Assembly: GCF_003111645.1 (NCBI RefSeq) | Contig: NZ_CP022187.1 | Span: 4,030,001 to 4,094,000, forward strand | From: Parazoarcus communis | Lineage (GTDB): Bacteria; Pseudomonadota; Gammaproteobacteria; Burkholderiales; Rhodocyclaceae | DNA length: 64,000 bases | Reading direction: 5' to 3' | Part shown: positions 1-64,000 of the stretch, in pieces | How the letters are laid out: every line of letters starts with the position of its first letter | How positions within the stretch are numbered: position 1 is the first letter of the stretch | Translations under genes and position numbers: made by a program | The notes under the pieces: generated by a model | Told to the model about the DNA's origin: nothing | Database searches by the model: none | What the model saw: only the letters and a program-made list of their open reading frames with translations

Positions 1-1
1 C

Positions 2-667
2 GGCTTTTCAACGTCGGCGCCGCAGTGTGCCGACGATTACGGCCTGATCAGTCAGGCCGGTGAAGACTGGCTTGAGCGTGGTGACGAGCGGCTTATTCCG
101 CTGGCCGCGTTGCCGATCGCCGGACGCCACAATGCGGCCAATGCGATGGCAGCCCTGGCCTTGTGCGAAGCCGGTCTTGGTCTGGACCCGCAGGCCCTGC
201 TGCCAGCGCTGCGCGCCTTCCGCGGTCTCCCTCACAGGGTTGAACTGGTCGCCGAACGTGACGACGGCGTGCGCTTCTACGACGATTCCAAGGGCACGAA
301 CGTCGGTGCCACGGTTGCAGCGCTGGACGGTCTTGCCGGCACGGTCGTGCTGATCGCCGGCGGTGATGGCAAGGGGCAGGACTTCTCGCCGCTTGCAGAG
401 CCGTTCTCGCGTCATGTTCGTGCTGCCGTGCTCATTGGACGTGATGCAGCACGGATCGAGGCGGGTGTCGCGGGATGCGGCGTCCCGCTCGAGCATGCCG
501 ACAGACTCGATGCGGCTGTTGAGCGTGCTGCGCAGCTGGCCCAACCAGGCGATGTGGTGCTGCTCTCACCGGCCTGCTCCAGCCTCGACATGTTCCGCAA
601 CTATGCGCATCGTGCCGACGTCTTTGTCGCGGCCGTGCGCAGGCTGCCGGGGGTCAGCGCCCGATGA
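2..667 (+). CDS. murD: MurD, UDP-N-acetylmuramoylalanine--D-glutamate ligase (3' part only)
   Basis: Cytoplasmic Mur ligase that adds D-glutamate to UDP-MurNAc-L-Ala in peptidoglycan precursor synthesis. Only the C-terminal half is present; the reading frame is open to the left edge, so the start and the ATP-binding P-loop lie outside. What is seen is the end of the central domain ([14 protein letters not shown]) and the C-terminal domain: LPHRVE, then [20 protein letters not shown] and [13 protein letters not shown], all in the MurD order. The stop overlaps the ftsW start by four bases (ATGA), as expected inside a dcw cluster. Identity is firm from these motifs and from the neighbours ftsW and murG. 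Confidence 0.95.
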
Positions 668-1896
668 AGATTTCAGCCGCGCTCGCCGGAATGTTTGCCT
701 CCCGTACGCCGCGCACCAGCAGCGCCGGGGCACGCACGGTCGCGCGCATGATGCGGCCGTCGGCACCGGCTCGTGAGCTCGATCTGCTGCTGATCTGGTC
801 CGCAGTCGGCCTGCTGCTGCTTGGCCTGGTGATGGTGTATTCAGCCTCGATCGCGATTGCCGAGGGCAGCCGCTTTACCGGCAACCAGTCGCATTACTTC
901 CTGATGCGCCATGCGGTCTTTCTTGCGGTCGGCATCGGTGTCGGGCTGGTGGCGTTCCAGCTGCCGATGACACAGTGGCAGCGGCTCGCGCCCGCCCTGT
1001 TCGTGGGCGGCGTGGTGCTGCTGATCGTGGTGCTGATTCCGGGTGTCGGGCGCGAGGTCAATGGCGCTCAGCGCTGGCTGTCGCTTGGTCCGGTCAACCT
1101 GCAGCCCTCGGAGCTGATGAAGGTGTTTGCCGCGATCTATGCGGCGGACTACACGGTGCGCAAGCTCGACGCCATGGGCAGCTTCAAGCGCGGCTTCCTG
1201 CCGATGATGATGGTCATCCTTTTCGTCGGTTTCCTGCTGCTGCGCGAGCCCGACTTCGGCGCCTTCGTGGTGATCACCGCGATTGCGTTCGGTGTGCTCT
1301 TCCTCGGCGGCGTGAATATCCGCGTGTTTGCGCTGCTCGGCGTCGTGGCGCTGATCGGTTTCGTGATTCTGATCTGGACCTCACCCTATCGGCGCGAGCG
1401 CATTTTCGGTTTCATGGACCCGTGGCAGGACGCATTCGGCAAGGGCTATCAGCTGTCGCATGCGCTGATCGCCTTCGGTCGCGGCGAATGGTTCGGCGTC
1501 GGCCTCGGTGCGAGCGTCGAGAAGCTCTTCTACCTGCCCGAAGCGCATACCGACTTCCTGCTCTCGGTGATTGCCGAAGAGCTCGGATTTGTCGGCGTGG
1601 TCGTGGTCGTCGGCATGTTCGCGATCCTGATTCAGCGCGCCTTCGTCATTGGTCGTGAGGCAATCAAGCTCGAGCGCTATTTCTCCGGCCTGGTGGCGCA
1701 GGGCATCGGTCTGTGGATGGGCGTCCAGTCCTTCATCAACATGGGTGTGAACACCGGCCTGCTGCCGACAAAGGGGCTGACCCTGCCGCTGATGAGCTTC
1801 GGTGGCTCCGGCATCGTGGCCAACTGCCTGGCGCTCGCCATTCTGCTGCGGATCGACTGGGAAGTCAGGCAAATGAAACGGGGAGGCGGGTCATGA
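664..1896 (+). CDS. ftsW: FtsW, SEDS-family septal peptidoglycan glycosyltransferase
   Basis: Integral membrane protein of 410 residues. SEDS proteins polymerise lipid II at the septum together with the class B penicillin-binding protein FtsI. After a basic, Ala-rich cytoplasmic tail of about 38 residues come nine or ten hydrophobic segments. The family signatures are seen: [10 protein letters not shown] with QPSELMK, the EAHTDF loop that carries the conserved acidic residue, and the C-terminal GGSGIVANC. The start was chosen because ATG overlaps the murD stop (ATGA); the paired Met residues at 29-30 are a less likely alternative. It overlaps murG by four bases at its end, so translation is probably coupled through murD-ftsW-murG-murC. 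Confidence 0.96.
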
Positions 1897-2963
1897 AAAC
1901 CCTGTTGATGATGGCTGGCGGCACAGGCGGCCATATCTTCCCCGGTGTGGCGGTCGCCGAGGCGCTCAAGGCGAAGGGCTGGCACATCGTATGGATGGGC
2001 AATCCTGATGGCATGGAGGCGCGCATCGTGCCGACCTACGGCTACGACACCGCGTGGGTCCGCTTCGGTGCGCTGCGTGGCAAGGGGCTGATGCGCAAGC
2101 TGATGCTTCCGCTCAATCTGCTGTCGGGATTCTGGCAGGCGCTGCGCGAACTGCGCCGTGTCCGGCCGGACGTCGTGATCGGCATGGGCGGCTACATCAC
2201 GTTCCCGGGCGGCATGATGGCGGTGCTTCTTGGGAGGCCGCTGGTGCTGCACGAACAGAACTCGGTGGCGGGTCTTGCCAACCGGGTGCTGGCAATGGTC
2301 GCGGACAAGGTGCTGTCCGGCTTTCCGCATGCCTTAAGGAAGGCAGGCTGGGTCGGCAATCCCGTGCGTACGGAGATCAGCGCGGTTGCGCCACCTGCCG
2401 AGCGATTCGCCGGACGGGAAGGCCCGCTGCGTCTGCTGGTGGTCGGTGGCAGCCTCGGCGCTGCGGTGCTCAATGAGACGCTGCCGCAGGCCCTGGCCCG
2501 GATTCCCGCCGCAGTCCGTCCCACCGTGGTGCACCAGGCGGGCGAGAAGCAGATCGAGGCCTTGCGTGCCGCCTATGCGGGCGCAGGTGTCGAAGGTGAT
2601 CTGCGTCCCTTCATTCAGGACATGGCCGGGGAATATGCGGCCGCGGACCTGGTCATCTCGCGCTCGGGGGCGCTTACCGTGGCCGAACTTGCTGCGGTCG
2701 GGGCGGCGAGCCTGCTTGTGCCCTTTCCGCACGCGGTCGATGACCACCAGACCGGCAACGCTGGATTCCTCGCCGAAAACGGTGCGGCCTACCTGCTGCC
2801 GCAAACAGAACTCAACGCCGAACGACTGGCCGGCATTCTCGTCAGTCTCGATCGAACGCGCCTGTTGCAGATGGCGGAACATGCCCGGGCGCTGGCCAAG
2901 CCGCGCGCCACCGAGGCAGTCATCCGTATCTGCGAGGAACTGGCAGGCGGGGAAGAAAAATGA
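1893..2963 (+). CDS. murG: MurG, undecaprenyldiphospho-muramoylpentapeptide GlcNAc-transferase
   Basis: Transfers GlcNAc from UDP-GlcNAc to lipid I, making lipid II, at the inner face of the membrane. The 356-residue product shows the N-terminal glycine loop [10 protein letters not shown] (about residues 8-17), [11 protein letters not shown], the second glycine-rich loop GGSLGA and the donor-binding stretch [10 protein letters not shown]. The ATG at 1893 sits in ATGA with the ftsW stop and gives the normal family N-terminus; the open frame runs further upstream but that part is antisense to family expectations. The 3' end overlaps murC by four bases. Length is normal for the family. Confidence 0.97.
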
Positions 2964-4360
2964 AGCACAAGGTAAAGAACATTCATTTCGTCGGCATTGG
3001 CGGCTCGGGCATGAGCGGCATTGCTGAAGTGCTGGTTAACCTCGGGTTCCGGGTCAGCGGCTCGGATCTGAGCGAAAGCGCAGCGACGCGCCGGCTGAAG
3101 GCCGCAGGTGCGCGCGTGGTGCTCGGTCACGACGCGGCCAACGTCGAGGCGGCTGACGCCGTGGTCGTATCCACTGCAGTCAAGAACGACAACCCCGAGG
3201 TGATCGCTGCGCGTGCGCGTCACATTCCGGTCGTGCCGCGTGCCCAGATGCTGGCAGAGCTGATGCGGCTCAAGAGCGGCATCGCCATTGCCGGCACCCA
3301 TGGCAAGACCACGACGACGTCGCTGGTCGCCAGCATTCTTGCCGAAGGCGGGATGGATCCGACCTTTGTCATCGGCGGCCGCCTCAATGCGGCAGGCGCC
3401 AATGCACGACTGGGCAAGGGCGACTTTCTGGTGGCCGAGGCCGACGAGTCGGACGCGTCCTTCCTGATGCTGAGCCCGGTGATCTCGGTGGTGACCAACA
3501 TCGATGCGGATCACATGGATACCTATGGCCACGACTTCGCCCGCCTGAAGCAGGCCTTCGTGGATTTCCTCCAGCGCCTGCCCTTCTACGGTGTGGCCGT
3601 GCTGTGCGAGGACGATCCGCACGTGCGCTCGATCATGCCCCTGGTGTCGAAGCAGGTGGTGCGCTACGGGCTGTCGGAGACGGCCAACATCCGTGCCGAG
3701 AACATCCGCGCGGAGAACGGGCGGATGAAGTTTGACGCGGTCCGCGTCAATGGCACGACTTCGCGCCTGCCGATCGAACTCAACCTGCCGGGTTTGCACA
3801 ACGTGCTCAACGCGCTTGCCGCGATTGCGGTCGCAACCGAAGTGCAGGTGCCGGACGCAGCCATCATCAAGGCGCTTTCGGAGTTCCGCGGCGTTGGCCG
3901 CCGCTTCCAGCGCTATGGCGAAATCGCACTCGCAAACGGCGGCAGCTTCACCCTGATCGATGACTACGGCCACCATCCGGTCGAGATGGCTGCAACCATT
4001 GCAGCCGCGCGCGGCGCCTTCCCCGACCGTCGCCTGGTGCTGGCCTTCCAGCCGCACCGCTTTACCCGCACCCGCGACTGCTTCGAGGATTTCGTCAAGG
4101 TGCTGTCGACGGTCGATGCGCTCCTGCTGAGCGAAGTCTATGCCGCCGGCGAAGCGCCGGTCGTGGCGGCCGACGGGCGCAGTCTGGCCCGCGCCCTGCG
4201 TGTGGCCGGAAAAGTGGAGCCGGTGTTCATCGAGGATGTCGCCGACATGCCGCAGGCCATGCTCGACCTCGCCCAGGACGGCGATGTGGTCATCACCATG
4301 GGTGCCGGCAGCATCGGCGCCGTACCCGGCAAGCTCTGCAACAGCGAGGATCAGTCGTGA
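2960..4360 (+). CDS. murC: MurC, UDP-N-acetylmuramate--L-alanine ligase
   Basis: First Mur ligase, attaching L-alanine to UDP-MurNAc with ATP hydrolysis. The 466-residue protein has the N-terminal UDP-binding Rossmann motif [13 protein letters not shown], the ATP P-loop GTHGKTTTT at residues 112-120, the central EADESD motif and the C-terminal DDYGHHP and FQPHRFTRT motifs typical of MurC. Start ATG overlaps the murG stop. Its end overlaps ddl as GTGA. All catalytic signatures are intact. Confidence 0.97.
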
Positions 4361-5271
4361 AGGCGCGCTTCGGAAAGGTCGCAGTGCTGTTCGGCGGCTC
4401 GTCCGCCGAGCGTGAGGTATCGCTGATGTCCGGCGCAGCCGTGCTCGCAGCACTGCAGCACGCCGGGGTCGATGCGCACGCTTTCGATCCGGCCGAGCGC
4501 GATCTGCACATCCTCAAGGAAGAAGGCTTCGACCGTGTGTTCATCGCCCTGCATGGACGCGGTGGCGAAGACGGCACGGTGCAGGGCGCGCTCGAACTCA
4601 TGGGTATCCCCTATACCGGCAGCGGCGTCATGGCTTCCGCGATCTCGATGGACAAGTGGCGGACCAAGATGGTGTGGCTGGCGGCCGGTCTGCCCACGCC
4701 GCGTTACGCCATTCTTGACGCCGATACCGACTGGGCCGCGGTGGTCGCAGACCTCGGGCTGCCGATTTTCGTCAAGCCCGCGCACGAAGGCTCGAGCATG
4801 GGCGCCACCAAGGTGGTCGAGGCCGCTCAGCTCAGGGCCGCATGGGAGCTGGCCGCACGCTACGACAGCCTGGTGATCGCAGAGGAGTTCGTGTCCGGTC
4901 AGGAGCTCACCGCTCCCTTCCTCGAGGATCGCGTTCTGCCGCTGGTGCGCATCGTCGCGCCCGATGGCAATTACGACTACCAGAACAAGTACTTTACCGA
5001 CGTCACCCGCTACGACTGTCCCTGCGGCCTGCCCGAAGCCGAGGAGCAGGCGCTGCAGGCGCTGGTGATGAAGAGCGCACGTGTGCTCGGATGCCGTGGC
5101 TGGGGCCGCGCAGACCTGATCCTGACCGAAGACGGCAAGCCCTACCTGCTGGAAATGAATACCTCGCCCGGCATGACCGGGCATTCGCTGGTGCCGATGT
5201 CGGCCAGTGTTGCGGGCCTCTCCTTCGAGGCCCTCTGTCTTGAACTGCTCAAGGGAGCCCGCCTTGGCTGA
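4357..5271 (+). CDS. ddl: D-alanine--D-alanine ligase
   Basis: ATP-grasp ligase that makes the D-Ala-D-Ala dipeptide used by MurF. The 304-residue length fits the short DdlB type found in dcw clusters. Seen motifs: [11 protein letters not shown] at the N-terminus, [12 protein letters not shown], the ATP-grasp stretch [11 protein letters not shown] and the C-terminal [10 protein letters not shown], which holds metal-binding Glu and Asn. The start is GTG, overlapping the murC stop (GTGA); translation is probably coupled. It overlaps the proposed TTG start of ftsQ by eight bases. Confidence 0.96.
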
Positions 5272-6109
5272 AGCGCGCATGCGATCCGCTGCAGCACCTG
5301 CCCGCAAGGCCGGGCAGCGGACGAACGCGCGCGACGACCGTGGGCTGTGGAATCGTCCGGCATTGCTCGATCTGTTCTCCGACGTGTTGATGCTGTTCGC
5401 AGCCATCGGTCTGGGCTGGGCGCTGGTGACATGGTTTCTGTCGCGGCCGCTGTTTCCGCTGCGCGAGCTGGTGGTATTGACCCCGCCGGGACAGGTGACC
5501 GAGGCGCAGCTGCAATACGTGGCACGCACGGCGATCCGCGGCAATTTCTTCACCATTGAGCTTGATTCGGTGCGCTCGGCGTTCGAGAAGCTGCCCTGGG
5601 TGCGGCGTGCCGAGGTGCGCAGGCGCTGGCCAGACGGCATCGAACTGCGCCTTGAGGAACACCAGGCGGTTGCGTACTGGACGGCGACCGAGAGCGGCGA
5701 CACGCGTCTGGTCAACCGTCAGGGCGAGGTGTTTACCGCATCGAGCGATGCCCGCATGCCTGCGTTCTCCGGCCCGCAAGGTTCGGCAGCGACGCTGCTG
5801 GCGCGCTACGAGACCTACTCCGGAATGCTGAAGCCGATGGGCGCGTCGCTGATGGGCTTGATGTTGTCGGCGCGCGAGGCCTGGCAGCTCAAACTTGATA
5901 ACGGCGTGCTCATCGTGCTCGGGCGCGAGCAGGAGCGTGTCCCCCTCGAGGCCAGGTTGAAGCGCTTCGTCGCCGCCTGGCCCGAAGTTCGGGACTCCAT
6001 CGGATTACAGGTCGCCGTGGCGGATCTCCGCTACCCGGGCGGTTTTGCATTGACTCCCATTGATGCCGTGCCGGTCGGCCGGAACCAGGCAACGAAAGGC
6101 AAGAAATGA
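5264..6109 (+). CDS. ftsQ: FtsQ, cell division protein (divisome bitopic membrane protein)
   Basis: Single-pass inner membrane protein that links early divisome proteins to FtsL-FtsB and FtsW-FtsI. A basic cytoplasmic tail of about 40 residues is followed by one hydrophobic segment ([18 protein letters not shown]), a POTRA-type domain ([11 protein letters not shown]...; [19 protein letters not shown]) and the FtsQ beta domain. The frame is open further upstream inside ddl. I place the start at TTG 5264 because AAGGGAG lies 6-7 bases before it; ATG 5279 is an alternative with a weaker ribosome site. The product from TTG is 281 residues. The 3' end overlaps ftsA by four bases. Confidence 0.93.
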
Positions 6110-7335
6110 GCAAGGATTTCAAAGAACTGATCGTCGGTCTCGATATCGGCACGTCCAAGATCACCTGCATGGTGGCCGAGGTGCGCCCTGACGGACGACT
6201 CAATGTCGTCGGCCTCGGCACGCAGCCGACCAACGGCCTCAAGCGTGGTGTGGTGGTCAATATCGAAGCCACGGTCGATGCGATTTCCCGGGTGATCCAG
6301 GAAGTCGAACTGATGGCCGAGTGCAAGATCCATGATCTCTACACCGGCATTGCCGGCAGCCACATCAAGAGCTTCAACTCCAACGGCATGGTGGCGATCA
6401 AGGACAAGGAAGTCACGCCGATGGATGTGGAGCGGGTGATCGAGGTCGCGCGTGCGATGCCGATTCCGGCCGAACAGCAGATCCTGCACATCCTCACCCA
6501 GGAATTCATCATCGATGGCCAGGGAGGTGTGCGCGAACCGATCGGCATGAGCGGCGTCAAGCTGGAGGTCAAGGTGCACATCGTCACTGGCGCCGTGTCG
6601 GCCGCTCAGAACGTGGTCAAGTGCGTGCGTCGCTGCGGGCTCGAGGTCATGGACCTGATCCTGCAGCCGCTGGCGTCGAGCTACGCCGTGCTGACCGAGG
6701 ACGAGAAGGAACTCGGCGTGTGCATGGTCGATATCGGCGGCGGCACGACCGACATCGCAGTGTTCACCCAGGGTGCCATTCGCCACACGGCGGTGATTCC
6801 GGTTGCAGGCGACCAGATCACCAACGACATCGCAATGGCGCTGCGTACGCCGACCTCGGAGGCCGAGGAGATCAAGATCCGCCACGGGGTGGCGATGCAC
6901 ACCCTCGCCGATCCCGAGGAAATGATCGAGGTGCCCGGTGTGGGCGATCGTCCGCCGCGCCCGCTGTCGCGTCAGCGTCTGGCAGATGTGATCGAGCCGC
7001 GGGTGTCCGAACTCTTCGAGCTTGTGCAGGCGGAGCTGCGTCGCAGCGGTTACGAAGAGTTGTTGTCGTCGGGCATCGTGCTCACCGGTGGTTCGGCGGT
7101 CATGGAAGGCATGGTCGAACTGGGCGAGGACGTGTTCCACATGCCGGTCAGGGTCGGTGCACCGCAGTACGACGGCGGCCTGGCCGACGTGGTGTGTCAG
7201 CCGCGCTATGCGGCCGCGATGGGGCTGGTGATCGAAGGCGCAGCGCAGCGCAGGAGAGGCTTGCAGGCGCGCGATACGCGCGGCGTGAAACAGTTTTTCG
7301 GACGCATGAAGTCATGGTTCGAGCGAAATTTCTGA
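6106..7335 (+). CDS. ftsA: FtsA, actin-like membrane anchor of FtsZ
   Basis: Actin-fold ATPase that tethers FtsZ filaments to the membrane. The 409-residue protein has phosphate loop 1 as GLDIGTSKI, the second as VDIGGGTTDIAVF and the adenosine loop as SSGIVLTGGSA. The C-terminal FGRMKSWFERNF is an amphipathic membrane-targeting helix, expected for a working FtsA. Start ATG overlaps the ftsQ stop by four bases. It is separated from ftsZ by 143 bp that hold a likely additional promoter. Confidence 0.97.
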   Translation: MSKDFKELIVGLDIGTSKITCMVAEVRPDGRLNVVGLGTQPTNGLKRGVVVNIEATVDAISRVIQEVELMAECKIHDLYTGIAGSHIKSFNSNGMVAIKDKEVTPMDVERVIEVARAMPIPAEQQILHILTQEFIIDGQGGVREPIGMSGVKLEVKVHIVTGAVSAAQNVVKCVRRCGLEVMDLILQPLASSYAVLTEDEKELGVCMVDIGGGTTDIAVFTQGAIRHTAVIPVAGDQITNDIAMALRTPTSEAEEIKIRHGVAMHTLADPEEMIEVPGVGDRPPRPLSRQRLADVIEPRVSELFELVQAELRRSGYEELLSSGIVLTGGSAVMEGMVELGEDVFHMPVRVGAPQYDGGLADVVCQPRYAAAMGLVIEGAAQRRRGLQARDTRGVKQFFGRMKSWFERNF

Positions 7336-7337
7336 CC

Positions 7338-7353
7338 GACTGCAGGTGCAGTC
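7338..7353. repeat. Short perfect palindrome downstream of ftsA
   Basis: GACTGCA-GG-TGCAGTC, a 7-bp inverted repeat with two central bases, starts three bases after the ftsA stop. It is too tight for an ordinary hairpin loop and lacks a T-run, so it is more likely a protein-binding site or a weak pausing hairpin than a terminator. Function is not known from sequence. Confidence 0.4.
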
Positions 7354-7377
7354 AGTCATTTTGAATGAGTGTCTGTT

Positions 7378-7406
7378 TTGACACCTAGATTTAGTATTAC
7401 ACTTTA
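7378..7406 (+). promoter_or_regulatory. Putative sigma-70 promoter for ftsZ
   Basis: A consensus -35 box TTGACA (7378-7383) is followed after 17 bp by ACTTTA, a poor -10 match. The surrounding 60 bp are unusually AT-rich for this genome, which supports a promoter. It would give ftsZ a supply of transcript separate from the upstream dcw genes. The -10 assignment is uncertain. Confidence 0.4.
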
Positions 7407-7478
7407 CAGTTAATACTAGATGCGGGTTAAACGGACGTTCTGAGTGCAGCAGGGCCGTTTATCAAGGAGGCGAGGCAA

Positions 7479-8618
7479 ATGTTTGAAATCATTGAGAAAG
7501 AGCCGGTTGGAACGATCATCAAGGTGGTCGGCGTGGGTGGCGCCGGCGGGAACGCTGTCGACCACATGATCCGCGAGGGTGTGAAAGGGGTGGATTTCAT
7601 CTCCGCAAACACCGATGCGCAGGCGCTCGCACGCTGTCTGGCCCCGACCAAGATTCAGCTCGGCGTTACGGGCCTGGGCGCAGGCTCCAAGCCTGAGGCC
7701 GGTCGCGCTGCAGCTCAGGAGTCGCGCGAAGCGATCGCCGCCGCACTGGAAGGTGCGCACATGTGTTTCATCACCGGCGGCATGGGTGGTGGTACGGGTA
7801 CTGGCGCTGCGCCTGTCGTGGCTGAGATCGCCAAGGAGATGGGCATCCTGGCCGTTGCCGTGGTGACCAAGCCCTTCGACTTCGAGAACCGCATTCGTGT
7901 GGCCGAGAGCGGTGTCGAGGAACTGACCCGCCACGTGGATTCGCTGATCGTCGTGCTCAACGACAAGCTGCTCGACGTCTTCGGTGACGACGCCGGCTTC
8001 GAGGAATGCTTCCGTTCGGCCGACAACGTGCTGCGTTCAGCCGTTGGCGGTATCGCCGAGATCATCAATGTGCCGGGCCTGGTCAACGTCGACTTCCAGG
8101 ATGTGCGTACCGCGATGGCCGAAATGGGCCGCGCGATGATGGGCTCCGCAGAAGCCGCTGGAATGGACCGTGCGCGGATTGCCGCCGAGCAGGCAGCCGT
8201 ATCGCCGCTGCTTGAGGGGACCGAGCTCTCCGGCGCACGCTGTGTGCTGATCAACATCACCGCCAGCAAGTCGCTGAAGATGTCCGAAGTGCGCGATGCG
8301 GTGAAAACGGTGCAGGCGTTTGCCGCACCGGAAGCCTTCGTCAAGTACGGTACCGTGTTTGAAGACAGCATGGAAGACCGCATCCGCATCACCGTCGTCG
8401 CCACCGGTCTCGGTACGCCGCGTGCTACCGCTCGCCAGCCGGTGATGCAGGTGGTGCAGGGTACGGGTACCTACGGCCCGAACAGCGGCGTCGATATGAA
8501 CAATCTCGACGTGCCTGCCGTGATGCGCAGTGGTCGCCGTACGACCGTCGATGCGATGAGCAACAACGGCGTCGGTACCTACGACATTCCGGCTTTCCTG
8601 CGTCGTCAGGCAGACTGA
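7479..8618 (+). CDS. ftsZ: FtsZ, tubulin-like cell division GTPase
   Basis: Polymerises into the Z-ring that drives septation. The 379-residue product shows the first loop GVGGAGGNAVDHM, the tubulin signature GGMGGGTGTGAAP, the catalytic T7 loop around NVDFQDVRTAM and the extreme C-terminal peptide YDIPAFLRRQAD, which binds FtsA and ZipA-type partners. The start is set by a full AAGGAGG eight bases upstream. A strong terminator follows, marking the end of the dcw cluster. Confidence 0.98.
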   Translation: MFEIIEKEPVGTIIKVVGVGGAGGNAVDHMIREGVKGVDFISANTDAQALARCLAPTKIQLGVTGLGAGSKPEAGRAAAQESREAIAAALEGAHMCFITGGMGGGTGTGAAPVVAEIAKEMGILAVAVVTKPFDFENRIRVAESGVEELTRHVDSLIVVLNDKLLDVFGDDAGFEECFRSADNVLRSAVGGIAEIINVPGLVNVDFQDVRTAMAEMGRAMMGSAEAAGMDRARIAAEQAAVSPLLEGTELSGARCVLINITASKSLKMSEVRDAVKTVQAFAAPEAFVKYGTVFEDSMEDRIRITVVATGLGTPRATARQPVMQVVQGTGTYGPNSGVDMNNLDVPAVMRSGRRTTVDAMSNNGVGTYDIPAFLRRQAD

Positions 8619-8639
8619 TCCCGCTTCCTGCGGGCCCGC

Positions 8640-8697
8640 ACGGGCACTCACGCGCGAACCGCCGCCTCCGGTTCGCGCGCGGGTGCCCGTCTCTTTT
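8640..8697 (+). terminator. Intrinsic terminator closing the dcw cluster
   Basis: ACGGGCAC (8640-8647) pairs with GTGCCCGT (8683-8690), and inside it GCGCGAACC pairs with GGTTCGCGC, giving a long stem with a short CG-rich apex. CTCTTTT follows at once. It lies 22 bp after the ftsZ stop. Confidence 0.8.
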
Positions 8698-8724
8698 GTG
8701 CACTGCAACTGGAAATTTGGGGCG

Positions 8725-8733
8725 TGCTAAACT
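8725..8733 (+). promoter_or_regulatory. Putative extended -10 promoter of lpxC
   Basis: TGCTAAACT fits an extended -10 (TGn plus a four-of-six TATAAT match). No good -35 is visible at the right distance, as is allowed for extended -10 promoters. It lies just after the ftsZ terminator and 27 bp before the lpxC start. Confidence 0.35.
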
Positions 8734-8759
8734 GCGGGTGTGAAACGGGAATGAAACAC

Positions 8760-9683
8760 ATGATCAGGCAGCGAACACTTAAATCGATCGTCAAGGCAAC
8801 CGGCGTCGGCCTCCACGGCGGACGCAAGGTCAATCTCGTGCTGCGTCCGGCCGCGCCGGACACGGGTATCGTCTTTCACCGCGTCGATCTTGATCCGCCG
8901 CTCGATCTGCCTGCCGATCCCTATGCCGTGTGCGATACCCGGATGTGCTCCGGACTGGAGCAGGGCGGTGAGAAAGTGGGTACGGTCGAACACCTGATGT
9001 CGGCGCTGGCCGGCCTCGGCATCGACAACCTGCACGTCGATGTCGATGCGCCCGAAATCCCGATTCTCGACGGCAGTTCCGGTCCTTTTGTGTTCCTGTT
9101 GCAGTCAGCGGGCATCGAAGAGCAGTCTGCGCCCAAGAGGTTCATGCGGGTCAAGAAGGCGGTTGAGTATCGCGAGGGCGACAAGTGGGTGCGCCTTGAG
9201 CCTTACGATGGCTTCAAGCTGCAGTTTTCCATCGTGTTCAACCATCCCGCGATCGACAGTACCTCGACGTCGGTCAATATCGACTTCGCCGAACATTCAT
9301 ACATTCGCGATGTGGCACGGGCCCGCACCTTCGGCTTCATGCAGGACGTCGAATTCATGCGCGCAAACGGCCTGGCGCTGGGCGGCAGCCTCGACAACGC
9401 CATCGTGATGGACGAGTACCGCGTGCTCAACGCCGAAGGGCTGCGCTACGCCGACGAGTTCGTCAAGCACAAGGTCCTCGACGCCATCGGCGACCTGTAC
9501 CTGTGCGGCCATCCGCTGCTCGCCGCCTATTCGGCTCACAAGGCCGGGCATGCATTGAACAACCAGGTGCTGCGCGTTCTGCTCGAAGACGCTTCGGCCT
9601 GGGAGATCGTGACCTTCGAAAAAGTAGCCGCTACGCCTGCTGCTGTCGTGCATCAGTTTGCCGACGCCGCGCTGGCGACCTGA
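8760..9683 (+). CDS. lpxC: LpxC, UDP-3-O-acyl-N-acetylglucosamine deacetylase
   Basis: Zinc amidase that catalyses the committed step of lipid A synthesis. The 307-residue product begins MIRQRTLK, the family N-terminus; ATG 8760 is preferred over ATG 8751 because AACGGGA lies at better spacing. Zinc and catalytic motifs are present: the [15 protein letters not shown] segment with its His, [30 protein letters not shown] and the C-terminal GHALNN with the general-acid His. The position after ftsZ is the usual one in Gram-negative dcw clusters. Confidence 0.96.
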
Positions 9684-9692
9684 GCCCCCGCG

Positions 9693-9881
9693 ATGCTTGT
9701 GCTGCGCGTTGTCGGCCTGCTGCTGCTGCTCGGGATTGCCGGCTCCATCCTGCTGTGGCTGCTGACCGGCAACCGCCGCTATCGGCAGTGGGCATGGAAG
9801 ATCTTTCGTGCCGGCCTCGTCGTACTCTTCGTCTTTCTGTCCCTGTTTGCCCTTGAGCGCCTGCTGGCGCCCATGATCTGA
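9693..9881 (+). CDS. Small two-pass membrane protein, unknown function
   Basis: A 62-residue product starting nine bases after the lpxC stop, so likely co-transcribed. It has two strongly hydrophobic stretches (about residues 2-24 and 39-59) separated by a basic loop with NRRYRQWAWK, so the loop is probably cytoplasmic. No catalytic motif is visible and I do not recognise a named family. The CDS is convergent with dciA, seven bases from its end. Reality is supported by codon use like its neighbours and tight spacing, but not proven. Confidence 0.6.
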   Translation: MLVLRVVGLLLLLGIAGSILLWLLTGNRRYRQWAWKIFRAGLVVLFVFLSLFALERLLAPMI

Positions 9882-9888
9882 CGCTCTG

Positions 9889-10323
9889 TCAGCTTTCCCT
9901 GCTGAGGCGCGCAAGCCGCTCGAGCGCATCGCGCAGCGGTGAGTCCTCGGGCAGCGTCGCAGCAAATTCCCGCAACTGATTCTTGGCCGCCGGTGACACC
10001 GTGCGCACGGTCGGTGCGCGTTGTACGACGGTCTCCTCGGGCGTGGACACCTTGATCCTGATCGACTGCAGCGGGTAGCCCGCGTGCAGGAAGTGGTCCA
10101 TCAGGGAGGGCGCCATCTGCTTGAGGCGCACTGCAAGGGCGCTGCCACGGGTGGCGATCACCAGCACGTCATCCTTCAGATTGACCACGCTGCACGCATG
10201 CGCGAACTGGGGGGGCAGGCCGCCGTCGAGGACGGTCTGCAGGCGGCGCAGCCGGGCTGCATGGTCCTGCAGGCGGGCAAGTGCATTGCCGGCGCCAAGG
10301 TATCGTTGCAGGAGCTTGCTCAT
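9889..10323 (-). CDS. dciA: DciA-like protein (DUF721), putative replicative helicase loader
   Basis: 144 residues of the DUF721/DciA type. DciA proteins help load the DnaB helicase in bacteria that lack DnaC-type loaders. Seen: an N-terminal helical stretch, then the KH-like core with a conserved short strand pattern (LKDDVLVIATRGSALAVRLKQ; LQSIRIKV) and a charged C-terminal tail. It sits between lpxC and secA on the opposite strand, a frequent place for this family in beta- and gammaproteobacteria. Start ATG at 10323; the secA start is 93 bp away in the other direction, so the two genes share a divergent control region. The function is by family inference. Confidence 0.8.
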   Translation of the reverse strand: MSKLLQRYLGAGNALARLQDHAARLRRLQTVLDGGLPPQFAHACSVVNLKDDVLVIATRGSALAVRLKQMAPSLMDHFLHAGYPLQSIRIKVSTPEETVVQRAPTVRTVSPAAKNQLREFAATLPEDSPLRDALERLARLSRES

Positions 10324-10415
10324 GAGTTTCGGGTCGCTAAATGAGGGAGAAATATGGGAGGACAGTCCGACATGATAAACTCGCCGCTTTGCCGAATCGA
10401 CGTCGACCCCATCTC

Positions 10416-13139
<2,724 letters not shown>

Positions 13140-13158
13140 GCCGGTCCAGGAGAACACC

Positions 13159-14397
13159 ATGGCTGTAAATCTGACGACTCCGAACCCGGCTGAGCTGAAC
13201 GCTGTCGCCGGCGTGCGTCTGGGTGTTGCCGAAGCGGGTATCCGCAAGGCCAACCGGCGCGACCTGACCGTGATCGAACTTGCACCGGGCAGCCGTGTTG
13301 CAGGCGTGTTCACGCTGAACCGTTTCTGCGCAGCGCCGGTTCAGCTGTGCAAGACGCACCTGCCGCTCGGCGACATTCGTGCATTGGTGATCAACACCGG
13401 TGTGGCAAATGCCGGCACCGGCGAGTCGGGCCTGGCCAACGCGCGCACGACGTGCGAAGCGGTGGCGGCGCGGCTGGATATCGGTGCGGAACAGGTGCTC
13501 CCGTTTTCGACCGGCGTCATTCTCGAGCCGCTGCCGGTTGACCGCCTCGTGGCCGGTCTGCCGAAGGCCGTGTCCGATCTCCGCGCCAATGGCTGGTTCG
13601 ACGCTGCGCACGCGATCATGACCACCGATACCCTGGCGAAGGGCATCTCGAAGCAGGTCGTCGTGGGCGGGCGCACCGTCACGCTCACCGGTATCAGCAA
13701 GGGCGCGGGCATGATCAGGCCCAACATGGCAACCATGCTCGGTTTTCTCGCCTGCGATGCTGCGATCAGTCAGCCGCTGCTGGAGGCCGTGACGCGCGAA
13801 GCGGCGGATCTGTCCTTCAACAGCATCACCATCGATGGTGATACCTCGACCAACGACTCCTTCATCGTGATCGCGACGGGGCAGGCCGGCAACGCAGAGA
13901 TTACCGACGCGAGCACGGCCGACTACGCGGCACTGCGCGATGCAATCGTCGACGTGTCGATCCGCCTTGCGCAGGCCATCGTTCGCGACGGCGAGGGCGC
14001 GACCAAGTTCATGAGCATCGTCGTCGAAGGCGGCGCAAGCCGTGAAGAGTGCCGCAAGGTAGCCTATGCGGTGGGCCACTCGCCGCTGGTCAAGACCGCG
14101 TTCTTTGCGTCCGATCCCAACCTCGGGCGGATTCTCGCTGCGATCGGTTATGCGGGCATCGACGACCTCGATGTCTCCAGGCTTCGCGTCTGGCTCGGCA
14201 ACACGGCAGAGTCCGTGCTGGTCGCCGAACACGGTGGGCGGGCTGAGAGCTATGTTGAAGAAGCCGGCACCCGGATCATGAAGGAAGCGGAGCTGACCGT
14301 GCGCATCGATCTCGCCCGTGGTGATGCGGCTGCCACGGTGTGGACCTGCGATTTCTCCTACGACTACGTAAAGATCAACGCCGACTACCGCAGCTGA
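13159..14397 (+). CDS. argJ: ArgJ, glutamate N-acetyltransferase (ornithine acetyltransferase)
   Basis: Transfers acetyl from N-acetylornithine to glutamate in the cyclic arginine pathway; bifunctional members also use acetyl-CoA. 412 residues. The autocleavage site is seen in [14 protein letters not shown]: the Thr after Ala becomes the N-terminal nucleophile of the beta chain. [10 protein letters not shown] and the C-terminal region (KINADYRS) are typical. AGGAGA lies upstream of the ATG. The gene follows secA by 19 bp and may be read with it; a strong terminator comes after. Confidence 0.95.
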
Positions 14398-14420
14398 TCC
14401 AGCCCAGCCCGGCAGCACAC

Positions 14421-14459
14421 AAACCGGACACCGCGTCGAGCGCTCTGTCCGGTTTTTTT
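14421..14459 (+). terminator. Intrinsic terminator after argJ
   Basis: AACCGGACA (14422-14430) pairs perfectly with TGTCCGGTT (14446-14454), followed by a run of seven T from within the stem end. A 15-base loop separates the arms. Confidence 0.85.
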
Positions 14460-14635
14460 CATGGTTAAGGGGCATGCTGCCCGTGGCGGACGTGAGCGCA
14501 GACTTCAGGCACGCACGTTCGCGCTCGCCGCCGCCTTGGTGCAGAATGCTGCGGTGCTTGAAACGCCTGCTGCGGTCCGCACGGGCCGGAGCGGCACGCC
14601 TTAGCAGCCTATTGCACAGCGCGCGGAGATCGACG

Positions 14636-16543
14636 GTGTCGGCACATGATCAGAGTCAGCCTTCTGTGAATGCAGGTCACGGACCCAGAGCGGGCATCGC
14701 AGGGCTTGCGGTGTCGGCTATCGGCATCGTTTACGGCGACATCGGCACCAGCCCGCTCTATACGCTGAAGGAAGTGTTCAACGGCGAACATGCCGTGCCG
14801 GTGACGCCCGAAAACGTCTACGGGATTCTGTCCCTGGTGTTCTGGGCGCTGATGCTGGTGGTCTCGGCGAAGTACGTGCTTTTCATCATGCGTGCCGACA
14901 ACGACGGCGAGGGCGGCATCATGGCGCTGACTTCGCTCGCGCTGCGTGCGGTGAAGCCGGGGCGCAAGGCATGGTGGCTGTCGGTGCTCGGGGTGTTCGG
15001 TGCCGCGCTGTTCTACGGCGACGGCATGATCACGCCCGCCATTTCAGTGCTCTCCGCAGTGGAGGGACTCGAGATTGCCACGCCGGCGTTCCGCCCCTTC
15101 GTGCTCCCGATCGCTCTCGTCCTGCTGATCGGGCTGTTCATGATGCAGCGCCGCGGAACCGGCAGCGTCGGTGCAATTTTCGGCCCGGTCATGCTGTGCT
15201 GGTTTGCGGTGCTGGCCGTGCTCGGCGTCAACGGCATTCGTCTGCATCCAGAGATTCTCGGCGCCATCAGTCCGTGGTGGGCGGCGCACTTCTTCGCCAC
15301 TCAGCCACTGATCGCGTGGCTCGCGCTGGGCGCGGTCGTGCTGGCGATTACCGGTGGTGAGGCCCTGTATGCCGACATGGGGCACTTCGGCCGCCGGCCG
15401 ATCAAGCTGAGCTGGTTCTTTGTCGTCTTTCCCGCCCTGTACCTGAACTATCTGGGGCAGGGAGCGCTGATTCTCGATCATCCCGACAACGTCCGGAATC
15501 CCTTCTTTCTGCTGGTGCCCGATCAGCTGCTGTATCCGATGGTGGCGCTGTCCGCGCTGGCAACGATCATTGCAAGTCAGGCGGTGATCTCGGGGGCGTT
15601 CTCGCTCACCCGGCAGGCGATACAGCTTGGCTATGCGCCGCGGATGCTGATGGTTCACACCTCGGAGCGGGAGATCGGCCAGATCTACGTGCCGGGCATC
15701 AACTGGATGCTGCTGGGCGCGGTGATCGCCCTCGTGGCGGGTTTCCGCTCGTCGAGCGCGCTGGCGTCCGCCTACGGCATCGCCGTGACGCTGACAATGC
15801 TGATCGACACCATCCTCGCCTTCGTCGTCGTGCGCGCCCTGTGGCGATGGAACGTCGCGACCTCGCTCGCCTTCATTGGCGTATTCATCACGGTCGACAT
15901 CGCCTTCTTTTCCGCCACCGCGGTCAAGATCGTCGCCGGTGGATGGTTTCCGCTGCTGATTGGCGCGCTGATCTTCGTCGTGCTCAGAACCTGGAAACGC
16001 GGTCGCGCCGTGCTCGAGGAGCGCTCACGTGCGGATACGATGCGTCTCGAGATCTTCATTCCGTCCCTGTTCAACGACCCGCCGCCCAGGGTGCCAGGGA
16101 CGGCCGTGTTTCTGACGCACTGGCTCGAGAGCGTGCCGCGAACCCTGCTGCACAACCTTTATCACAACAAGGTTCTGCACGAGCGGGTGGTGCTGCTGAA
16201 GGTGGAAACCGCAGACACGCCATGGGTGTCCGACGAGCGGCGCCTGGAGGTGGAGCAACTGGACTACGGCTTCTGGCGCGTGCTGGTGCGCTACGGCTTC
16301 AAGGAGGAGCCGGACATTCCGGCGGCGCTGGCGCTGAGTGCTCAGCAGGGGCTCGAATTCGATCTGATGAGCACCTCGTTTTTCCTCGGGCACGAGAAGC
16401 TCGTATCGCGCGCAAGTTCGGGCATGGCCGGATGGCGGAAGAAGCTGTTCATCGTGCTGTTTCGCAATGCCGGCAGTGCGGCCGACTATTTCGGCATTCC
16501 GCCCAACCGGGTGGTGGAACTGGGGGCGCAGGTCGAGTTCTGA
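14636..16543 (+). CDS. kup: Kup-type low-affinity potassium transporter
   Basis: Inner membrane potassium:proton symporter of the KUP/HAK/KT family. From the GTG at 14636 the product is 635 residues, matching the family; GGAG lies seven bases before this GTG. The open frame extends 162 bases upstream but that part is arginine-rich and unlike the family. Motifs: GIVYGDIGTSPLYTL in the first membrane segment, GEGGIMAL, FYGDGMITPAISVLSAVEG and the GGEALYADMGHFG region. About twelve hydrophobic segments are followed by a cytoplasmic C-terminal domain of about 180 residues. Confidence 0.93.
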   Translation: MSAHDQSQPSVNAGHGPRAGIAGLAVSAIGIVYGDIGTSPLYTLKEVFNGEHAVPVTPENVYGILSLVFWALMLVVSAKYVLFIMRADNDGEGGIMALTSLALRAVKPGRKAWWLSVLGVFGAALFYGDGMITPAISVLSAVEGLEIATPAFRPFVLPIALVLLIGLFMMQRRGTGSVGAIFGPVMLCWFAVLAVLGVNGIRLHPEILGAISPWWAAHFFATQPLIAWLALGAVVLAITGGEALYADMGHFGRRPIKLSWFFVVFPALYLNYLGQGALILDHPDNVRNPFFLLVPDQLLYPMVALSALATIIASQAVISGAFSLTRQAIQLGYAPRMLMVHTSEREIGQIYVPGINWMLLGAVIALVAGFRSSSALASAYGIAVTLTMLIDTILAFVVVRALWRWNVATSLAFIGVFITVDIAFFSATAVKIVAGGWFPLLIGALIFVVLRTWKRGRAVLEERSRADTMRLEIFIPSLFNDPPPRVPGTAVFLTHWLESVPRTLLHNLYHNKVLHERVVLLKVETADTPWVSDERRLEVEQLDYGFWRVLVRYGFKEEPDIPAALALSAQQGLEFDLMSTSFFLGHEKLVSRASSGMAGWRKKLFIVLFRNAGSAADYFGIPPNRVVELGAQVEF

Positions 16544-16566
16544 GCGCGCTGCGGTGGGGCGCGCTC
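16542..16566. repeat. Inverted repeat between convergent kup and ABC1-kinase genes
   Basis: GAGCGCGC (16542-16549) and GCGCGCTC (16559-16566) form an 8-bp stem starting at the kup stop codon. There is no T-run on either side, so it may be a weak terminator or a transcript 3'-end hairpin. Confidence 0.4.
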
Positions 16567-16585
16567 GGACTGCGACGACGAGGCC

Positions 16586-18268
16586 TCAGTGTCGGCCACC
16601 GCTGCGCCAGATCGAGATCAGGACCCACAGACCGCCCAGCACGGCCGCGCCGAAGCCGAGCCAGCCAAATGAGATGCCGCCGGGCAGGGCGGCATCGTTA
16701 TCGACCGTCAGGATGATGGCCGAGCCGATGATCAGTGCCGCGGTCACGATGCTCAGTGCCAGACGGCTGATTGCGCGGTCCAGCCGTTCACCGAACTGCT
16801 TGAGCGGAACGACCTCGACCTGAACCTTCAGCCGGCCGGTGCGCGATGCCCGCAGCAGTTGGCGCAGGTCCTGAGGAAGCCCGGCAATCAGGTCAAGGGC
16901 GCTGTTGAGCGTGCGCCAGCCGCGCCTGGCCAGCGCGAGCGGGGCGGCGTGAGCGATCAGCACCTTCTCCAGAAACGGGGTGGCCTCGCCCGCCATGTCG
17001 AACTCGGGGTCGAGCTGGCGACCGAGGCCTTCGAGGGTGATGAAGGTCTTCACCAGCAGCGCGAGATCGGGAGGCAGGGCCAGTCCGTGATCGCGCAGGA
17101 TCGTGATCAGGTCGGAAAGCATGGCGCTGAAATCGAGCGCCTTCAGCGGGACGCCATGGTACTGATCGACAAAGGCGTCGATCTCGTCCATCAGCGGCGC
17201 GCTGTCGCCCTCCATGCCGCCACTCCAGTCGATCAGGATGTCCGCCACGGCCGCCGCTTCGTGGCGAACGAGGCCGTGCAGCAGGCGCGCAACCTGGTAG
17301 CGGCGCTCTTCGGTGAGTCTGCCAACCATGCCGAAGTCGATGAAGGCGATGCGGTTGCCCGGCAGGTAGAACAGATTGCCCGGGTGTGGGTCGGCGTGGA
17401 AGAAACCGTCTTCCAGTATCATCTGCAGCACCGCATTGGCACCGCGGCAGGCGAGCAGCTTGCGATCGAGACCGGTGGCATCAACAGCGGCGAGGTTGCG
17501 CCCCGGAATGCCCTCGATGCAGTCCTGCACATTGACCCGTTCACTGGTCCATTGCCAGTGGATGCGCGGCAGCACGATTTCCGGACGGTCTGCGAAACGG
17601 GCGGCGATGCGCTCGGCGCTGCGGCCCTCGGCGGAAAAATCCATCTCGCGACGCAGGGAACGGGTGAACTGGCGTATGACCTCGCGTGGACGGTAACGCC
17701 GCAGATCGGGGGCGTCGGCTTCGACAATCTCGGCGAGGCGGGCCAGCAGGCGCAGATCGGCTTCCACGACCGGACGGATGCCCGGACGGCGCACCTTGAG
17801 CACCACCGGCGTGCCGTCCGCGAGCCACGCACGATGCACCTGGGCCAGGGAGGCGGCGGCCAGCGGGGAGGTCTCGAGTCGCGGGAAGATGTTTTCGGGC
17901 GCCTCGCCGAAGGCTTCCGTCAGTTGCGCGTGGATGTCGGCATAGGGCAGGGCGGGGGCGGCGTCCTGCAGCTTGCTGAACTCGGTCGTCCACTCAGCCG
18001 AAAACAGGTCGACGCGGGTCGCGAGGATCTGGCCGAGCTTGACAAAGGTCGGGCCAAGATCCTCGAGTGCTCGACGCACCCTGGCGGGTGGCTCGAGCTG
18101 GGCGAGCTCATCCGGGGCGCGCCAGTGCAATACCTTGCCCGCGCGCTCGAGTGCGCCGGCCATGCCGATGCGACGCACCAGATCGCCGAAGCCGTAGCGA
18201 ATCAGGACACTTGCAATGTCATGCAGGCGGCCAAGGTCGCGAACTGCGCTGACGGCCTCCGACCACAT
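16586..18268 (-). CDS. ABC1/AarF/UbiB-family atypical kinase-like membrane protein
   Basis: 560 residues of the UbiB family, kinase-like ATPases linked to ubiquinone synthesis and lipid handling at the membrane. Seen: the KxGQ motif (FVKLGQILATRVDLFS), the Ala-rich loop AAASLAQVHRA in place of a glycine loop, VVLKVRRPGI with the Lys, the catalytic-type HADPHPGN, the DFG equivalent (FIDFGMVG), and two C-terminal membrane segments (about 505-525 and 530-555). It starts within TGATG of the upstream helical gene, so translation is coupled. Whether this is the ubiquinone-pathway UbiB or a paralogue is not decided: no ubi genes are adjacent. Confidence 0.88.
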   Translation of the reverse strand: MWSEAVSAVRDLGRLHDIASVLIRYGFGDLVRRIGMAGALERAGKVLHWRAPDELAQLEPPARVRRALEDLGPTFVKLGQILATRVDLFSAEWTTEFSKLQDAAPALPYADIHAQLTEAFGEAPENIFPRLETSPLAAASLAQVHRAWLADGTPVVLKVRRPGIRPVVEADLRLLARLAEIVEADAPDLRRYRPREVIRQFTRSLRREMDFSAEGRSAERIAARFADRPEIVLPRIHWQWTSERVNVQDCIEGIPGRNLAAVDATGLDRKLLACRGANAVLQMILEDGFFHADPHPGNLFYLPGNRIAFIDFGMVGRLTEERRYQVARLLHGLVRHEAAAVADILIDWSGGMEGDSAPLMDEIDAFVDQYHGVPLKALDFSAMLSDLITILRDHGLALPPDLALLVKTFITLEGLGRQLDPEFDMAGEATPFLEKVLIAHAAPLALARRGWRTLNSALDLIAGLPQDLRQLLRASRTGRLKVQVEVVPLKQFGERLDRAISRLALSIVTAALIIGSAIILTVDNDAALPGGISFGWLGFGAAVLGGLWVLISIWRSGGRH

Positions 18269-19002
18269 CAGCGGGGCTGGTCGGGTGGCGTGGGCTTGCT
18301 GCTATCGTCCGTCTGCGGATGCAGGCGGTCGGCGATGCCGCGGAGCAGGCCGGCAGCGAGTCCGGCGAGAACCGCGGCTTCGTTGCGCACGATACGCGCA
18401 CCATCTTCGACCTGGCCACGTGCGGTGTCGGCCAGGCTCTGAGTGAGCTCGGACAGTGCGCTCCGGATGCGCCCGCCCACCGCCGTGCCGCTGCTGCGCG
18501 CGTGGTCGTTCAGGTCCTGCAGGGTCGCCCGCGCAATGCCGCTGGCGTTATGTGCCGCATTGCCCAAGGTTTCGATGAACAGGGTTTCAAGCGCGGAGAG
18601 TTCGTCGCGTGTCTGCTTGAGCACCTGATGCGAAAACGCTTCGCCGCGCTTTCCTGCCTCCTGCAGCGCAAGCTGGGTGGCCTCCGCTGCGGATGCCAGT
18701 GCCTCGTCAAGGCCGGTCATCGCCTGCCTGAGTGCCTGTGCCTCGTCTCCGCCACGGTTGGCCGCGCCTTGCTGGGCGCCTTTTACCACTGCATCCAGCA
18801 CGCCACGAATCTCATCACCGTTCAGATGGCCGTCGGCGAGGGCCCGAAGGGTGATGGCGCGGACGCGTTCGGAAATTTCCTCGGGGGTGCCCCCGGTAGC
18901 ATTGCGGGTCTCGCGCTCGATCTCGTCGACTGCCGGTCCCGCGGCTGGCGCGCCTCCGCTTGCATGCGAAGCACTGCCGGTCATAGACGTTTGCTTGCTC
19001 AT
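18268..19002 (-). CDS. Helical Ala-rich protein of unknown function, coupled to the UbiB-like gene
   Basis: 244 residues, largely alpha-helical in composition with heptad-like Ala/Leu stretches reminiscent of phasin-like or apolipoprotein-like proteins (for example QDLNDHARSSGTAVGGRIRSAL spaced repeats at residues 165-225), and a hydrophobic segment AAVLAGLAAGLLRGIADRL near the C-terminus. No signal peptide. The start is ATG 19002, supported by AAAGGAG at suitable spacing. Its stop shares one base with the start of the UbiB-like gene (TGATG), a strong sign of a functional pair. I think it belongs to a DUF found beside such kinases in betaproteobacteria but cannot name it with certainty; function is unknown. 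Confidence 0.75.
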   Translation of the reverse strand: MSKQTSMTGSASHASGGAPAAGPAVDEIERETRNATGGTPEEISERVRAITLRALADGHLNGDEIRGVLDAVVKGAQQGAANRGGDEAQALRQAMTGLDEALASAAEATQLALQEAGKRGEAFSHQVLKQTRDELSALETLFIETLGNAAHNASGIARATLQDLNDHARSSGTAVGGRIRSALSELTQSLADTARGQVEDGARIVRNEAAVLAGLAAGLLRGIADRLHPQTDDSSKPTPPDQPR

Positions 19003-19174
19003 GGTGACGACTCCTTTGCTGGGCGCCCGGCGCTGCAAAGCGGACGCTTCCGCGTGCACTCAGGTGCCTTGCTGCGATCCGCTGGTGGCCGGCGGCGACG
19101 CGCCGAAAGCCTTCCACGCGTTGACACCATTGTACTGAGCATCGTGCCCGGCGGCACGGTCGGCACCTTTCGAA

Positions 19175-19558
19175 TCAGTGCAGTACGCGCGGCATTGCCA
19201 GCATGAAGGGCGGGATCTCGGCTTCGAAGCGATGGCCGTCGGTTGCTTCCATCTGGTAGCTGCCGTGCATCGTGCCCACGGCCGTTTCGAGCACCGAGCC
19301 GCTGGAATAGCGGAACACTTCGCCCGGTTCGAGCAGCGGCTGCTCGCCGATCACGCCCTGACCATGGACCTCCTGAACCTTGCCGGTGCCGTCGGTGATG
19401 ATCCAGTGGCGGCTGACCAGTCGTGCTGGCACGGTGCCGGTGTTGCGAATGGTGATGTGATAGGCGAAAACGAAGTGGTCCTCGTCCGGATTGGACTGTG
19501 CCGGAATGAATTCGGCGACAGCTTCGACGGCGATGCGATAGGCGTCTGAAGTGCTCAC
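19175..19558 (-). CDS. apaG: ApaG (DUF525) protein
   Basis: 127-residue protein of the ApaG family, an immunoglobulin-like fold; genetic links in other bacteria are to the diadenosine tetraphosphatase gene apaH and to magnesium/cobalt phenotypes, but the biochemical role is unsettled. Motifs: FAYHITIRNTG, LVSRHWIITDGTGKVQEVHGQGVIGEQP and the C-terminal GSYQMEATDGHRFEAEIPPF. The GTG start at 19558 is preceded by AGGAGAATCAC. Upstream lies the divergent purB. The usual neighbours rsmA and apaH are not here. Confidence 0.92.
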   Translation of the reverse strand: MSTSDAYRIAVEAVAEFIPAQSNPDEDHFVFAYHITIRNTGTVPARLVSRHWIITDGTGKVQEVHGQGVIGEQPLLEPGEVFRYSSGSVLETAVGTMHGSYQMEATDGHRFEAEIPPFMLAMPRVLH

Positions 19559-19676
19559 GCGCGTGATTCTCCTGGAATGACCATCGGTTAAGGTGGCGCA
19601 GGCGCCACGGTTTGCCGGTGGGTGGTGTTGGCTTTCTTGTCCCGAAAGCGGGCCAAGACAGGGGTCAGAGCGGTAA

Positions 19677-21071
<1,395 letters not shown>

Positions 21072-21119
21072 GCGTTGCCGAAGTGTCGGGGTCTTGAGCC
21101 CCGGCACGATAAGACATTC

Positions 21120-21143
21120 AACGCCACCCCCGGGTGGCGTTTT
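21120..21143 (+). terminator. Short intrinsic terminator after purB
   Basis: ACGCCACC (21121-21128), a 4-base loop, then GGTGGCGT (21133-21140) with a T-run of four. It lies 50 bp after the purB stop and just before the next gene's ribosome site, so it may only partly stop transcription. Confidence 0.6.
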
Positions 21144-21165
21144 CCATCAAACAGGGAGTGTGAAC

Positions 21166-21483
21166 ATGGCCTTTGCCGATAACCTCAAGCAGCTGCCCAA
21201 GGTGTCCCACCTGGCGGCAATCAATCTGATCGACGCTGCGGACGCAGTCGTGGGAACGATCGAGAACAAGCCCGGCCAGGGCGGCTCGCTGGCGGTGTAC
21301 AACCATCTGGCGCAGATTCATGGCGCGATCAGCCCCGAAGCCGCCGCAAAGGGGCTGGAGCTGTATGCCGAGCATACCGAGGATGCGCGCCAGAACCCCG
21401 GCAAGCACCCGAACATTGACCGCCTGATCGGTCTGATCGAGCGCGCCGAAACGCTGCGGGTGAAGCAGGTGTTTGCCGTTTGA
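21166..21483 (+). CDS. Small conserved protein, probably DUF2322
   Basis: 105 residues, soluble, beginning MAFADNLKQLPKVSHL. The sequence has the pattern DAADAVVGTIENKPGQGGSLAVYN and ends with a charged helical part (EHTEDARQNPGKHPNIDRLI). From memory this resembles DUF2322, small proteobacterial proteins without known function; the assignment needs a profile check. The ATG at 21166 has AGGGAGTG upstream. No partner gene is evident beyond purB. Confidence 0.75.
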   Translation: MAFADNLKQLPKVSHLAAINLIDAADAVVGTIENKPGQGGSLAVYNHLAQIHGAISPEAAAKGLELYAEHTEDARQNPGKHPNIDRLIGLIERAETLRVKQVFAV

Positions 21484-21520
21484 TGCAGGGCAGTCCGGCG
21501 CTGCCGGGCAGGGTGGCATG

Positions 21521-21545
21521 AAAAAGGGCGCCAATCGGCGCCCTT
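21521..21545 (-). terminator. Intrinsic terminator of the queA-tgt-yajC-secD-secF operon
   Basis: AAGGGCGCC (21524-21532) and GGCGCCCTT (21537-21545) form a perfect 9-bp stem with a 4-base loop. Read on the minus strand it runs into TTTTT just after secF. It may also serve the + strand gene ending at 21483. Confidence 0.85.
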
Positions 21546-21567
21546 GTCATGTGTGCTGCAGGAAGCG

Positions 21568-22500
21568 TCAGACGACGGCTTCTTCCTTTTCCTTCTTCGG
21601 CTTGATGAACTGCTCGCGCGAGACGCCGAGCCACATCACCAGCGGGCTGGCGACCAGCACCGACGAGTAGATGCCGAACAGGATGCCGATGGTCAGCGCG
21701 AGGGCGAAGTAGTACAGCGTTTCGCCGCCGAAGATCAGCATGGCCAGGACCATCATCTGCGTACTGCCGTGGGTGATCACGGTACGCGAGATGGTGCTGG
21801 TGATGGCGTGGTTGAGCACATCGGGCGTGGTCATGCTGCGCTTCTTCTTGAAAGTCTCGCGCACGCGGTCGAACACCACGACGGATTCGTTCACCGAGTA
21901 GCCCAGCACCGCGAGCACGGCCGCCAGCACCGGCAGCGAGAACTCCCACTGGAAGAAGGCGAAGAAGCCGAGAATGATGATTACGTCGTGCAGGTTGGCA
22001 ACGATGGCCGACACCGCGAAGCGCCATTCAAAGCGGGCGGCAAGGTAGAGCATGATGCCGATGATCACCAGCAGCAGTGCCATCGCGCCGTCGGTGGCGA
22101 GCTCCTTGCCGACCTGGGGGCCGACGAACTCGACCCGGCGCAGTTCGGCCGTGGGGCCGTCGATGGTTGCCAGCGTGCTCATGACCCGCTCCGACACCCG
22201 GTTGGTATCGAGGTCTTCGCGGTTCGGCAGGCGGATCAGCACATCGCTCGCGCTGCCGAAGTTCTGCACCTGGGCATCCGGGTAGCCTTCGGTGCCAAGC
22301 GCCTGACGGATGGGCTCGAGTTGCGCCGCTTCGGTGTAGCTGACCTCGATCAGCGTACCGCCGGTGAACTCGACCGACAGATGCAGGCCGCGGGTGGCGA
22401 GAAAGAACACGGCCAGCACGAAGGTGATCAACGAGATGATGTTGAACAACAGCGCATGGCGCATGAAGGGGATGTCTTTCTTGATGCGGAAAAATTCCAT
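21568..22500 (-). CDS. secF: SecF, protein translocase accessory subunit
   Basis: Inner membrane partner of SecD; the pair uses the proton gradient to pull exported proteins into the periplasm. 310 residues, six hydrophobic segments. Motifs: FTGGTLIEV at the start of the periplasmic domain, ARFEWRFAVSAIVANLHDVIIILGFF, GYSVNESVVVFDRVRE and the TLYYFALALTIGILFGIYSS region. Highly charged C-terminus. It is 23 bp downstream of secD. Confidence 0.96.
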   Translation of the reverse strand: MEFFRIKKDIPFMRHALLFNIISLITFVLAVFFLATRGLHLSVEFTGGTLIEVSYTEAAQLEPIRQALGTEGYPDAQVQNFGSASDVLIRLPNREDLDTNRVSERVMSTLATIDGPTAELRRVEFVGPQVGKELATDGAMALLLVIIGIMLYLAARFEWRFAVSAIVANLHDVIIILGFFAFFQWEFSLPVLAAVLAVLGYSVNESVVVFDRVRETFKKKRSMTTPDVLNHAITSTISRTVITHGSTQMMVLAMLIFGGETLYYFALALTIGILFGIYSSVLVASPLVMWLGVSREQFIKPKKEKEEAVV

Positions 22501-22523
22501 GATTGCTTGTCCTTGTCTTCCGC

Positions 22524-24389
22524 TCAGTTATTGCCCGGCTTCCAGACCTGACCGATCGCCAGCTTTTCCACCTTGCGCTGACGACCGTAGATCAGGTTGA
22601 TCATCATCCGCGACACCAGTACCGCGCTGAACATCGAGGTCAGGATGCCCAGGCAGTGCACCACGGCGAAGCCGCGCACCGGTCCTGAACCGAATACCAG
22701 CAGCGCAATGCCTGCGATCAGGGTGGTGATGTTGGAGTCGAGAATGGTGTCGAAGGCGCGGTCGTAGCCGGCAGCAATGGCCGCCTGCGGGCTCGAGCCG
22801 TTACGCAGTTCTTCGCGGATGCGCTCGTTGATCAGCACGTTGGCATCGATGGCCATGCCCAGGGTGAGCGCCATGGCGGCGATACCCGGCAGGGTCAGCG
22901 TGGCCTGCAGCAGCGACAGCAAGGCCACCAGCAGCAGCAGGTTGGCTGCCAGTGCGATGGTCGATACCACACCGAAAAGCGCGTAATAGGCGCACATGAA
23001 CACGGCGATGGCGAGGAAGCCCCACAGCGTCGAGTTGAAGCCCTTGGCGATGTTCTCGGCGCCCAGGCTGGGGCCGACGGTGCGCTCTTCGATGATCTCC
23101 ATCGGTGCTGCGAGCGAGCCGGCACGCAGCAGCAGGGCAACGTCGTTGGCTTCGGCGGTGGTCATGCGGCCGGAAATCTGTACCCGGCCTCCACCGATTT
23201 CGCTGCGGATGACCGGTGCGGTCACCACTTCGCCCTTGCCCTTCTCGATCAGCAGGATGGCCATGCGCTTGCCGATGCTTTCGCGGGTGACATCGCGGAA
23301 GATCCGGGCGCCGGCTGCATCCAGGGTGAGGTGCACGGCCGCTTCGTTGGTCTGGCCGTCGAAGCCGGGCTGGGCGTCGGTAAGACGGTCTCCGGTCAGC
23401 ACCACCTGCTTCTTCACCAGCAGGGGCAAGCCGCCACGCTCGGTGTAGAGCTCGGTGCCGAAGGGCACCTTGCCGGCAATGGCGTCCTCGACCGCGCCGG
23501 GGGTGTCGTCGACCATGCGCACCTCGAGGGTGGCGGTACGGCCGAGGATGTCCTTGGCCTTGGCCACATCCTGCACGCCAGGCAACTGGACGACGATGCG
23601 TTCTGCACCCTGCTGCTGGATCACCGGCTCGGCGACGCCCAGTTCGTTGATCCGGTTGTGCAGCGTGGTGATGTTCTGCTTGATCGCGAAGTCGCGCATG
23701 GTCTGCTGTGCCTGCGCCGTCAGCGTGGCCACCAGCTTGAGGTCATCGCTGCCGTCGTCGCGGTCGGACAGCTGGAGGTCGGTCGTGCTGGCCTGGATGG
23801 CGCTGCGGCCGGCGTCGCGCTGCGCGCTGTCGCGGAAGCGGATGTGAATCGTATTGCCTTCGCGGGTGATGCCGGCATGGCGCACGTTCTTGTCGCGCAT
23901 CAGGGTACGCAGGTCGCCGGTGGTGGAGTCGAGGCGCTTGGTGAGTGCCCCGGGCATGTCCACCTGAAGCAGGAAGTGCACGCCGCCGCGCAGGTCGAGG
24001 CCCAGATACATCGGCAAGGCGTGAATCGAGGTCAGCCAGGCCGGCGAGGCCGACAGCAGGTTGAGCGCGACGACGTAGGACGGATCCTGCGGATCGGGGT
24101 TGAAGGCGCGCTCGATGGCGTCCTTGGCGCGCAACTGGATGTCGGTGCTGGCAAAGCGGGCGCGGACGCCGGAGACATCCGAGAAAATTCCGTTGTGCTC
24201 GATGCCGGCGCTGCGCAGCACCTCGGCAACGCGGTCGGTGACGGAGGCGGGATCAAGCTTGAGCGTGGCCTTTCCGCTCGACACCTGAACCGCGGGCACC
24301 TCGCCGTAGAAGTTCGGCAATGTGTAGATCAGGCCCCATAGCAGGACGAGCCCGATGAGGATGTTCTTCCAGAGTGGATAGCGATTCAT
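22524..24389 (-). CDS. secD: SecD, protein translocase accessory subunit
   Basis: 621-residue RND-fold protein with one N-terminal membrane segment, a large periplasmic P1 domain and five C-terminal segments. Motifs: GLDLRGGVHFLLQVD near residue 125, the LGVAEPVIQQQG region, LRAGSLAAPMEIIEERTVGPSLGAENI and the proton-path segment GMAIDANVLINERIREEL. The extended P1 domain is the betaproteobacterial/E. coli type. ATG at 24389. Upstream lies a 153-bp spacer from yajC with a strong hairpin. Confidence 0.97.
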   Translation of the reverse strand: MNRYPLWKNILIGLVLLWGLIYTLPNFYGEVPAVQVSSGKATLKLDPASVTDRVAEVLRSAGIEHNGIFSDVSGVRARFASTDIQLRAKDAIERAFNPDPQDPSYVVALNLLSASPAWLTSIHALPMYLGLDLRGGVHFLLQVDMPGALTKRLDSTTGDLRTLMRDKNVRHAGITREGNTIHIRFRDSAQRDAGRSAIQASTTDLQLSDRDDGSDDLKLVATLTAQAQQTMRDFAIKQNITTLHNRINELGVAEPVIQQQGAERIVVQLPGVQDVAKAKDILGRTATLEVRMVDDTPGAVEDAIAGKVPFGTELYTERGGLPLLVKKQVVLTGDRLTDAQPGFDGQTNEAAVHLTLDAAGARIFRDVTRESIGKRMAILLIEKGKGEVVTAPVIRSEIGGGRVQISGRMTTAEANDVALLLRAGSLAAPMEIIEERTVGPSLGAENIAKGFNSTLWGFLAIAVFMCAYYALFGVVSTIALAANLLLLVALLSLLQATLTLPGIAAMALTLGMAIDANVLINERIREELRNGSSPQAAIAAGYDRAFDTILDSNITTLIAGIALLVFGSGPVRGFAVVHCLGILTSMFSAVLVSRMMINLIYGRQRKVEKLAIGQVWKPGNN

Positions 24390-24505
24390 TGTGGAGGGCA
24401 GTGCGTTGAGGATGAGGCTGCTCGGAAAATGGGCCGGTCATGCACCCGTCTTCCGGACAACGTAAAAGGCATCCCCTGCGCCTCGGCAGCGCGGGAGTGT
24501 CGGTA

Positions 24506-24530
24506 CGGAGGCGGCAGAGCGCCGCCTCCG
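24506..24530. repeat. Perfect 10-bp inverted repeat between yajC and secD
   Basis: CGGAGGCGGC (24506-24515) and GCCGCCTCCG (24521-24530) with a 5-base loop. It sits 13 bp after yajC. There is no T-run in the minus direction, so it is probably a processing or attenuation hairpin rather than a full terminator. Confidence 0.6.
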
Positions 24531-24542
24531 TTCAGGCAATGC

Positions 24543-24866
24543 TCAGAGTGCCTTCAGCGTGCCCTTGGGCAGCACCGTGGCAACGGCATTCTTCTGCACG
24601 GCGACAACGGTGTTGGGCGCGACCTCGACCTGCACGAAGCTGTCGTTCACTTCGGTGACGCGGCCAGCGATGCCGCCGCCGGTGACGACTTCATCACCCT
24701 TGCCCAGCGCTTCAACCATGGCCTTGTGTTCCTTGGCCTTCTTCATCTGCGGCCGAATCATCAGGAACCACAGCACCACGAACATCAGGATCAGCGGCAG
24801 CATGCCCATCAGGCCACCGGTAGGATCGGCGCCTGCGGCCTGAGCGTATGCGTTGGAAATCAGCAC
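24543..24866 (-). CDS. yajC: YajC, preprotein translocase subunit
   Basis: 107-residue single-pass membrane protein that associates with SecDF. The membrane segment (MGMLPLILMFVVLWFLMIRPQ) is followed by the conserved RPQMKKAKEHKAMVEALGKGDEVVT spaced motif and a small beta-rich domain. The start is GTG 24866, with TTTGGAG about seven bases upstream. It is the third gene of the queA-tgt-yajC-secD-secF operon. Confidence 0.95.
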   Translation of the reverse strand: MLISNAYAQAAGADPTGGLMGMLPLILMFVVLWFLMIRPQMKKAKEHKAMVEALGKGDEVVTGGGIAGRVTEVNDSFVQVEVAPNTVVAVQKNAVATVLPKGTLKAL

Positions 24867-24934
24867 GTTGTTACTCCAAAGTTGGCAAAAAGCGTTGAAT
24901 TATAGCAGCGAAGCATGCGCTGCCTTGGTGGGGA

Positions 24935-27071
<2,137 letters not shown>

Positions 27072-27088
27072 CAATTAACAGTAACGGC

Positions 27089-27118
27089 TTGCCGCAATCG
27101 GTCGAGTTCAGTGATAAT
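27089..27118 (+). promoter_or_regulatory. Promoter of tRNA-Leu
   Basis: TTGCCG (27089-27094), an 18-bp spacer and TGATAAT giving the -10 GATAAT (27113-27118). The -10 lies 14 bp before the mature tRNA 5' end, the normal spacing for a stable RNA promoter. Confidence 0.6.
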
Positions 27119-27132
27119 GCGTGCCCCTCCCT

Positions 27133-27219
27133 GCCGGGATGGCGGAATCGGTAGACGCAGCGGATTCAAAATCCGCCGCTGGTAACAGTGTGAGGGTTCG
27201 AGTCCCTCTCCCGGCACCA
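27133..27219 (+). tRNA. tRNA-Leu (anticodon CAA)
   Basis: 87 bases including an encoded CCA end. The acceptor GCCGGGA pairs with TCCCGGC, followed by the discriminator A and CCA. The anticodon loop TTCAAAA carries CAA at 27167-27169, reading UUG. The long variable arm (about 27178-27193) is that of a class II leucine tRNA. The T arm GAGGGTTCGAGTCCCTC is perfect. Confidence 0.96.
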
Positions 27220-27356
27220 GGCAAGACAGCACGCATCGAAAGCGGCGGATTCTAGCAGCTTTCATCGGCGGGCTCGGTCTCTGCCATTCTTCCCTTGGCC
27301 TTACCTGCCTTCCAGTGTGCTTCGTTGCGCTTGATGCTGCTGGACGTGTCTGACCC

Positions 27357-28265
27357 TCATGGCGTCGTGTCGGTGGAGTCCGATTGCATCGGGCCGGCAT
27401 TGCTGATCGCGCGCACTGCGGGATGCGTCAGCCGGCGCTCCACGGAAATCGCATAGAAGGACTCCCTGACGCTGTCGGCCGTGCCCAGGCGTTGCACGCC
27501 GTGCTGCCTGCAGACCTCGTCGGAAATCAGGTCGGCGGAGGGGAAGATGCCGACGCCGGCTTCCCCGAAGGCTTTCATCAGTGCGCTGTCGTCGAATTCG
27601 CCGACGATGCGCGGGTGCACCTTGTGATCTTCGAGCCAGCGCAGCAGGGGGCGCCGCACCGCGGCATCGGCACCCGGCAGCAACATGGGCGCGCCATGCA
27701 GGCAGGCGGGGAAAGCGCCTTTGAGACTGGCCGAGAGGGCCGGCGTGGCAAAGAAGCTGACCGGCGACTCGCCCAGCTTGTGGCTGAAGCCGCGCACGTC
27801 CATATGCGGTGGAAGCGGGCTGTCGGCCAGCACCACGTCGAGTTTGTGGACGGCCAGCTCCCCAAGCAACTGGTCGAGCTTGTTTTCGCGGCACACGATG
27901 CGCATCGGCTCGGGCAGGGCGATCGAGGGGGCGAGCAGGACATAGGCGATTGCCTTGGGCACGACATCTGAGACGCCGACGCGAAAGGGCAGGGCGCGGC
28001 CGGCCGAGCGCGTGCTGAGAGCGTCCTCCAGTTCGGTGCCGAGGCGGAAGATCTCCTCTGCGTAGTCGAGCACCATGTCACCGGTTTCGGTCAGCACCAG
28101 CCGCCGCCCCTGGCGGCGAAACAGATTGACGCCGAGCGTGGTCTCAAGCGCGGCAATCTGGCCCGACAGCGTCTGTGGTGCGAGGCCGGTGCGCTCGCTG
28201 GCCCTGACCACGCCGCCGGCACGCGCCACGCTCCAGAAATGGTGAAGCTGCTTGAAGTTGATCAT
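27357..28265 (-). CDS. nhaR: NhaR-type LysR-family transcriptional regulator
   Basis: 302-residue LysR regulator. An N-terminal winged helix-turn-helix (FKQLHHFWSVARAGGVVRASERTGLAPQ with the recognition helix near residues 28-47, LSGQIAALE) is followed by a substrate-binding domain. The HHFW start and VVRASERTGLAPQTLSGQI are typical of NhaR, which in E. coli responds to sodium and pH; no nhaA antiporter is nearby, so the target here is probably different. It is divergent from a ribosome hibernation-like gene, with a 10-bp inverted repeat in the 125-bp spacer. Some codons near the start use MINFKQLHH as in family members. Confidence 0.88.
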   Translation of the reverse strand: MINFKQLHHFWSVARAGGVVRASERTGLAPQTLSGQIAALETTLGVNLFRRQGRRLVLTETGDMVLDYAEEIFRLGTELEDALSTRSAGRALPFRVGVSDVVPKAIAYVLLAPSIALPEPMRIVCRENKLDQLLGELAVHKLDVVLADSPLPPHMDVRGFSHKLGESPVSFFATPALSASLKGAFPACLHGAPMLLPGADAAVRRPLLRWLEDHKVHPRIVGEFDDSALMKAFGEAGVGIFPSADLISDEVCRQHGVQRLGTADSVRESFYAISVERRLTHPAVRAISNAGPMQSDSTDTTP

Positions 28266-28272
28266 GTGTATA

Positions 28273-28321
28273 GTTCGATAAAACCAGATGAAAATTCAGT
28301 TGAACCCGGAGTTTATCGAAC
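28273..28321. promoter_or_regulatory. Inverted repeat in the divergent nhaR/hibernation-factor spacer, likely operator
   Basis: GTTCGATAAA (28273-28282) and TTTATCGAAC (28312-28321) are perfect inverted copies 29 bp apart in an AT-rich spacer. Position next to a LysR gene and between divergent start codons suggests binding sites for the regulator. The spacing is wide for one dimer and would suit a LysR tetramer. Inference from layout. Confidence 0.5.
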
Positions 28322-28390
28322 AGTCTGAGCCTTAGCATCCGAACTGTGTATTGCAGGGCGGTCATTGCACCAGACAAAGGAGACTCAGAC

Positions 28391-28738
28391 ATGCGAATCG
28401 ATCTGCATTGTGATGGCGTTGAAGCGGCTCCCGGTTTGCAGGACTACGTGGCGCGGAGGATGCGCTTTGCTGTCGGCAAATTCAGGGATCACATCCAGTG
28501 GGCCCGGATCAAGGTGGCCGACGTAAACGGGCCGCGCGGTGGAGCGGACAAGCGCTGTGTGGTGCAGTTGCGCTTGCGCAACCTGCCGGACGTGGTGTTC
28601 GCGATTACCCAGCTCGATGTCAGGGCGGCGGTCGATGAGGCGGCGGACAGGGTTTCGCGCGTTCTCGCCCAGCGCCTGCGTCGTAACCGGCGCGTGGATC
28701 ACACCCGCTGCGCGGCGTTGATCGAAGCGCCCGCCTGA
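28391..28738 (+). CDS. HPF/RaiA-type (S30AE) ribosome-associated protein
   Basis: 115 residues. The fold signature of the S30AE family is seen: an N-terminal strand and helix (MRIDLHCDGVE, LQDYVARRMRFAVGKF), the motif DVNGPRGGADKRCVVQLRLR and the C-terminal helix AVDEAADRVSRVLAQRLRR, basic as needed for binding 16S rRNA. Members silence or dimerise ribosomes in starvation or stress. ATG 28391 has AAAGGAG upstream. It is divergent from nhaR, so it may answer to sodium, pH or another signal sensed by that regulator. Classical hpf next to rpoN is a different location, so this is probably a second, specialised copy. Confidence 0.82.
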   Translation: MRIDLHCDGVEAAPGLQDYVARRMRFAVGKFRDHIQWARIKVADVNGPRGGADKRCVVQLRLRNLPDVVFAITQLDVRAAVDEAADRVSRVLAQRLRRNRRVDHTRCAALIEAPA

Positions 28739-28816
28739 GCACGCATTCAGTGTTTATGTTTCGAACAAATCAAAACTAGACTACGGCATCGCCGCTTGTT
28801 TCAAGGAGAATCACAG

Positions 28817-29482
28817 ATGGAAAATCGCATTGCCTCGATGAACCGGTCGGAAGCCTCGGTGCTGTCGACCAACAAGGTCATCCGCAACACCTACATGCTG
28901 CTGTCGCTGACGCTGGCGTTTTCGGCGCTGACCGCAGGTGCCTCGATGGCGTTCGGGCTGCCGCATCCGGGCCTGATCCTGACGCTGGTCGGCTATTTCG
29001 GCCTGTTGTTCCTGACGACCAAGTTCCGCAACAGCAGTCTGGGCATCCTGTTCGTCTTCGCGCTGACCGGGTTCATGGGTTACACCCTTGGCCCGATCAT
29101 CTCGCACTACCTGTCCATGCCCAACGGCAGTCAGGTCGTGATGCAGGCGATGGGGGGCACGGCGGCGATTTTCCTGGGCCTGTCGGGCTATGCCCTGACC
29201 ACGCGCAAGGACTTCTCCTTCATGGGCGGCTTCCTGATGGTTGGCATCCTGGTGGCCTTCCTTGCGGGTCTGGGCGCGGTGTTCTTTGAAATGCCCGGCC
29301 TGTCGCTTGCCGTGTCGGCGATGTTCGTGATGCTGATGTCGGGCCTGATCCTGTACGAGACCAGCAACATCATCCACGGTGGCGAAACCAACTACGTGAT
29401 GGCGACGGTCACGCTGTACGTGACGATCTACAACCTCTTCACCAGCCTGCTGCATCTGCTGGGTTTCATGAACAACGACTGA
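28817..29482 (+). CDS. Bax inhibitor-1/YccA-family membrane protein
   Basis: 221 residues with seven hydrophobic segments, the BI-1 (TMBIM) fold. E. coli YccA is an FtsH-interacting member; others are pH-gated calcium leak channels. Features: a hydrophilic N-terminus, RNTYMLLSLTLAFSAL as the first segment, the conserved SGLILYETSNIIHGGETNYVMATV stretch split by acidic residues and the final segment with LYVTIYNLFTSLLHLLG. AAGGAGAATCAC precedes the ATG. A terminator follows, so it is likely monocistronic or read with the upstream gene. Confidence 0.9.
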   Translation: MENRIASMNRSEASVLSTNKVIRNTYMLLSLTLAFSALTAGASMAFGLPHPGLILTLVGYFGLLFLTTKFRNSSLGILFVFALTGFMGYTLGPIISHYLSMPNGSQVVMQAMGGTAAIFLGLSGYALTTRKDFSFMGGFLMVGILVAFLAGLGAVFFEMPGLSLAVSAMFVMLMSGLILYETSNIIHGGETNYVMATVTLYVTIYNLFTSLLHLLGFMNND

Positions 29483-29503
29483 CGCGCCTGCTGACTGCAG
29501 ACC

Positions 29504-29534
29504 GGGGCGACTTCCGCAAAGGGGTCGCCCCTTT
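29504..29534 (+). terminator. Intrinsic terminator after the BI-1 family gene
   Basis: GGGGCGAC (29504-29511) pairs with GTCGCCCC (29524-29531), followed by TTTGCATTT. It lies 22 bp after the stop codon. Confidence 0.7.
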
Positions 29535-29608
29535 GCATTTGTGCTTGCTGCGGCCGAGAGCTGCGCGAGCGGTTACAATGGATGACTTTTTTCAACGGGA
29601 AAGGTCCC

Positions 29609-30574
29609 ATGAAGACCACCTTTCTGGACTTCGAACAGTCGATTGCCGAGCTTGAAGGCAAGATCGAACAGTTGCGTTTCGTGCAGGACGACTCTGCGGT
29701 GGACATCTCCGAGGAGATCGGCCGACTCGAGGCCAAGAGCCACACCATGACCAAGGATCTCTACGGCAAGCTCACGCCGTGGCAGATTGCACAGGTCGCA
29801 CGCCATCCGCAGCGTCCGTACACGCTGGACTATGTCCAGCATATCTTTACCGATTTCGAAGAATTGCACGGCGATCGCGCCTTTGCCGACGACAAGGCAA
29901 TCGTGGGTGGTCTGGCGCGCTTCAATGGCCAGAGTTGCGTGGTCATCGGCCACCAGAAAGGGCGCGATACCAAAGAGAAAATCGTGCGCAACTTCGGCAT
30001 GCCGCGGCCCGAGGGTTACCGCAAGGCCATGCGGCTGATGAAGCTGGCGGAGAAGTTCGGCCTGCCGGTGTTCACGTTCGTCGACACGCCGGGCGCTTAC
30101 CCGGGCATCGGTGCCGAGGAGCGTGGACAGTCCGAGGCCATCGGCCACAATCTCTACGTGATGGCCGAGCTCAAGGTTCCGCTGATCTGCACCATCATCG
30201 GCGAAGGCGGTTCGGGCGGTGCGCTGGCGATTGCCGTCGGCGACCAGGTGATGATGCTGCAGTATTCCACCTACTCGGTGATCTCCCCCGAAGGCTGCGC
30301 CTCCATTCTGTGGAAGAGTGCGGACAAGGCGTCGGAGGCGGCTGAAACCATGGGCATTACCGCCGCTCGTCTGAAGTCGCTGGGCCTGATCGACAAGATC
30401 GTCAACGAGCCGGTGGGCGGTGCGCACCGCGATCATCGGGCGATGGCACAGAGCCTGAAGCGCGCGCTGACCGATGCCTTGCGTCAGGTCGATTCGATGA
30501 CGCCGGCCGATCTGGTGGCGCAGCGGATCGAGAAGCTGATGGGTTACGGCCGCTTCAAGGAACAGGCAGCCTGA
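29609..30574 (+). CDS. accA: AccA, acetyl-CoA carboxylase carboxyltransferase alpha subunit
   Basis: With AccD forms the carboxyltransferase that makes malonyl-CoA. 321 residues, start [19 protein letters not shown] as in the family; an earlier in-frame start at 29582 lacks family support. Motifs: [19 protein letters not shown], the acyl-CoA site [18 protein letters not shown] and [12 protein letters not shown], and [11 protein letters not shown]. The stop codon overlaps the proposed CTG start of tilS. Confidence 0.97.
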
Positions 30575-31902
30575 GTACATCCCCGCTACACGCAGCGGCT
30601 GCCGTCCTCGAGGCGGCTGGCGTCGGGGCGCACAGCCGCTTGTGCTGTGCGCTCTCAGGCGGAGTTGATTCGGTCGTTCTGCTGGACCTGCTGGCGGGCT
30701 TGCAGGCACGCTTTGGCTTTGCGCTGAGCGCGGCGCATGTGAACCATGGCCTGAACCCTGCAGCCAGTGCCTGGCAGGCACACTGCGCAGCACTGTGCAG
30801 CCACCGTGGCATTCCCTTTGCTGCGTTTTCGGTCGATGTCGCACGCGACGATCCCGAGGGGCTGGAGTCTGCGGCGCGCAAGGCCCGACACGCAGTGCTG
30901 GAGTCAGTGGCGTGTGACTGGCTGGTGTTTGGCCATCACCGCGACGATCAGGCCGAAACGGTTCTGTTTCGCCTCTTTCGTGGAACCGGTTTGCGCGGCG
31001 CGAGCGCCATGGCTGCAGTCGAGCCCGGTGCGGAAGGGCGTGCAGGGCGTCTGCGTCCGCTGCTTGGCGTCGGCCGCGCCGCCATCCGCGACTGGGCTCG
31101 TGTGCACGCACTGACCTGGGTCGAGGATGACAGCAATACCGACCGTCGTTTTGCGCGCAACGACATTCGCCATCGCATTCTGCCGGCGATTGAAACCGCC
31201 TATCCTTCCGCTTCAGCCTCGATCGCGCGCGCTGCGGCGCACTTCAGAGAAGCCAGCGACCTGCTCGACGAGCTTGCCGCCAGTGACGAGCGTGCCTGCG
31301 GCGGCCGCATGCTGGTGAGCGAGGTGCTGCTCGCGCTGTCCGATGCGCGCGTTGCCAACCTGCTGCGCTGGCAGGCCCGATGTTGCGGCATGGCAGCGCC
31401 CTCGCGTGCGCGCCTGCTGGAGGCTTTGCGCCAGCTGCGTGCGGCGCCTGCGGTGCGGCCACTCCATTTTCCGCTCGGCGATCTGGTCTGCTGTGCCTAC
31501 CGCGGCGAGGTCTGGCTGGAGCCGGTCGGGGGCGGTCTGCCGACGCCTTGCCACTGGGTGGGTGCGGCGGAGGTCGAGAAACCGTGGGGCGTGGGCAAGG
31601 TGGTGTTCAGCCCGGCTCCGGGGCGTGGCATTGTCCGGGCTGCGATGGATCAGGCGGCGAAGCTGAGTCTGGTGACGCGCCCGGTGGGCCTGCGCATGCG
31701 GCTGGCGCCGGAGCGGCCCAGTCGCACATTCAAGAATCTGTGCCAGGAGGCCGGCATTCCGGCGTGGATGCGCGAACGTCTGCCTGTGCTGGAGATCGAC
31801 GGCAGGGTGGCCTGGATTGGCGGGATTGGCGTCGACGTGGCTTTTGCGTGCCCGCCCGGGGGTGAGGGTGTCGTGCCGGAGTGGGTGCCCGTCAGCTCCT
31901 GA
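30571..31902 (+). CDS. tilS: TilS, tRNA(Ile)-lysidine synthase, probable CTG start
   Basis: Modifies C34 of tRNA-Ile(CAU) to lysidine so it reads AUA. The PP-loop [20 protein letters not shown] and the C-terminal [18 protein letters not shown] identify it. The first standard start in frame is TTG 30640, but it would leave only four residues before the PP-loop and delete the first helix and strand. Reading from CTG 30571 adds [22 protein letters not shown], which looks like a normal TilS N-terminus, and AAGGAA lies nine bases upstream. That CTG forms CTGA with the accA stop, the same coupling geometry as ATGA. 443 residues from CTG, within the family range. Confidence 0.88.
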
Positions 31903-32497
31903 GCGTGGTCAGCATCTGCGCCAGTTCGACGGCCGAGCGTACCTGCATCTTGTCGAATACCCTTGATCTGTGTGCCTCGACGGTGCGCATCGAGATCGAC
32001 AGTTCGTCGGCAATGACCTTGTTGAATTTTCCTTCCAGAATCAGTTCCATGACCTCACGTTCGCGTGCCGTCAGCGTGGCCAGCCTGGCCTCGACCGTGT
32101 CGCGATCGGCTGCCGCCTGCTGACTCGCTGCATCGCGCTCGAACGCGCGCTGCACGTGCTCGATCAGGTCGTTGTCGTTGAACGGTTTTTCGATGAAGTC
32201 GAAGGCGCCTTTCTTGAGCGCGCTGACCGCCATCGGTACGTCGCCGTGACCGGTGATGAAAATCACCGGCAAGGTGCAGTTGCGTTCGATCAGCGCGTCG
32301 AAGCACTCCAGCCCGCTCATGCCTTCCATGCGGATGTCGAGCACAATGCAGCCGCGCCATTCTGGCTGCCAGGCGGCGAGAAAATCCTCGGCCCCTGGCC
32401 ACATCCGGCATGCCACGCCGCGGGTCCGGAACTGCCACTGCAGGGCATCGCGAATGGCTTCGTCGTCGTCGATGATGTGGGCGCAAGCCTGGGTCAT
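31892..32497 (-). CDS. dctR: DctR-like response regulator (FixJ/NarL type)
   Basis: 201 residues: an N-terminal receiver domain with DDD (10-12), the phosphoacceptor Asp in CIVLDIRMEGMSG, TGH and the conserved Lys in FIEKPF, then a LuxR-type helix-turn-helix (LTAREREVMELILEGKFNKVIADELSI split by the DNA-contact helix around 165-185). It overlaps dctS by four bases (ATGA), so the pair is coupled. By context it activates the divergent dctPQM operon in response to C4-dicarboxylates, as DctSR does in Rhodobacter. Its 3' end overlaps the convergent tilS end by 11 bases. Confidence 0.88.
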   Translation of the reverse strand: MTQACAHIIDDDEAIRDALQWQFRTRGVACRMWPGAEDFLAAWQPEWRGCIVLDIRMEGMSGLECFDALIERNCTLPVIFITGHGDVPMAVSALKKGAFDFIEKPFNDNDLIEHVQRAFERDAASQQAAADRDTVEARLATLTAREREVMELILEGKFNKVIADELSISMRTVEAHRSRVFDKMQVRSAVELAQMLTTLRS

Positions 32498-34470
32498 TGG
32501 CGTTCTACCGGTAGCGAAAGGATGAAGATGGTACCGCCTGAAGGGTTTGGCTCAAAAGTCAGGCGGCCATGGTGGAGTTCGGCAATCGAGCGACAGATAT
32601 TGAGCCCCATGCCCATGCCCTCCTCCTTGGTGGTGAAAAAGGGCTGGAAGAGCCGGGCCGCAGACTCTGCGTCAATGCCTGCGCCGCAGTCGCAGACCTG
32701 CACTTCCATCGTGCTTCCGGTGCTGCGGGTGCGGATGCGCACTTCCCGCAATGCTGCGGGCGTACTGCGCATTGCGTCCATGCCGTTACGCGCGAGGTTC
32801 ACGAGGATCTGCTCGATCATGACCGGGTCTGCCGTCACCATGGGCGGGTTCGGCAGCAGCTCGGTGGTGATGCGCATCCGGCGTTTGCGCGCATCCGCTT
32901 CGATGAGGCCGACGGCCTCGACGATGATGGCGTTGAGGTCGACGGTCTCGCGTTTCGGTTCGGAACGGCGCACGAAATCATGCACGCGGCGGATGATCTC
33001 GCCCGCACGACGCGCCTGACGGCCTATTTTTTCGTGGATCTCGCGCAGCTCCGCAGGGTCGACTTCGCTCGCATCGAGGCGGTTGATGCAGCCGCTGTTG
33101 TAGCTGGCAATCGCGGCCAGCGGCTGGTTCAGCTCGTGCGCCAGCGTGGAGGCCATTTCACCCATGGTGACCAGGCGCGAGGTGGCCTGCAGGCGCTCCT
33201 CCTGCTGGCGGGCAAGTTCGCGTGCCCGCTTCTGCTCGGTGATGTCCAGTACCGAGCCCATCCAGCCGTTGTCCCGTCCTTCCGCATCGATCAGCGGTGC
33301 TTCGAAAATCAGGGCGTCGAAGCGCTCCCCGTTCTTGCGCCGCAGCGAGACCTCGAGCCCGTCCACCGGCGTGCCGGCCGCCATCACATTGTCGTGGACC
33401 TCAAGCGTGCGGTCGATCTGGTCCGGGTCCCAGTAAGGCATGGGCGGCGTGGCGCCGATCAGTTCGTCGGCGCTGTACCCGGTCATGCGGCAGAAGGCCG
33501 GGTTGACGTGGGTGATGCGGCCTTCATGGTCACGCGCGCGCAGGCCGGTGATGACGGAGTCCTCCATGGCCTTGCGAAACGCGGACTCTCGCCTCAGGGC
33601 CTGTTCGGCGGCCTGACGGCGCGCAAGCTGGCGTCGCAATTGCCAGGTGCTCCATACGATGACGGTTCCAAAGAGCACGATGGACGCAATCAGCAGGACC
33701 AGCACCCACCGGGTTTCGCCCTTGTAGGCCGTGATCTGCAGCATCAGACCGCGCCCTGGGGGGTCGAAGGGGGTGGTGTAGCTCAGGTGGGAGGCAAGCG
33801 GTGCAATCTTGGACTTCGCTGCAATTTCCTGTCCGTCCGGATCGAGCACCGCAACGCGGTATCGCTCCGAGAACCACCACGGCAATTCGCGGGAAACAAG
33901 ATCGGAAAGTGAGTAGACGGCGACGACCACGCCCAGAAACGCATCGTCCGACCACGCGGGAACATGCACTTCGAAGTGGTACCTGTCGTTGACCACCGGG
34001 TAGGCCGGGCCATAGACCGGCCGTCCGAGCCCGCGTGCAAGGGTCATGACCGATTCCGAGGGAACCGCGCCGTCGGCCTCGCCAACCAGGCCGCGGTCCT
34101 GGGCCGGGGGCAGGGCCCCCTTGAGCTCGCCATCCTGGTCGAGCCACAGCACGCGGACAATGCCGCGATCCTGGCTCATCAGCTGGCGCAGCTGTGCCTC
34201 GGTCTGCCCCGACGGTCGTCCGGCACTGAGCAGGAGCTCCGGGCCGATCTGCTGCAGGAGGGCCTCGTTACGATCGAGCTGAAAGCGCAGGTTCTGCTCC
34301 ATCCACAGGACATCGGTGAGCAGCGTCGTCTGCTGCTCCTCGGCGTCGTACTGCCGTGTGAGCCAGACCAGCAGCACAATGGTTGCGAGGAACAGGGTGA
34401 GGAAGAAATACGGAAGGCGACCGATCCAGCGGTTGCGCGTGGTGTTCTGGGTATCGGACAGAGAGTGCAT
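32494..34470 (-). CDS. dctS: DctS-like sensor histidine kinase
   Basis: Membrane sensor kinase of about 658 residues. From the ATG at 34470: membrane segment 1 (about 18-38), a periplasmic sensing domain of about 215 residues, membrane segment 2 (about 255-275), a PAS domain (about 295-410), the phosphoacceptor His in LAHELNQPLAAI (about 445) and an ATPase domain with NLARNGMDAM (N box) and DCGAGID, GMGMGL (G boxes). In-frame starts further out exist at ATG 34533 and TTG 34554; none has a clear ribosome site, so the N-terminus is uncertain. Beside dctP, so the likely ligand is succinate, malate or fumarate. Confidence 0.88.
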   Translation of the reverse strand: MHSLSDTQNTTRNRWIGRLPYFFLTLFLATIVLLVWLTRQYDAEEQQTTLLTDVLWMEQNLRFQLDRNEALLQQIGPELLLSAGRPSGQTEAQLRQLMSQDRGIVRVLWLDQDGELKGALPPAQDRGLVGEADGAVPSESVMTLARGLGRPVYGPAYPVVNDRYHFEVHVPAWSDDAFLGVVVAVYSLSDLVSRELPWWFSERYRVAVLDPDGQEIAAKSKIAPLASHLSYTTPFDPPGRGLMLQITAYKGETRWVLVLLIASIVLFGTVIVWSTWQLRRQLARRQAAEQALRRESAFRKAMEDSVITGLRARDHEGRITHVNPAFCRMTGYSADELIGATPPMPYWDPDQIDRTLEVHDNVMAAGTPVDGLEVSLRRKNGERFDALIFEAPLIDAEGRDNGWMGSVLDITEQKRARELARQQEERLQATSRLVTMGEMASTLAHELNQPLAAIASYNSGCINRLDASEVDPAELREIHEKIGRQARRAGEIIRRVHDFVRRSEPKRETVDLNAIIVEAVGLIEADARKRRMRITTELLPNPPMVTADPVMIEQILVNLARNGMDAMRSTPAALREVRIRTRSTGSTMEVQVCDCGAGIDAESAARLFQPFFTTKEEGMGMGLNICRSIAELHHGRLTFEPNPSGGTIFILSLPVERQ

Positions 34471-34704
34471 TACGCGGACGTTCGACCTTGGCTTGGAATC
34501 GGCTGCATTGACGGGGTTTATGCCCGCATCCATTAGATTTGCGGTATTCCACAATTGCGATCATTGTTCCGATCGACCAGTATGCTCACACTTTACGGCG
34601 GGTTTGGCCGGCCTTGAAGTCTCGTATGGCGGTGTGCAAGGCATGCCGTGCTCGAGTCGAAAACGCATTCAGTGCGTCAGTTTCTCAATTGGAGGAGATG
34701 GGTA

Positions 34705-35709
34705 ATGAAAATTCGTGCGCTTCTACTGGGTCTTATTGCTGCCGGCATCACCGCAACTGCTGCTGCAGCCGATCCTATCGTAATCAAGTTCAGCCACGTC
34801 GTGGCGACGGATACCCCCAAGGGCAAGGCTGCAGAAAAATTCAAGGAACTGGCCGAAAAATACACCAGCGGTGCCGTGAAGGTCGAAGTTTACGCGAACA
34901 GCACCCTGTACAAGGACAAGGAAGAGATGGAAGCGCTGCAGCTTGGCGCCGTCCAGCTGCTCGCCCCGTCGCTGGCCAAGTTCGGCCCGCTCGGCGTGCG
35001 TGAATTTGAAGCATTTGACCTGCCCTACATCTTCGACGGCTACGCCGACCTGCACAAGGTGACGACCGGTCCGGTCGGTCAGATGATGCTGTCCAAGCTT
35101 GAGGCCAAGGGCATCAAGGGTCTGGCATTCTGGGACAACGGCTTCAAGTCGTTCTCGGCCAACAGCCCGATCAAGACGCCCGATGACCTGAAGGGCAAGA
35201 AGATGCGCATTCAGTCGTCCAAGGTGCTCGAAGAGCAGATGCGCGAACTGAAGTCGCTGCCGCAGGTGATGGCATTCTCCGAAGTCTATCAGGCGCTGCA
35301 GACCGGCGTGGTTGATGGCACCGAGAACCCGCACTCCAACCTGTATACGCAGAAGATGCACGAAGTGCAGAAGAACGTGACCCTGACCGAGCACGGTTAC
35401 CTGGGTTATGCCGTGATCACCAACAAGAAGTTCTGGGATGGCCTGCCGTCCGCCGTTCGAACCGAACTTGAGAAGGCCATGGTCGAGTCGACCGAATACG
35501 CCAACACGATTGCCAAGGAAGAGAACGACAAGGCACTGGCTGCCGTCCGTGCTTCGGGCAAGACCGAGGTGTATCAGCTGACCCCGGCTGAAAAGCTGGC
35601 TTTCAAGAAGGCGCTGGCGCCGGTGCACAAGAAGATGGAATCGCGTATCGGGGCTGACCTGATCCAGTCCATCTACAAGGAAACGGGTTTCGATCCGTCC
35701 AAGCTGTAA
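34705..35709 (+). CDS. dctP: DctP, TRAP transporter periplasmic C4-dicarboxylate-binding protein
   Basis: 334-residue periplasmic receptor. Signal peptide MKIRALLLGLIAAGITATAAA with likely cleavage near residue 20-21, then ADPIVIKFSHVVATDTPKGKAAEKF, the DctP start. The carboxylate-binding Arg region is in KKMRIQSSKVLEEQM, and GVVDGTENPHSN is typical. GGAGGAG precedes the ATG. It leads the dctPQM operon and is followed by a strong hairpin that probably keeps it more abundant than the membrane subunits. Divergent from dctS. Confidence 0.95.
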   Translation: MKIRALLLGLIAAGITATAAAADPIVIKFSHVVATDTPKGKAAEKFKELAEKYTSGAVKVEVYANSTLYKDKEEMEALQLGAVQLLAPSLAKFGPLGVREFEAFDLPYIFDGYADLHKVTTGPVGQMMLSKLEAKGIKGLAFWDNGFKSFSANSPIKTPDDLKGKKMRIQSSKVLEEQMRELKSLPQVMAFSEVYQALQTGVVDGTENPHSNLYTQKMHEVQKNVTLTEHGYLGYAVITNKKFWDGLPSAVRTELEKAMVESTEYANTIAKEENDKALAAVRASGKTEVYQLTPAEKLAFKKALAPVHKKMESRIGADLIQSIYKETGFDPSKL

Positions 35710-35727
35710 TTTGTTTCTGTACCCGGA

Positions 35728-35763
35728 AGCGCCCGTCAGGCCGTCACCTGACGGGCGCTTTTT
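35728..35763 (+). terminator. Terminator-like hairpin between dctP and dctQ
   Basis: AGCGCCCGTCAGG (35728-35740) and CCTGACGGGCGCT (35747-35759) form a perfect 13-bp stem with a 6-base loop, then TTTTT. It is inside the operon, 14 bp before dctQ. Partial termination would give more binding protein than membrane subunits. Confidence 0.85.
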
Positions 35764-35777
35764 GCAGGGAGATCCCC

Positions 35778-36482
35778 ATGAATAAGATTCTCGATCGTCT
35801 CGAAGAGTTCATCATTGCATCGCTGATGGCGGTGGCAACGGTGGTGATCTTTGTTTCGGTGGTGCACCGGTATGCCTCCGGTTTTGCGATTCCTTTCGTT
35901 CAGGACTGGCTGCTGGAGATGAATGTCGGCTGGGCGCAGGAGTTCTGCATCATCCTCTTCGTATGGATGGCCAAGTTCGGCGCAGCCTATGGCGTGCGTA
36001 CCGGCATCCACGTTGGTGTGGACCTCCTCATCAACAAGCTCTCCGACAAGCCCCGCGCCGTGATGGTCCAGCTCGGACTGTTGTGCGGCGTCATCTTCAC
36101 CGGCTTGATCGGCATTTTCGGCGCCCTGTTCGTGTGGGAGAACGGTATGGCGTACGAGACGCTGACCCTGTTCGGGCTCGATGCCGGTCATTTCTACGAA
36201 GGTCCGACCACGCCCGACCTCGAGTGGCCAACCTGGATCGTGTATGCCGCGGTTCCGCTTGGTTCCTTTCTGATGTGCTTCCGTTTCCTGCAGGTGATGG
36301 TCAGCTTTGCCAAGACCGGCGAGCTCCCCCGTCACGACCACGGCCATGTCGAAGGACTGGACGAAGAACAGGATGCAGATGTCCTGCTCGAGGGTGAAGC
36401 AATTTCGATGTACGAGGATATCGAGCACGGGCAGGCTGGCAAGCCCCGCGCAGATCGTCCCGACACCGACGGCAAGCGCTAA
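35778..36482 (+). CDS. dctQ: DctQ, TRAP transporter small membrane subunit
   Basis: 234 residues with four membrane segments (about 12-33, 52-70, 95-118, 155-175), the DctQ pattern, including AQEFCIILFVWMAKFGAAYGVRTGIHVGVDLLI. The C-terminal 50 residues after the last segment are hydrophilic and acidic (EGLDEEQDADVLLEGE), ending with RPDTDGKR; this is longer than a minimal DctQ. It lies 15 bp before dctM. AGGGAG precedes the ATG. Confidence 0.92.
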   Translation: MNKILDRLEEFIIASLMAVATVVIFVSVVHRYASGFAIPFVQDWLLEMNVGWAQEFCIILFVWMAKFGAAYGVRTGIHVGVDLLINKLSDKPRAVMVQLGLLCGVIFTGLIGIFGALFVWENGMAYETLTLFGLDAGHFYEGPTTPDLEWPTWIVYAAVPLGSFLMCFRFLQVMVSFAKTGELPRHDHGHVEGLDEEQDADVLLEGEAISMYEDIEHGQAGKPRADRPDTDGKR

Positions 36483-36497
36483 CAGGAGCATGCAGGA

Positions 36498-37784
36498 ATG
36501 ACTAACTCACTTGCGATTTTCGGCCTGCTCGTCGTTCTGATGGCGATCGGCATGCCGGTAGGCGTGGCGCTCGGCCTCACCGTGCTGAGCTTCATGTTTA
36601 TCTTCACCGACGTGCCGCTTGAAGCGGTGGCGTTGAAAATGTTCACCGGTATCGAGAAGTTCGAGATCATGGCGATCCCGTTCTTCATCCTCGCCGGTAA
36701 CTTCCTGACCCATGGCGGCGTGGCGCGACGCATGATCAACTTTGCCACGGCAATGGTCGGGCACCTGCGCGGCGGTCTGGGCATGTCTGCAGTGCTGGCA
36801 TGCGCGCTGTTCGCGGCGGTGTCGGGCTCAAGTCCCGCAACGGTGGTGGCGATCGGCTCAATCCTGATTCCGGCAATGATCAAGCAGGGTTACCCGGTGG
36901 GCTTCGGCGCCGGCGTGGTGGCCTCTGCGGGCGGTCTGGGTATCCTGATCCCGCCATCCATCGTCATGGTGATGTACGCGGTAACGACCAACTCGTCGGT
37001 CGGCGCGCTGTTCATGGCGGGGGTGATCCCGGGTCTGTTGCTGGCATTCATGCTTGGTGTTTGCACCTGGTATGTGGCCAAGAAGAACAACTACCCGACG
37101 CTGCCCCGCGCACCGTGGAAGATGAAGCTGCGCTACTTCAAGGATGCCTTCTGGGGTCTGATGCTGATCGTCGTAGTGATGGGCGGGATCTATTCCGGCA
37201 TTTTCACCCCGACCGAAGCGGCAGCGATGAGCGCGGTGTACGCCTTCTTCATCGCGGTGTTCGTGTACAAGGATCTGACCTTCAAGCAGATCCCCCGTGT
37301 GCTGCTCGACTCGGCAAACATGAGTGCGATGCTGCTGTTCATCATCGCCAGTGCGATCCTGTTCTCCTTCATCCTGACTTCGGAACAGATTCCGCAGCGC
37401 ATGGCCGATGCGATCGTGGCCAGTGGTCTGGGGCAGATCGGTTTCCTGGTCGTGGTGAACTTGCTGCTGCTGGTCGCCGGCATGATCATGGAGCCGTCCT
37501 CGATCATCCTGATCCTGGCGCCGATCCTGTTCCCGGTGGCCGTGGCGCTGGGCATCGATCCGATTCACTTCGGCATCATGATCACGGTGAACATGGAAAT
37601 CGGCATGATCACGCCGCCGCTCGGGCTGAACCTGTTCGTGGCCAGCGGTATCACCAATACGGGCATGACCGAGATGAGCAAAGCCGTATTGCCCTGGTTG
37701 TACACCATGCTGGTGTTCCTGATGCTGATCACCTACATCCCGAGCATCTCGACCTTCCTGCCCAAGGCACTGGGCATGATGTAA
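36498..37784 (+). CDS. dctM: DctM, TRAP transporter large membrane subunit
   Basis: 428 residues, about twelve hydrophobic segments; the sodium-coupled permease of the TRAP system. Motifs: [80 protein letters not shown] and [15 protein letters not shown]. Ribosome site AGGAGCATGCAGG just upstream. The family transports C4-dicarboxylates with dctP and dctQ. A terminator follows. Confidence 0.95.
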
Positions 37785-37808
37785 CCGGTGCTGTTCGCCG
37801 CACGCTGC

Positions 37809-37840
37809 AAAACCCGGCCTCGTGCCGGGTTTTGTTTTTT
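37809..37840 (+). terminator. Intrinsic terminator of dctPQM
   Basis: AAAACCCGGC (37809-37818), a 5-base loop and GCCGGGTTTT (37824-37833), then GTTTTTTG. Perfect 10-bp stem, 25 bp after dctM. Confidence 0.88.
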
Positions 37841-37992
37841 GTTCGGCTGGCGTGCTGAATGCAGCAGTGCGAACTCGCCGACGCAACGGCCGCATCGCAG
37901 GGCGCAGAAGCGTTCCGTGCGCCTTGCGTCCCACTTCGGCGCATAATTGCGCCTGTTTCTCTGAAAACGTCGTCCGACGCCCGAGGTCTGTT

Positions 37993-39102
37993 TTGAATAC
38001 TGTCCGCAAGAATCCGCCGCAGCCGGCCCCGTCCCGCATTGCAGGCACGCTCAAGGTCAATCGTCCCGCACCCGAGGCGCCGCCTGCCGACGCCGCAGAT
38101 GCGCGGCGCAAGCCGAAGAAGGAAGGCGAGCAGAGCGGGCGTGGCGGTCGCGACTCGCGCCCGGATGACAGACGCGCAAAGGACGCGAATCCGCCCCGAC
38201 GTGCGGGCAAGCCCGAAGCGCGTGACGCAGGTCGCAGCGGTGGGCGTACCGATGCGCGCAGCGATGGTCGCAATGATGGCCGCAGCGCGACCCGTTCCGA
38301 TAATCGTACTTTGCCCCGCGAGCATCGCGCCATTCCGCCCGGCCCGCCGCTGACGCCGCGCACGTCCACCGCTGAAGGACTGCGCCTGTCCAAGGTCATG
38401 GCGGATCGTGGTATCTGTTCGCGTCGTGAAGCCGACGAATTGATCGAGCGCGGCTGGGTGTTCGTCGATGGCAAGCGGGTGTCCGAACTCGGAACCCGGA
38501 TCGATCCTGATGCACGCATTGCGCTGGCCCCGGAGGCCAAGCAGGAACAGGCGCAACGCGTGACCATTCTGCTGCACAAGCCCGTTGGCTACGTGTCCGG
38601 CCAGCCCGAGCCGGGGTATCAGCCGGCAATGGCACTGATTGGCAGTGACACCCAGTATGACCACGAAACCTCGCAACGCTTTCACCCCTCGCAGTTCAAG
38701 GGGCTGGCGCCGGCCGGCCGGCTCGACATCGATTCGACCGGCTTGCTGGTGTTTACTCAGGATGGCCGCATTGCCCGTCAGCTGATCGGCGACAACTCTT
38801 CGGTGGAAAAAGAGTACATCGTGCGGGTCGAGGGTCAGCTGGCCGAAAATGGTCTCGCACTGCTCAACCATGGTTTGTGGCTGGACGATCGTCCGCTGCG
38901 CGAGGCGAAGGTCGAGTGGATCAACGATGACCAGTTGCGATTCGTGCTGCGCGAGGGGCGCAAGCGCCAGATCCGCCGCATGTGCGAACTGGTGGGACTG
39001 AATGTGGTGGGCCTCAAGCGGGTGCGGATCGGCAAGGTCGCCCTGCGCGACCTGCCCCTCGGGCAGTGGCGTTACCTGTCCGACGACGAATCATTCGCCT
39101 GA
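37993..39102 (+). CDS. rluF: RluF-like 23S rRNA pseudouridine synthase with a long Arg-rich N-terminus
   Basis: RsuA/RluB/E/F-type pseudouridine synthase. The conserved part starts near residue 128: an S4 RNA-binding domain ([24 protein letters not shown]), [15 protein letters not shown], the catalytic Asp in [32 protein letters not shown] and [12 protein letters not shown]; the last two look most like RluF. Ahead of it lie about 125 residues of low complexity rich in Arg, Asp, Pro and Gly ([13 protein letters not shown]). I place the start at TTG 37993, the most likely initiation codon that keeps the tail; no strong ribosome site supports it, so the tail's start is uncertain. RluB is the main alternative name. 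Confidence 0.8.
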
Positions 39103-39198
39103 GTCGCAATCACGGATTGGAGGGGCTGCTGGCATTGGCGGCCTCGCCCGGGCTTATGGCGCCGCTGCCGTCCCTGACTGTTTGAACGAGCAGCGTGC

Positions 39199-40515
39199 TC
39201 AGCCGCCCTCGTTCGAGTTCGGGTCGGGCGAGGTCATTGGCAGGGCGGTGGCAAGTACCTTGTCGATCCGCTTGCCGTCGAGGTCGATCACTTCCAGGCG
39301 CCAGCCTTCCCAGGTGGCGATATCCCCGGTGTTGGGCAGGCGTCCGAGCAGCCACATGACCATGCCGGACAGGGTGTGATAACGGCCCTTTTCTTCCTCA
39401 GGCACGGTCTTGAAGCCGAGTCGATCCTTCAGCTCCACAATTGGAATCAGGCCGTCGAGCAGCCAGGAACCATCCTCGCGTTGCATGGCCCAGGCTTCTT
39501 CCTTGTTTTGAGGCGTGAACTCTCCGGTTACCGATTCAATCACGTCATGCAGGGTGACCATGCCCTGAACTTCGCCGTATTCGTCGATCACGAACACCGT
39601 ATGCGCGCCGGAGGCGCGGAGCTGATCAAGCAGTTCCATGCCGGTGAGCGACTCAGGCACATACACTGGAGGCTGCAAGTCGTGGGTGAGGTCGACCCGG
39701 GCGCCACGCAGCATCTGGTTGAAGAGCTGCTTCGAGCTGACGATGCCGAGGATGTCATCGAGCCCCCCGCGGCAGACCGGGAAGCGTGAGTAGCAGGACT
39801 CTGCCATCAGGGTCATGTTCTCCTCGGGCGGACGGTTGACGTCGAGCCAGACCATGTCCGAGCGCGGCACCATCAACGAAGCGATCTGGCGATCATCCAG
39901 TCGAAAGACGTTGCGCACCATCTCGTGTTCGCTTTTCTCGATCACGCCTGCTTCCGACCCTTCGTCGAGCATTGCGTGGATCTCCTCCTCCGTGACACTG
40001 GGGCCGCCGGACTCGCGCTGTCCCATCAAACTCAGCAGCAGCGCGGTGGAGCCGGCCAGCAGGTGGACGAAAGGGCGGGAGGCGATCGACAACAGGTACA
40101 TCGGCCGCGCCACGAGACGGGCAATGCCCTCCGGATTGATCTGACCGATGCGTTTCGGCACCAGCTCACCGACCACGATCGAGACATAGGTAATGACTAC
40201 CACGACCAGCACGGTAGAGCCGATTTCGCTCATGCGCTGCTCCATCCCAAGCGTTTGCAGCCAGATTGCCAGCGGGCCCGCGAGCGCTGCTTCGCCGACG
40301 ATGCCATTGAGGATGCCGATGGAGGTGATGCCGATCTGGATGGTCGACAGAAAGCGCGTCGGCTCTTCGCCCAGTTTCATTGCGACGGCAGCGGAGCCGT
40401 CACCGTCTTCGGCCAGACGCGCGAGGCGGGCCCGGCGTGCGGTCACCAGGGCAATTTCGGACATCGCGAAAAGGCCGTTCACGACGATGAGGGCGGTAAG
40501 CAGGAGTATTTCCAT
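39199..40515 (-). CDS. CorC/HlyC-type CNNM-family membrane protein with CBS domains
   Basis: 438 residues: an N-terminal DUF21 transmembrane domain of three or four segments (LLLTALIVVNGLFAMSEIALVTARRARL; GITSIGILNGIVGEAAL; VVVVITYVSIVVGELVPKR), a CBS pair (about 210-335: MVPRSDMVWLD, VFVIDEYGEVQGMVTLHDVIESVTGEF) and a C-terminal CorC_HlyC domain. Members are linked to magnesium or cobalt efflux and resistance; older annotation as hemolysin is misleading. No clear Shine-Dalgarno before the ATG. Its 3' end is convergent with the RluF-like gene. Confidence 0.9.
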   Translation of the reverse strand: MEILLLTALIVVNGLFAMSEIALVTARRARLARLAEDGDGSAAVAMKLGEEPTRFLSTIQIGITSIGILNGIVGEAALAGPLAIWLQTLGMEQRMSEIGSTVLVVVVITYVSIVVGELVPKRIGQINPEGIARLVARPMYLLSIASRPFVHLLAGSTALLLSLMGQRESGGPSVTEEEIHAMLDEGSEAGVIEKSEHEMVRNVFRLDDRQIASLMVPRSDMVWLDVNRPPEENMTLMAESCYSRFPVCRGGLDDILGIVSSKQLFNQMLRGARVDLTHDLQPPVYVPESLTGMELLDQLRASGAHTVFVIDEYGEVQGMVTLHDVIESVTGEFTPQNKEEAWAMQREDGSWLLDGLIPIVELKDRLGFKTVPEEEKGRYHTLSGMVMWLLGRLPNTGDIATWEGWRLEVIDLDGKRIDKVLATALPMTSPDPNSNEGG

Positions 40516-40899
40516 GGAAGGTCTTCAGTTTCCTGAGTCGTGACGTGTGCAGCCCTGCCCGCAGGCATGCTGAAAGATTCGTGGTGGGGTGGCGCGAAGG
40601 GCAGGGCCGGTCGCCATCAGGCGCTGCGTCGGTGCCTGCGCCGCAGGGGCGTGGAAGGACGCATCAGGGCGGACAGGATCCCCGCGCGGGTGGCCTGACG
40701 TGAACCGGTGGCCGGAGGTGTCGGGTGCGCCAATATTCGACGACTGGGGGACGAGGCCCCGGGAAGGACAGAAGCAACTCATAGTGCGGAGTTGTCAAAC
40801 CCCGCGCAAGCCCTGATCTATTGAGAAGCGGCGATCATGCCGCAAGTCTGCATCCTTGTCACGGCCCTGAAGTATGTGCTTGATCCATCCTTCGGCACC
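40516..40899. other. Gene-poor stretch upstream of the terC riboswitch
   Basis: 384 bp between the start of the CNNM gene and the terC promoter. Open frames here are antisense-type, arginine- or proline-rich and lack ribosome sites. The part nearest 40516 should carry the CNNM gene promoter, but I see no clear -35/-10. I see no gene, tRNA or repeat. Confidence 0.5.
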
Positions 40900-40927
40900 T
40901 TGACTTTGGCGTAACGCGATATAGACT
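40900..40927 (+). promoter_or_regulatory. Putative promoter of the riboswitch-terC transcript
   Basis: TTGACT (40900-40905), a 16-bp spacer and TAGACT (40922-40927). The predicted start falls near 40934, a few bases before the aptamer, which is what is expected for a riboswitch leader. Confidence 0.55.
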
Positions 40928-40936
40928 GCGTGGAAT

Positions 40937-41044
40937 CAAGGGGAGTAGCTTTTCAACGCCGCAGCATCGTCATCACGGCTGGTTCGTCTCGCGACGGCCT
41001 CCCGGTGCTTCGGGCGACGGAATACCGTCGCAGGCGAGACCTTG
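40937..41044 (+). promoter_or_regulatory. yybP-ykoY (manganese) riboswitch aptamer
   Basis: The two conserved ends of this class are present: GGGGAGTAG at 40940-40948 and GCGAGACC at 41034-41041. P1 is closed by CAAGG (40937-40941) with CCTTG (41040-41044). Between them lie the hairpins expected for the two-legged fold (for example CGACGG-CTCCCGGTGCTTCGGGCG near 40994-41018 and ATACCGTCGCAGG). The class binds Mn2+ and usually controls TerC/Alx or MntP exporters, which matches the gene that follows. Confidence 0.9.
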
Positions 41045-41081
41045 CCCGAGGGCAAGGTCCATGCATGGATAGCGTGCATCC

Positions 41082-41116
41082 AGGGTCTGTGTCCTTCGGG
41101 AACAGGCCCTTTTTGT
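41082..41116 (+). terminator. Riboswitch expression-platform terminator ahead of terC
   Basis: AGGGTCTGT and TCC pair with GGA and ACAGGCCCT across a TTCG tetraloop (one bulged G, one G-U pair), then TTTTTGTTTTC. The hairpin is 38 bp after the aptamer and 20 bp before the terC start, so it must be prevented for terC to be transcribed. Confidence 0.85.
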
Positions 41117-41135
41117 TTTCTGTGCGGAGTCAGCG

Positions 41136-42098
41136 GTGGAATCGATCGGTACGTGGTGGATGTGGGTGGCGTTTGCAGTCATCGTGCTGGCGATGCTGGC
41201 GGCAGACCTCTTTCTGTTCAAGGGCGGACAACAGCACCGTGTGTCGCTCAGGGAGGCTGCCGCGTGGTCGGCAGCCTGGGTGTCGGTGGCAATGCTGTTC
41301 GCGGCGGGGCTGTGGTGGTACCTCGATGTCAGCCTCGGCCGGGTTGTTGCCAACGAGAAGGCGGTGGCATTTCTGACCGGCTACTTGGTCGAGAAGTCGC
41401 TGGCGGTCGACAACGTCTTCGTCTGGATGATGATCTTCAGCTATTTCGCCGTGCCCCTCGAGTTGCAGCGCAGGGTGTTGTTGTATGGCATCGTGGGGGC
41501 AATCGCGTTGCGTACGGTCCTGATTTTTGCCGGGAGCTGGCTCGTGACCGAGTTTCACTGGCTGCTCTACGTGTTCGGCGCCTTCCTGGTCATCACCGGA
41601 ATCAAGATGGTGTGGTTTGCCGAGCACGATCCGAACCTGGAGAAAAACCCCTTCATCCGCTGGATTCGCAATCACTACCCGATTACCGAACGGCTTGAGG
41701 GCGAGCGCTTCTTCGTGATGCGCGACGGGGTTCGCATGGCGACTCCCTTACTGCTTGCGCTGGTGCTGGTGGAAATCTCCGACGTGATCTTCGCGGTCGA
41801 CAGCATCCCCGCGATCTTTGCGATCACCACAGACCCCTTCATCGTGCTGACCTCAAACCTGTTCGCGATCCTTGGTTTGCGGGCGATGTACTTCCTGCTG
41901 GCTGACCTGGGCGACCGCTTCTCGCTGCTCAAGTACGGTCTGGCAGCAATCCTGATCTTCATCGGCACCAAGATGCTGATCGTCGAGTGGGTGAAGATTC
42001 CGGTGATGGTGTCGCTTGGTGTCGTCGCCGTGCTGCTTGCGTTGGCGGTGGGGGCCAGCCTGTGGCACTCGGCGCGCGAACGAGCGCATGCCCCTTGA
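41136..42098 (+). CDS. terC: TerC/Alx-family membrane protein, probable manganese exporter
   Basis: 320 residues, about nine membrane segments. Motifs: YLVEKSLAVDNVFVWMMIF near residues 83-101 and LLALVLVEISDVIFAVDSIPAI near 205-226; both carry the paired acidic residues of the TerC metal site. The start is GTG 41136 with GGAG seven bases upstream. Control by the Mn2+ riboswitch implies a role in manganese export, as shown for Alx and MntP-type genes in E. coli; export by TerC proteins may also help metalation of secreted enzymes. Sequence to its 3' side is convergent with a small Cys-rich gene. Confidence 0.94.
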   Translation: MESIGTWWMWVAFAVIVLAMLAADLFLFKGGQQHRVSLREAAAWSAAWVSVAMLFAAGLWWYLDVSLGRVVANEKAVAFLTGYLVEKSLAVDNVFVWMMIFSYFAVPLELQRRVLLYGIVGAIALRTVLIFAGSWLVTEFHWLLYVFGAFLVITGIKMVWFAEHDPNLEKNPFIRWIRNHYPITERLEGERFFVMRDGVRMATPLLLALVLVEISDVIFAVDSIPAIFAITTDPFIVLTSNLFAILGLRAMYFLLADLGDRFSLLKYGLAAILIFIGTKMLIVEWVKIPVMVSLGVVAVLLALAVGASLWHSARERAHAP

Positions 42099-42154
42099 AC
42101 GGTCTGCGGGCTATTCGCTTTTTCGCACGCGCCGGCGCGACACGCCATCGTGAT

Positions 42155-42370
42155 TCAGCTTGTCCGGGCTTTACGGCTTGCCGGTTTGTGCGAGAGAAGT
42201 TCAGCGTCTTCTTCGGATAGTCCGCTTACCGGTGTGAAGTGACCGTCGAGCGGGCATTCCCTGCCGGGCGGGCACTCGTGTTCGCATGCACACTCAGCCT
42301 GGGTTTCGTCCAGCAAGACCATTTCCTTGACCGCTTCGCAACGGCCGATCGGGGAGTCGAATATGCTCAT
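42155..42370 (-). CDS. Small Cys-rich protein, unknown function, possible metal binding
   Basis: 71 residues, start MSIFDSPIG. The centre reads ECACEHECPPGRECPLDGH: five Cys positions (C-x-C-x3-C-x5-C plus an upstream Cys) with His residues, a pattern suited to Zn or Fe binding. No membrane segment or signal peptide. A strong AGGAGAC lies seven bases before the ATG and TTGACA (42416-42421, minus strand) lies upstream, so it is very probably a real gene. It is convergent with terC. I do not recognise the family; function not known. Confidence 0.75.
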   Translation of the reverse strand: MSIFDSPIGRCEAVKEMVLLDETQAECACEHECPPGRECPLDGHFTPVSGLSEEDAELLSHKPASRKARTS

Positions 42371-42415
42371 GATTGTCTCCTGCGCCAGATTTTATTGATC
42401 AGTTGCTACCTGCTT

Positions 42416-42421
42416 TGTCAA
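42416..42421 (-). promoter_or_regulatory. -35 box of the small Cys-rich gene
   Basis: On the minus strand a perfect TTGACA is followed after 18-22 bp by AATAAAAT, giving a plausible -10 (CAATAA or TAAAAT). The ribosome site AGGAGAC follows 20 bases later. Confidence 0.5.
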
Positions 42422-42423
42422 TG

Positions 42424-42714
42424 TCAGTCTAGGCGTTGGGTGCGAACTTTGTGCGGCGAATCCGCCTCGGGTTGACCTGGCTCAAACCGGGGGCGCGATG
42501 TGCCCGGGGGCTGCGGGGCAGGCTTCTTGCAGGTCACGTCCAGATACGGGCGCGAGAGCTTGTTCCAGCCCGGCCCGGGCGAGGCCTGGGCACAAAACAG
42601 GCGTCCGTCCAGCCTGCTCTGCCACCAATGCCAGGCGGCGGGCGCGGCAATCGACGAGGTGCCTGGCAGCATGCAGAGCAGAATGCTCAGGGTGCGGAGG
42701 CGGCGTGAGGGCAT
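42424..42714 (-). CDS. Small secreted protein at the end of the MacAB-like operon
   Basis: 96 residues with a signal-peptide-like start (MPSRRLRTLSILLCMLPGTSSIAAPA, likely cut after Ala 24 or so). The mature part has WHWWQSRLDGRLFCAQ, two Cys residues about 20 apart (possible disulfide) and a proline-rich, basic tail. The ATG lies three bases after the stop of the upstream permease gene, so it is the last gene of that operon. I do not recognise the family. It could be the exported cargo or a periplasmic accessory of the transporter. Confidence 0.6.
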   Translation of the reverse strand: MPSRRLRTLSILLCMLPGTSSIAAPAAWHWWQSRLDGRLFCAQASPGPGWNKLSRPYLDVTCKKPAPQPPGTSRPRFEPGQPEADSPHKVRTQRLD

Positions 42715-42717
42715 GGC

Positions 42718-43917
42718 CTACTCCGCGCGCAAGGCTTCGACCGCGTTCATGCCCGCGGCACGGCGTGCGGGGACGACTCCGGCGGCCAGGCCAATGAGCA
42801 CCGCCACGGATTCGGCGACGAAAACAAAGTGCCAGGGCGTGGTCACTGGCAGGGCGGGAACGAACAGTCCGATCAGCTGGGCAATGCCGGCGCCGATGGC
42901 GAGGCCGAACAGGCCGCCAATCGCGGCGAGCGCGACCGCTTCGCCAAGAAACAGCCCGAGAATGGTTCTGCGTCGCGCGCCGAGCGCAACCAGCAGACCG
43001 ATTTCGTTGGTGCGTTCGGCCACTGCGATGGTCATGATGGTGATGATGCCAACGCCGCCCACCAGCAGCGAAATGCCGCCCAGGGCACCGACGGCCGCGG
43101 TGAGAATGTCGAGGATGTTCGAGAGGCTGGCAAGCATGTCCTCCTGGGTGGTGAGGGTGAAGTCGTCGCGCCCATGGCGCGTGACCAGGATCTTCTTCAC
43201 CGCGGCGGCAACCCGCGACGCGGCGACCCCTTCGTCGTAGGTGATGTTGATTTCCATCAGACCGTCGCGGTTGTACAGCGACAGCGCGCGCGCCGTGGGG
43301 ATGTAGGCCGTGTCGTCGAGATCGATGCCGAGAAACTGTCCCTTGCTCTCCATGACACCGATGACGCGGTAACGTTCGCCACCGATCTGTACCCGTTCGC
43401 CGAGCGGATTCGCGGTGCCGAAGAGTTCGTGCTTGAGCGTGGAGCCGAGCACGATGAAGGCGCGGGCGTTGGCCGCATCGTCAGGGGGCAGGAACTGACC
43501 GCTCTTGACCCGCATCGAGAACACGTTCTGCATGTCTGCGCCCACACCCATGATGTAGGTGCGGCGAACGCGGCCGTTGGCACGGACTTCCGAGTTTCCC
43601 GACACATTGGGCGTGACGCCGGTGACGAAGGGCGCACGCTCGAGCGCGGCCGCATCCTCGAGCGTCAGCTCCCGGGTGGTGGAGGGCAGGCCGGGTGGCC
43701 CGCCGCGCGCGCCCTGGCGGCCCGGCGTGACCTGGATGAGATTGGTGCCGAACTGGGTGAACTCCTTGAGCACGAACTGATGCAGCCCCTCGCCGATCGA
43801 GGTCAGCAGGATCACTGCGGCAATGCCGACGCCGATGCCGAGCAGGGTCAGGAAGCTGCGCATGCGGTGCGCAATCAGGGCACGGAGTGAGAGCTGGAAG
43901 AAGTCTCGCCAGAGCAT
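42718..43917 (-). CDS. MacB/FtsX-type ABC transporter permease (second)
   Basis: 399 residues: one N-terminal membrane segment (FLTLLGIGVGIAAVILLTSIGEG), a large periplasmic domain (MacB_PCD) and three C-terminal segments (LVGGVGIITIMTIAVAERTNEIGLLVALGARRRTI). No ATPase domain is fused, unlike E. coli MacB. It follows another permease of the same type by eight bases. The two permeases are similar in layout but not copies. Substrate unknown. Confidence 0.88.
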   Translation of the reverse strand: MLWRDFFQLSLRALIAHRMRSFLTLLGIGVGIAAVILLTSIGEGLHQFVLKEFTQFGTNLIQVTPGRQGARGGPPGLPSTTRELTLEDAAALERAPFVTGVTPNVSGNSEVRANGRVRRTYIMGVGADMQNVFSMRVKSGQFLPPDDAANARAFIVLGSTLKHELFGTANPLGERVQIGGERYRVIGVMESKGQFLGIDLDDTAYIPTARALSLYNRDGLMEINITYDEGVAASRVAAAVKKILVTRHGRDDFTLTTQEDMLASLSNILDILTAAVGALGGISLLVGGVGIITIMTIAVAERTNEIGLLVALGARRRTILGLFLGEAVALAAIGGLFGLAIGAGIAQLIGLFVPALPVTTPWHFVFVAESVAVLIGLAAGVVPARRAAGMNAVEALRAE

Positions 43918-43925
43918 GGCCTGTC

Positions 43926-45130
43926 CTAACGCTTGGCCAGAGCCTGCACGGGGTCGAGGCGTGCAGCCCGCCGCGCCGGCAACACGCCGAACAGCAGTCC
44001 GGTGCCCAGCGCCGTGCCGAGGCCGGCCGCGACCGCCCAGTCAGGCGGCCACGCCGGCAGCACCGGGTAGGCCAGGCGGATGCCCCAGGCACCAAGGTGG
44101 CCGAGCCCGTAGCCGACCAGCGCACCGGCAATCGACAGCAGCGCCGCTTCGGTGAGAAAGGCAAACCGGATGTCGCGAGCGGTGGCGCCGAGGGCCTTGA
44201 GCAGACCGATTTCGCCGGTGCGCTGGGTAACCGCCACCAGCATCACGTTCATCACCAGGATGCCGGCGACCGCGAGGCTGATTGCGGCGATGCCGGCGAC
44301 GCCCATTGTGAGTGCGCCAAGGATGCGGTCGAAGGTGCCGAGCACCGCGTCCTGGGTGATCAGGGTGACGTCGAGTTCGCCATCGCGGCGGGCCCGAAGA
44401 ATGTCCTCAAGCTGCCGCTGTGCGGGAGCGAGGGCCTCGCGATTGCGGGCCTCGACCATGATGCGGAACAGGGTGTTGGTATTGAACATGGCCTGCGCGG
44501 TGGCGACAGGCACCATCACCAGTTCGTCGGTGGTCATGCCCAGGCCCTGGCCGGCCGGGGCCATGACGCCGATGACGCGCAGGCGCGTGTCGCCAACGCG
44601 CACCATGCGCCCCACCGCGGCTTCGGCGCCGAACAGCTCGCGCCGGATCTTGTCGCCGATCACCGCCACTGCGCTCGCACGCCCGAGGTCTTCCCGGGGC
44701 AGGAAGCGCCCCTGGGCGACGCTGTACTGACGGATGTCGAGGTAGTCGGCATTGGTGCCGAGCACCATCACGTCGCGCAGGCGTCCGCCCACCGAAATCT
44801 CGGAGTTGCCGACCGACAGCGGGGCGATGCGGCTCACCAGCGGTGCGCGCAGCAGGGCGGCGGCGTCGTTCACCGTAAGGTCGCGCGGGGTACTGGTGAT
44901 GAAGCTGCCCGCGTTCACGCCCCCGGTCTCGTTGCGACCGGGCAGAACGATGATGAGATTGGCGCCGAGCGAGGCAAACTCGCCGACGACGTAACGGCGT
45001 GCGCCATCGCCAAGGGCTGTCAGCACCACGACTGCAGCGACACCGATCGCCATGGCCAGCACCATCAGCGAGGTGCGCAGTGGATAGCCCAGTGCCGCAC
45101 GGGTGGCAAAGCGCAGGGTGTCGGCGGGGG

Positions 45131-45134
<4 letters not shown>
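43926..45134 (-). CDS. MacB/FtsX-type ABC transporter permease (first)
   Basis: 402 residues with the same plan: N-terminal segment (SLMVLAMAIGVAAVVVLTALGDGARR), MacB periplasmic domain and three C-terminal segments (ILVMNVMLVAVTQRTGEIGLLKALGATARDI). Overlaps the ATPase gene by four bases, so they are coupled. The pair of permeases probably forms a heterodimer. Confidence 0.88.
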
Positions 45135-45844
<710 letters not shown>

Positions 45845-45863
45845 GGCTTTGCCTCCGGCGTGG

Positions 45864-47018
45864 TCAGCGGGTGCGGCCATCGTCGTCGACGACAGCCTGC
45901 GCGCCCGCCGTTACGCCCTCACGCTCCAGCGAGGTGACGATACGCTCGCCAGCCGCGAGCCCTTCGAGTACCTCGGTCTGATCCCAGTTGGCGAGCCCGG
46001 TCTTGAGCGCCCGCTCGCTCAGCACGCCGTCGTCGCCCAGGACCAGTACGCGCTGGCCTTCGCGCAGGGCTGCGGTCGGGATTCGCAGGGTGTCCTCGCG
46101 GGTGTCGAGCACGATCTCGACATCGGCGCTGTAGCCCACAAGCAGGCCGCGCGCTTCTTCAGGGTGGTCGAAGGCGACGTCGACCTCCACCGTGCGGGCC
46201 TGTTTTTCCACTGCCGTAATGTAGGGCGCGATGCGCTTGACCCTGCCCGCAAAGACGCGGTCAGGCAGCGCTTCGAAACTGATGCGGACGACCTGTCCGG
46301 GCTGGATCTTGGGTGCATCGATTTCGTCCATCGGCGCCTTGACGTAAAGGCAGGACTCGTCGATGAGGTCGATGGCCGGGGGGGTGGGCACGCCCGGGGG
46401 CGACGGGGTGGCGTACTCGCCGAGTTCGCCCGTGATCTTGGCGACCGTACCGTCAAACGGGGCGGTCAGCACCGTACGCTGGCGATCGATCTCGGTCGCG
46501 GCCATCTGCGCCTCGACCGTGGCAACGTCGGCGCGGGCCGTGGCGCAGGCCGAGCGACGCGCCCTGGCCTCGGTGCGGGCCTTGTCCTCGACGCTGGCGG
46601 AAACAAAGCCGCGCTTGACCAGCGCAGCCTGCCGTTCTGCTTCGCGCTCGGCATTGTCCGCAAGCGCGCAGGCTTCCTGAACGCGGCGCCCTGCGGTGAT
46701 CAGCTGGGTCCGGTTGACGCTGAGGCGGGCGTCGATGTCACGGTTCCACAGGCGCATCAGCACCTGCCCGGCCTTGACGTGATCGCCCTCCCTGACCGGG
46801 AGGTCTTCTATCCGCCCGCCAATGATGGTCGACATTTTGGTGCGCTGGCAGGCCTCGACCTCGCCGGCACGGGTATTGGCAATGCTGGCCTCCACCTTGC
46901 CGCGACCGACTTCGTGCACCACAACGGCAACCGGCTGCGGTCGCGTCAGCCACCAGATGGCCCCGCCAAGCAGCGCGAAGATGAGGAGGAGATAGAACAG
47001 GCGGCGTGCGAGCGTCAT
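45864..47018 (-). CDS. MacA/HlyD-type periplasmic adaptor protein
   Basis: 384 residues: a single N-terminal membrane segment (FYLLLIFALLGGAIWWL), a lipoyl/barrel-sandwich hybrid domain (GRIEDLPVREGDHVKAGQVLMRL), a coiled-coil hairpin (about 95-170, rich in Arg/Ala/Glu), the second half of the lipoyl domain (LTAPFDGTVAKITGELGEYA) and a beta barrel. It begins the operon with the ATPase and permeases. No outer-membrane channel gene is adjacent, so a shared TolC would be needed. Confidence 0.9.
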   Translation of the reverse strand: MTLARRLFYLLLIFALLGGAIWWLTRPQPVAVVVHEVGRGKVEASIANTRAGEVEACQRTKMSTIIGGRIEDLPVREGDHVKAGQVLMRLWNRDIDARLSVNRTQLITAGRRVQEACALADNAEREAERQAALVKRGFVSASVEDKARTEARARRSACATARADVATVEAQMAATEIDRQRTVLTAPFDGTVAKITGELGEYATPSPPGVPTPPAIDLIDESCLYVKAPMDEIDAPKIQPGQVVRISFEALPDRVFAGRVKRIAPYITAVEKQARTVEVDVAFDHPEEARGLLVGYSADVEIVLDTREDTLRIPTAALREGQRVLVLGDDGVLSERALKTGLANWDQTEVLEGLAAGERIVTSLEREGVTAGAQAVVDDDGRTR

Positions 47019-47132
47019 GGCAGTGAGTCTATCAGTGCGTGATGATCCTTGTGGCGTCGCCCGCTACTGTGTCCCTGCTGCAATGGAAGCTTGAGTGCGC
47101 GGGACCCCGGAAAGGCCCCCGCGTGCCGGCCG

Positions 47133-48869
47133 TCAGCCCTTCTTGCTGACCTTTGCCCAGGAATCCTTGAGCGTGACCGTGCGGTTGAATACGGGCGCTC
47201 CATCCGCAGAGTCGCGACGGTCGGCGACGAAATAACCGTGGCGCTCGAACTGGAAGTGGTCTTCAGGATGCGCACCGCGCAGCGCCGGTTCGAGCCAGGC
47301 GGTGATGACCTGTTTTGAGTCGGGGTTGATGTCGTCAAGGAAGTTCCGCTCCATCTCCTCCGCGTCGCCTTCGCGACGCTGCCCGGGGTGAGGATGGGCA
47401 AACAGGCGGTCGTAGATGCGGACTTCGGTCGCATAGCCATGGGCAGCAGACACCCAGTGCAGGTTGCCCTTGACCTTGTAGTTGTCGGCGCCCGGTGTGC
47501 CGGACTTGGAGTCGGGCATGTACTCGGCCAGCACCTTGACGACATTGCCGTCGGCATCCTTCTCGCAGCCGGTGCATTTGACGACATAGCCATAGCGCAG
47601 ACGCACCATGTTGCCGGGGTAGAGGCGGTGAAAGCCCTTGACCGGCTCTTCCATGAAGTCCTCACGCTCGATCCACAGTTCGCGCGAAAACGGCATCTCG
47701 CGCTTGCCCAGTTCGGGTTTCAGCGGGTGGTTCGGGGCGTGGCACTGCTCGCTCTGGCCGGCGGGGTAATTGCTCAGCTCGAGCTTGAGCGGATCGAGCA
47801 CGGCGACCCGGCGCGGGGCCGAGTCGTTGAGGTGTTCGCGCATGCACTCCTCGAGCACGCTCATGTCGATCCACGCGTCGCCCTTGGAGACGCCGATACG
47901 CTCGGCGAACAGACGGAAACCCTCGGGGGTGAAGCCGCGTCGACGGGCGCCGATCAGGGTTGGCAGGCGCGGGTCGTCCCAGCCGTCGACATGGCCTTCG
48001 TCTACAAGCTGGATCAGCTTGCGCTTGGACAGCACGACGTAAGTGAGGTTGAGGCGGGCAAACTCGATCTGCTGCGGCAGCGGACGCGGGAAGTGACCGG
48101 CGGTGGCCAGCGCGTCGAGCAGCCAGTCGTAGAACGGGCGCTGATCGGCAAATTCGAGCGTGCAGATCGAGTGGGTGACGCTTTCGATGGCGTCCTCGAT
48201 CGGGTGGGCGAAGGTGTACATCGGATAGATGCACCAGTTGTCGCCCGTGCGGTGGTGGGTCGCCTTGCGGATGCGGTAGATCGCAGGGTCGCGCAGGTTG
48301 ATGTTGGGGCTCGCCATGTCGATCTTGGCGCGCAGGATCTGGCTGCCTTCGGCAAACTCACCGGCACGCATGCGGCTGAAGAGGTCGAGGTTTTCGGCCA
48401 CGCTGCGGTCGCGCCAGGGGCTGTTGGTGCCGGGCTTGGTGAGTGTGCCGCGGTTGGCGCGCATCTCGTCGGCCGACTGCGAATCGACGTAGGCCTTGCC
48501 GGCCTTGATCAGCGACACCGCGCAGGCGTACATGATGTCGAAGTAGTCGGAGGCAAAATACAGGTGCTTGCCCCATTTGAAGCCGAGCCACTGCACGGCC
48601 TCGATGATCGAGTCGACGTACTCCTGCTCTTCCTTCTCGGGGTTGGTGTCATCGAAGCGCAAATGGCAGGCGCCATCGTAGGCTTCGGCAAGGCCGAAGT
48701 TCAGGCAGATCGATTTGGCGTGGCCATAGTGCAGGTAGCCATTCGGTTCGGGCGGGAAACGGGTTTCCACGCGGCCGGCCCATTTGCCGCTGCGCATGTC
48801 TTCATCGATGATGTTGCGCACGAAATTGGTGGCAGGAGCGGGTGCAGCCTTGGTGTCGTTCGGATTCAT
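47133..48869 (-). CDS. glnS: Glutaminyl-tRNA synthetase
   Basis: 578-residue class I synthetase. HIGH motif as HYGH within FPPEPNGYLHYGHAKSICLNF; KMSKS-like loop LSKRKLI; FDDTNPEKE and RRRGFTPEG are GlnRS features. The C-terminal anticodon-binding beta barrels are complete. The ATG at 48869 gives the normal length. It is the only tRNA synthetase in the window, downstream of nothing obvious on its strand. Confidence 0.97.
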   Translation of the reverse strand: MNPNDTKAAPAPATNFVRNIIDEDMRSGKWAGRVETRFPPEPNGYLHYGHAKSICLNFGLAEAYDGACHLRFDDTNPEKEEQEYVDSIIEAVQWLGFKWGKHLYFASDYFDIMYACAVSLIKAGKAYVDSQSADEMRANRGTLTKPGTNSPWRDRSVAENLDLFSRMRAGEFAEGSQILRAKIDMASPNINLRDPAIYRIRKATHHRTGDNWCIYPMYTFAHPIEDAIESVTHSICTLEFADQRPFYDWLLDALATAGHFPRPLPQQIEFARLNLTYVVLSKRKLIQLVDEGHVDGWDDPRLPTLIGARRRGFTPEGFRLFAERIGVSKGDAWIDMSVLEECMREHLNDSAPRRVAVLDPLKLELSNYPAGQSEQCHAPNHPLKPELGKREMPFSRELWIEREDFMEEPVKGFHRLYPGNMVRLRYGYVVKCTGCEKDADGNVVKVLAEYMPDSKSGTPGADNYKVKGNLHWVSAAHGYATEVRIYDRLFAHPHPGQRREGDAEEMERNFLDDINPDSKQVITAWLEPALRGAHPEDHFQFERHGYFVADRRDSADGAPVFNRTVTLKDSWAKVSKKG

Positions 48870-49028
48870 CGGGTGGGGCGGGTCCGGGTTGCGGCGCGCG
48901 ATGCGCCGGGTTGGTTACTGGCTTGGGCGAAATTGTAGCCGATGCGCCGCCCTTGGCGCCTGATCACGTCCGTGGCGCGACATCAGCCTTGGGTACAATG
49001 GAGCCTGTTTTCGCCTGGTATGTGACTC

Positions 49029-50153
49029 ATGAACCTCGATTCGCTTGAAAGCTGGCTGAAACAGATTGCCGGTGGCGATGCGCTGCTTGCACTGGTGCTG
49101 CAGGTCTTCGTTGTCGTGCTGGTGGTCGTGGTGGCCAACTTTTTTCTGCGCAGGGTGCTGGCCCGGCTTGAAGAGCGTACCCGGCTGACCACCACGCCGT
49201 GGGACTTTGCCCTGGTCTCCGCAGCCCGCAAGCCGCTCACGCTGCTGGCATGGATCGTCGGCATCACCTTTGCTGCGCGCATCGTGCAGGCACACGCGGA
49301 TGCCGCGCTGTTCGAAGCGGTTGCGCCGGTGCGCACCATCGGCGTCATCGGCTGCATCACCTGGTTCCTCGTGCGCTTCATCTCCAATGTGCAGGACGGC
49401 GTGATGGCACAGCGCCTGGCGCAGGGCGAGTCGGTCGATCGCACCACGGTGGACGCAATCGGAAAGCTGCTGCGCATCTCGGTGCTGATTACCGCCGTGC
49501 TGGTCGGGCTGCAGAGTCTGGGCTTCTCGATATCCGGGGTGCTGGCGTTCGGCGGTGTCGGCGGCATTGCGGTCGGCTTTGCCGCCAAGGATCTGCTGGC
49601 CAACTTCTTCGGCGGACTGATGGTGTATCTCGACCGGCCCTTCGTGGTGGGAGAGTGGATTCGCTCTCCGGACAAGGAGATCGAAGGCACGGTGGAGGAG
49701 ATCGGCTGGCGCCTGACCCGCATCCGCACCTTCGACAAGCGCCCGCTGTATGTGCCCAACTCGGTGTTCACCCAGATCACGGTGGAAAACCCGTCGCGGA
49801 TGAGCAATCGCCGCATCAAGGAAACGGTTGGACTGCGCTACGCCGACATCGACAAGGTGGCGCCGATCGTGAGAGACATCAAGGCCATGCTGCGCGCGCA
49901 TCCGGACATCGACCAGGCGCCGACCATGATCGTGAATTTCACCCAGTTTGCCGCGTCTTCGCTCGACATCATGGTGTACACCTTCACCGTGACGACGGCC
50001 TGGGTGGCGTATCACGAGGTCAAGCAGGATGTGATGCTGAAAATCGCCGAAATCATCGAGCGTCATGGCGCCGAGATCGCGTTCCCGACCCGCACGCTGC
50101 ATGTGGAGGGCGCCGTCGATACGGTGCCGGCGTCGGCGCCGGTTGCGGGTTGA
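49029..50153 (+). CDS. MscS-family mechanosensitive ion channel
   Basis: 374 residues. Hydrophobic segments in the first 150 residues, then the pore helix (GGVGGIAVGFAAKDLLANFFGGLMVYLDRPF) and the beta-rich C-terminal domain (WRLTRIRTFDKRPLYVPNSVF). The pore helix keeps the Gly/Ala packing pattern of MscS. It opens under membrane tension to release solutes. CrcB follows after 31 bp. Confidence 0.93.
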   Translation: MNLDSLESWLKQIAGGDALLALVLQVFVVVLVVVVANFFLRRVLARLEERTRLTTTPWDFALVSAARKPLTLLAWIVGITFAARIVQAHADAALFEAVAPVRTIGVIGCITWFLVRFISNVQDGVMAQRLAQGESVDRTTVDAIGKLLRISVLITAVLVGLQSLGFSISGVLAFGGVGGIAVGFAAKDLLANFFGGLMVYLDRPFVVGEWIRSPDKEIEGTVEEIGWRLTRIRTFDKRPLYVPNSVFTQITVENPSRMSNRRIKETVGLRYADIDKVAPIVRDIKAMLRAHPDIDQAPTMIVNFTQFAASSLDIMVYTFTVTTAWVAYHEVKQDVMLKIAEIIERHGAEIAFPTRTLHVEGAVDTVPASAPVAG

Positions 50154-50184
50154 TGGACTTCCACTACGAACTTCGGGTTTCGAT

Positions 50185-50568
50185 ATGAACTTCTCGGCGT
50201 TTGCCGCAGTCGGTGTGGGTGCAGCGTGTGGCGCGTGGCTGCGGTGGGGCTTGGGCGTGTGGCTCAACCCGGTGTCTGCAAAGATCCCGCTGGGAACGCT
50301 GGTGGCAAACCTCACCGGTGGATTTCTGATGGGGCTGGCGCTTGCGATGGTGCATGCGCTGCCTTCATTGTCACCGACCGTGAAGCTGATGCTGACGACG
50401 GGGTTGCTGGGCGGTCTCACCACCTTCTCGACGTTTTCCGCGGAGGCCTTTCACCTGGTTCAGCGGGGTGCCTGGCTGTGGTTCGGCGTGCATCTGGGCG
50501 CTCATGTCGCAGGATCGGTGCTGATGACCTGGGCGGGCTACAGTCTGTTCAATGCCATCAGGGCCTGA
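50185..50568 (+). CDS. crcB: CrcB/FluC fluoride channel
   Basis: 127 residues, four membrane segments. Signature residues: GGAxxR-type opening (GVGAACGAWLRWGLG), TLVANLTGGFLMG with the Asn, and GLLGGLTTFSTFSAE carrying the fluoride-track Phe and Thr/Ser residues. It exports fluoride as a dual-topology dimer. No fluoride riboswitch was seen in the 31 bp before it. Confidence 0.93.
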   Translation: MNFSAFAAVGVGAACGAWLRWGLGVWLNPVSAKIPLGTLVANLTGGFLMGLALAMVHALPSLSPTVKLMLTTGLLGGLTTFSTFSAEAFHLVQRGAWLWFGVHLGAHVAGSVLMTWAGYSLFNAIRA

Positions 50569-50694
50569 TCAGCAGTCGCGCTAACGCTTTGTTGCATTCC
50601 GGTCTGTGTGCTCAGACGTGCAACACTGCAGAATTGTTGGGCATGAATCGTGGTCCAATAACTATTCGCCAACAAGAAAGGAGGCTCGATCACC

Positions 50695-51351
50695 ATGAAG
50701 ACCATTATTTCTTCCGTTGTTTGCGTGGCACTTGTCAGTGGGTGCGCAGGGATGAATGAAACCCAGCGTGACACCGGTACCGGTGCGGCCATCGGTGCTG
50801 TTGCCGGCGCTGTGCTGGGGGCAGCAACTTCGGGCAAGGGCAATCGCGGAGAGGCGACTGCCATCGGCGCAGCGGCGGGTGCCGCGATCGGTGCGGGCGG
50901 TGGCTACCTGTGGTCGCAGCGCATGCAGGAGCAGAAAGCGGCCATGGAGCAGGCGAGCCAGGGAACCGGCGTCGGGGTGATGCAGACCTCGGACAACCGT
51001 CTCAAGCTTGATATCCCGAGCGACATCTCCTTCGATACCGGCCGCTACGACATCAAGCCCAATCTGCGCCCTGTGCTCGACCGGCTGGCTTCCAACCTCA
51101 CCCAGTACACGGTGACCACGGTAACCATCGTCGGCCATACCGACAGCACGGGCTCGGATGCGGTGAATAACCCGCTGTCGATCAATCGTGCGGCCGCGAC
51201 GCGTGACTATCTGACGGCACGTGGCGTGGCGCCGAATCGCATCACCATCGACGGCCGTGGTTCGCGCGAGCCGGTGGCTGACAACAGCACGGCGGCTGGT
51301 CGCGCGATGAACCGCCGGGTCGAGATCTTCATTGCCGAGCCTGCGAAGTAA
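50695..51351 (+). CDS. OmpA-family outer-membrane lipoprotein with glycine zipper
   Basis: 218 residues. Lipoprotein signal with lipobox LVSGC (Cys 17), a glycine-zipper region (TGTGAAIGAVAGAVLGAATSG; AIGAAAGAAIGAGGG) and a C-terminal OmpA peptidoglycan-binding domain (SFDTGRYDIKPNL, VGHTDSTGSDAVNNPLSINRAAATRDYL, GRGSREPV, NRRVEIF). It should anchor the outer membrane to peptidoglycan. AAGGAGG precedes the ATG. A strong terminator follows. YfiB-like proteins are close relatives. Confidence 0.93.
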   Translation: MKTIISSVVCVALVSGCAGMNETQRDTGTGAAIGAVAGAVLGAATSGKGNRGEATAIGAAAGAAIGAGGGYLWSQRMQEQKAAMEQASQGTGVGVMQTSDNRLKLDIPSDISFDTGRYDIKPNLRPVLDRLASNLTQYTVTTVTIVGHTDSTGSDAVNNPLSINRAAATRDYLTARGVAPNRITIDGRGSREPVADNSTAAGRAMNRRVEIFIAEPAK

Positions 51352-51376
51352 ACCGGCACCGGTCTGACTGAATGGC

Positions 51377-51415
51377 AAAGGGCCCGTCCGCAGTCGCTGC
51401 GGGCGGGCCCTTTTT
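51377..51415 (+). terminator. Intrinsic terminator after the OmpA-family lipoprotein gene
   Basis: AAAGGGCCCGTCCGCAG pairs with CTGCGGGCGGGCCCTTT across TCG, then TTTTTG. Very stable. It also lies just after the stop of the convergent SNF2 gene. Confidence 0.88.
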
Positions 51416-51433
51416 GTTGGGCGCTGCCTTGGC

Positions 51434-54400
51434 CTAGCCCTTCTCTGCCGGCAGTGGCGCGAGCAGGGCGGCGATGTCGGACTCGCCAAACTTGGCCAGC
51501 GCGTTGCCATCTTCCGACAGCACGCCGGCTGCCAGCGCGGCTTTCTTGTCCTGCAGGGCGAGGATGCGTTCCTCGATGCTGCCGGCACAGATGAGCTTGA
51601 ACACGAACACCGGCTTGTCCTGCCCGATGCGGTGGGCACGGTCGGTTGCCTGGTTCTCGGCGGCGGGGTTCCACCATGGATCGTAATGGATCACGGTGTC
51701 TGCCGCGGTCAGGTTGAGGCCGACGCCGCCGGCCTTGAGGCTGATCAGGAACACCGGCGCGCGGCCCTGCTGGAAGTCTTCCACCGGAATGCGACGGTCG
51801 CGGGTGTCGCCGGTGAGGCTGACCCAGCCGATCTGTGCCTCGTCGAGCTCGGCTGCGATCAGCGACAGCATCTGGGTGAACTGCGAGAACACCAGAATCC
51901 GCCGTCCCTCATCGATGAGTTCGGGCAGCATGTCCATCAGCATGTCGAGCTTCGCCCGCTCGGTGACGCGCGATGCGGCCGGGGACTTGAGGAGGCGGGG
52001 GTCGCAGCAGACCTGACGCAGTTTCAGCAAGGCGTCGAGGATCACGATCTGGCTGCGGGCGAAGCCCTTGCTGGCAATCTCGCCGCGAATCTTTTCGTTC
52101 ATCGCTGCGCGCACGGTCTCGTACAGGTCGCGCTGTGCGCCTTCAAAGGCGACGCTGCGCACGATGATGGTCTTGGGCGGCAGTTCGGTGGCGACGTCTT
52201 CCTTGCGCCGGCGCAGGATGAAAGGTTTGAGCCGGGCTGCGAGGAGGTCGCGGCGCACGGTGTCACCATGCTTTTCGATCGGCGTACGCCAGATGCGGGT
52301 GAACTGCTTGAGGTCGCCGAGAAAGCCCGGCAGCAGGAAGTCGAACTGCGCCCACAGCTCGCCGAGGTGGTTCTCCAGCGGCGTGCCGGTGAGGCCGAGC
52401 CGGTGCCGGGCGCGGATCTGGCGAATGACCTGTGCGCCCTTGCTTGCTGCATTCTTGACGGTCTGTGCCTCGTCGAGGATCAGCAGGCTCCATTCACGGG
52501 CCTGCAGCGCCTCGGCGTCGCGCCACAGCAAGGGATAGGTTGTGAGCGCCACGTCGACGCCGTCGAGTTCGTCGAAACGTGCGTGACGATCTGCGCCGTG
52601 CAGGTTCAGCACCTTGAGCCGGGGGGCAAAGCGCTTGGCTTCGGACTGCCAGTTGAACACCAGCGAGGTCGGCAGGATGACCAGGGCGGGCTGGTCGAGG
52701 CGGCCGGCCTGTTTTTCGGTAAGCAGGTGGGCGAGTGCCTGCGCCGTCTTGCCCAGACCCATGTCGTCGGCAAGAATGCCCGCGAGGTCGTGTCGCACGA
52801 GATGCTGCAGCCACGCCAGGCCTTCGAGCTGGTAGGGGCGCAGCTCGGCCTTGAAGCCTCGCGGTGCGCGTACGCTCTTGATGCCTTCGGCGTTGCGCAT
52901 GCGTGCCGACAGCGCGAGCAGGGTGTCAGCGCCGCGACCGGGAAGTTCCAGTTCGGCCAGTCGTCCGGCATCGAAAGCGGGCAGGCGCATGGGCTCGCCG
53001 GGGCTGTCGAAGAGGTCGACCAGTGCGCGCACCAGCGGCTTGAGGCGGCGGGCCGGAATGCGCAGCCGGCCGAGTTCCTCGTGGTGCAGGAAGATGGATT
53101 CGTCGTCGCCGATCTGGTCCAGCGCCCCCGACAGCCAGCGTCCGTCCTGCGCGAACAGCGTCGTTAGCAAGGGCGCCAGCGCGACCGGGCGGCCATCGAC
53201 CTCGATTCCCGGCGAAATGTCGAGCCAGCCGCTCTCGGCTTCGTCGACGTCGAGGATCAGGGCGTCGATATCGACTGCGTGATGACGGAAGTCCGCCGGC
53301 ATCTCGATGATCCAGCCTTCGGCCCGCAGTTGTGGCAACTCATTGGCGGTGAACTGTGCCCACTCGTCTTCGTCCGAGAGCCCCAGCATGTGCGCGGGCA
53401 CAAGGTCGTAGCCTCCGTGAACCTTGCCTGGCGGGACCTTGGCCAGACCGCTGCGGACCAGGCGGCGTGCTGCGGCGGCCTCGACGTCGGCATCGCGCTC
53501 GAGGCGGGCGGTGCGGCCGTCCGGCAGCGCGTGCAGCATTGCGCTGTCATGCGCGTCGATGGTGAGTTCGCCGTAGCGGAAAGCCAGGGTTGCGTAATCG
53601 AAGTGCTCAAGGCCGTAGCGCGGATAGCTGCGAAAGTTCACGCCCGCCACATCGAGGGTGCCAATGCGCAGCACCGGGATGGCGGGGCCGCCGACGCGTA
53701 CCGCGGGGGCATCGCTGCTGGCCGGCCCGGGGAGCTCGGGCGCGACTTCGCGCAGGGTGTCGGCGACGAGTTCGGATTCTGACGGGGTGAGCGGGGGCAG
53801 CAAGAGCAGGCGGACGATCTGCTCGGGCGCTGCGTCGAGCGTGATGAGCCCGGCTTCGTTGGTCTTGCGCTCCACGTACCAGGGCGGCACCAGGGGCATG
53901 ACCAGTTCGGCTTGCGGTTCGACGCGCAGGGCAGGCGCACGGCGACCATCCGTGGTGGTCAGCCATTCGAGGCGGCCGGGGCGGGCAGCGCCCGGCTTCA
54001 GTGCCGGGTTCATGAGGTCTTCGAAGTGGCATCGCCCGCTTTCGACCAGTGCCTCGACCAGCGCCTGCGAGTTGCGCCCGGCGAGCGGCAGCGGGTTGTC
54101 GAAAAGCGGGCCGCGCGGGCGCTGGGCCCACAGCAGGCGCAGGATGTCGAGATCCGTGTCGTCGATGAACGAGGGTGGTGCGTCGAGCGCCCGCTCGTAG
54201 TTGCTCCAGTTCTCCGAACTGCGGATCTGGCCCTGACGGTCCAGTCTGACCTTGAAGCAGTTCAGTGCGTACTGGCGGGTTTCGGGGTCGAAGCGGACCA
54301 GATAGCGCAGGCCGTGGGTGGTCGATGCCTGTCGTTCGGTCGGGGCAGCGGGCACCCCGGCTGCGGCGCGGAAGGCCTCGACCCAGGCCAGCACCTGCTC

Positions 54401-54706
54401 GCGCGGACGATTCGGGTCCTGGCGGCGGTTCAGCCACGCCAGCAGGGTGGCCGCGACGTGTTTGCAACTGCCGCCCACAGGGCAACTGCAGGTGGACTGC
54501 AAGGCGCGTGCGGCCAGCGGGTGCGGGTTGAACCGGATCGCCACACGGTAGGGCTGACGCGCAGAGCCCTGAACCTGTGCCGAAAGCAGGTCGCCCTCAA
54601 GCTGCAGGTTGCTCGTCGCACGCAGGCAGGCGCGCCCCTTGTCCAGTTCGCGCTGTCCGAGCCAGGTGATGATGTCGGCTTCAGAGAAAGTATCGAACAC
54701 GGTCAT
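51434..54706 (-). CDS. SNF2/DEAD-type helicase with SWIM zinc finger
   Basis: 1,090 residues. N-terminal SWIM zinc finger (CSCPVGGSCKHVAATLLAWL at about 71-90), a long middle region, then the SNF2 core: ADDMGLGKTAQ (motif I), LDEAQTVKN (II), LTGTPLENHLGELWAQFDFL (III), the helicase C lobe with RVTERAKLDML, FQQGRAPVFLISLKAGGVGLNLTAADTVIHYDPWWNP and RAHRIGQ. RapA/HepA-like proteins are relatives, but the SWIM plus this length places it in another SNF2 branch, with unknown substrate. ATG 54706 has no strong ribosome site. No methylase or nuclease gene is nearby. Confidence 0.9.
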   Translation of the reverse strand: MTVFDTFSEADIITWLGQRELDKGRACLRATSNLQLEGDLLSAQVQGSARQPYRVAIRFNPHPLAARALQSTCSCPVGGSCKHVAATLLAWLNRRQDPNRPREQVLAWVEAFRAAAGVPAAPTERQASTTHGLRYLVRFDPETRQYALNCFKVRLDRQGQIRSSENWSNYERALDAPPSFIDDTDLDILRLLWAQRPRGPLFDNPLPLAGRNSQALVEALVESGRCHFEDLMNPALKPGAARPGRLEWLTTTDGRRAPALRVEPQAELVMPLVPPWYVERKTNEAGLITLDAAPEQIVRLLLLPPLTPSESELVADTLREVAPELPGPASSDAPAVRVGGPAIPVLRIGTLDVAGVNFRSYPRYGLEHFDYATLAFRYGELTIDAHDSAMLHALPDGRTARLERDADVEAAAARRLVRSGLAKVPPGKVHGGYDLVPAHMLGLSDEDEWAQFTANELPQLRAEGWIIEMPADFRHHAVDIDALILDVDEAESGWLDISPGIEVDGRPVALAPLLTTLFAQDGRWLSGALDQIGDDESIFLHHEELGRLRIPARRLKPLVRALVDLFDSPGEPMRLPAFDAGRLAELELPGRGADTLLALSARMRNAEGIKSVRAPRGFKAELRPYQLEGLAWLQHLVRHDLAGILADDMGLGKTAQALAHLLTEKQAGRLDQPALVILPTSLVFNWQSEAKRFAPRLKVLNLHGADRHARFDELDGVDVALTTYPLLWRDAEALQAREWSLLILDEAQTVKNAASKGAQVIRQIRARHRLGLTGTPLENHLGELWAQFDFLLPGFLGDLKQFTRIWRTPIEKHGDTVRRDLLAARLKPFILRRRKEDVATELPPKTIIVRSVAFEGAQRDLYETVRAAMNEKIRGEIASKGFARSQIVILDALLKLRQVCCDPRLLKSPAASRVTERAKLDMLMDMLPELIDEGRRILVFSQFTQMLSLIAAELDEAQIGWVSLTGDTRDRRIPVEDFQQGRAPVFLISLKAGGVGLNLTAADTVIHYDPWWNPAAENQATDRAHRIGQDKPVFVFKLICAGSIEERILALQDKKAALAAGVLSEDGNALAKFGESDIAALLAPLPAEKG

Positions 54707-55044
54707 GCGGCGATTTGCGGGGAGCGGGACAGGTTGGGCTGCACGGCAGTCGAAGGTGTCCGGGACACGTTGGCGAAAGGCGGAAGTTTACCTGTAAATG
54801 GCGCCGCGCCGTGTGATTGCTGTGCTGATTTGCCCGCGATGGAGTCTGCAGCGGCGCAGGCGCGGGGTGTCGGCGCCTGTTCCTGGCCCGAAAGACAGGC
54901 GCGCATGCCGCGAAGAGGGGGGCTTGAGGGGAGCGCTGCGCCCGCAGCGTTTGCGCGGGGGCTGCCCCGGATGGGATGGGGGACGCGGTGTGCCGGGTCA
55001 GAACGATCGGGCGCGGGCCCGGTGCGTTCTGACCCCCTGGCGGT
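54707..55044. other. Spacer between the SNF2 gene start and the CoA-transferase end
   Basis: 338 bp. I see no gene; the open frames are Arg-rich and overlap the CoA-transferase frame. It should hold the SNF2 promoter (no clear -10). A perfect 13-bp palindrome GTGTCCGGGACAC lies at 54756-54768. A long inverted repeat at 54995-55035 probably ends the acx transcript. Confidence 0.5.
54995..55035 (-). terminator. Inverted repeat at the end of the acx operon
   Basis: GGGTCAGAACG (54995-55005) and CGTTCTGACCC (55025-55035), 11 bp, perfect, with a 19-base GC-rich loop that can pair further. It lies ten bases after the CoA-transferase stop (minus strand). There is no T-run, so it may be a terminator of weak type or a 3'-end stabilising hairpin. 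Confidence 0.45.
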
Positions 55045-56439
55045 TCAGTCGTTGCAGGCCATCAGGTCGGGGGAGAGACGCCATGCGGGTGTGGTCTGTA
55101 CCGCGAACCCGCAGCCGGTCTTGGCCCGCACTTCATCGAGTGTCACGCCCGGATGCAGTTCGGTCAGCGTCAGTCCGCCTGCCTGATTGACGAGGAAGAC
55201 GCACAGGTCGGTGATGATCATGTCCACCACGCCTTTTCCGGTCAGCGGCAGACTGCACTGGGGCAGGATCTTGGGCGAGCCGTCCCGCGCCGTGTGTTCC
55301 ATCAGCACGATCACTCGACCGACGCCGGAGACCAGGTCCATTGCGCCGCCGGGACCCTTGACCATCTTGCCCGGTACCATCCAGTTGGCCAGGTCGCCGT
55401 TTTCCGACACTTCGAGCCCGCCGAGAATGGAAAGGTCTACATGCCCGCCGCGAATCATCGCGAAGGAGTCTGCGCTGGAGAAGAAGCTGCTGCCCGGCAG
55501 GCTGGTGATGGTCTGCTTGCCGGCGTTGATCAGGTCGGGGTCCAGCGCCTCGGCGGTGGGAAAGGGGCCGATGCCGAGCAGGCCGTTCTCCGACTGCAGC
55601 GTCACCTGCATGCCGTCCGGGATGTAGTTGGCGACCAGGGTCGGGATGCCGATGCCGAGATTGACGTAGAAACCGTTACGCAACTCCTGGGCGGCACGCT
55701 GTGCCATGCGGTCGCGTACAGGGTCGTGCTTGCCGGGTGCGGCGGCGCCGGCCGTGGTGCGGAATTCGATGCGTTTCTGGTAGTCGCGCCCCTGGATGAT
55801 GCGGTCGACGTAGATGCCCGGAGTATGGATCTGGTCCGCATCCAGCTCCCCCGGTTCGACTAGTTCCTCGACCTCGGCGACGGTGATGCGACCGCAGGTG
55901 GCGATCATCGGATTGAAGTTACGGGCCGTTTTACGGAAAACCAGGTTGCCGGCGCGATCGCCCTTCCACGCCTTGACGATGGAGACGTCGGCCTGGATCG
56001 CGGGTTCGAGCACATATTCGCGTCCGTCGAAGGAACGTGTTTCCTTGTCCTTGGCGAGGAGCGTGCCGTACGCGGTGCGGGTGTAGAAGCCCGGGATGCC
56101 GGCGCCGCCTGCGCGCAGGCGTTCGGCCAGCGTGCCCTGGGGAACGAGTTCGAGTTCCAGTTCGCCGGCGAGCACCTGACGTTCGAACTCCTTGTTCTCG
56201 CCCACGTAGGACGCGACCACCTTCTTTACCTGGCGCGTCTTGAGCAGCGGCCCCATGCCGAAATCGTCGACGCCGGCATTGTTGCCGACAATGGTCAGTT
56301 CGCGGGTGCCGGCCTGCAGCACCGCGTCAATGAGATTCTCCGGTATGCCGCACAGGCCGAAGCCGCCCGACGCCAGGGTCATGCCATCGAACAGCAGTCC
56401 GTCGAGGGCTGCTGCGCCATCCGTGTACACCTTGTTCAT
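55045..56439 (-). CDS. Fused-subunit 3-oxoacid (succinyl-CoA:acetoacetate) CoA-transferase
   Basis: 464 residues, both SCOT-like subunits in one chain. The A part (about 1-225) begins [33 protein letters not shown], followed by a short linker ([13 protein letters not shown], about 232-245) and the B part from [26 protein letters not shown]. The catalytic Glu is in [11 protein letters not shown]. It moves CoA from succinyl-CoA to acetoacetate, the product of acetone carboxylase, giving acetoacetyl-CoA for a thiolase elsewhere. The ATG 56439 has GGGGAG upstream. It is separated from acxC by a strong terminator. Confidence 0.9.
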
Positions 56440-56473
56440 ATCTTTTCGACTCCCCTCAGATCCTGTCTCTGGC

Positions 56474-56503
56474 AAAAAAACGGGGCAGGCCGTGGCCTGC
56501 CCC
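56474..56503 (-). terminator. Intrinsic terminator between acxC and the CoA-transferase gene
   Basis: On the minus strand GGGGCAGGCC (56503-56494), a two-base loop and GGCCTGCCCC (56491-56482), then GTTTTTTTG. The stem is perfect over 10 bp. Only 34 bp remain to the CoA-transferase start, which leaves little room for a separate promoter. Confidence 0.88.
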
Positions 56504-56517
56504 GCGCGGAACAGCGC

Positions 56518-57024
56518 TCAGTCAGCGCGTTCCGGCACCGGCATGCCGATCCAGTCCTTGTAGAAGGACTCGATATCCGGCTCGAAGTCGTGGATCACCG
56601 GATACCAGGGGGTGGGCGCTTCGACGTCGTGCATCGTGCCGCAGGTCGGGCAGTAGTACTCGCGATAGACCTGCCACTGCGTGTCAGGCGCCATTAGCCT
56701 GGGGTACACCTCGGTCATGGCCTCTTCGGTGTCGCGCACGTAGATCGAGGCATGCATCTTCCAGTTCTCGCGGTAGTCGCAGAACTCGTGACCGCAATCA
56801 CACTTGATGAGCCACTTCTTGCTCTTTGCGGACTGCACGATGTACATGTGCGGGCCGAGCGGCAGGACGATGCGGTCCTTGAACGTGACCTTCTTCTGCA
56901 AGGCATCGACGTACTGCTTGAAGCGGCTGTTGTCCTTGGGCATGGACAGCATGCGGAAGGTGGTTTCCCAGTCCAGCGAGCCGTCGACCAGGTGCGAAAC
57001 CTGTTCATTCGTGTAGGTAGACAT
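56518..57024 (-). CDS. acxC: Acetone carboxylase gamma subunit
   Basis: 168 residues, the size of the Xanthobacter gamma subunit. Two Cys pairs, CDCGHEFC and CPTCG, can form a metal site; aromatic-rich C-terminus (WYPVIHDFEPDIESFYKDWIG). The gamma subunit is needed for the alpha2beta2gamma2 complex. ATG 57024 has AAGGAG upstream. It follows acxB by 39 bp. No homologues outside this enzyme family are evident from sequence. Confidence 0.94.
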   Translation of the reverse strand: MSTYTNEQVSHLVDGSLDWETTFRMLSMPKDNSRFKQYVDALQKKVTFKDRIVLPLGPHMYIVQSAKSKKWLIKCDCGHEFCDYRENWKMHASIYVRDTEEAMTEVYPRLMAPDTQWQVYREYYCPTCGTMHDVEAPTPWYPVIHDFEPDIESFYKDWIGMPVPERAD

Positions 57025-57063
57025 TGATTGCTCCTTGATTATCTTGGTCGTTTGCCTGGGAGG

Positions 57064-59388
57064 TCACTCTTCGACCTGGACAACGGTCGTGACGTCCGGC
57101 ATCAGTGAGAGGTCCATGCGATGCTTGGAGCCGTAGGTCGGCACATCGAGTTCGTCTTCCAGCAACTGCCAGTCGGCCGGAAGGGTCCAGAAGTCCTTGA
57201 ACTGGCGGGTGAACTTCTCCGACAGTGCAAAGCTGGTGGCGAACATGTGCTGCACCTGCACCGACGCATGCTTGTTGAGGATGCGTTCGCGCTCTTCCTT
57301 CATCCACTCGCGGGTCGGCAAGGCACGTGCAAGGCGTTCCTTGCGCATCTCGGCACGGCGCGCCTGGGTCGCGGCGGCATCGACCGTGAACACGCCCTTG
57401 GCATCCTGCGAGAACACCGCGCCATACACCTTCCGTGCGTACTCGGGGAGCAGGAACTTCTGGTTGAGGTCGCTCTCGATGGCCTTGGGTTCGCGATCGA
57501 TCGGATCGCCAAAGCCAGGGCCGCCGCGCAGGTAGTTGAGGTAAAGGTCGTGGTTGTCGTAGCAGTCCTCGGTGGTGACGCACTGCTTGTCGCGCTTGAC
57601 CACCGCGGTGGCATCAATGTGACGCTCGTAGTCCGGATTGCTCGGATCGATATCGCCACCCAGCGGCAGGGAGTCGCCGACGGTGATGCGCTGCTCGAGC
57701 CCGGTCTTGTGCGCTTCGAAACGGTAGCCGGTGGCCGAGGGGTAGCCGCCCATCATGCCCCAGTCACTGTTCATGTAGCCGTTGCCCATGAAGAACATCG
57801 TCCAGTCCTGGGCGTTCCACACCATGCGCAAGGTCTCGAAGCCGCAACCGCCGCGGTACTTGCCATAGCCACCGGAGTTGGCCTTGACGTTGCGTCCGAG
57901 ATAGAGCAATGGCTCGGCCATTTCCCAGATCTCGATGTCCCCCATGTCGCCTTCGGGGTTCCAGATGGCGGCGGCGTGGTTCAGGCCGTCCTTGATCGCG
58001 CAGGCACCGGTGCCGCAGGACGAGGCTTCGAAGCTGTTGACCGCGTGGATCTCGCCGTCCTGGTTGATGCCACCACCCTGCAGCCAGTTGGAGGTGTTGG
58101 CGTTGCCGGCATTGACCTCTTCCAGATAGCCGCGGCTGAAGTAGGACTGGCCGAGGCCGCGCCACAGTGCCGCCCAGCCCGAGACCAGGAAGTGCCAGGC
58201 GTAGGCGTGCCCGGTGCGGCGGTCGTCCGGGTTGCACCAGGTGCCCTTGGGCAGGTGGAACTCGGTGGCGTAGTAGGCGCCGTCATTGATGCGCTGGGTC
58301 GGTACCAGGGTCTGACACATCATCACCCAGATGCCCGAGGTGAAGGCCACCTGATGGGCATTGAAGGTGTGCCAGCCCCAGCGGCTCGCACCCTCGAAGT
58401 CGAGGCGCCACTTGCCGTCCGGCTTGATCGTCATCTCGCAGGGCGAGTGCATGATCGAGTCGAGCTTGGCGAAGGCGTTGGAGACCTGAACGTCGTCGTG
58501 GTTGAAAGGCACATCGACAAAGGACACCTTGCGATACTTGCCCGGCAGCGTCATCGCCTTGACGCGGCTCATCAGCCCGCGGCGTCCCTCCTCGATGACC
58601 TCCTGCGAGAACTTCTCGTAGGCGTCGAGCCCGTCAGCACGGATCACGTCCTCGACCAGTTCGCGGATCATGTGGCAACCGGCGATTCGGGTCTTTTCGT
58701 CGAGGATCCAGTACTTGGGCGTGCGCACCGAACGCTGCGATTCATGCAGCCAGTCGCGCAGCGGCTCGTCATTCACGCCGGTCTTGCGGCAGGTGATCAT
58801 GTAGCCGTCACCGAAGCGCTGGGTCTGGCCGGTGGACATCGAGCCCGGTGTGACCGCGCCGGTGTCGATGACGTGGGTGACGCCGCCCACCCAGCCGATC
58901 AGCTTGCCTTCCCAGAAGATCGGCACGATGGTGGCGATGTCGCAGGGGTGCACGTTGCCGATGGCGCAGTCGTTGGTGGTGAACATGTCGCCGGGGTTGA
59001 TCGTCGGGTTGGCTTCCCAGTTGTTCTCGATCATGTACTTGATCGCGGCGCCCATCGTCCCGACGTGGATGATGATGCCGGTCGAGGTCAGGATGCAGTC
59101 GCCGGCGGCGTTGTACAGCGTGAAGCAGAGCTCGCCTTCCTGCTCGACGATCGGGCTGGCAGCGATCTTCTTGGCGGTTTCACGGGCGTGGACCAGGCCT
59201 CCGCGCAGCTTGGAGAACAGCTTCTCGTAGCCGATCGGGTCGCTGTCGCGCAGCTCGAGCTTCTCCAGACCGTCGTAGTAGCCGGTCTCCTTGGTGCGGG
59301 CAATGATTGCGTCGCGGTTCTGCTTGAGCGTCAGGCCGCTCTTGAGCAGGTTGCCGACACCGATTTCCTTGTGGCTCATCATATTCAT
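57064..59388 (-). CDS. acxB: Acetone carboxylase alpha subunit (HyuB-like)
   Basis: 774 residues, related to the B subunit of N-methylhydantoinases. It binds Mn and carries out carboxylation of the acetone enolate, using phosphoryl species made by the beta subunit. Seen: RSVRTPKYWILDE, GDMFTTNDCAIGNVHPCDI, TGTGACAIKDGLNHAAAIWNPEGDM-type patterns and the YGKYRGGCGFETL region. ATG 59388 with AAGGAGACAG upstream. It is 11 bp downstream of acxA; the order A-B-C equals that of Xanthobacter and Aromatoleum. Confidence 0.95.
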   Translation of the reverse strand: MNMMSHKEIGVGNLLKSGLTLKQNRDAIIARTKETGYYDGLEKLELRDSDPIGYEKLFSKLRGGLVHARETAKKIAASPIVEQEGELCFTLYNAAGDCILTSTGIIIHVGTMGAAIKYMIENNWEANPTINPGDMFTTNDCAIGNVHPCDIATIVPIFWEGKLIGWVGGVTHVIDTGAVTPGSMSTGQTQRFGDGYMITCRKTGVNDEPLRDWLHESQRSVRTPKYWILDEKTRIAGCHMIRELVEDVIRADGLDAYEKFSQEVIEEGRRGLMSRVKAMTLPGKYRKVSFVDVPFNHDDVQVSNAFAKLDSIMHSPCEMTIKPDGKWRLDFEGASRWGWHTFNAHQVAFTSGIWVMMCQTLVPTQRINDGAYYATEFHLPKGTWCNPDDRRTGHAYAWHFLVSGWAALWRGLGQSYFSRGYLEEVNAGNANTSNWLQGGGINQDGEIHAVNSFEASSCGTGACAIKDGLNHAAAIWNPEGDMGDIEIWEMAEPLLYLGRNVKANSGGYGKYRGGCGFETLRMVWNAQDWTMFFMGNGYMNSDWGMMGGYPSATGYRFEAHKTGLEQRITVGDSLPLGGDIDPSNPDYERHIDATAVVKRDKQCVTTEDCYDNHDLYLNYLRGGPGFGDPIDREPKAIESDLNQKFLLPEYARKVYGAVFSQDAKGVFTVDAAATQARRAEMRKERLARALPTREWMKEERERILNKHASVQVQHMFATSFALSEKFTRQFKDFWTLPADWQLLEDELDVPTYGSKHRMDLSLMPDVTTVVQVEE

Positions 59389-59399
59389 GATCTGTCTCC

Positions 59400-61547
59400 T
59401 TACTTGACTTCTTTGAGGTGGAACAGGCGATGCTTGTCGATCGTCGTTTCGAAGCCGTCGGGCACGACGAAGGTCGTGGCATCGGATTCGATGATGGCGG
59501 GGCCCATGATGTAGTTACCGGCCTTGAGCGACTCCATCTTCCACAGTGATGCTTCGACCCACTTCTTGTGGCGGTAGAAGGGGCGGGTGCCGAGATAGGC
59601 CTCCTGCGGCGGAGTGGGGCCGGCATCCGGGTCTTCCGGGAGCACCGGCTTCTGCGTCATGACCATGCCGCGCAGAATCGCGCCGGTGATGGAGAAGCCC
59701 AGCTCAGGCGAGCGCGCGGAGTTGGCATAGACGCGACCGTAGGTGGTCTCGAAGGTCTCGATGATCTTGTTCCAGTCATCGGCGGTGGATGCGCTGGTGA
59801 CCGGGGACACGATCTCGAGGTCGTTGAGCTGGCCCATGTACTGCATCTTGTAGCCGGGGATCAGCATCACGTCTTCGGCCTTGTAGCCGTTGATCACGAA
59901 CTCCTCGATGACCTTGACCGCCAGTTCGCCCCAGGCGTCCTGCAGGCTGGCGCAGGCTGCAGCCTTCTCTGCATCGCTGGCGAACTGCGCCACGCCGAGG
60001 TCCACCGATTTGTCGTAGCGGTACTCGAAGTCGGCGCAGGCGCAGCCGAAGGCCGAGAAGCCGGCGGCCCAGGCGGGCACCACGACATCCTTGAATCCGA
60101 CGCCCTCGGTATAGCCGTAGGTATGCACCGGGCCGGCACCGCCGTAGGAGAAGCAGGTGAACTCGGCCGGGTTGTAGCCCTTGGCGCTGATGTTGGCGCG
60201 CAGGTACTCGGACAGGGTGAGGTCGAGCAGTTCGATGACGCCGGCTGCCGCATCTTCGACCGACAGGCCGAGCGGGTCGGCAATCTGCGCCTTGATGTGG
60301 TCGCGGGCACGCTGCACGTCGAGCTTGATCGCACCGCCGAGGAAGTTCTCGGGGTTGAGGTAGCCGAGTACGACGTGGCAGTCGGACACCGATACCGTGT
60401 CCAGCCCGCTGTCGGCCCAGCAGGTGCCGACGCGATAGCCGGCGCTGTCGGGCCCGAGCTTGATCGATTTGCTGTACGGGTCGAGACGCACGAAGCTGCC
60501 GGCGCCGGCACCGACCGAGTCCATGGCGACCAGCGGCAGCGACAGCACCAGGCGTGCCATGTCGGGATCGGACTTGATGGCGAAATTGCCCTTGGTGATC
60601 AGCGCCACGTCGAAGCTTGTGCCGCCGATGTCGGAGCAGGCGATGTTCTCGTCACCGAGGTACTCGCCCAGCAGCTTGGAGCCGATGACGCCGCCGATCG
60701 GGCCGGACACGATGGTGCGGGCGAGCTCCTTGGCCTTCCAGCTGATCGTGCCGCCGTGTGTGGCCATCACCCGCAGGTCGAACTTGGCGCCATGCTTCTT
60801 GAAGCGGTCGCTCACCTTCTTCAGCGTCTGACGCGAAGGTTCGGCGCCGTAAGCTTCCAGAATGGTGGTGTTCATGCGGTGGCTTTCCTTGCGCGACGGG
60901 TAGTAATCCACCGAGGCGAAAACCGGAATGTCCACCTTGAGCTTCTGCAACTCATCCTTGGCAAGGTCGCGTGCGCGCTGTTCGCTGATCTCGTTCTTGT
61001 GCGACTGCAGCAGACAGATCACGATGGCCTGAGAGCCGGCCTCAACCAGTTCGCGTGTGGCCTGACGGACCTCTTCCTCACGCAGCGGAATGACGATCTT
61101 GCCCTGCACGTCGGTGCGCTCGGTGACGCCGCGGGTGCGCGACACGGGTACCAGCGGCTCGTCGTAGCGGTGGGTGTTGAGGTGGATGCGGTCTTCCAGC
61201 GCGTAGCCGAGGTAGCTTTGCAGGGCCCGGCCCATGGAGTGGATCTGTTCAAAGCCGCGATTGCAGATCAGGCCGACGTCGAGCCCCTTGCGCATCAGGA
61301 TGCGGTTGAGCATCGCGGTGCCGGAGTAGACGCAGGTCGCAAGCTCCGGGTAGACGTCGTCCACCGTGCGGTTCCAGTGGGCCAGGGCGTCTTCGGACGA
61401 GTTGAAGATGGCCAGCGATTCGTCCCCCGGGTTGCTCTGGGCCTTGCCCACCACAAAGCGCCCATCGGCGCGAACGAAGAAGGTGTCAGTCATCGTGCCA
61501 CCGGCATCGATGCCCATCACCTGTACGGTTGAGTCCTGAACTTGCAT
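59400..61547 (-). CDS. acxA: Acetone carboxylase beta subunit (HyuA-like ATPase)
   Basis: 715 residues, near the family's 717. Begins MQVQDSTVQVMGIDAGGTMTDTFF, whose GIDAGGTMTDT forms the phosphate-binding loop of the hydantoinase-A/actin-like fold; later GGTSFDVALI and FSYGGAGPVHTYG are seen. It uses ATP (to AMP) to activate acetone and bicarbonate. ATG 61547 has AGGAGGC upstream; the frame is open upstream but not family-like. First gene of acxABC, controlled by the sigma-54 promoter at 61669-61684. Confidence 0.95.
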   Translation of the reverse strand: MQVQDSTVQVMGIDAGGTMTDTFFVRADGRFVVGKAQSNPGDESLAIFNSSEDALAHWNRTVDDVYPELATCVYSGTAMLNRILMRKGLDVGLICNRGFEQIHSMGRALQSYLGYALEDRIHLNTHRYDEPLVPVSRTRGVTERTDVQGKIVIPLREEEVRQATRELVEAGSQAIVICLLQSHKNEISEQRARDLAKDELQKLKVDIPVFASVDYYPSRKESHRMNTTILEAYGAEPSRQTLKKVSDRFKKHGAKFDLRVMATHGGTISWKAKELARTIVSGPIGGVIGSKLLGEYLGDENIACSDIGGTSFDVALITKGNFAIKSDPDMARLVLSLPLVAMDSVGAGAGSFVRLDPYSKSIKLGPDSAGYRVGTCWADSGLDTVSVSDCHVVLGYLNPENFLGGAIKLDVQRARDHIKAQIADPLGLSVEDAAAGVIELLDLTLSEYLRANISAKGYNPAEFTCFSYGGAGPVHTYGYTEGVGFKDVVVPAWAAGFSAFGCACADFEYRYDKSVDLGVAQFASDAEKAAACASLQDAWGELAVKVIEEFVINGYKAEDVMLIPGYKMQYMGQLNDLEIVSPVTSASTADDWNKIIETFETTYGRVYANSARSPELGFSITGAILRGMVMTQKPVLPEDPDAGPTPPQEAYLGTRPFYRHKKWVEASLWKMESLKAGNYIMGPAIIESDATTFVVPDGFETTIDKHRLFHLKEVK

Positions 61548-61668
61548 GTCGCCTCCTGTCATTGATGTGTCGGGCTTTGAGACTTTTGCCGACGGCCCTC
61601 GCCTGGTGATTCGATTCGCCGGCAAGGCATCTCAGTCGCCCCCGGGGTGTTCCCCTGTGCCAGACATC

Positions 61669-61684
61669 GCAAGGGCTGTTCCAG
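61669..61684 (-). promoter_or_regulatory. Sigma-54 (-24/-12) promoter of acxABC
   Basis: On the minus strand CTGGAACAGCCCTTGC, which matches TGGCAC-N5-TTGC except at two less critical positions; GG and GC are at the exact 10-bp spacing. The leader to the acxA ATG is about 110 bases. It faces the acx operon and is near an AAA+ activator, both needed for such a promoter. Confidence 0.8.
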
Positions 61685-61725
61685 GTGCGCACGGAAATGA
61701 CATCGAGGATGTCAAAAGAAAAACA

Positions 61726-61738
61726 AATCAATGGGTTA
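61726..61738. promoter_or_regulatory. IHF site between enhancer and sigma-54 promoter
   Basis: AATCAATGGGTTA is a full match to WATCAA-N4-TTR. It is in an AT-rich island (61713-61750) and lies between the inverted repeats and the -24/-12 element, where DNA bending by IHF brings activator and polymerase together. Confidence 0.75.
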
Positions 61739-61785
61739 ATTATTTTTATGGCGAACGGGGCGGGGTGGCGAGGTGCGTGCTGGAG

Positions 61786-61831
61786 TGTCCGGATTCCGGA
61801 CAGTCGGACACTTCTGTCCAGACTTCAGACA
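61786..61831. promoter_or_regulatory. Enhancer (upstream activating sequence) for AcxR
   Basis: TGTCCGG-N3-CCGGACA (61786-61802) and GGACA-N4-TGTCC (61806-61819), followed by a partial copy with CTGTC and GACAG. The paired half-sites TGTCC/GGACA are about 105-145 bp upstream of the sigma-54 element, the usual enhancer distance. AcxR is the logical binder since it is divergent here. Confidence 0.7.
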
Positions 61832-61964
61832 GTTCGGCGTACGCCATGTTGCGGTGCACAGATTATTGATTACATTGGGTATTTTCTTGACGTGCGGATG
61901 TGGAGGTATTAGTTTTAACCAGACTCGAATCCCGCATCACCGATGGGGCCATTACACGCTGAAT

Positions 61965-63974
61965 ATGCATTCATCACATCCCATGATTCCACGTGCAGGT
62001 AATGAAAACGCAGTAGCCGACTCCTGGGAGCGCTTCGTGCATGACGATCCGCTCGTGAATGCACCTGTGCGCGATGTCGTTCTTGAATCATGGCGACGCT
62101 GCCGGTCCGAAGCGGTCGATCCCTCGCGGGGTCGCGCTCCGACGGCAGACGAGGCATGGGTCAGGTCGCTGCGGGAGAAGCACCATTCGCTGCACGAGGC
62201 CGCACGTCCGGTGCTGGATGCGATGAAGGAGGTCCTGCACGAGTCCGGCAGCATCATCATGCTGACCGACCCCAGCGGCACCATCATCGACCTTCATGGC
62301 GATGCCCGGGCGCGCAATGCGGGTGAGGCGGTCAATCTGGCGCAGGGCGGGCGCTGGGTTGAGAACGCGATGGGCACCAACGCCATCGGCACGGCGATTG
62401 CTGCGCTGAAGCCCGTGCAGATCTACGCCAGCGAACACTATTGTCTCGACGTCAAACGCTGGACTTGCGCGGCTGCACCCATACTCGACCTGACCGGCAC
62501 GGCCTTGCTGGGCGTGGTCGACGTGTCGGGCGTGAAGGAGACCTTTCACGGGCACAGCCTCGGCCTGGTCATGGCCGCTGCAAAGCAGATCGAGGCCGTC
62601 CTTGCGAGCCGTGAACGCGATCTCCACGCCCGACTGCTTGAACATTCGATGGACAGCTTTGTGCGCTTTGGCGGCGACTGCGTCATGGTGTTCGATCGTC
62701 GCGGAAGGCTGCTCAAGAGCAATGGGCGGCAGCATCTCGCACGCGAGCAACACGGTGTGCAGTTGCCGGCCATCACCGGGGGCCAGGTCGATGCGCTCGA
62801 CCTCGATCATTCGCCCGACGAGCGCGCAGTCCGCATGCCGCTCTGGCTGAACAGGGAGTGGCTGCAAGTCGTTCGCACGCCGAGCGGCGAACTGGGAACC
62901 ATGCTCGTCATCCCGCTGGGTCATGGTTCGGGTGGGCAGACACCGGGTGTGGCTGCGCGCGAGGTGCGCGAACCGGCTTCATGTCCAAAGGCCGATCCAT
63001 TTGCCGAAATCATCGGCGCATCGGATGCCCTGGTGGCCGCGAAGGCCCGCGCGCAACGTCTGGCCCCCCTGGATCTGCCGGTCATGCTGCTCGGCGAAAC
63101 CGGGGTCGGCAAGGAGGTGTTTGCGCGGGCGATCCACAAGGCGGGCGTGAAGCCAGACGCACCGTTTGTTGCGGTGAACTGTGGTGCCCTGACCCGCGAA
63201 CTGCTCGCCAGTGAGTTGTTCGGCTACGTCGAGGGCGCTTTCACCGGTGCGCGCCGCAATGGCTTGCCGGGAAAGTTCGAGCTCGCCGATGGCGGGGTGC
63301 TGTTTCTCGATGAGATTGGTGAGATGCCGCTCGACATGCAGCCCCATCTGCTGCGCGTCCTGCAGGATGGCGTCGTGGTACGTCTTGGCGACACGCGCGA
63401 GCGTCGGGTGAGCGTCCGGATCATTGCGGCCACCAACCGAGATCTGCGTGGTGAGGTTGCGGCGGGACGCTTCCGTGAAGACCTGTTTCATCGCCTGTGC
63501 GTGACAAGCATTCGCCTTCCCGCGTTGCGCGAGCGGCCGGATGACATCAGCCGCATCGTTGATCATCTGAACGCGCGTCTGGCACAGAAGTATGCCTGTC
63601 CGGCCAAGCGCATCACGCCGGAGGTTGTCGACGCCTTGTTGCATTACCCCTGGCCCGGGAACGTCCGCGAGTTGCAGAACGTGTTCGAGGGGCTTTTCGC
63701 GCTGAGTGACAACGGCCTGATCGACCGCAGCGTATTGCCTGAAGAGCTGGTATCGGCCGGACGGAAAGCAGCATCGCCGGCGGCCTTGCCTGCTGCGGGG
63801 CTGAATGGCGCTCGCCTGGAGGATCTGGAGCAACAGGCGATTCTTTCGGCTGTGTCCAATGCCAAGGGGAACATCTCCCAGGCCGCAAGGGCGCTCGGTA
63901 TTTCGCGCAGTACCCTGTACGTCAAACTGGGCATATTGCGCGGGCGAGCCGACGGGCTGGCGCATCGGCACTGA
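61965..63974 (+). CDS. acxR: AcxR, sigma-54-dependent activator of acetone carboxylase genes (AcoR-like)
   Basis: 669 residues from ATG 61965. AcoR-like N-terminal sensing region (about 1-320; [34 protein letters not shown] resemble GAF-type domains), an AAA+ domain with Walker A GETGVGKE (377-384), GAFTGA (424-429, needed for contact with sigma-54) and Walker [10 protein letters not shown], and a C-terminal Fis-type HTH ([19 protein letters not shown]). All activation residues are intact. The start lacks a clear ribosome site; ATG 61983 is an alternative. It should sense acetone or a related ketone and switch on acxA-C. Confidence 0.92.
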
Positions 63975-64000
63975 GGCGGGGGGCGCCGACGCCCGGGCAA

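Follow-up and report, generated by a model that had tools for sequence, protein, structure and literature searches.

The 417-bp spacer between acxA and the divergent acxR gene of Parazoarcus communis (positions 61548-61964 of the 64,000-nt stretch analyzed here, referred to as the window) is very probably the region from which the acetone carboxylase operon is controlled: AcxR would act there from two operators, aided by an IHF bend, on a sigma-54 promoter. In the mechanism that we propose, AcxR would be produced from its own weak sigma-70-type promoter and its dimers would bind two 17-bp operators (61786-61802 and 61815-61831). IHF would bend the DNA at 61726-61738, about midway between operators and promoter, and the AAA+ ring of inducer-bound AcxR would contact and open RNA polymerase-sigma-54 at 61683-61668. 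The inducer would be acetone or else a ketone or alcohol related to it, and transcription of acxABC would begin near position 61657, placing a short hairpin first in the mRNA. The elements themselves, their spacing and their conservation are direct observations.

The acxABC genes (minus strand) and acxR (plus strand) lie at the end of the window. The first gene, acxA (59400-61547), codes for a Hydantoinase_A-type acetone carboxylase subunit with Hydant_A_N, Hydantoinase_A and Hydant_A_C domains, and is followed on the same strand by the genes of a second subunit (57064-59388; Hydantoinase_B, E=6e-106) and of the gamma subunit (56518-57024; Acetone_carb_G, E=3e-57). Three subunit genes in order and a divergent acxR thus define the acxABC/AcxR type of operon. 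The ATG of acxA at 61547 (minus strand), with GGAGG upstream, is kept in most beta-proteobacterial relatives. For acxR (61965-63974, plus strand), the GTG at 61773 taken from the list of open reading frames was dropped in favor of the ATG at 61965, where the alignment of relatives begins. Its product has the make-up of a bacterial enhancer-binding protein, namely an AAA+ domain with a GAFTGA loop, a Fis-type helix-turn-helix and a sensory domain, here a GAF domain that replaces the receiver domain. The genome contains a single copy of rpoN, along with ihfA and ihfB, both scoring above curated cut-offs. Acetone carboxylase is produced in bulk by acetone-grown cells. Directly downstream of acxABC lies a fused two-part CoA-transferase-like open reading frame (55045-56475, minus strand); by eye it belongs to the succinyl-CoA:3-ketoacid type, and as such it would consume the acetoacetate made by acetone carboxylase.

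Relatives of AcxA were taken from same-family genomes and from GTDB species genomes, yielding 91 acx loci including the window, some of which represent one genome present in both collections. Forty-one of these loci have a divergent AcxR with more than 50% identity (the AcxR-divergent set), and clustering at 60% identity gave 22 clusters on which the geometry of AcxR-type spacers was measured. We observed the promoter, the IHF site and the operator pair with a fixed geometry across these 22 clusters, in Rhodocyclales, Burkholderiales and Neisseriales. A search of the plasmid collection returned no match similar to the spacer. The recurrence in these clusters, together with the presence of rpoN, ihfA and ihfB and the domains of AcxR, bears out the proposal of an earlier note on this DNA that the spacer forms a coherent sigma-54 switch with a GAFTGA activator.

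The proximal putative AcxR operator, TGTCCGGATTCCGGACA at 61786-61802, is a perfect dyad centered 125 bp above the −12 C of the promoter. It corresponds to the TGTCCGG-N3-CCGGACA repeat that the earlier note had described, and it occurs only once in the 4.57-Mb genome. The distal putative operator, TGTCCAGACTTCAGACA at 61815-61831, matches 11 of 14 positions and is centered 29 bp past the proximal one, 154 bp above the −12 position. When the spacer was dinucleotide-shuffled 5000 times, neither the perfect dyad nor an equally good operator pair appeared (0/5000 for each). All 41 AcxR-divergent loci carry two 17-bp YGTCCGG-N3-CCGGACR sites spaced 28-31 bp apart, mostly 29; the repeats, whose absence from related spacers had been named beforehand as grounds for abandoning the proposal, are thus conserved in the 22 clusters. 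Across these clusters, the proximal operator has its center 123.4 ± 2.8 bp above the −12 C, whereas the ATG follows that base after 64.5 ± 25.5 bp (range 49 to 141). Two loci (L052 and L053) contain extra DNA between the operators and acxR, with the distance from operators to sigma-54 promoter left unchanged. The constancy of this distance despite a variable distance to the ATG and despite the extra DNA indicates that operators and promoter behave as one unit, and dyads located 125 and 154 bp upstream of a promoter are the arrangement of upstream activating sequences expected of an enhancer-binding protein. Two of the observations that count against the preferred explanation concern the operators: there are only two full operators for the three dimers of an activator hexamer, and the distal operator of the window is degenerate. 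The third AcxR dimer may bind a half-site located in the 12-bp linker between the operators, or nothing.

The operator pair follows the regulator. Every one of the 41 AcxR-divergent loci reaches a pair score of at least 21/28, as do two further loci, L061 and L073, whereas none of the remaining 48 exceeds 20. In L073 the AcxR gene is located 1.8 kb away, past the cut-off for the AcxR-divergent set. L061 is a second acx copy of Cupriavidus necator A5-1 that has no local acxR; AcxR is encoded at the second locus of this strain, L100, and both loci carry the same pair of operator sequences, which is what action of AcxR in trans would predict. This strain offers a natural test of such action. A regulon outside acx was sought in the genome of the window and none was found, the near-match operators that were checked being inside long open frames. 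The pattern TGTCCNNNNNNNCCGGACA allowing mismatches, whose spacing makes it an ill-suited probe, gave no matches.

The promoter reported in the earlier note, CTGGAACAGCCCTTGC, is indeed found on the minus strand at 61684-61669 with exact GG-N10-GC spacing. We delimit the −24/−12 element as TGGAACAGCCCTTGCG (61683-61668, minus strand), with the −12 C at 61669. It matches 9 of the 12 consensus positions (TGGCACG-N4-TTGCW), the remaining 90 loci matching 8 to 12, and a GG-N10-GC site with at least 8/12 positions is located no more than 160 nt from the acxA start in 91 of 91 acx loci. Taken by itself the score is within chance, since 334 of the 5000 shuffled spacers (6.7%) reach it. Moreover, the −24 box of the window reads TGGAAC and misses the usual C of TGGCAC, an imperfection that may make this promoter weak. 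It is credible nevertheless because it is conserved across relatives and locked to the operators. The predicted transcription start of acxA is position 61657 (minus strand), 12 nt downstream of the −12 C, which would leave a leader of 110 nt. Transcription of acxABC from this sigma-54 promoter would entail a dependence on rpoN.

An IHF site, AATCAATGGGTTA at 61726-61738 (plus strand), is found between operators and promoter, centered 63 bp above the −12 C; it is the perfect consensus site noticed earlier. It is the sole perfect match to WATCAANNNNTTR in the 64-kb window, which is weak evidence alone given that 0.31 are expected and that 27 of 100 shuffles contain at least one. Most AcxR loci, however, contain a match of at least 8/9 to WATCAANNNNTTR between the proximal operator and the promoter, for an expectation of 5% anywhere in the interval. 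These matches usually have one orientation and are mostly located 59-63 bp (about 62) above the −12 C, or 51 bp above it in two Zoogloea with a shorter gap. The consensus between upstream activating sequences and promoter, at a conserved place, is characteristic of an IHF-assisted sigma-54 promoter, even though some relatives, among them L044, L049, L108 and L109, have no good consensus; in these, bending may be dispensable or independent of IHF. A second IHF-like match, AATCAATAATCTG (61859-61871, minus strand; 8/9), is conserved near acxR in Rhodocyclales-type spacers. We excluded it as independent evidence because it overlaps a PhaR-like element described below.

Several other interpretations of the spacer were considered. 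The earlier note read two unlike operators, TGTCCGG-N3-CCGGACA and an inside-out GGACA-N4-TGTCC, and the latter does exist as GGACACTTCTGTCC at 61806-61819; it also recurs in L003-L005, where the N4 letters differ or a single base is changed. We consider this reading unlikely, as in the other clusters the second site repeats the orientation and register of the first 28-31 bp away, and the in-register sites of L004 are both 14/14. The half-sites had thus been paired inside out, one half of the distal operator being joined to a half-site of the linker, and the second operator is better taken to be the distal site given above. Similarly, the TGTCC/GGACA half-site suggested for AcxR binding, in two unlike arrangements, gives way to the unit YGTCCGG-N3-CCGGACR, present twice. 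The inside-out element is perhaps an extra half-site in the linker, similar to one found in the nearest relatives L003-L005, and by conjecture it may serve a further dimer.

The dyads might instead serve a different DNA-binding protein, such as a repressor of acxR or acxA, with AcxR binding elsewhere. This would be compatible with their position between two divergent genes and with the putative nature of AcxR binding. Yet the operator pair tracks the presence of AcxR across the 91 loci and keeps its distance to the sigma-54 promoter even where extra DNA precedes acxR, which makes such a protein quite improbable. The idea that acxABC is mainly transcribed from a sigma-70-type promoter and that the −24/−12 match is fortuitous draws on the frequency of equally good matches in shuffled spacers and on the imperfect −24 box. 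It is very hard to reconcile with a −24/−12 site in every locus, with an operator geometry locked to that site and with a minimum of RNA folding that falls at the start predicted from it, and we regard it as highly improbable. AcxR acting from the operator pair on the sigma-54 promoter remains the interpretation that we retain.

The folding minimum reflects a short hairpin located at the predicted mRNA start, twelve nt below the −12 C, in most acx loci. In the window, this predicted 5′-terminal hairpin is GGGG-AACA-CCCC (61644-61655, minus strand; +3 to +14), while much of the AcxR group has GTGGG-N4-CCCAC. Still other stems are found in Aromatoleum, Methyloversatilis, L012, L046, L096 and others, the position being kept and the sequence being specific to each clade. 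When 20-nt pieces were scanned from −30 to +20 in 32 clusters, the mean folding Z was lowest at +1 and +2 (−0.97 and −1.16, respectively); none of 20000 offset permutations reached the value at +1, and the profile was alike with 22-nt pieces. As a small control, twelve other sigma-54 consensus sites of the genome gave a mean Z of −0.22. Covariation within the AcxR group is modest: in the window and L004, one U-A pair has become G-C through changes on both sides. A fold minimum at +1/+2 is what is expected of a 5′-end hairpin under selection for pairing. The hairpin probably protects the 5′ end and, by analogy with ompA and papA, may stabilize the mRNA, the alternative being a dyad acting at the DNA level at the start site. 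Stabilizing 5′-terminal stem-loops are described for these two mRNAs (Emory, Bouvet and Belasco, as listed in PMC3997798). They resemble the acx hairpin in being short and in beginning within a few nt of the 5′ end, and differ from it in that the acx hairpin is a prediction, occurs in acetone carboxylase mRNAs and has clade-specific stems.

On the acxR side of the spacer, a predicted sigma-70-like promoter (TTGACG-N17-TAGTTT; 61887-61915, plus strand) has a weak −10 and a −35 that is conserved in relatives as GTCAA (TTGAC on the acxR strand). A conserved PhaR/PhbF-like element, TGTTGCGGTGCACAG at 61847-61861, is located upstream of it. On the acxR strand, the corresponding 15-mer, TGYTGCNNNGCACAA, is found at a near-constant 37-39 bp from GTCAA in most Rhodocyclales-type spacers as well as in L052, L053, L082 and L086. 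Since it is displaced from the operators jointly with acxR in L052 and L053, we consider it part of the acxR promoter. The element has one mismatch to the PhbF/PhaR consensus TG-N-TGC-N3-GCAA (PMC3206438): it shares with the Herbaspirillum seropedicae sites the TGC-N3-GCA core preceded by TG-N, but has GCAC instead of GCAA, and it precedes a regulator of acetone use instead of a known PHB gene. The genome codes for a PhaR homologue, and the motif is found upstream of two of its four phasin genes as well as at unrelated genes. A regulon confined to PHB is not supported, as the neighbors include threonyl-tRNA synthetase-like and acetate kinase-like genes, named by eye from their translations. 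That PhaR controls acxR is no more than a lead. The earlier note did not mention the PhaR-like element, the acxR promoter or the 5′ hairpin. We tentatively suggest, with somewhat less than even confidence, that acx mRNAs under any sigma-54 activator begin with a hairpin at about +1 to +16 whose stem differs between clades and which serves as a 5′-end stability element of the acx switch, and that a PhaR-type site links acxR to PHB storage.

The type of switch, with AcxR and a sigma-54 promoter in the spacer, is already known from Cupriavidus. The account of C. metallidurans CH34 given in PMC2864759 describes a divergent acxR with a GAFTGA motif and an acxRA spacer that contains the sigma-54 promoter TGGCATGNNNNTTGC, mentions induction by acetone and 2-propanol from a personal communication, and likens acxRABC to that of Xanthobacter autotrophicus Py2 (citing Sluis et al. 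2002). The window shares with that system the divergent acxR with GAFTGA, the sigma-54 promoter in the spacer and the acetone carboxylase operon. In contrast, the passages of PMC2864759 on this locus give no operator sequence, IHF site, spacing or mRNA hairpin; the −24 box there is TGGCAT compared to TGGAAC in the window, and the leader predicted for the window, about 110 nt, exceeds those of the Cupriavidus loci in the comparison. The BmoR-PBMO system of Thauera butanivorans (PMC8899819) likewise combines a sigma-54 activator with a remote inverted-repeat upstream activating sequence, BmoR being alcohol-sensing and looping being attributed to IHF. Its activating sequence is reported to be 193 bp from the −24/−12 element, compared to 125 and 154 bp in the window. 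The same source states that nothing in native PBMO matches the E. coli IHF consensus, unlike the window, and deletion of the PBMO hairpin did not abolish activity. The AcxR operator, its geometry, the IHF site and the leader hairpin were not found in the openly accessible papers searched, a scope outside of which the primary Xanthobacter paper falls. The operator code, the geometry and the 5′ hairpin thus appear to be new, provisionally so for the operator.

These findings turn a loosely described acetone-responsive switch into a defined operator, an exact geometry and testable parts, which could help in finding acx regulons and in the design of biosensors for ketones. Should the 5′ hairpin prove real, mRNA stability would become a conserved layer of control for acetone carboxylase. 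Coevolution of operator and regulator also becomes readable, as TGTCCGG goes with the recognition helix ISRSTLY and CGTCCG with IAKSTLY: loci with the other type of regulator have the latter helix, and many of them contain CGTCCG-type dyads. Dyads of this type are located upstream of acxA, in loci devoid of AcxR, in L007, L034, L036, L043, L055, L081, L089 and L095. Where a regulator was seen in such loci, it has an IAKSTLY-type helix and sits elsewhere in the locus.
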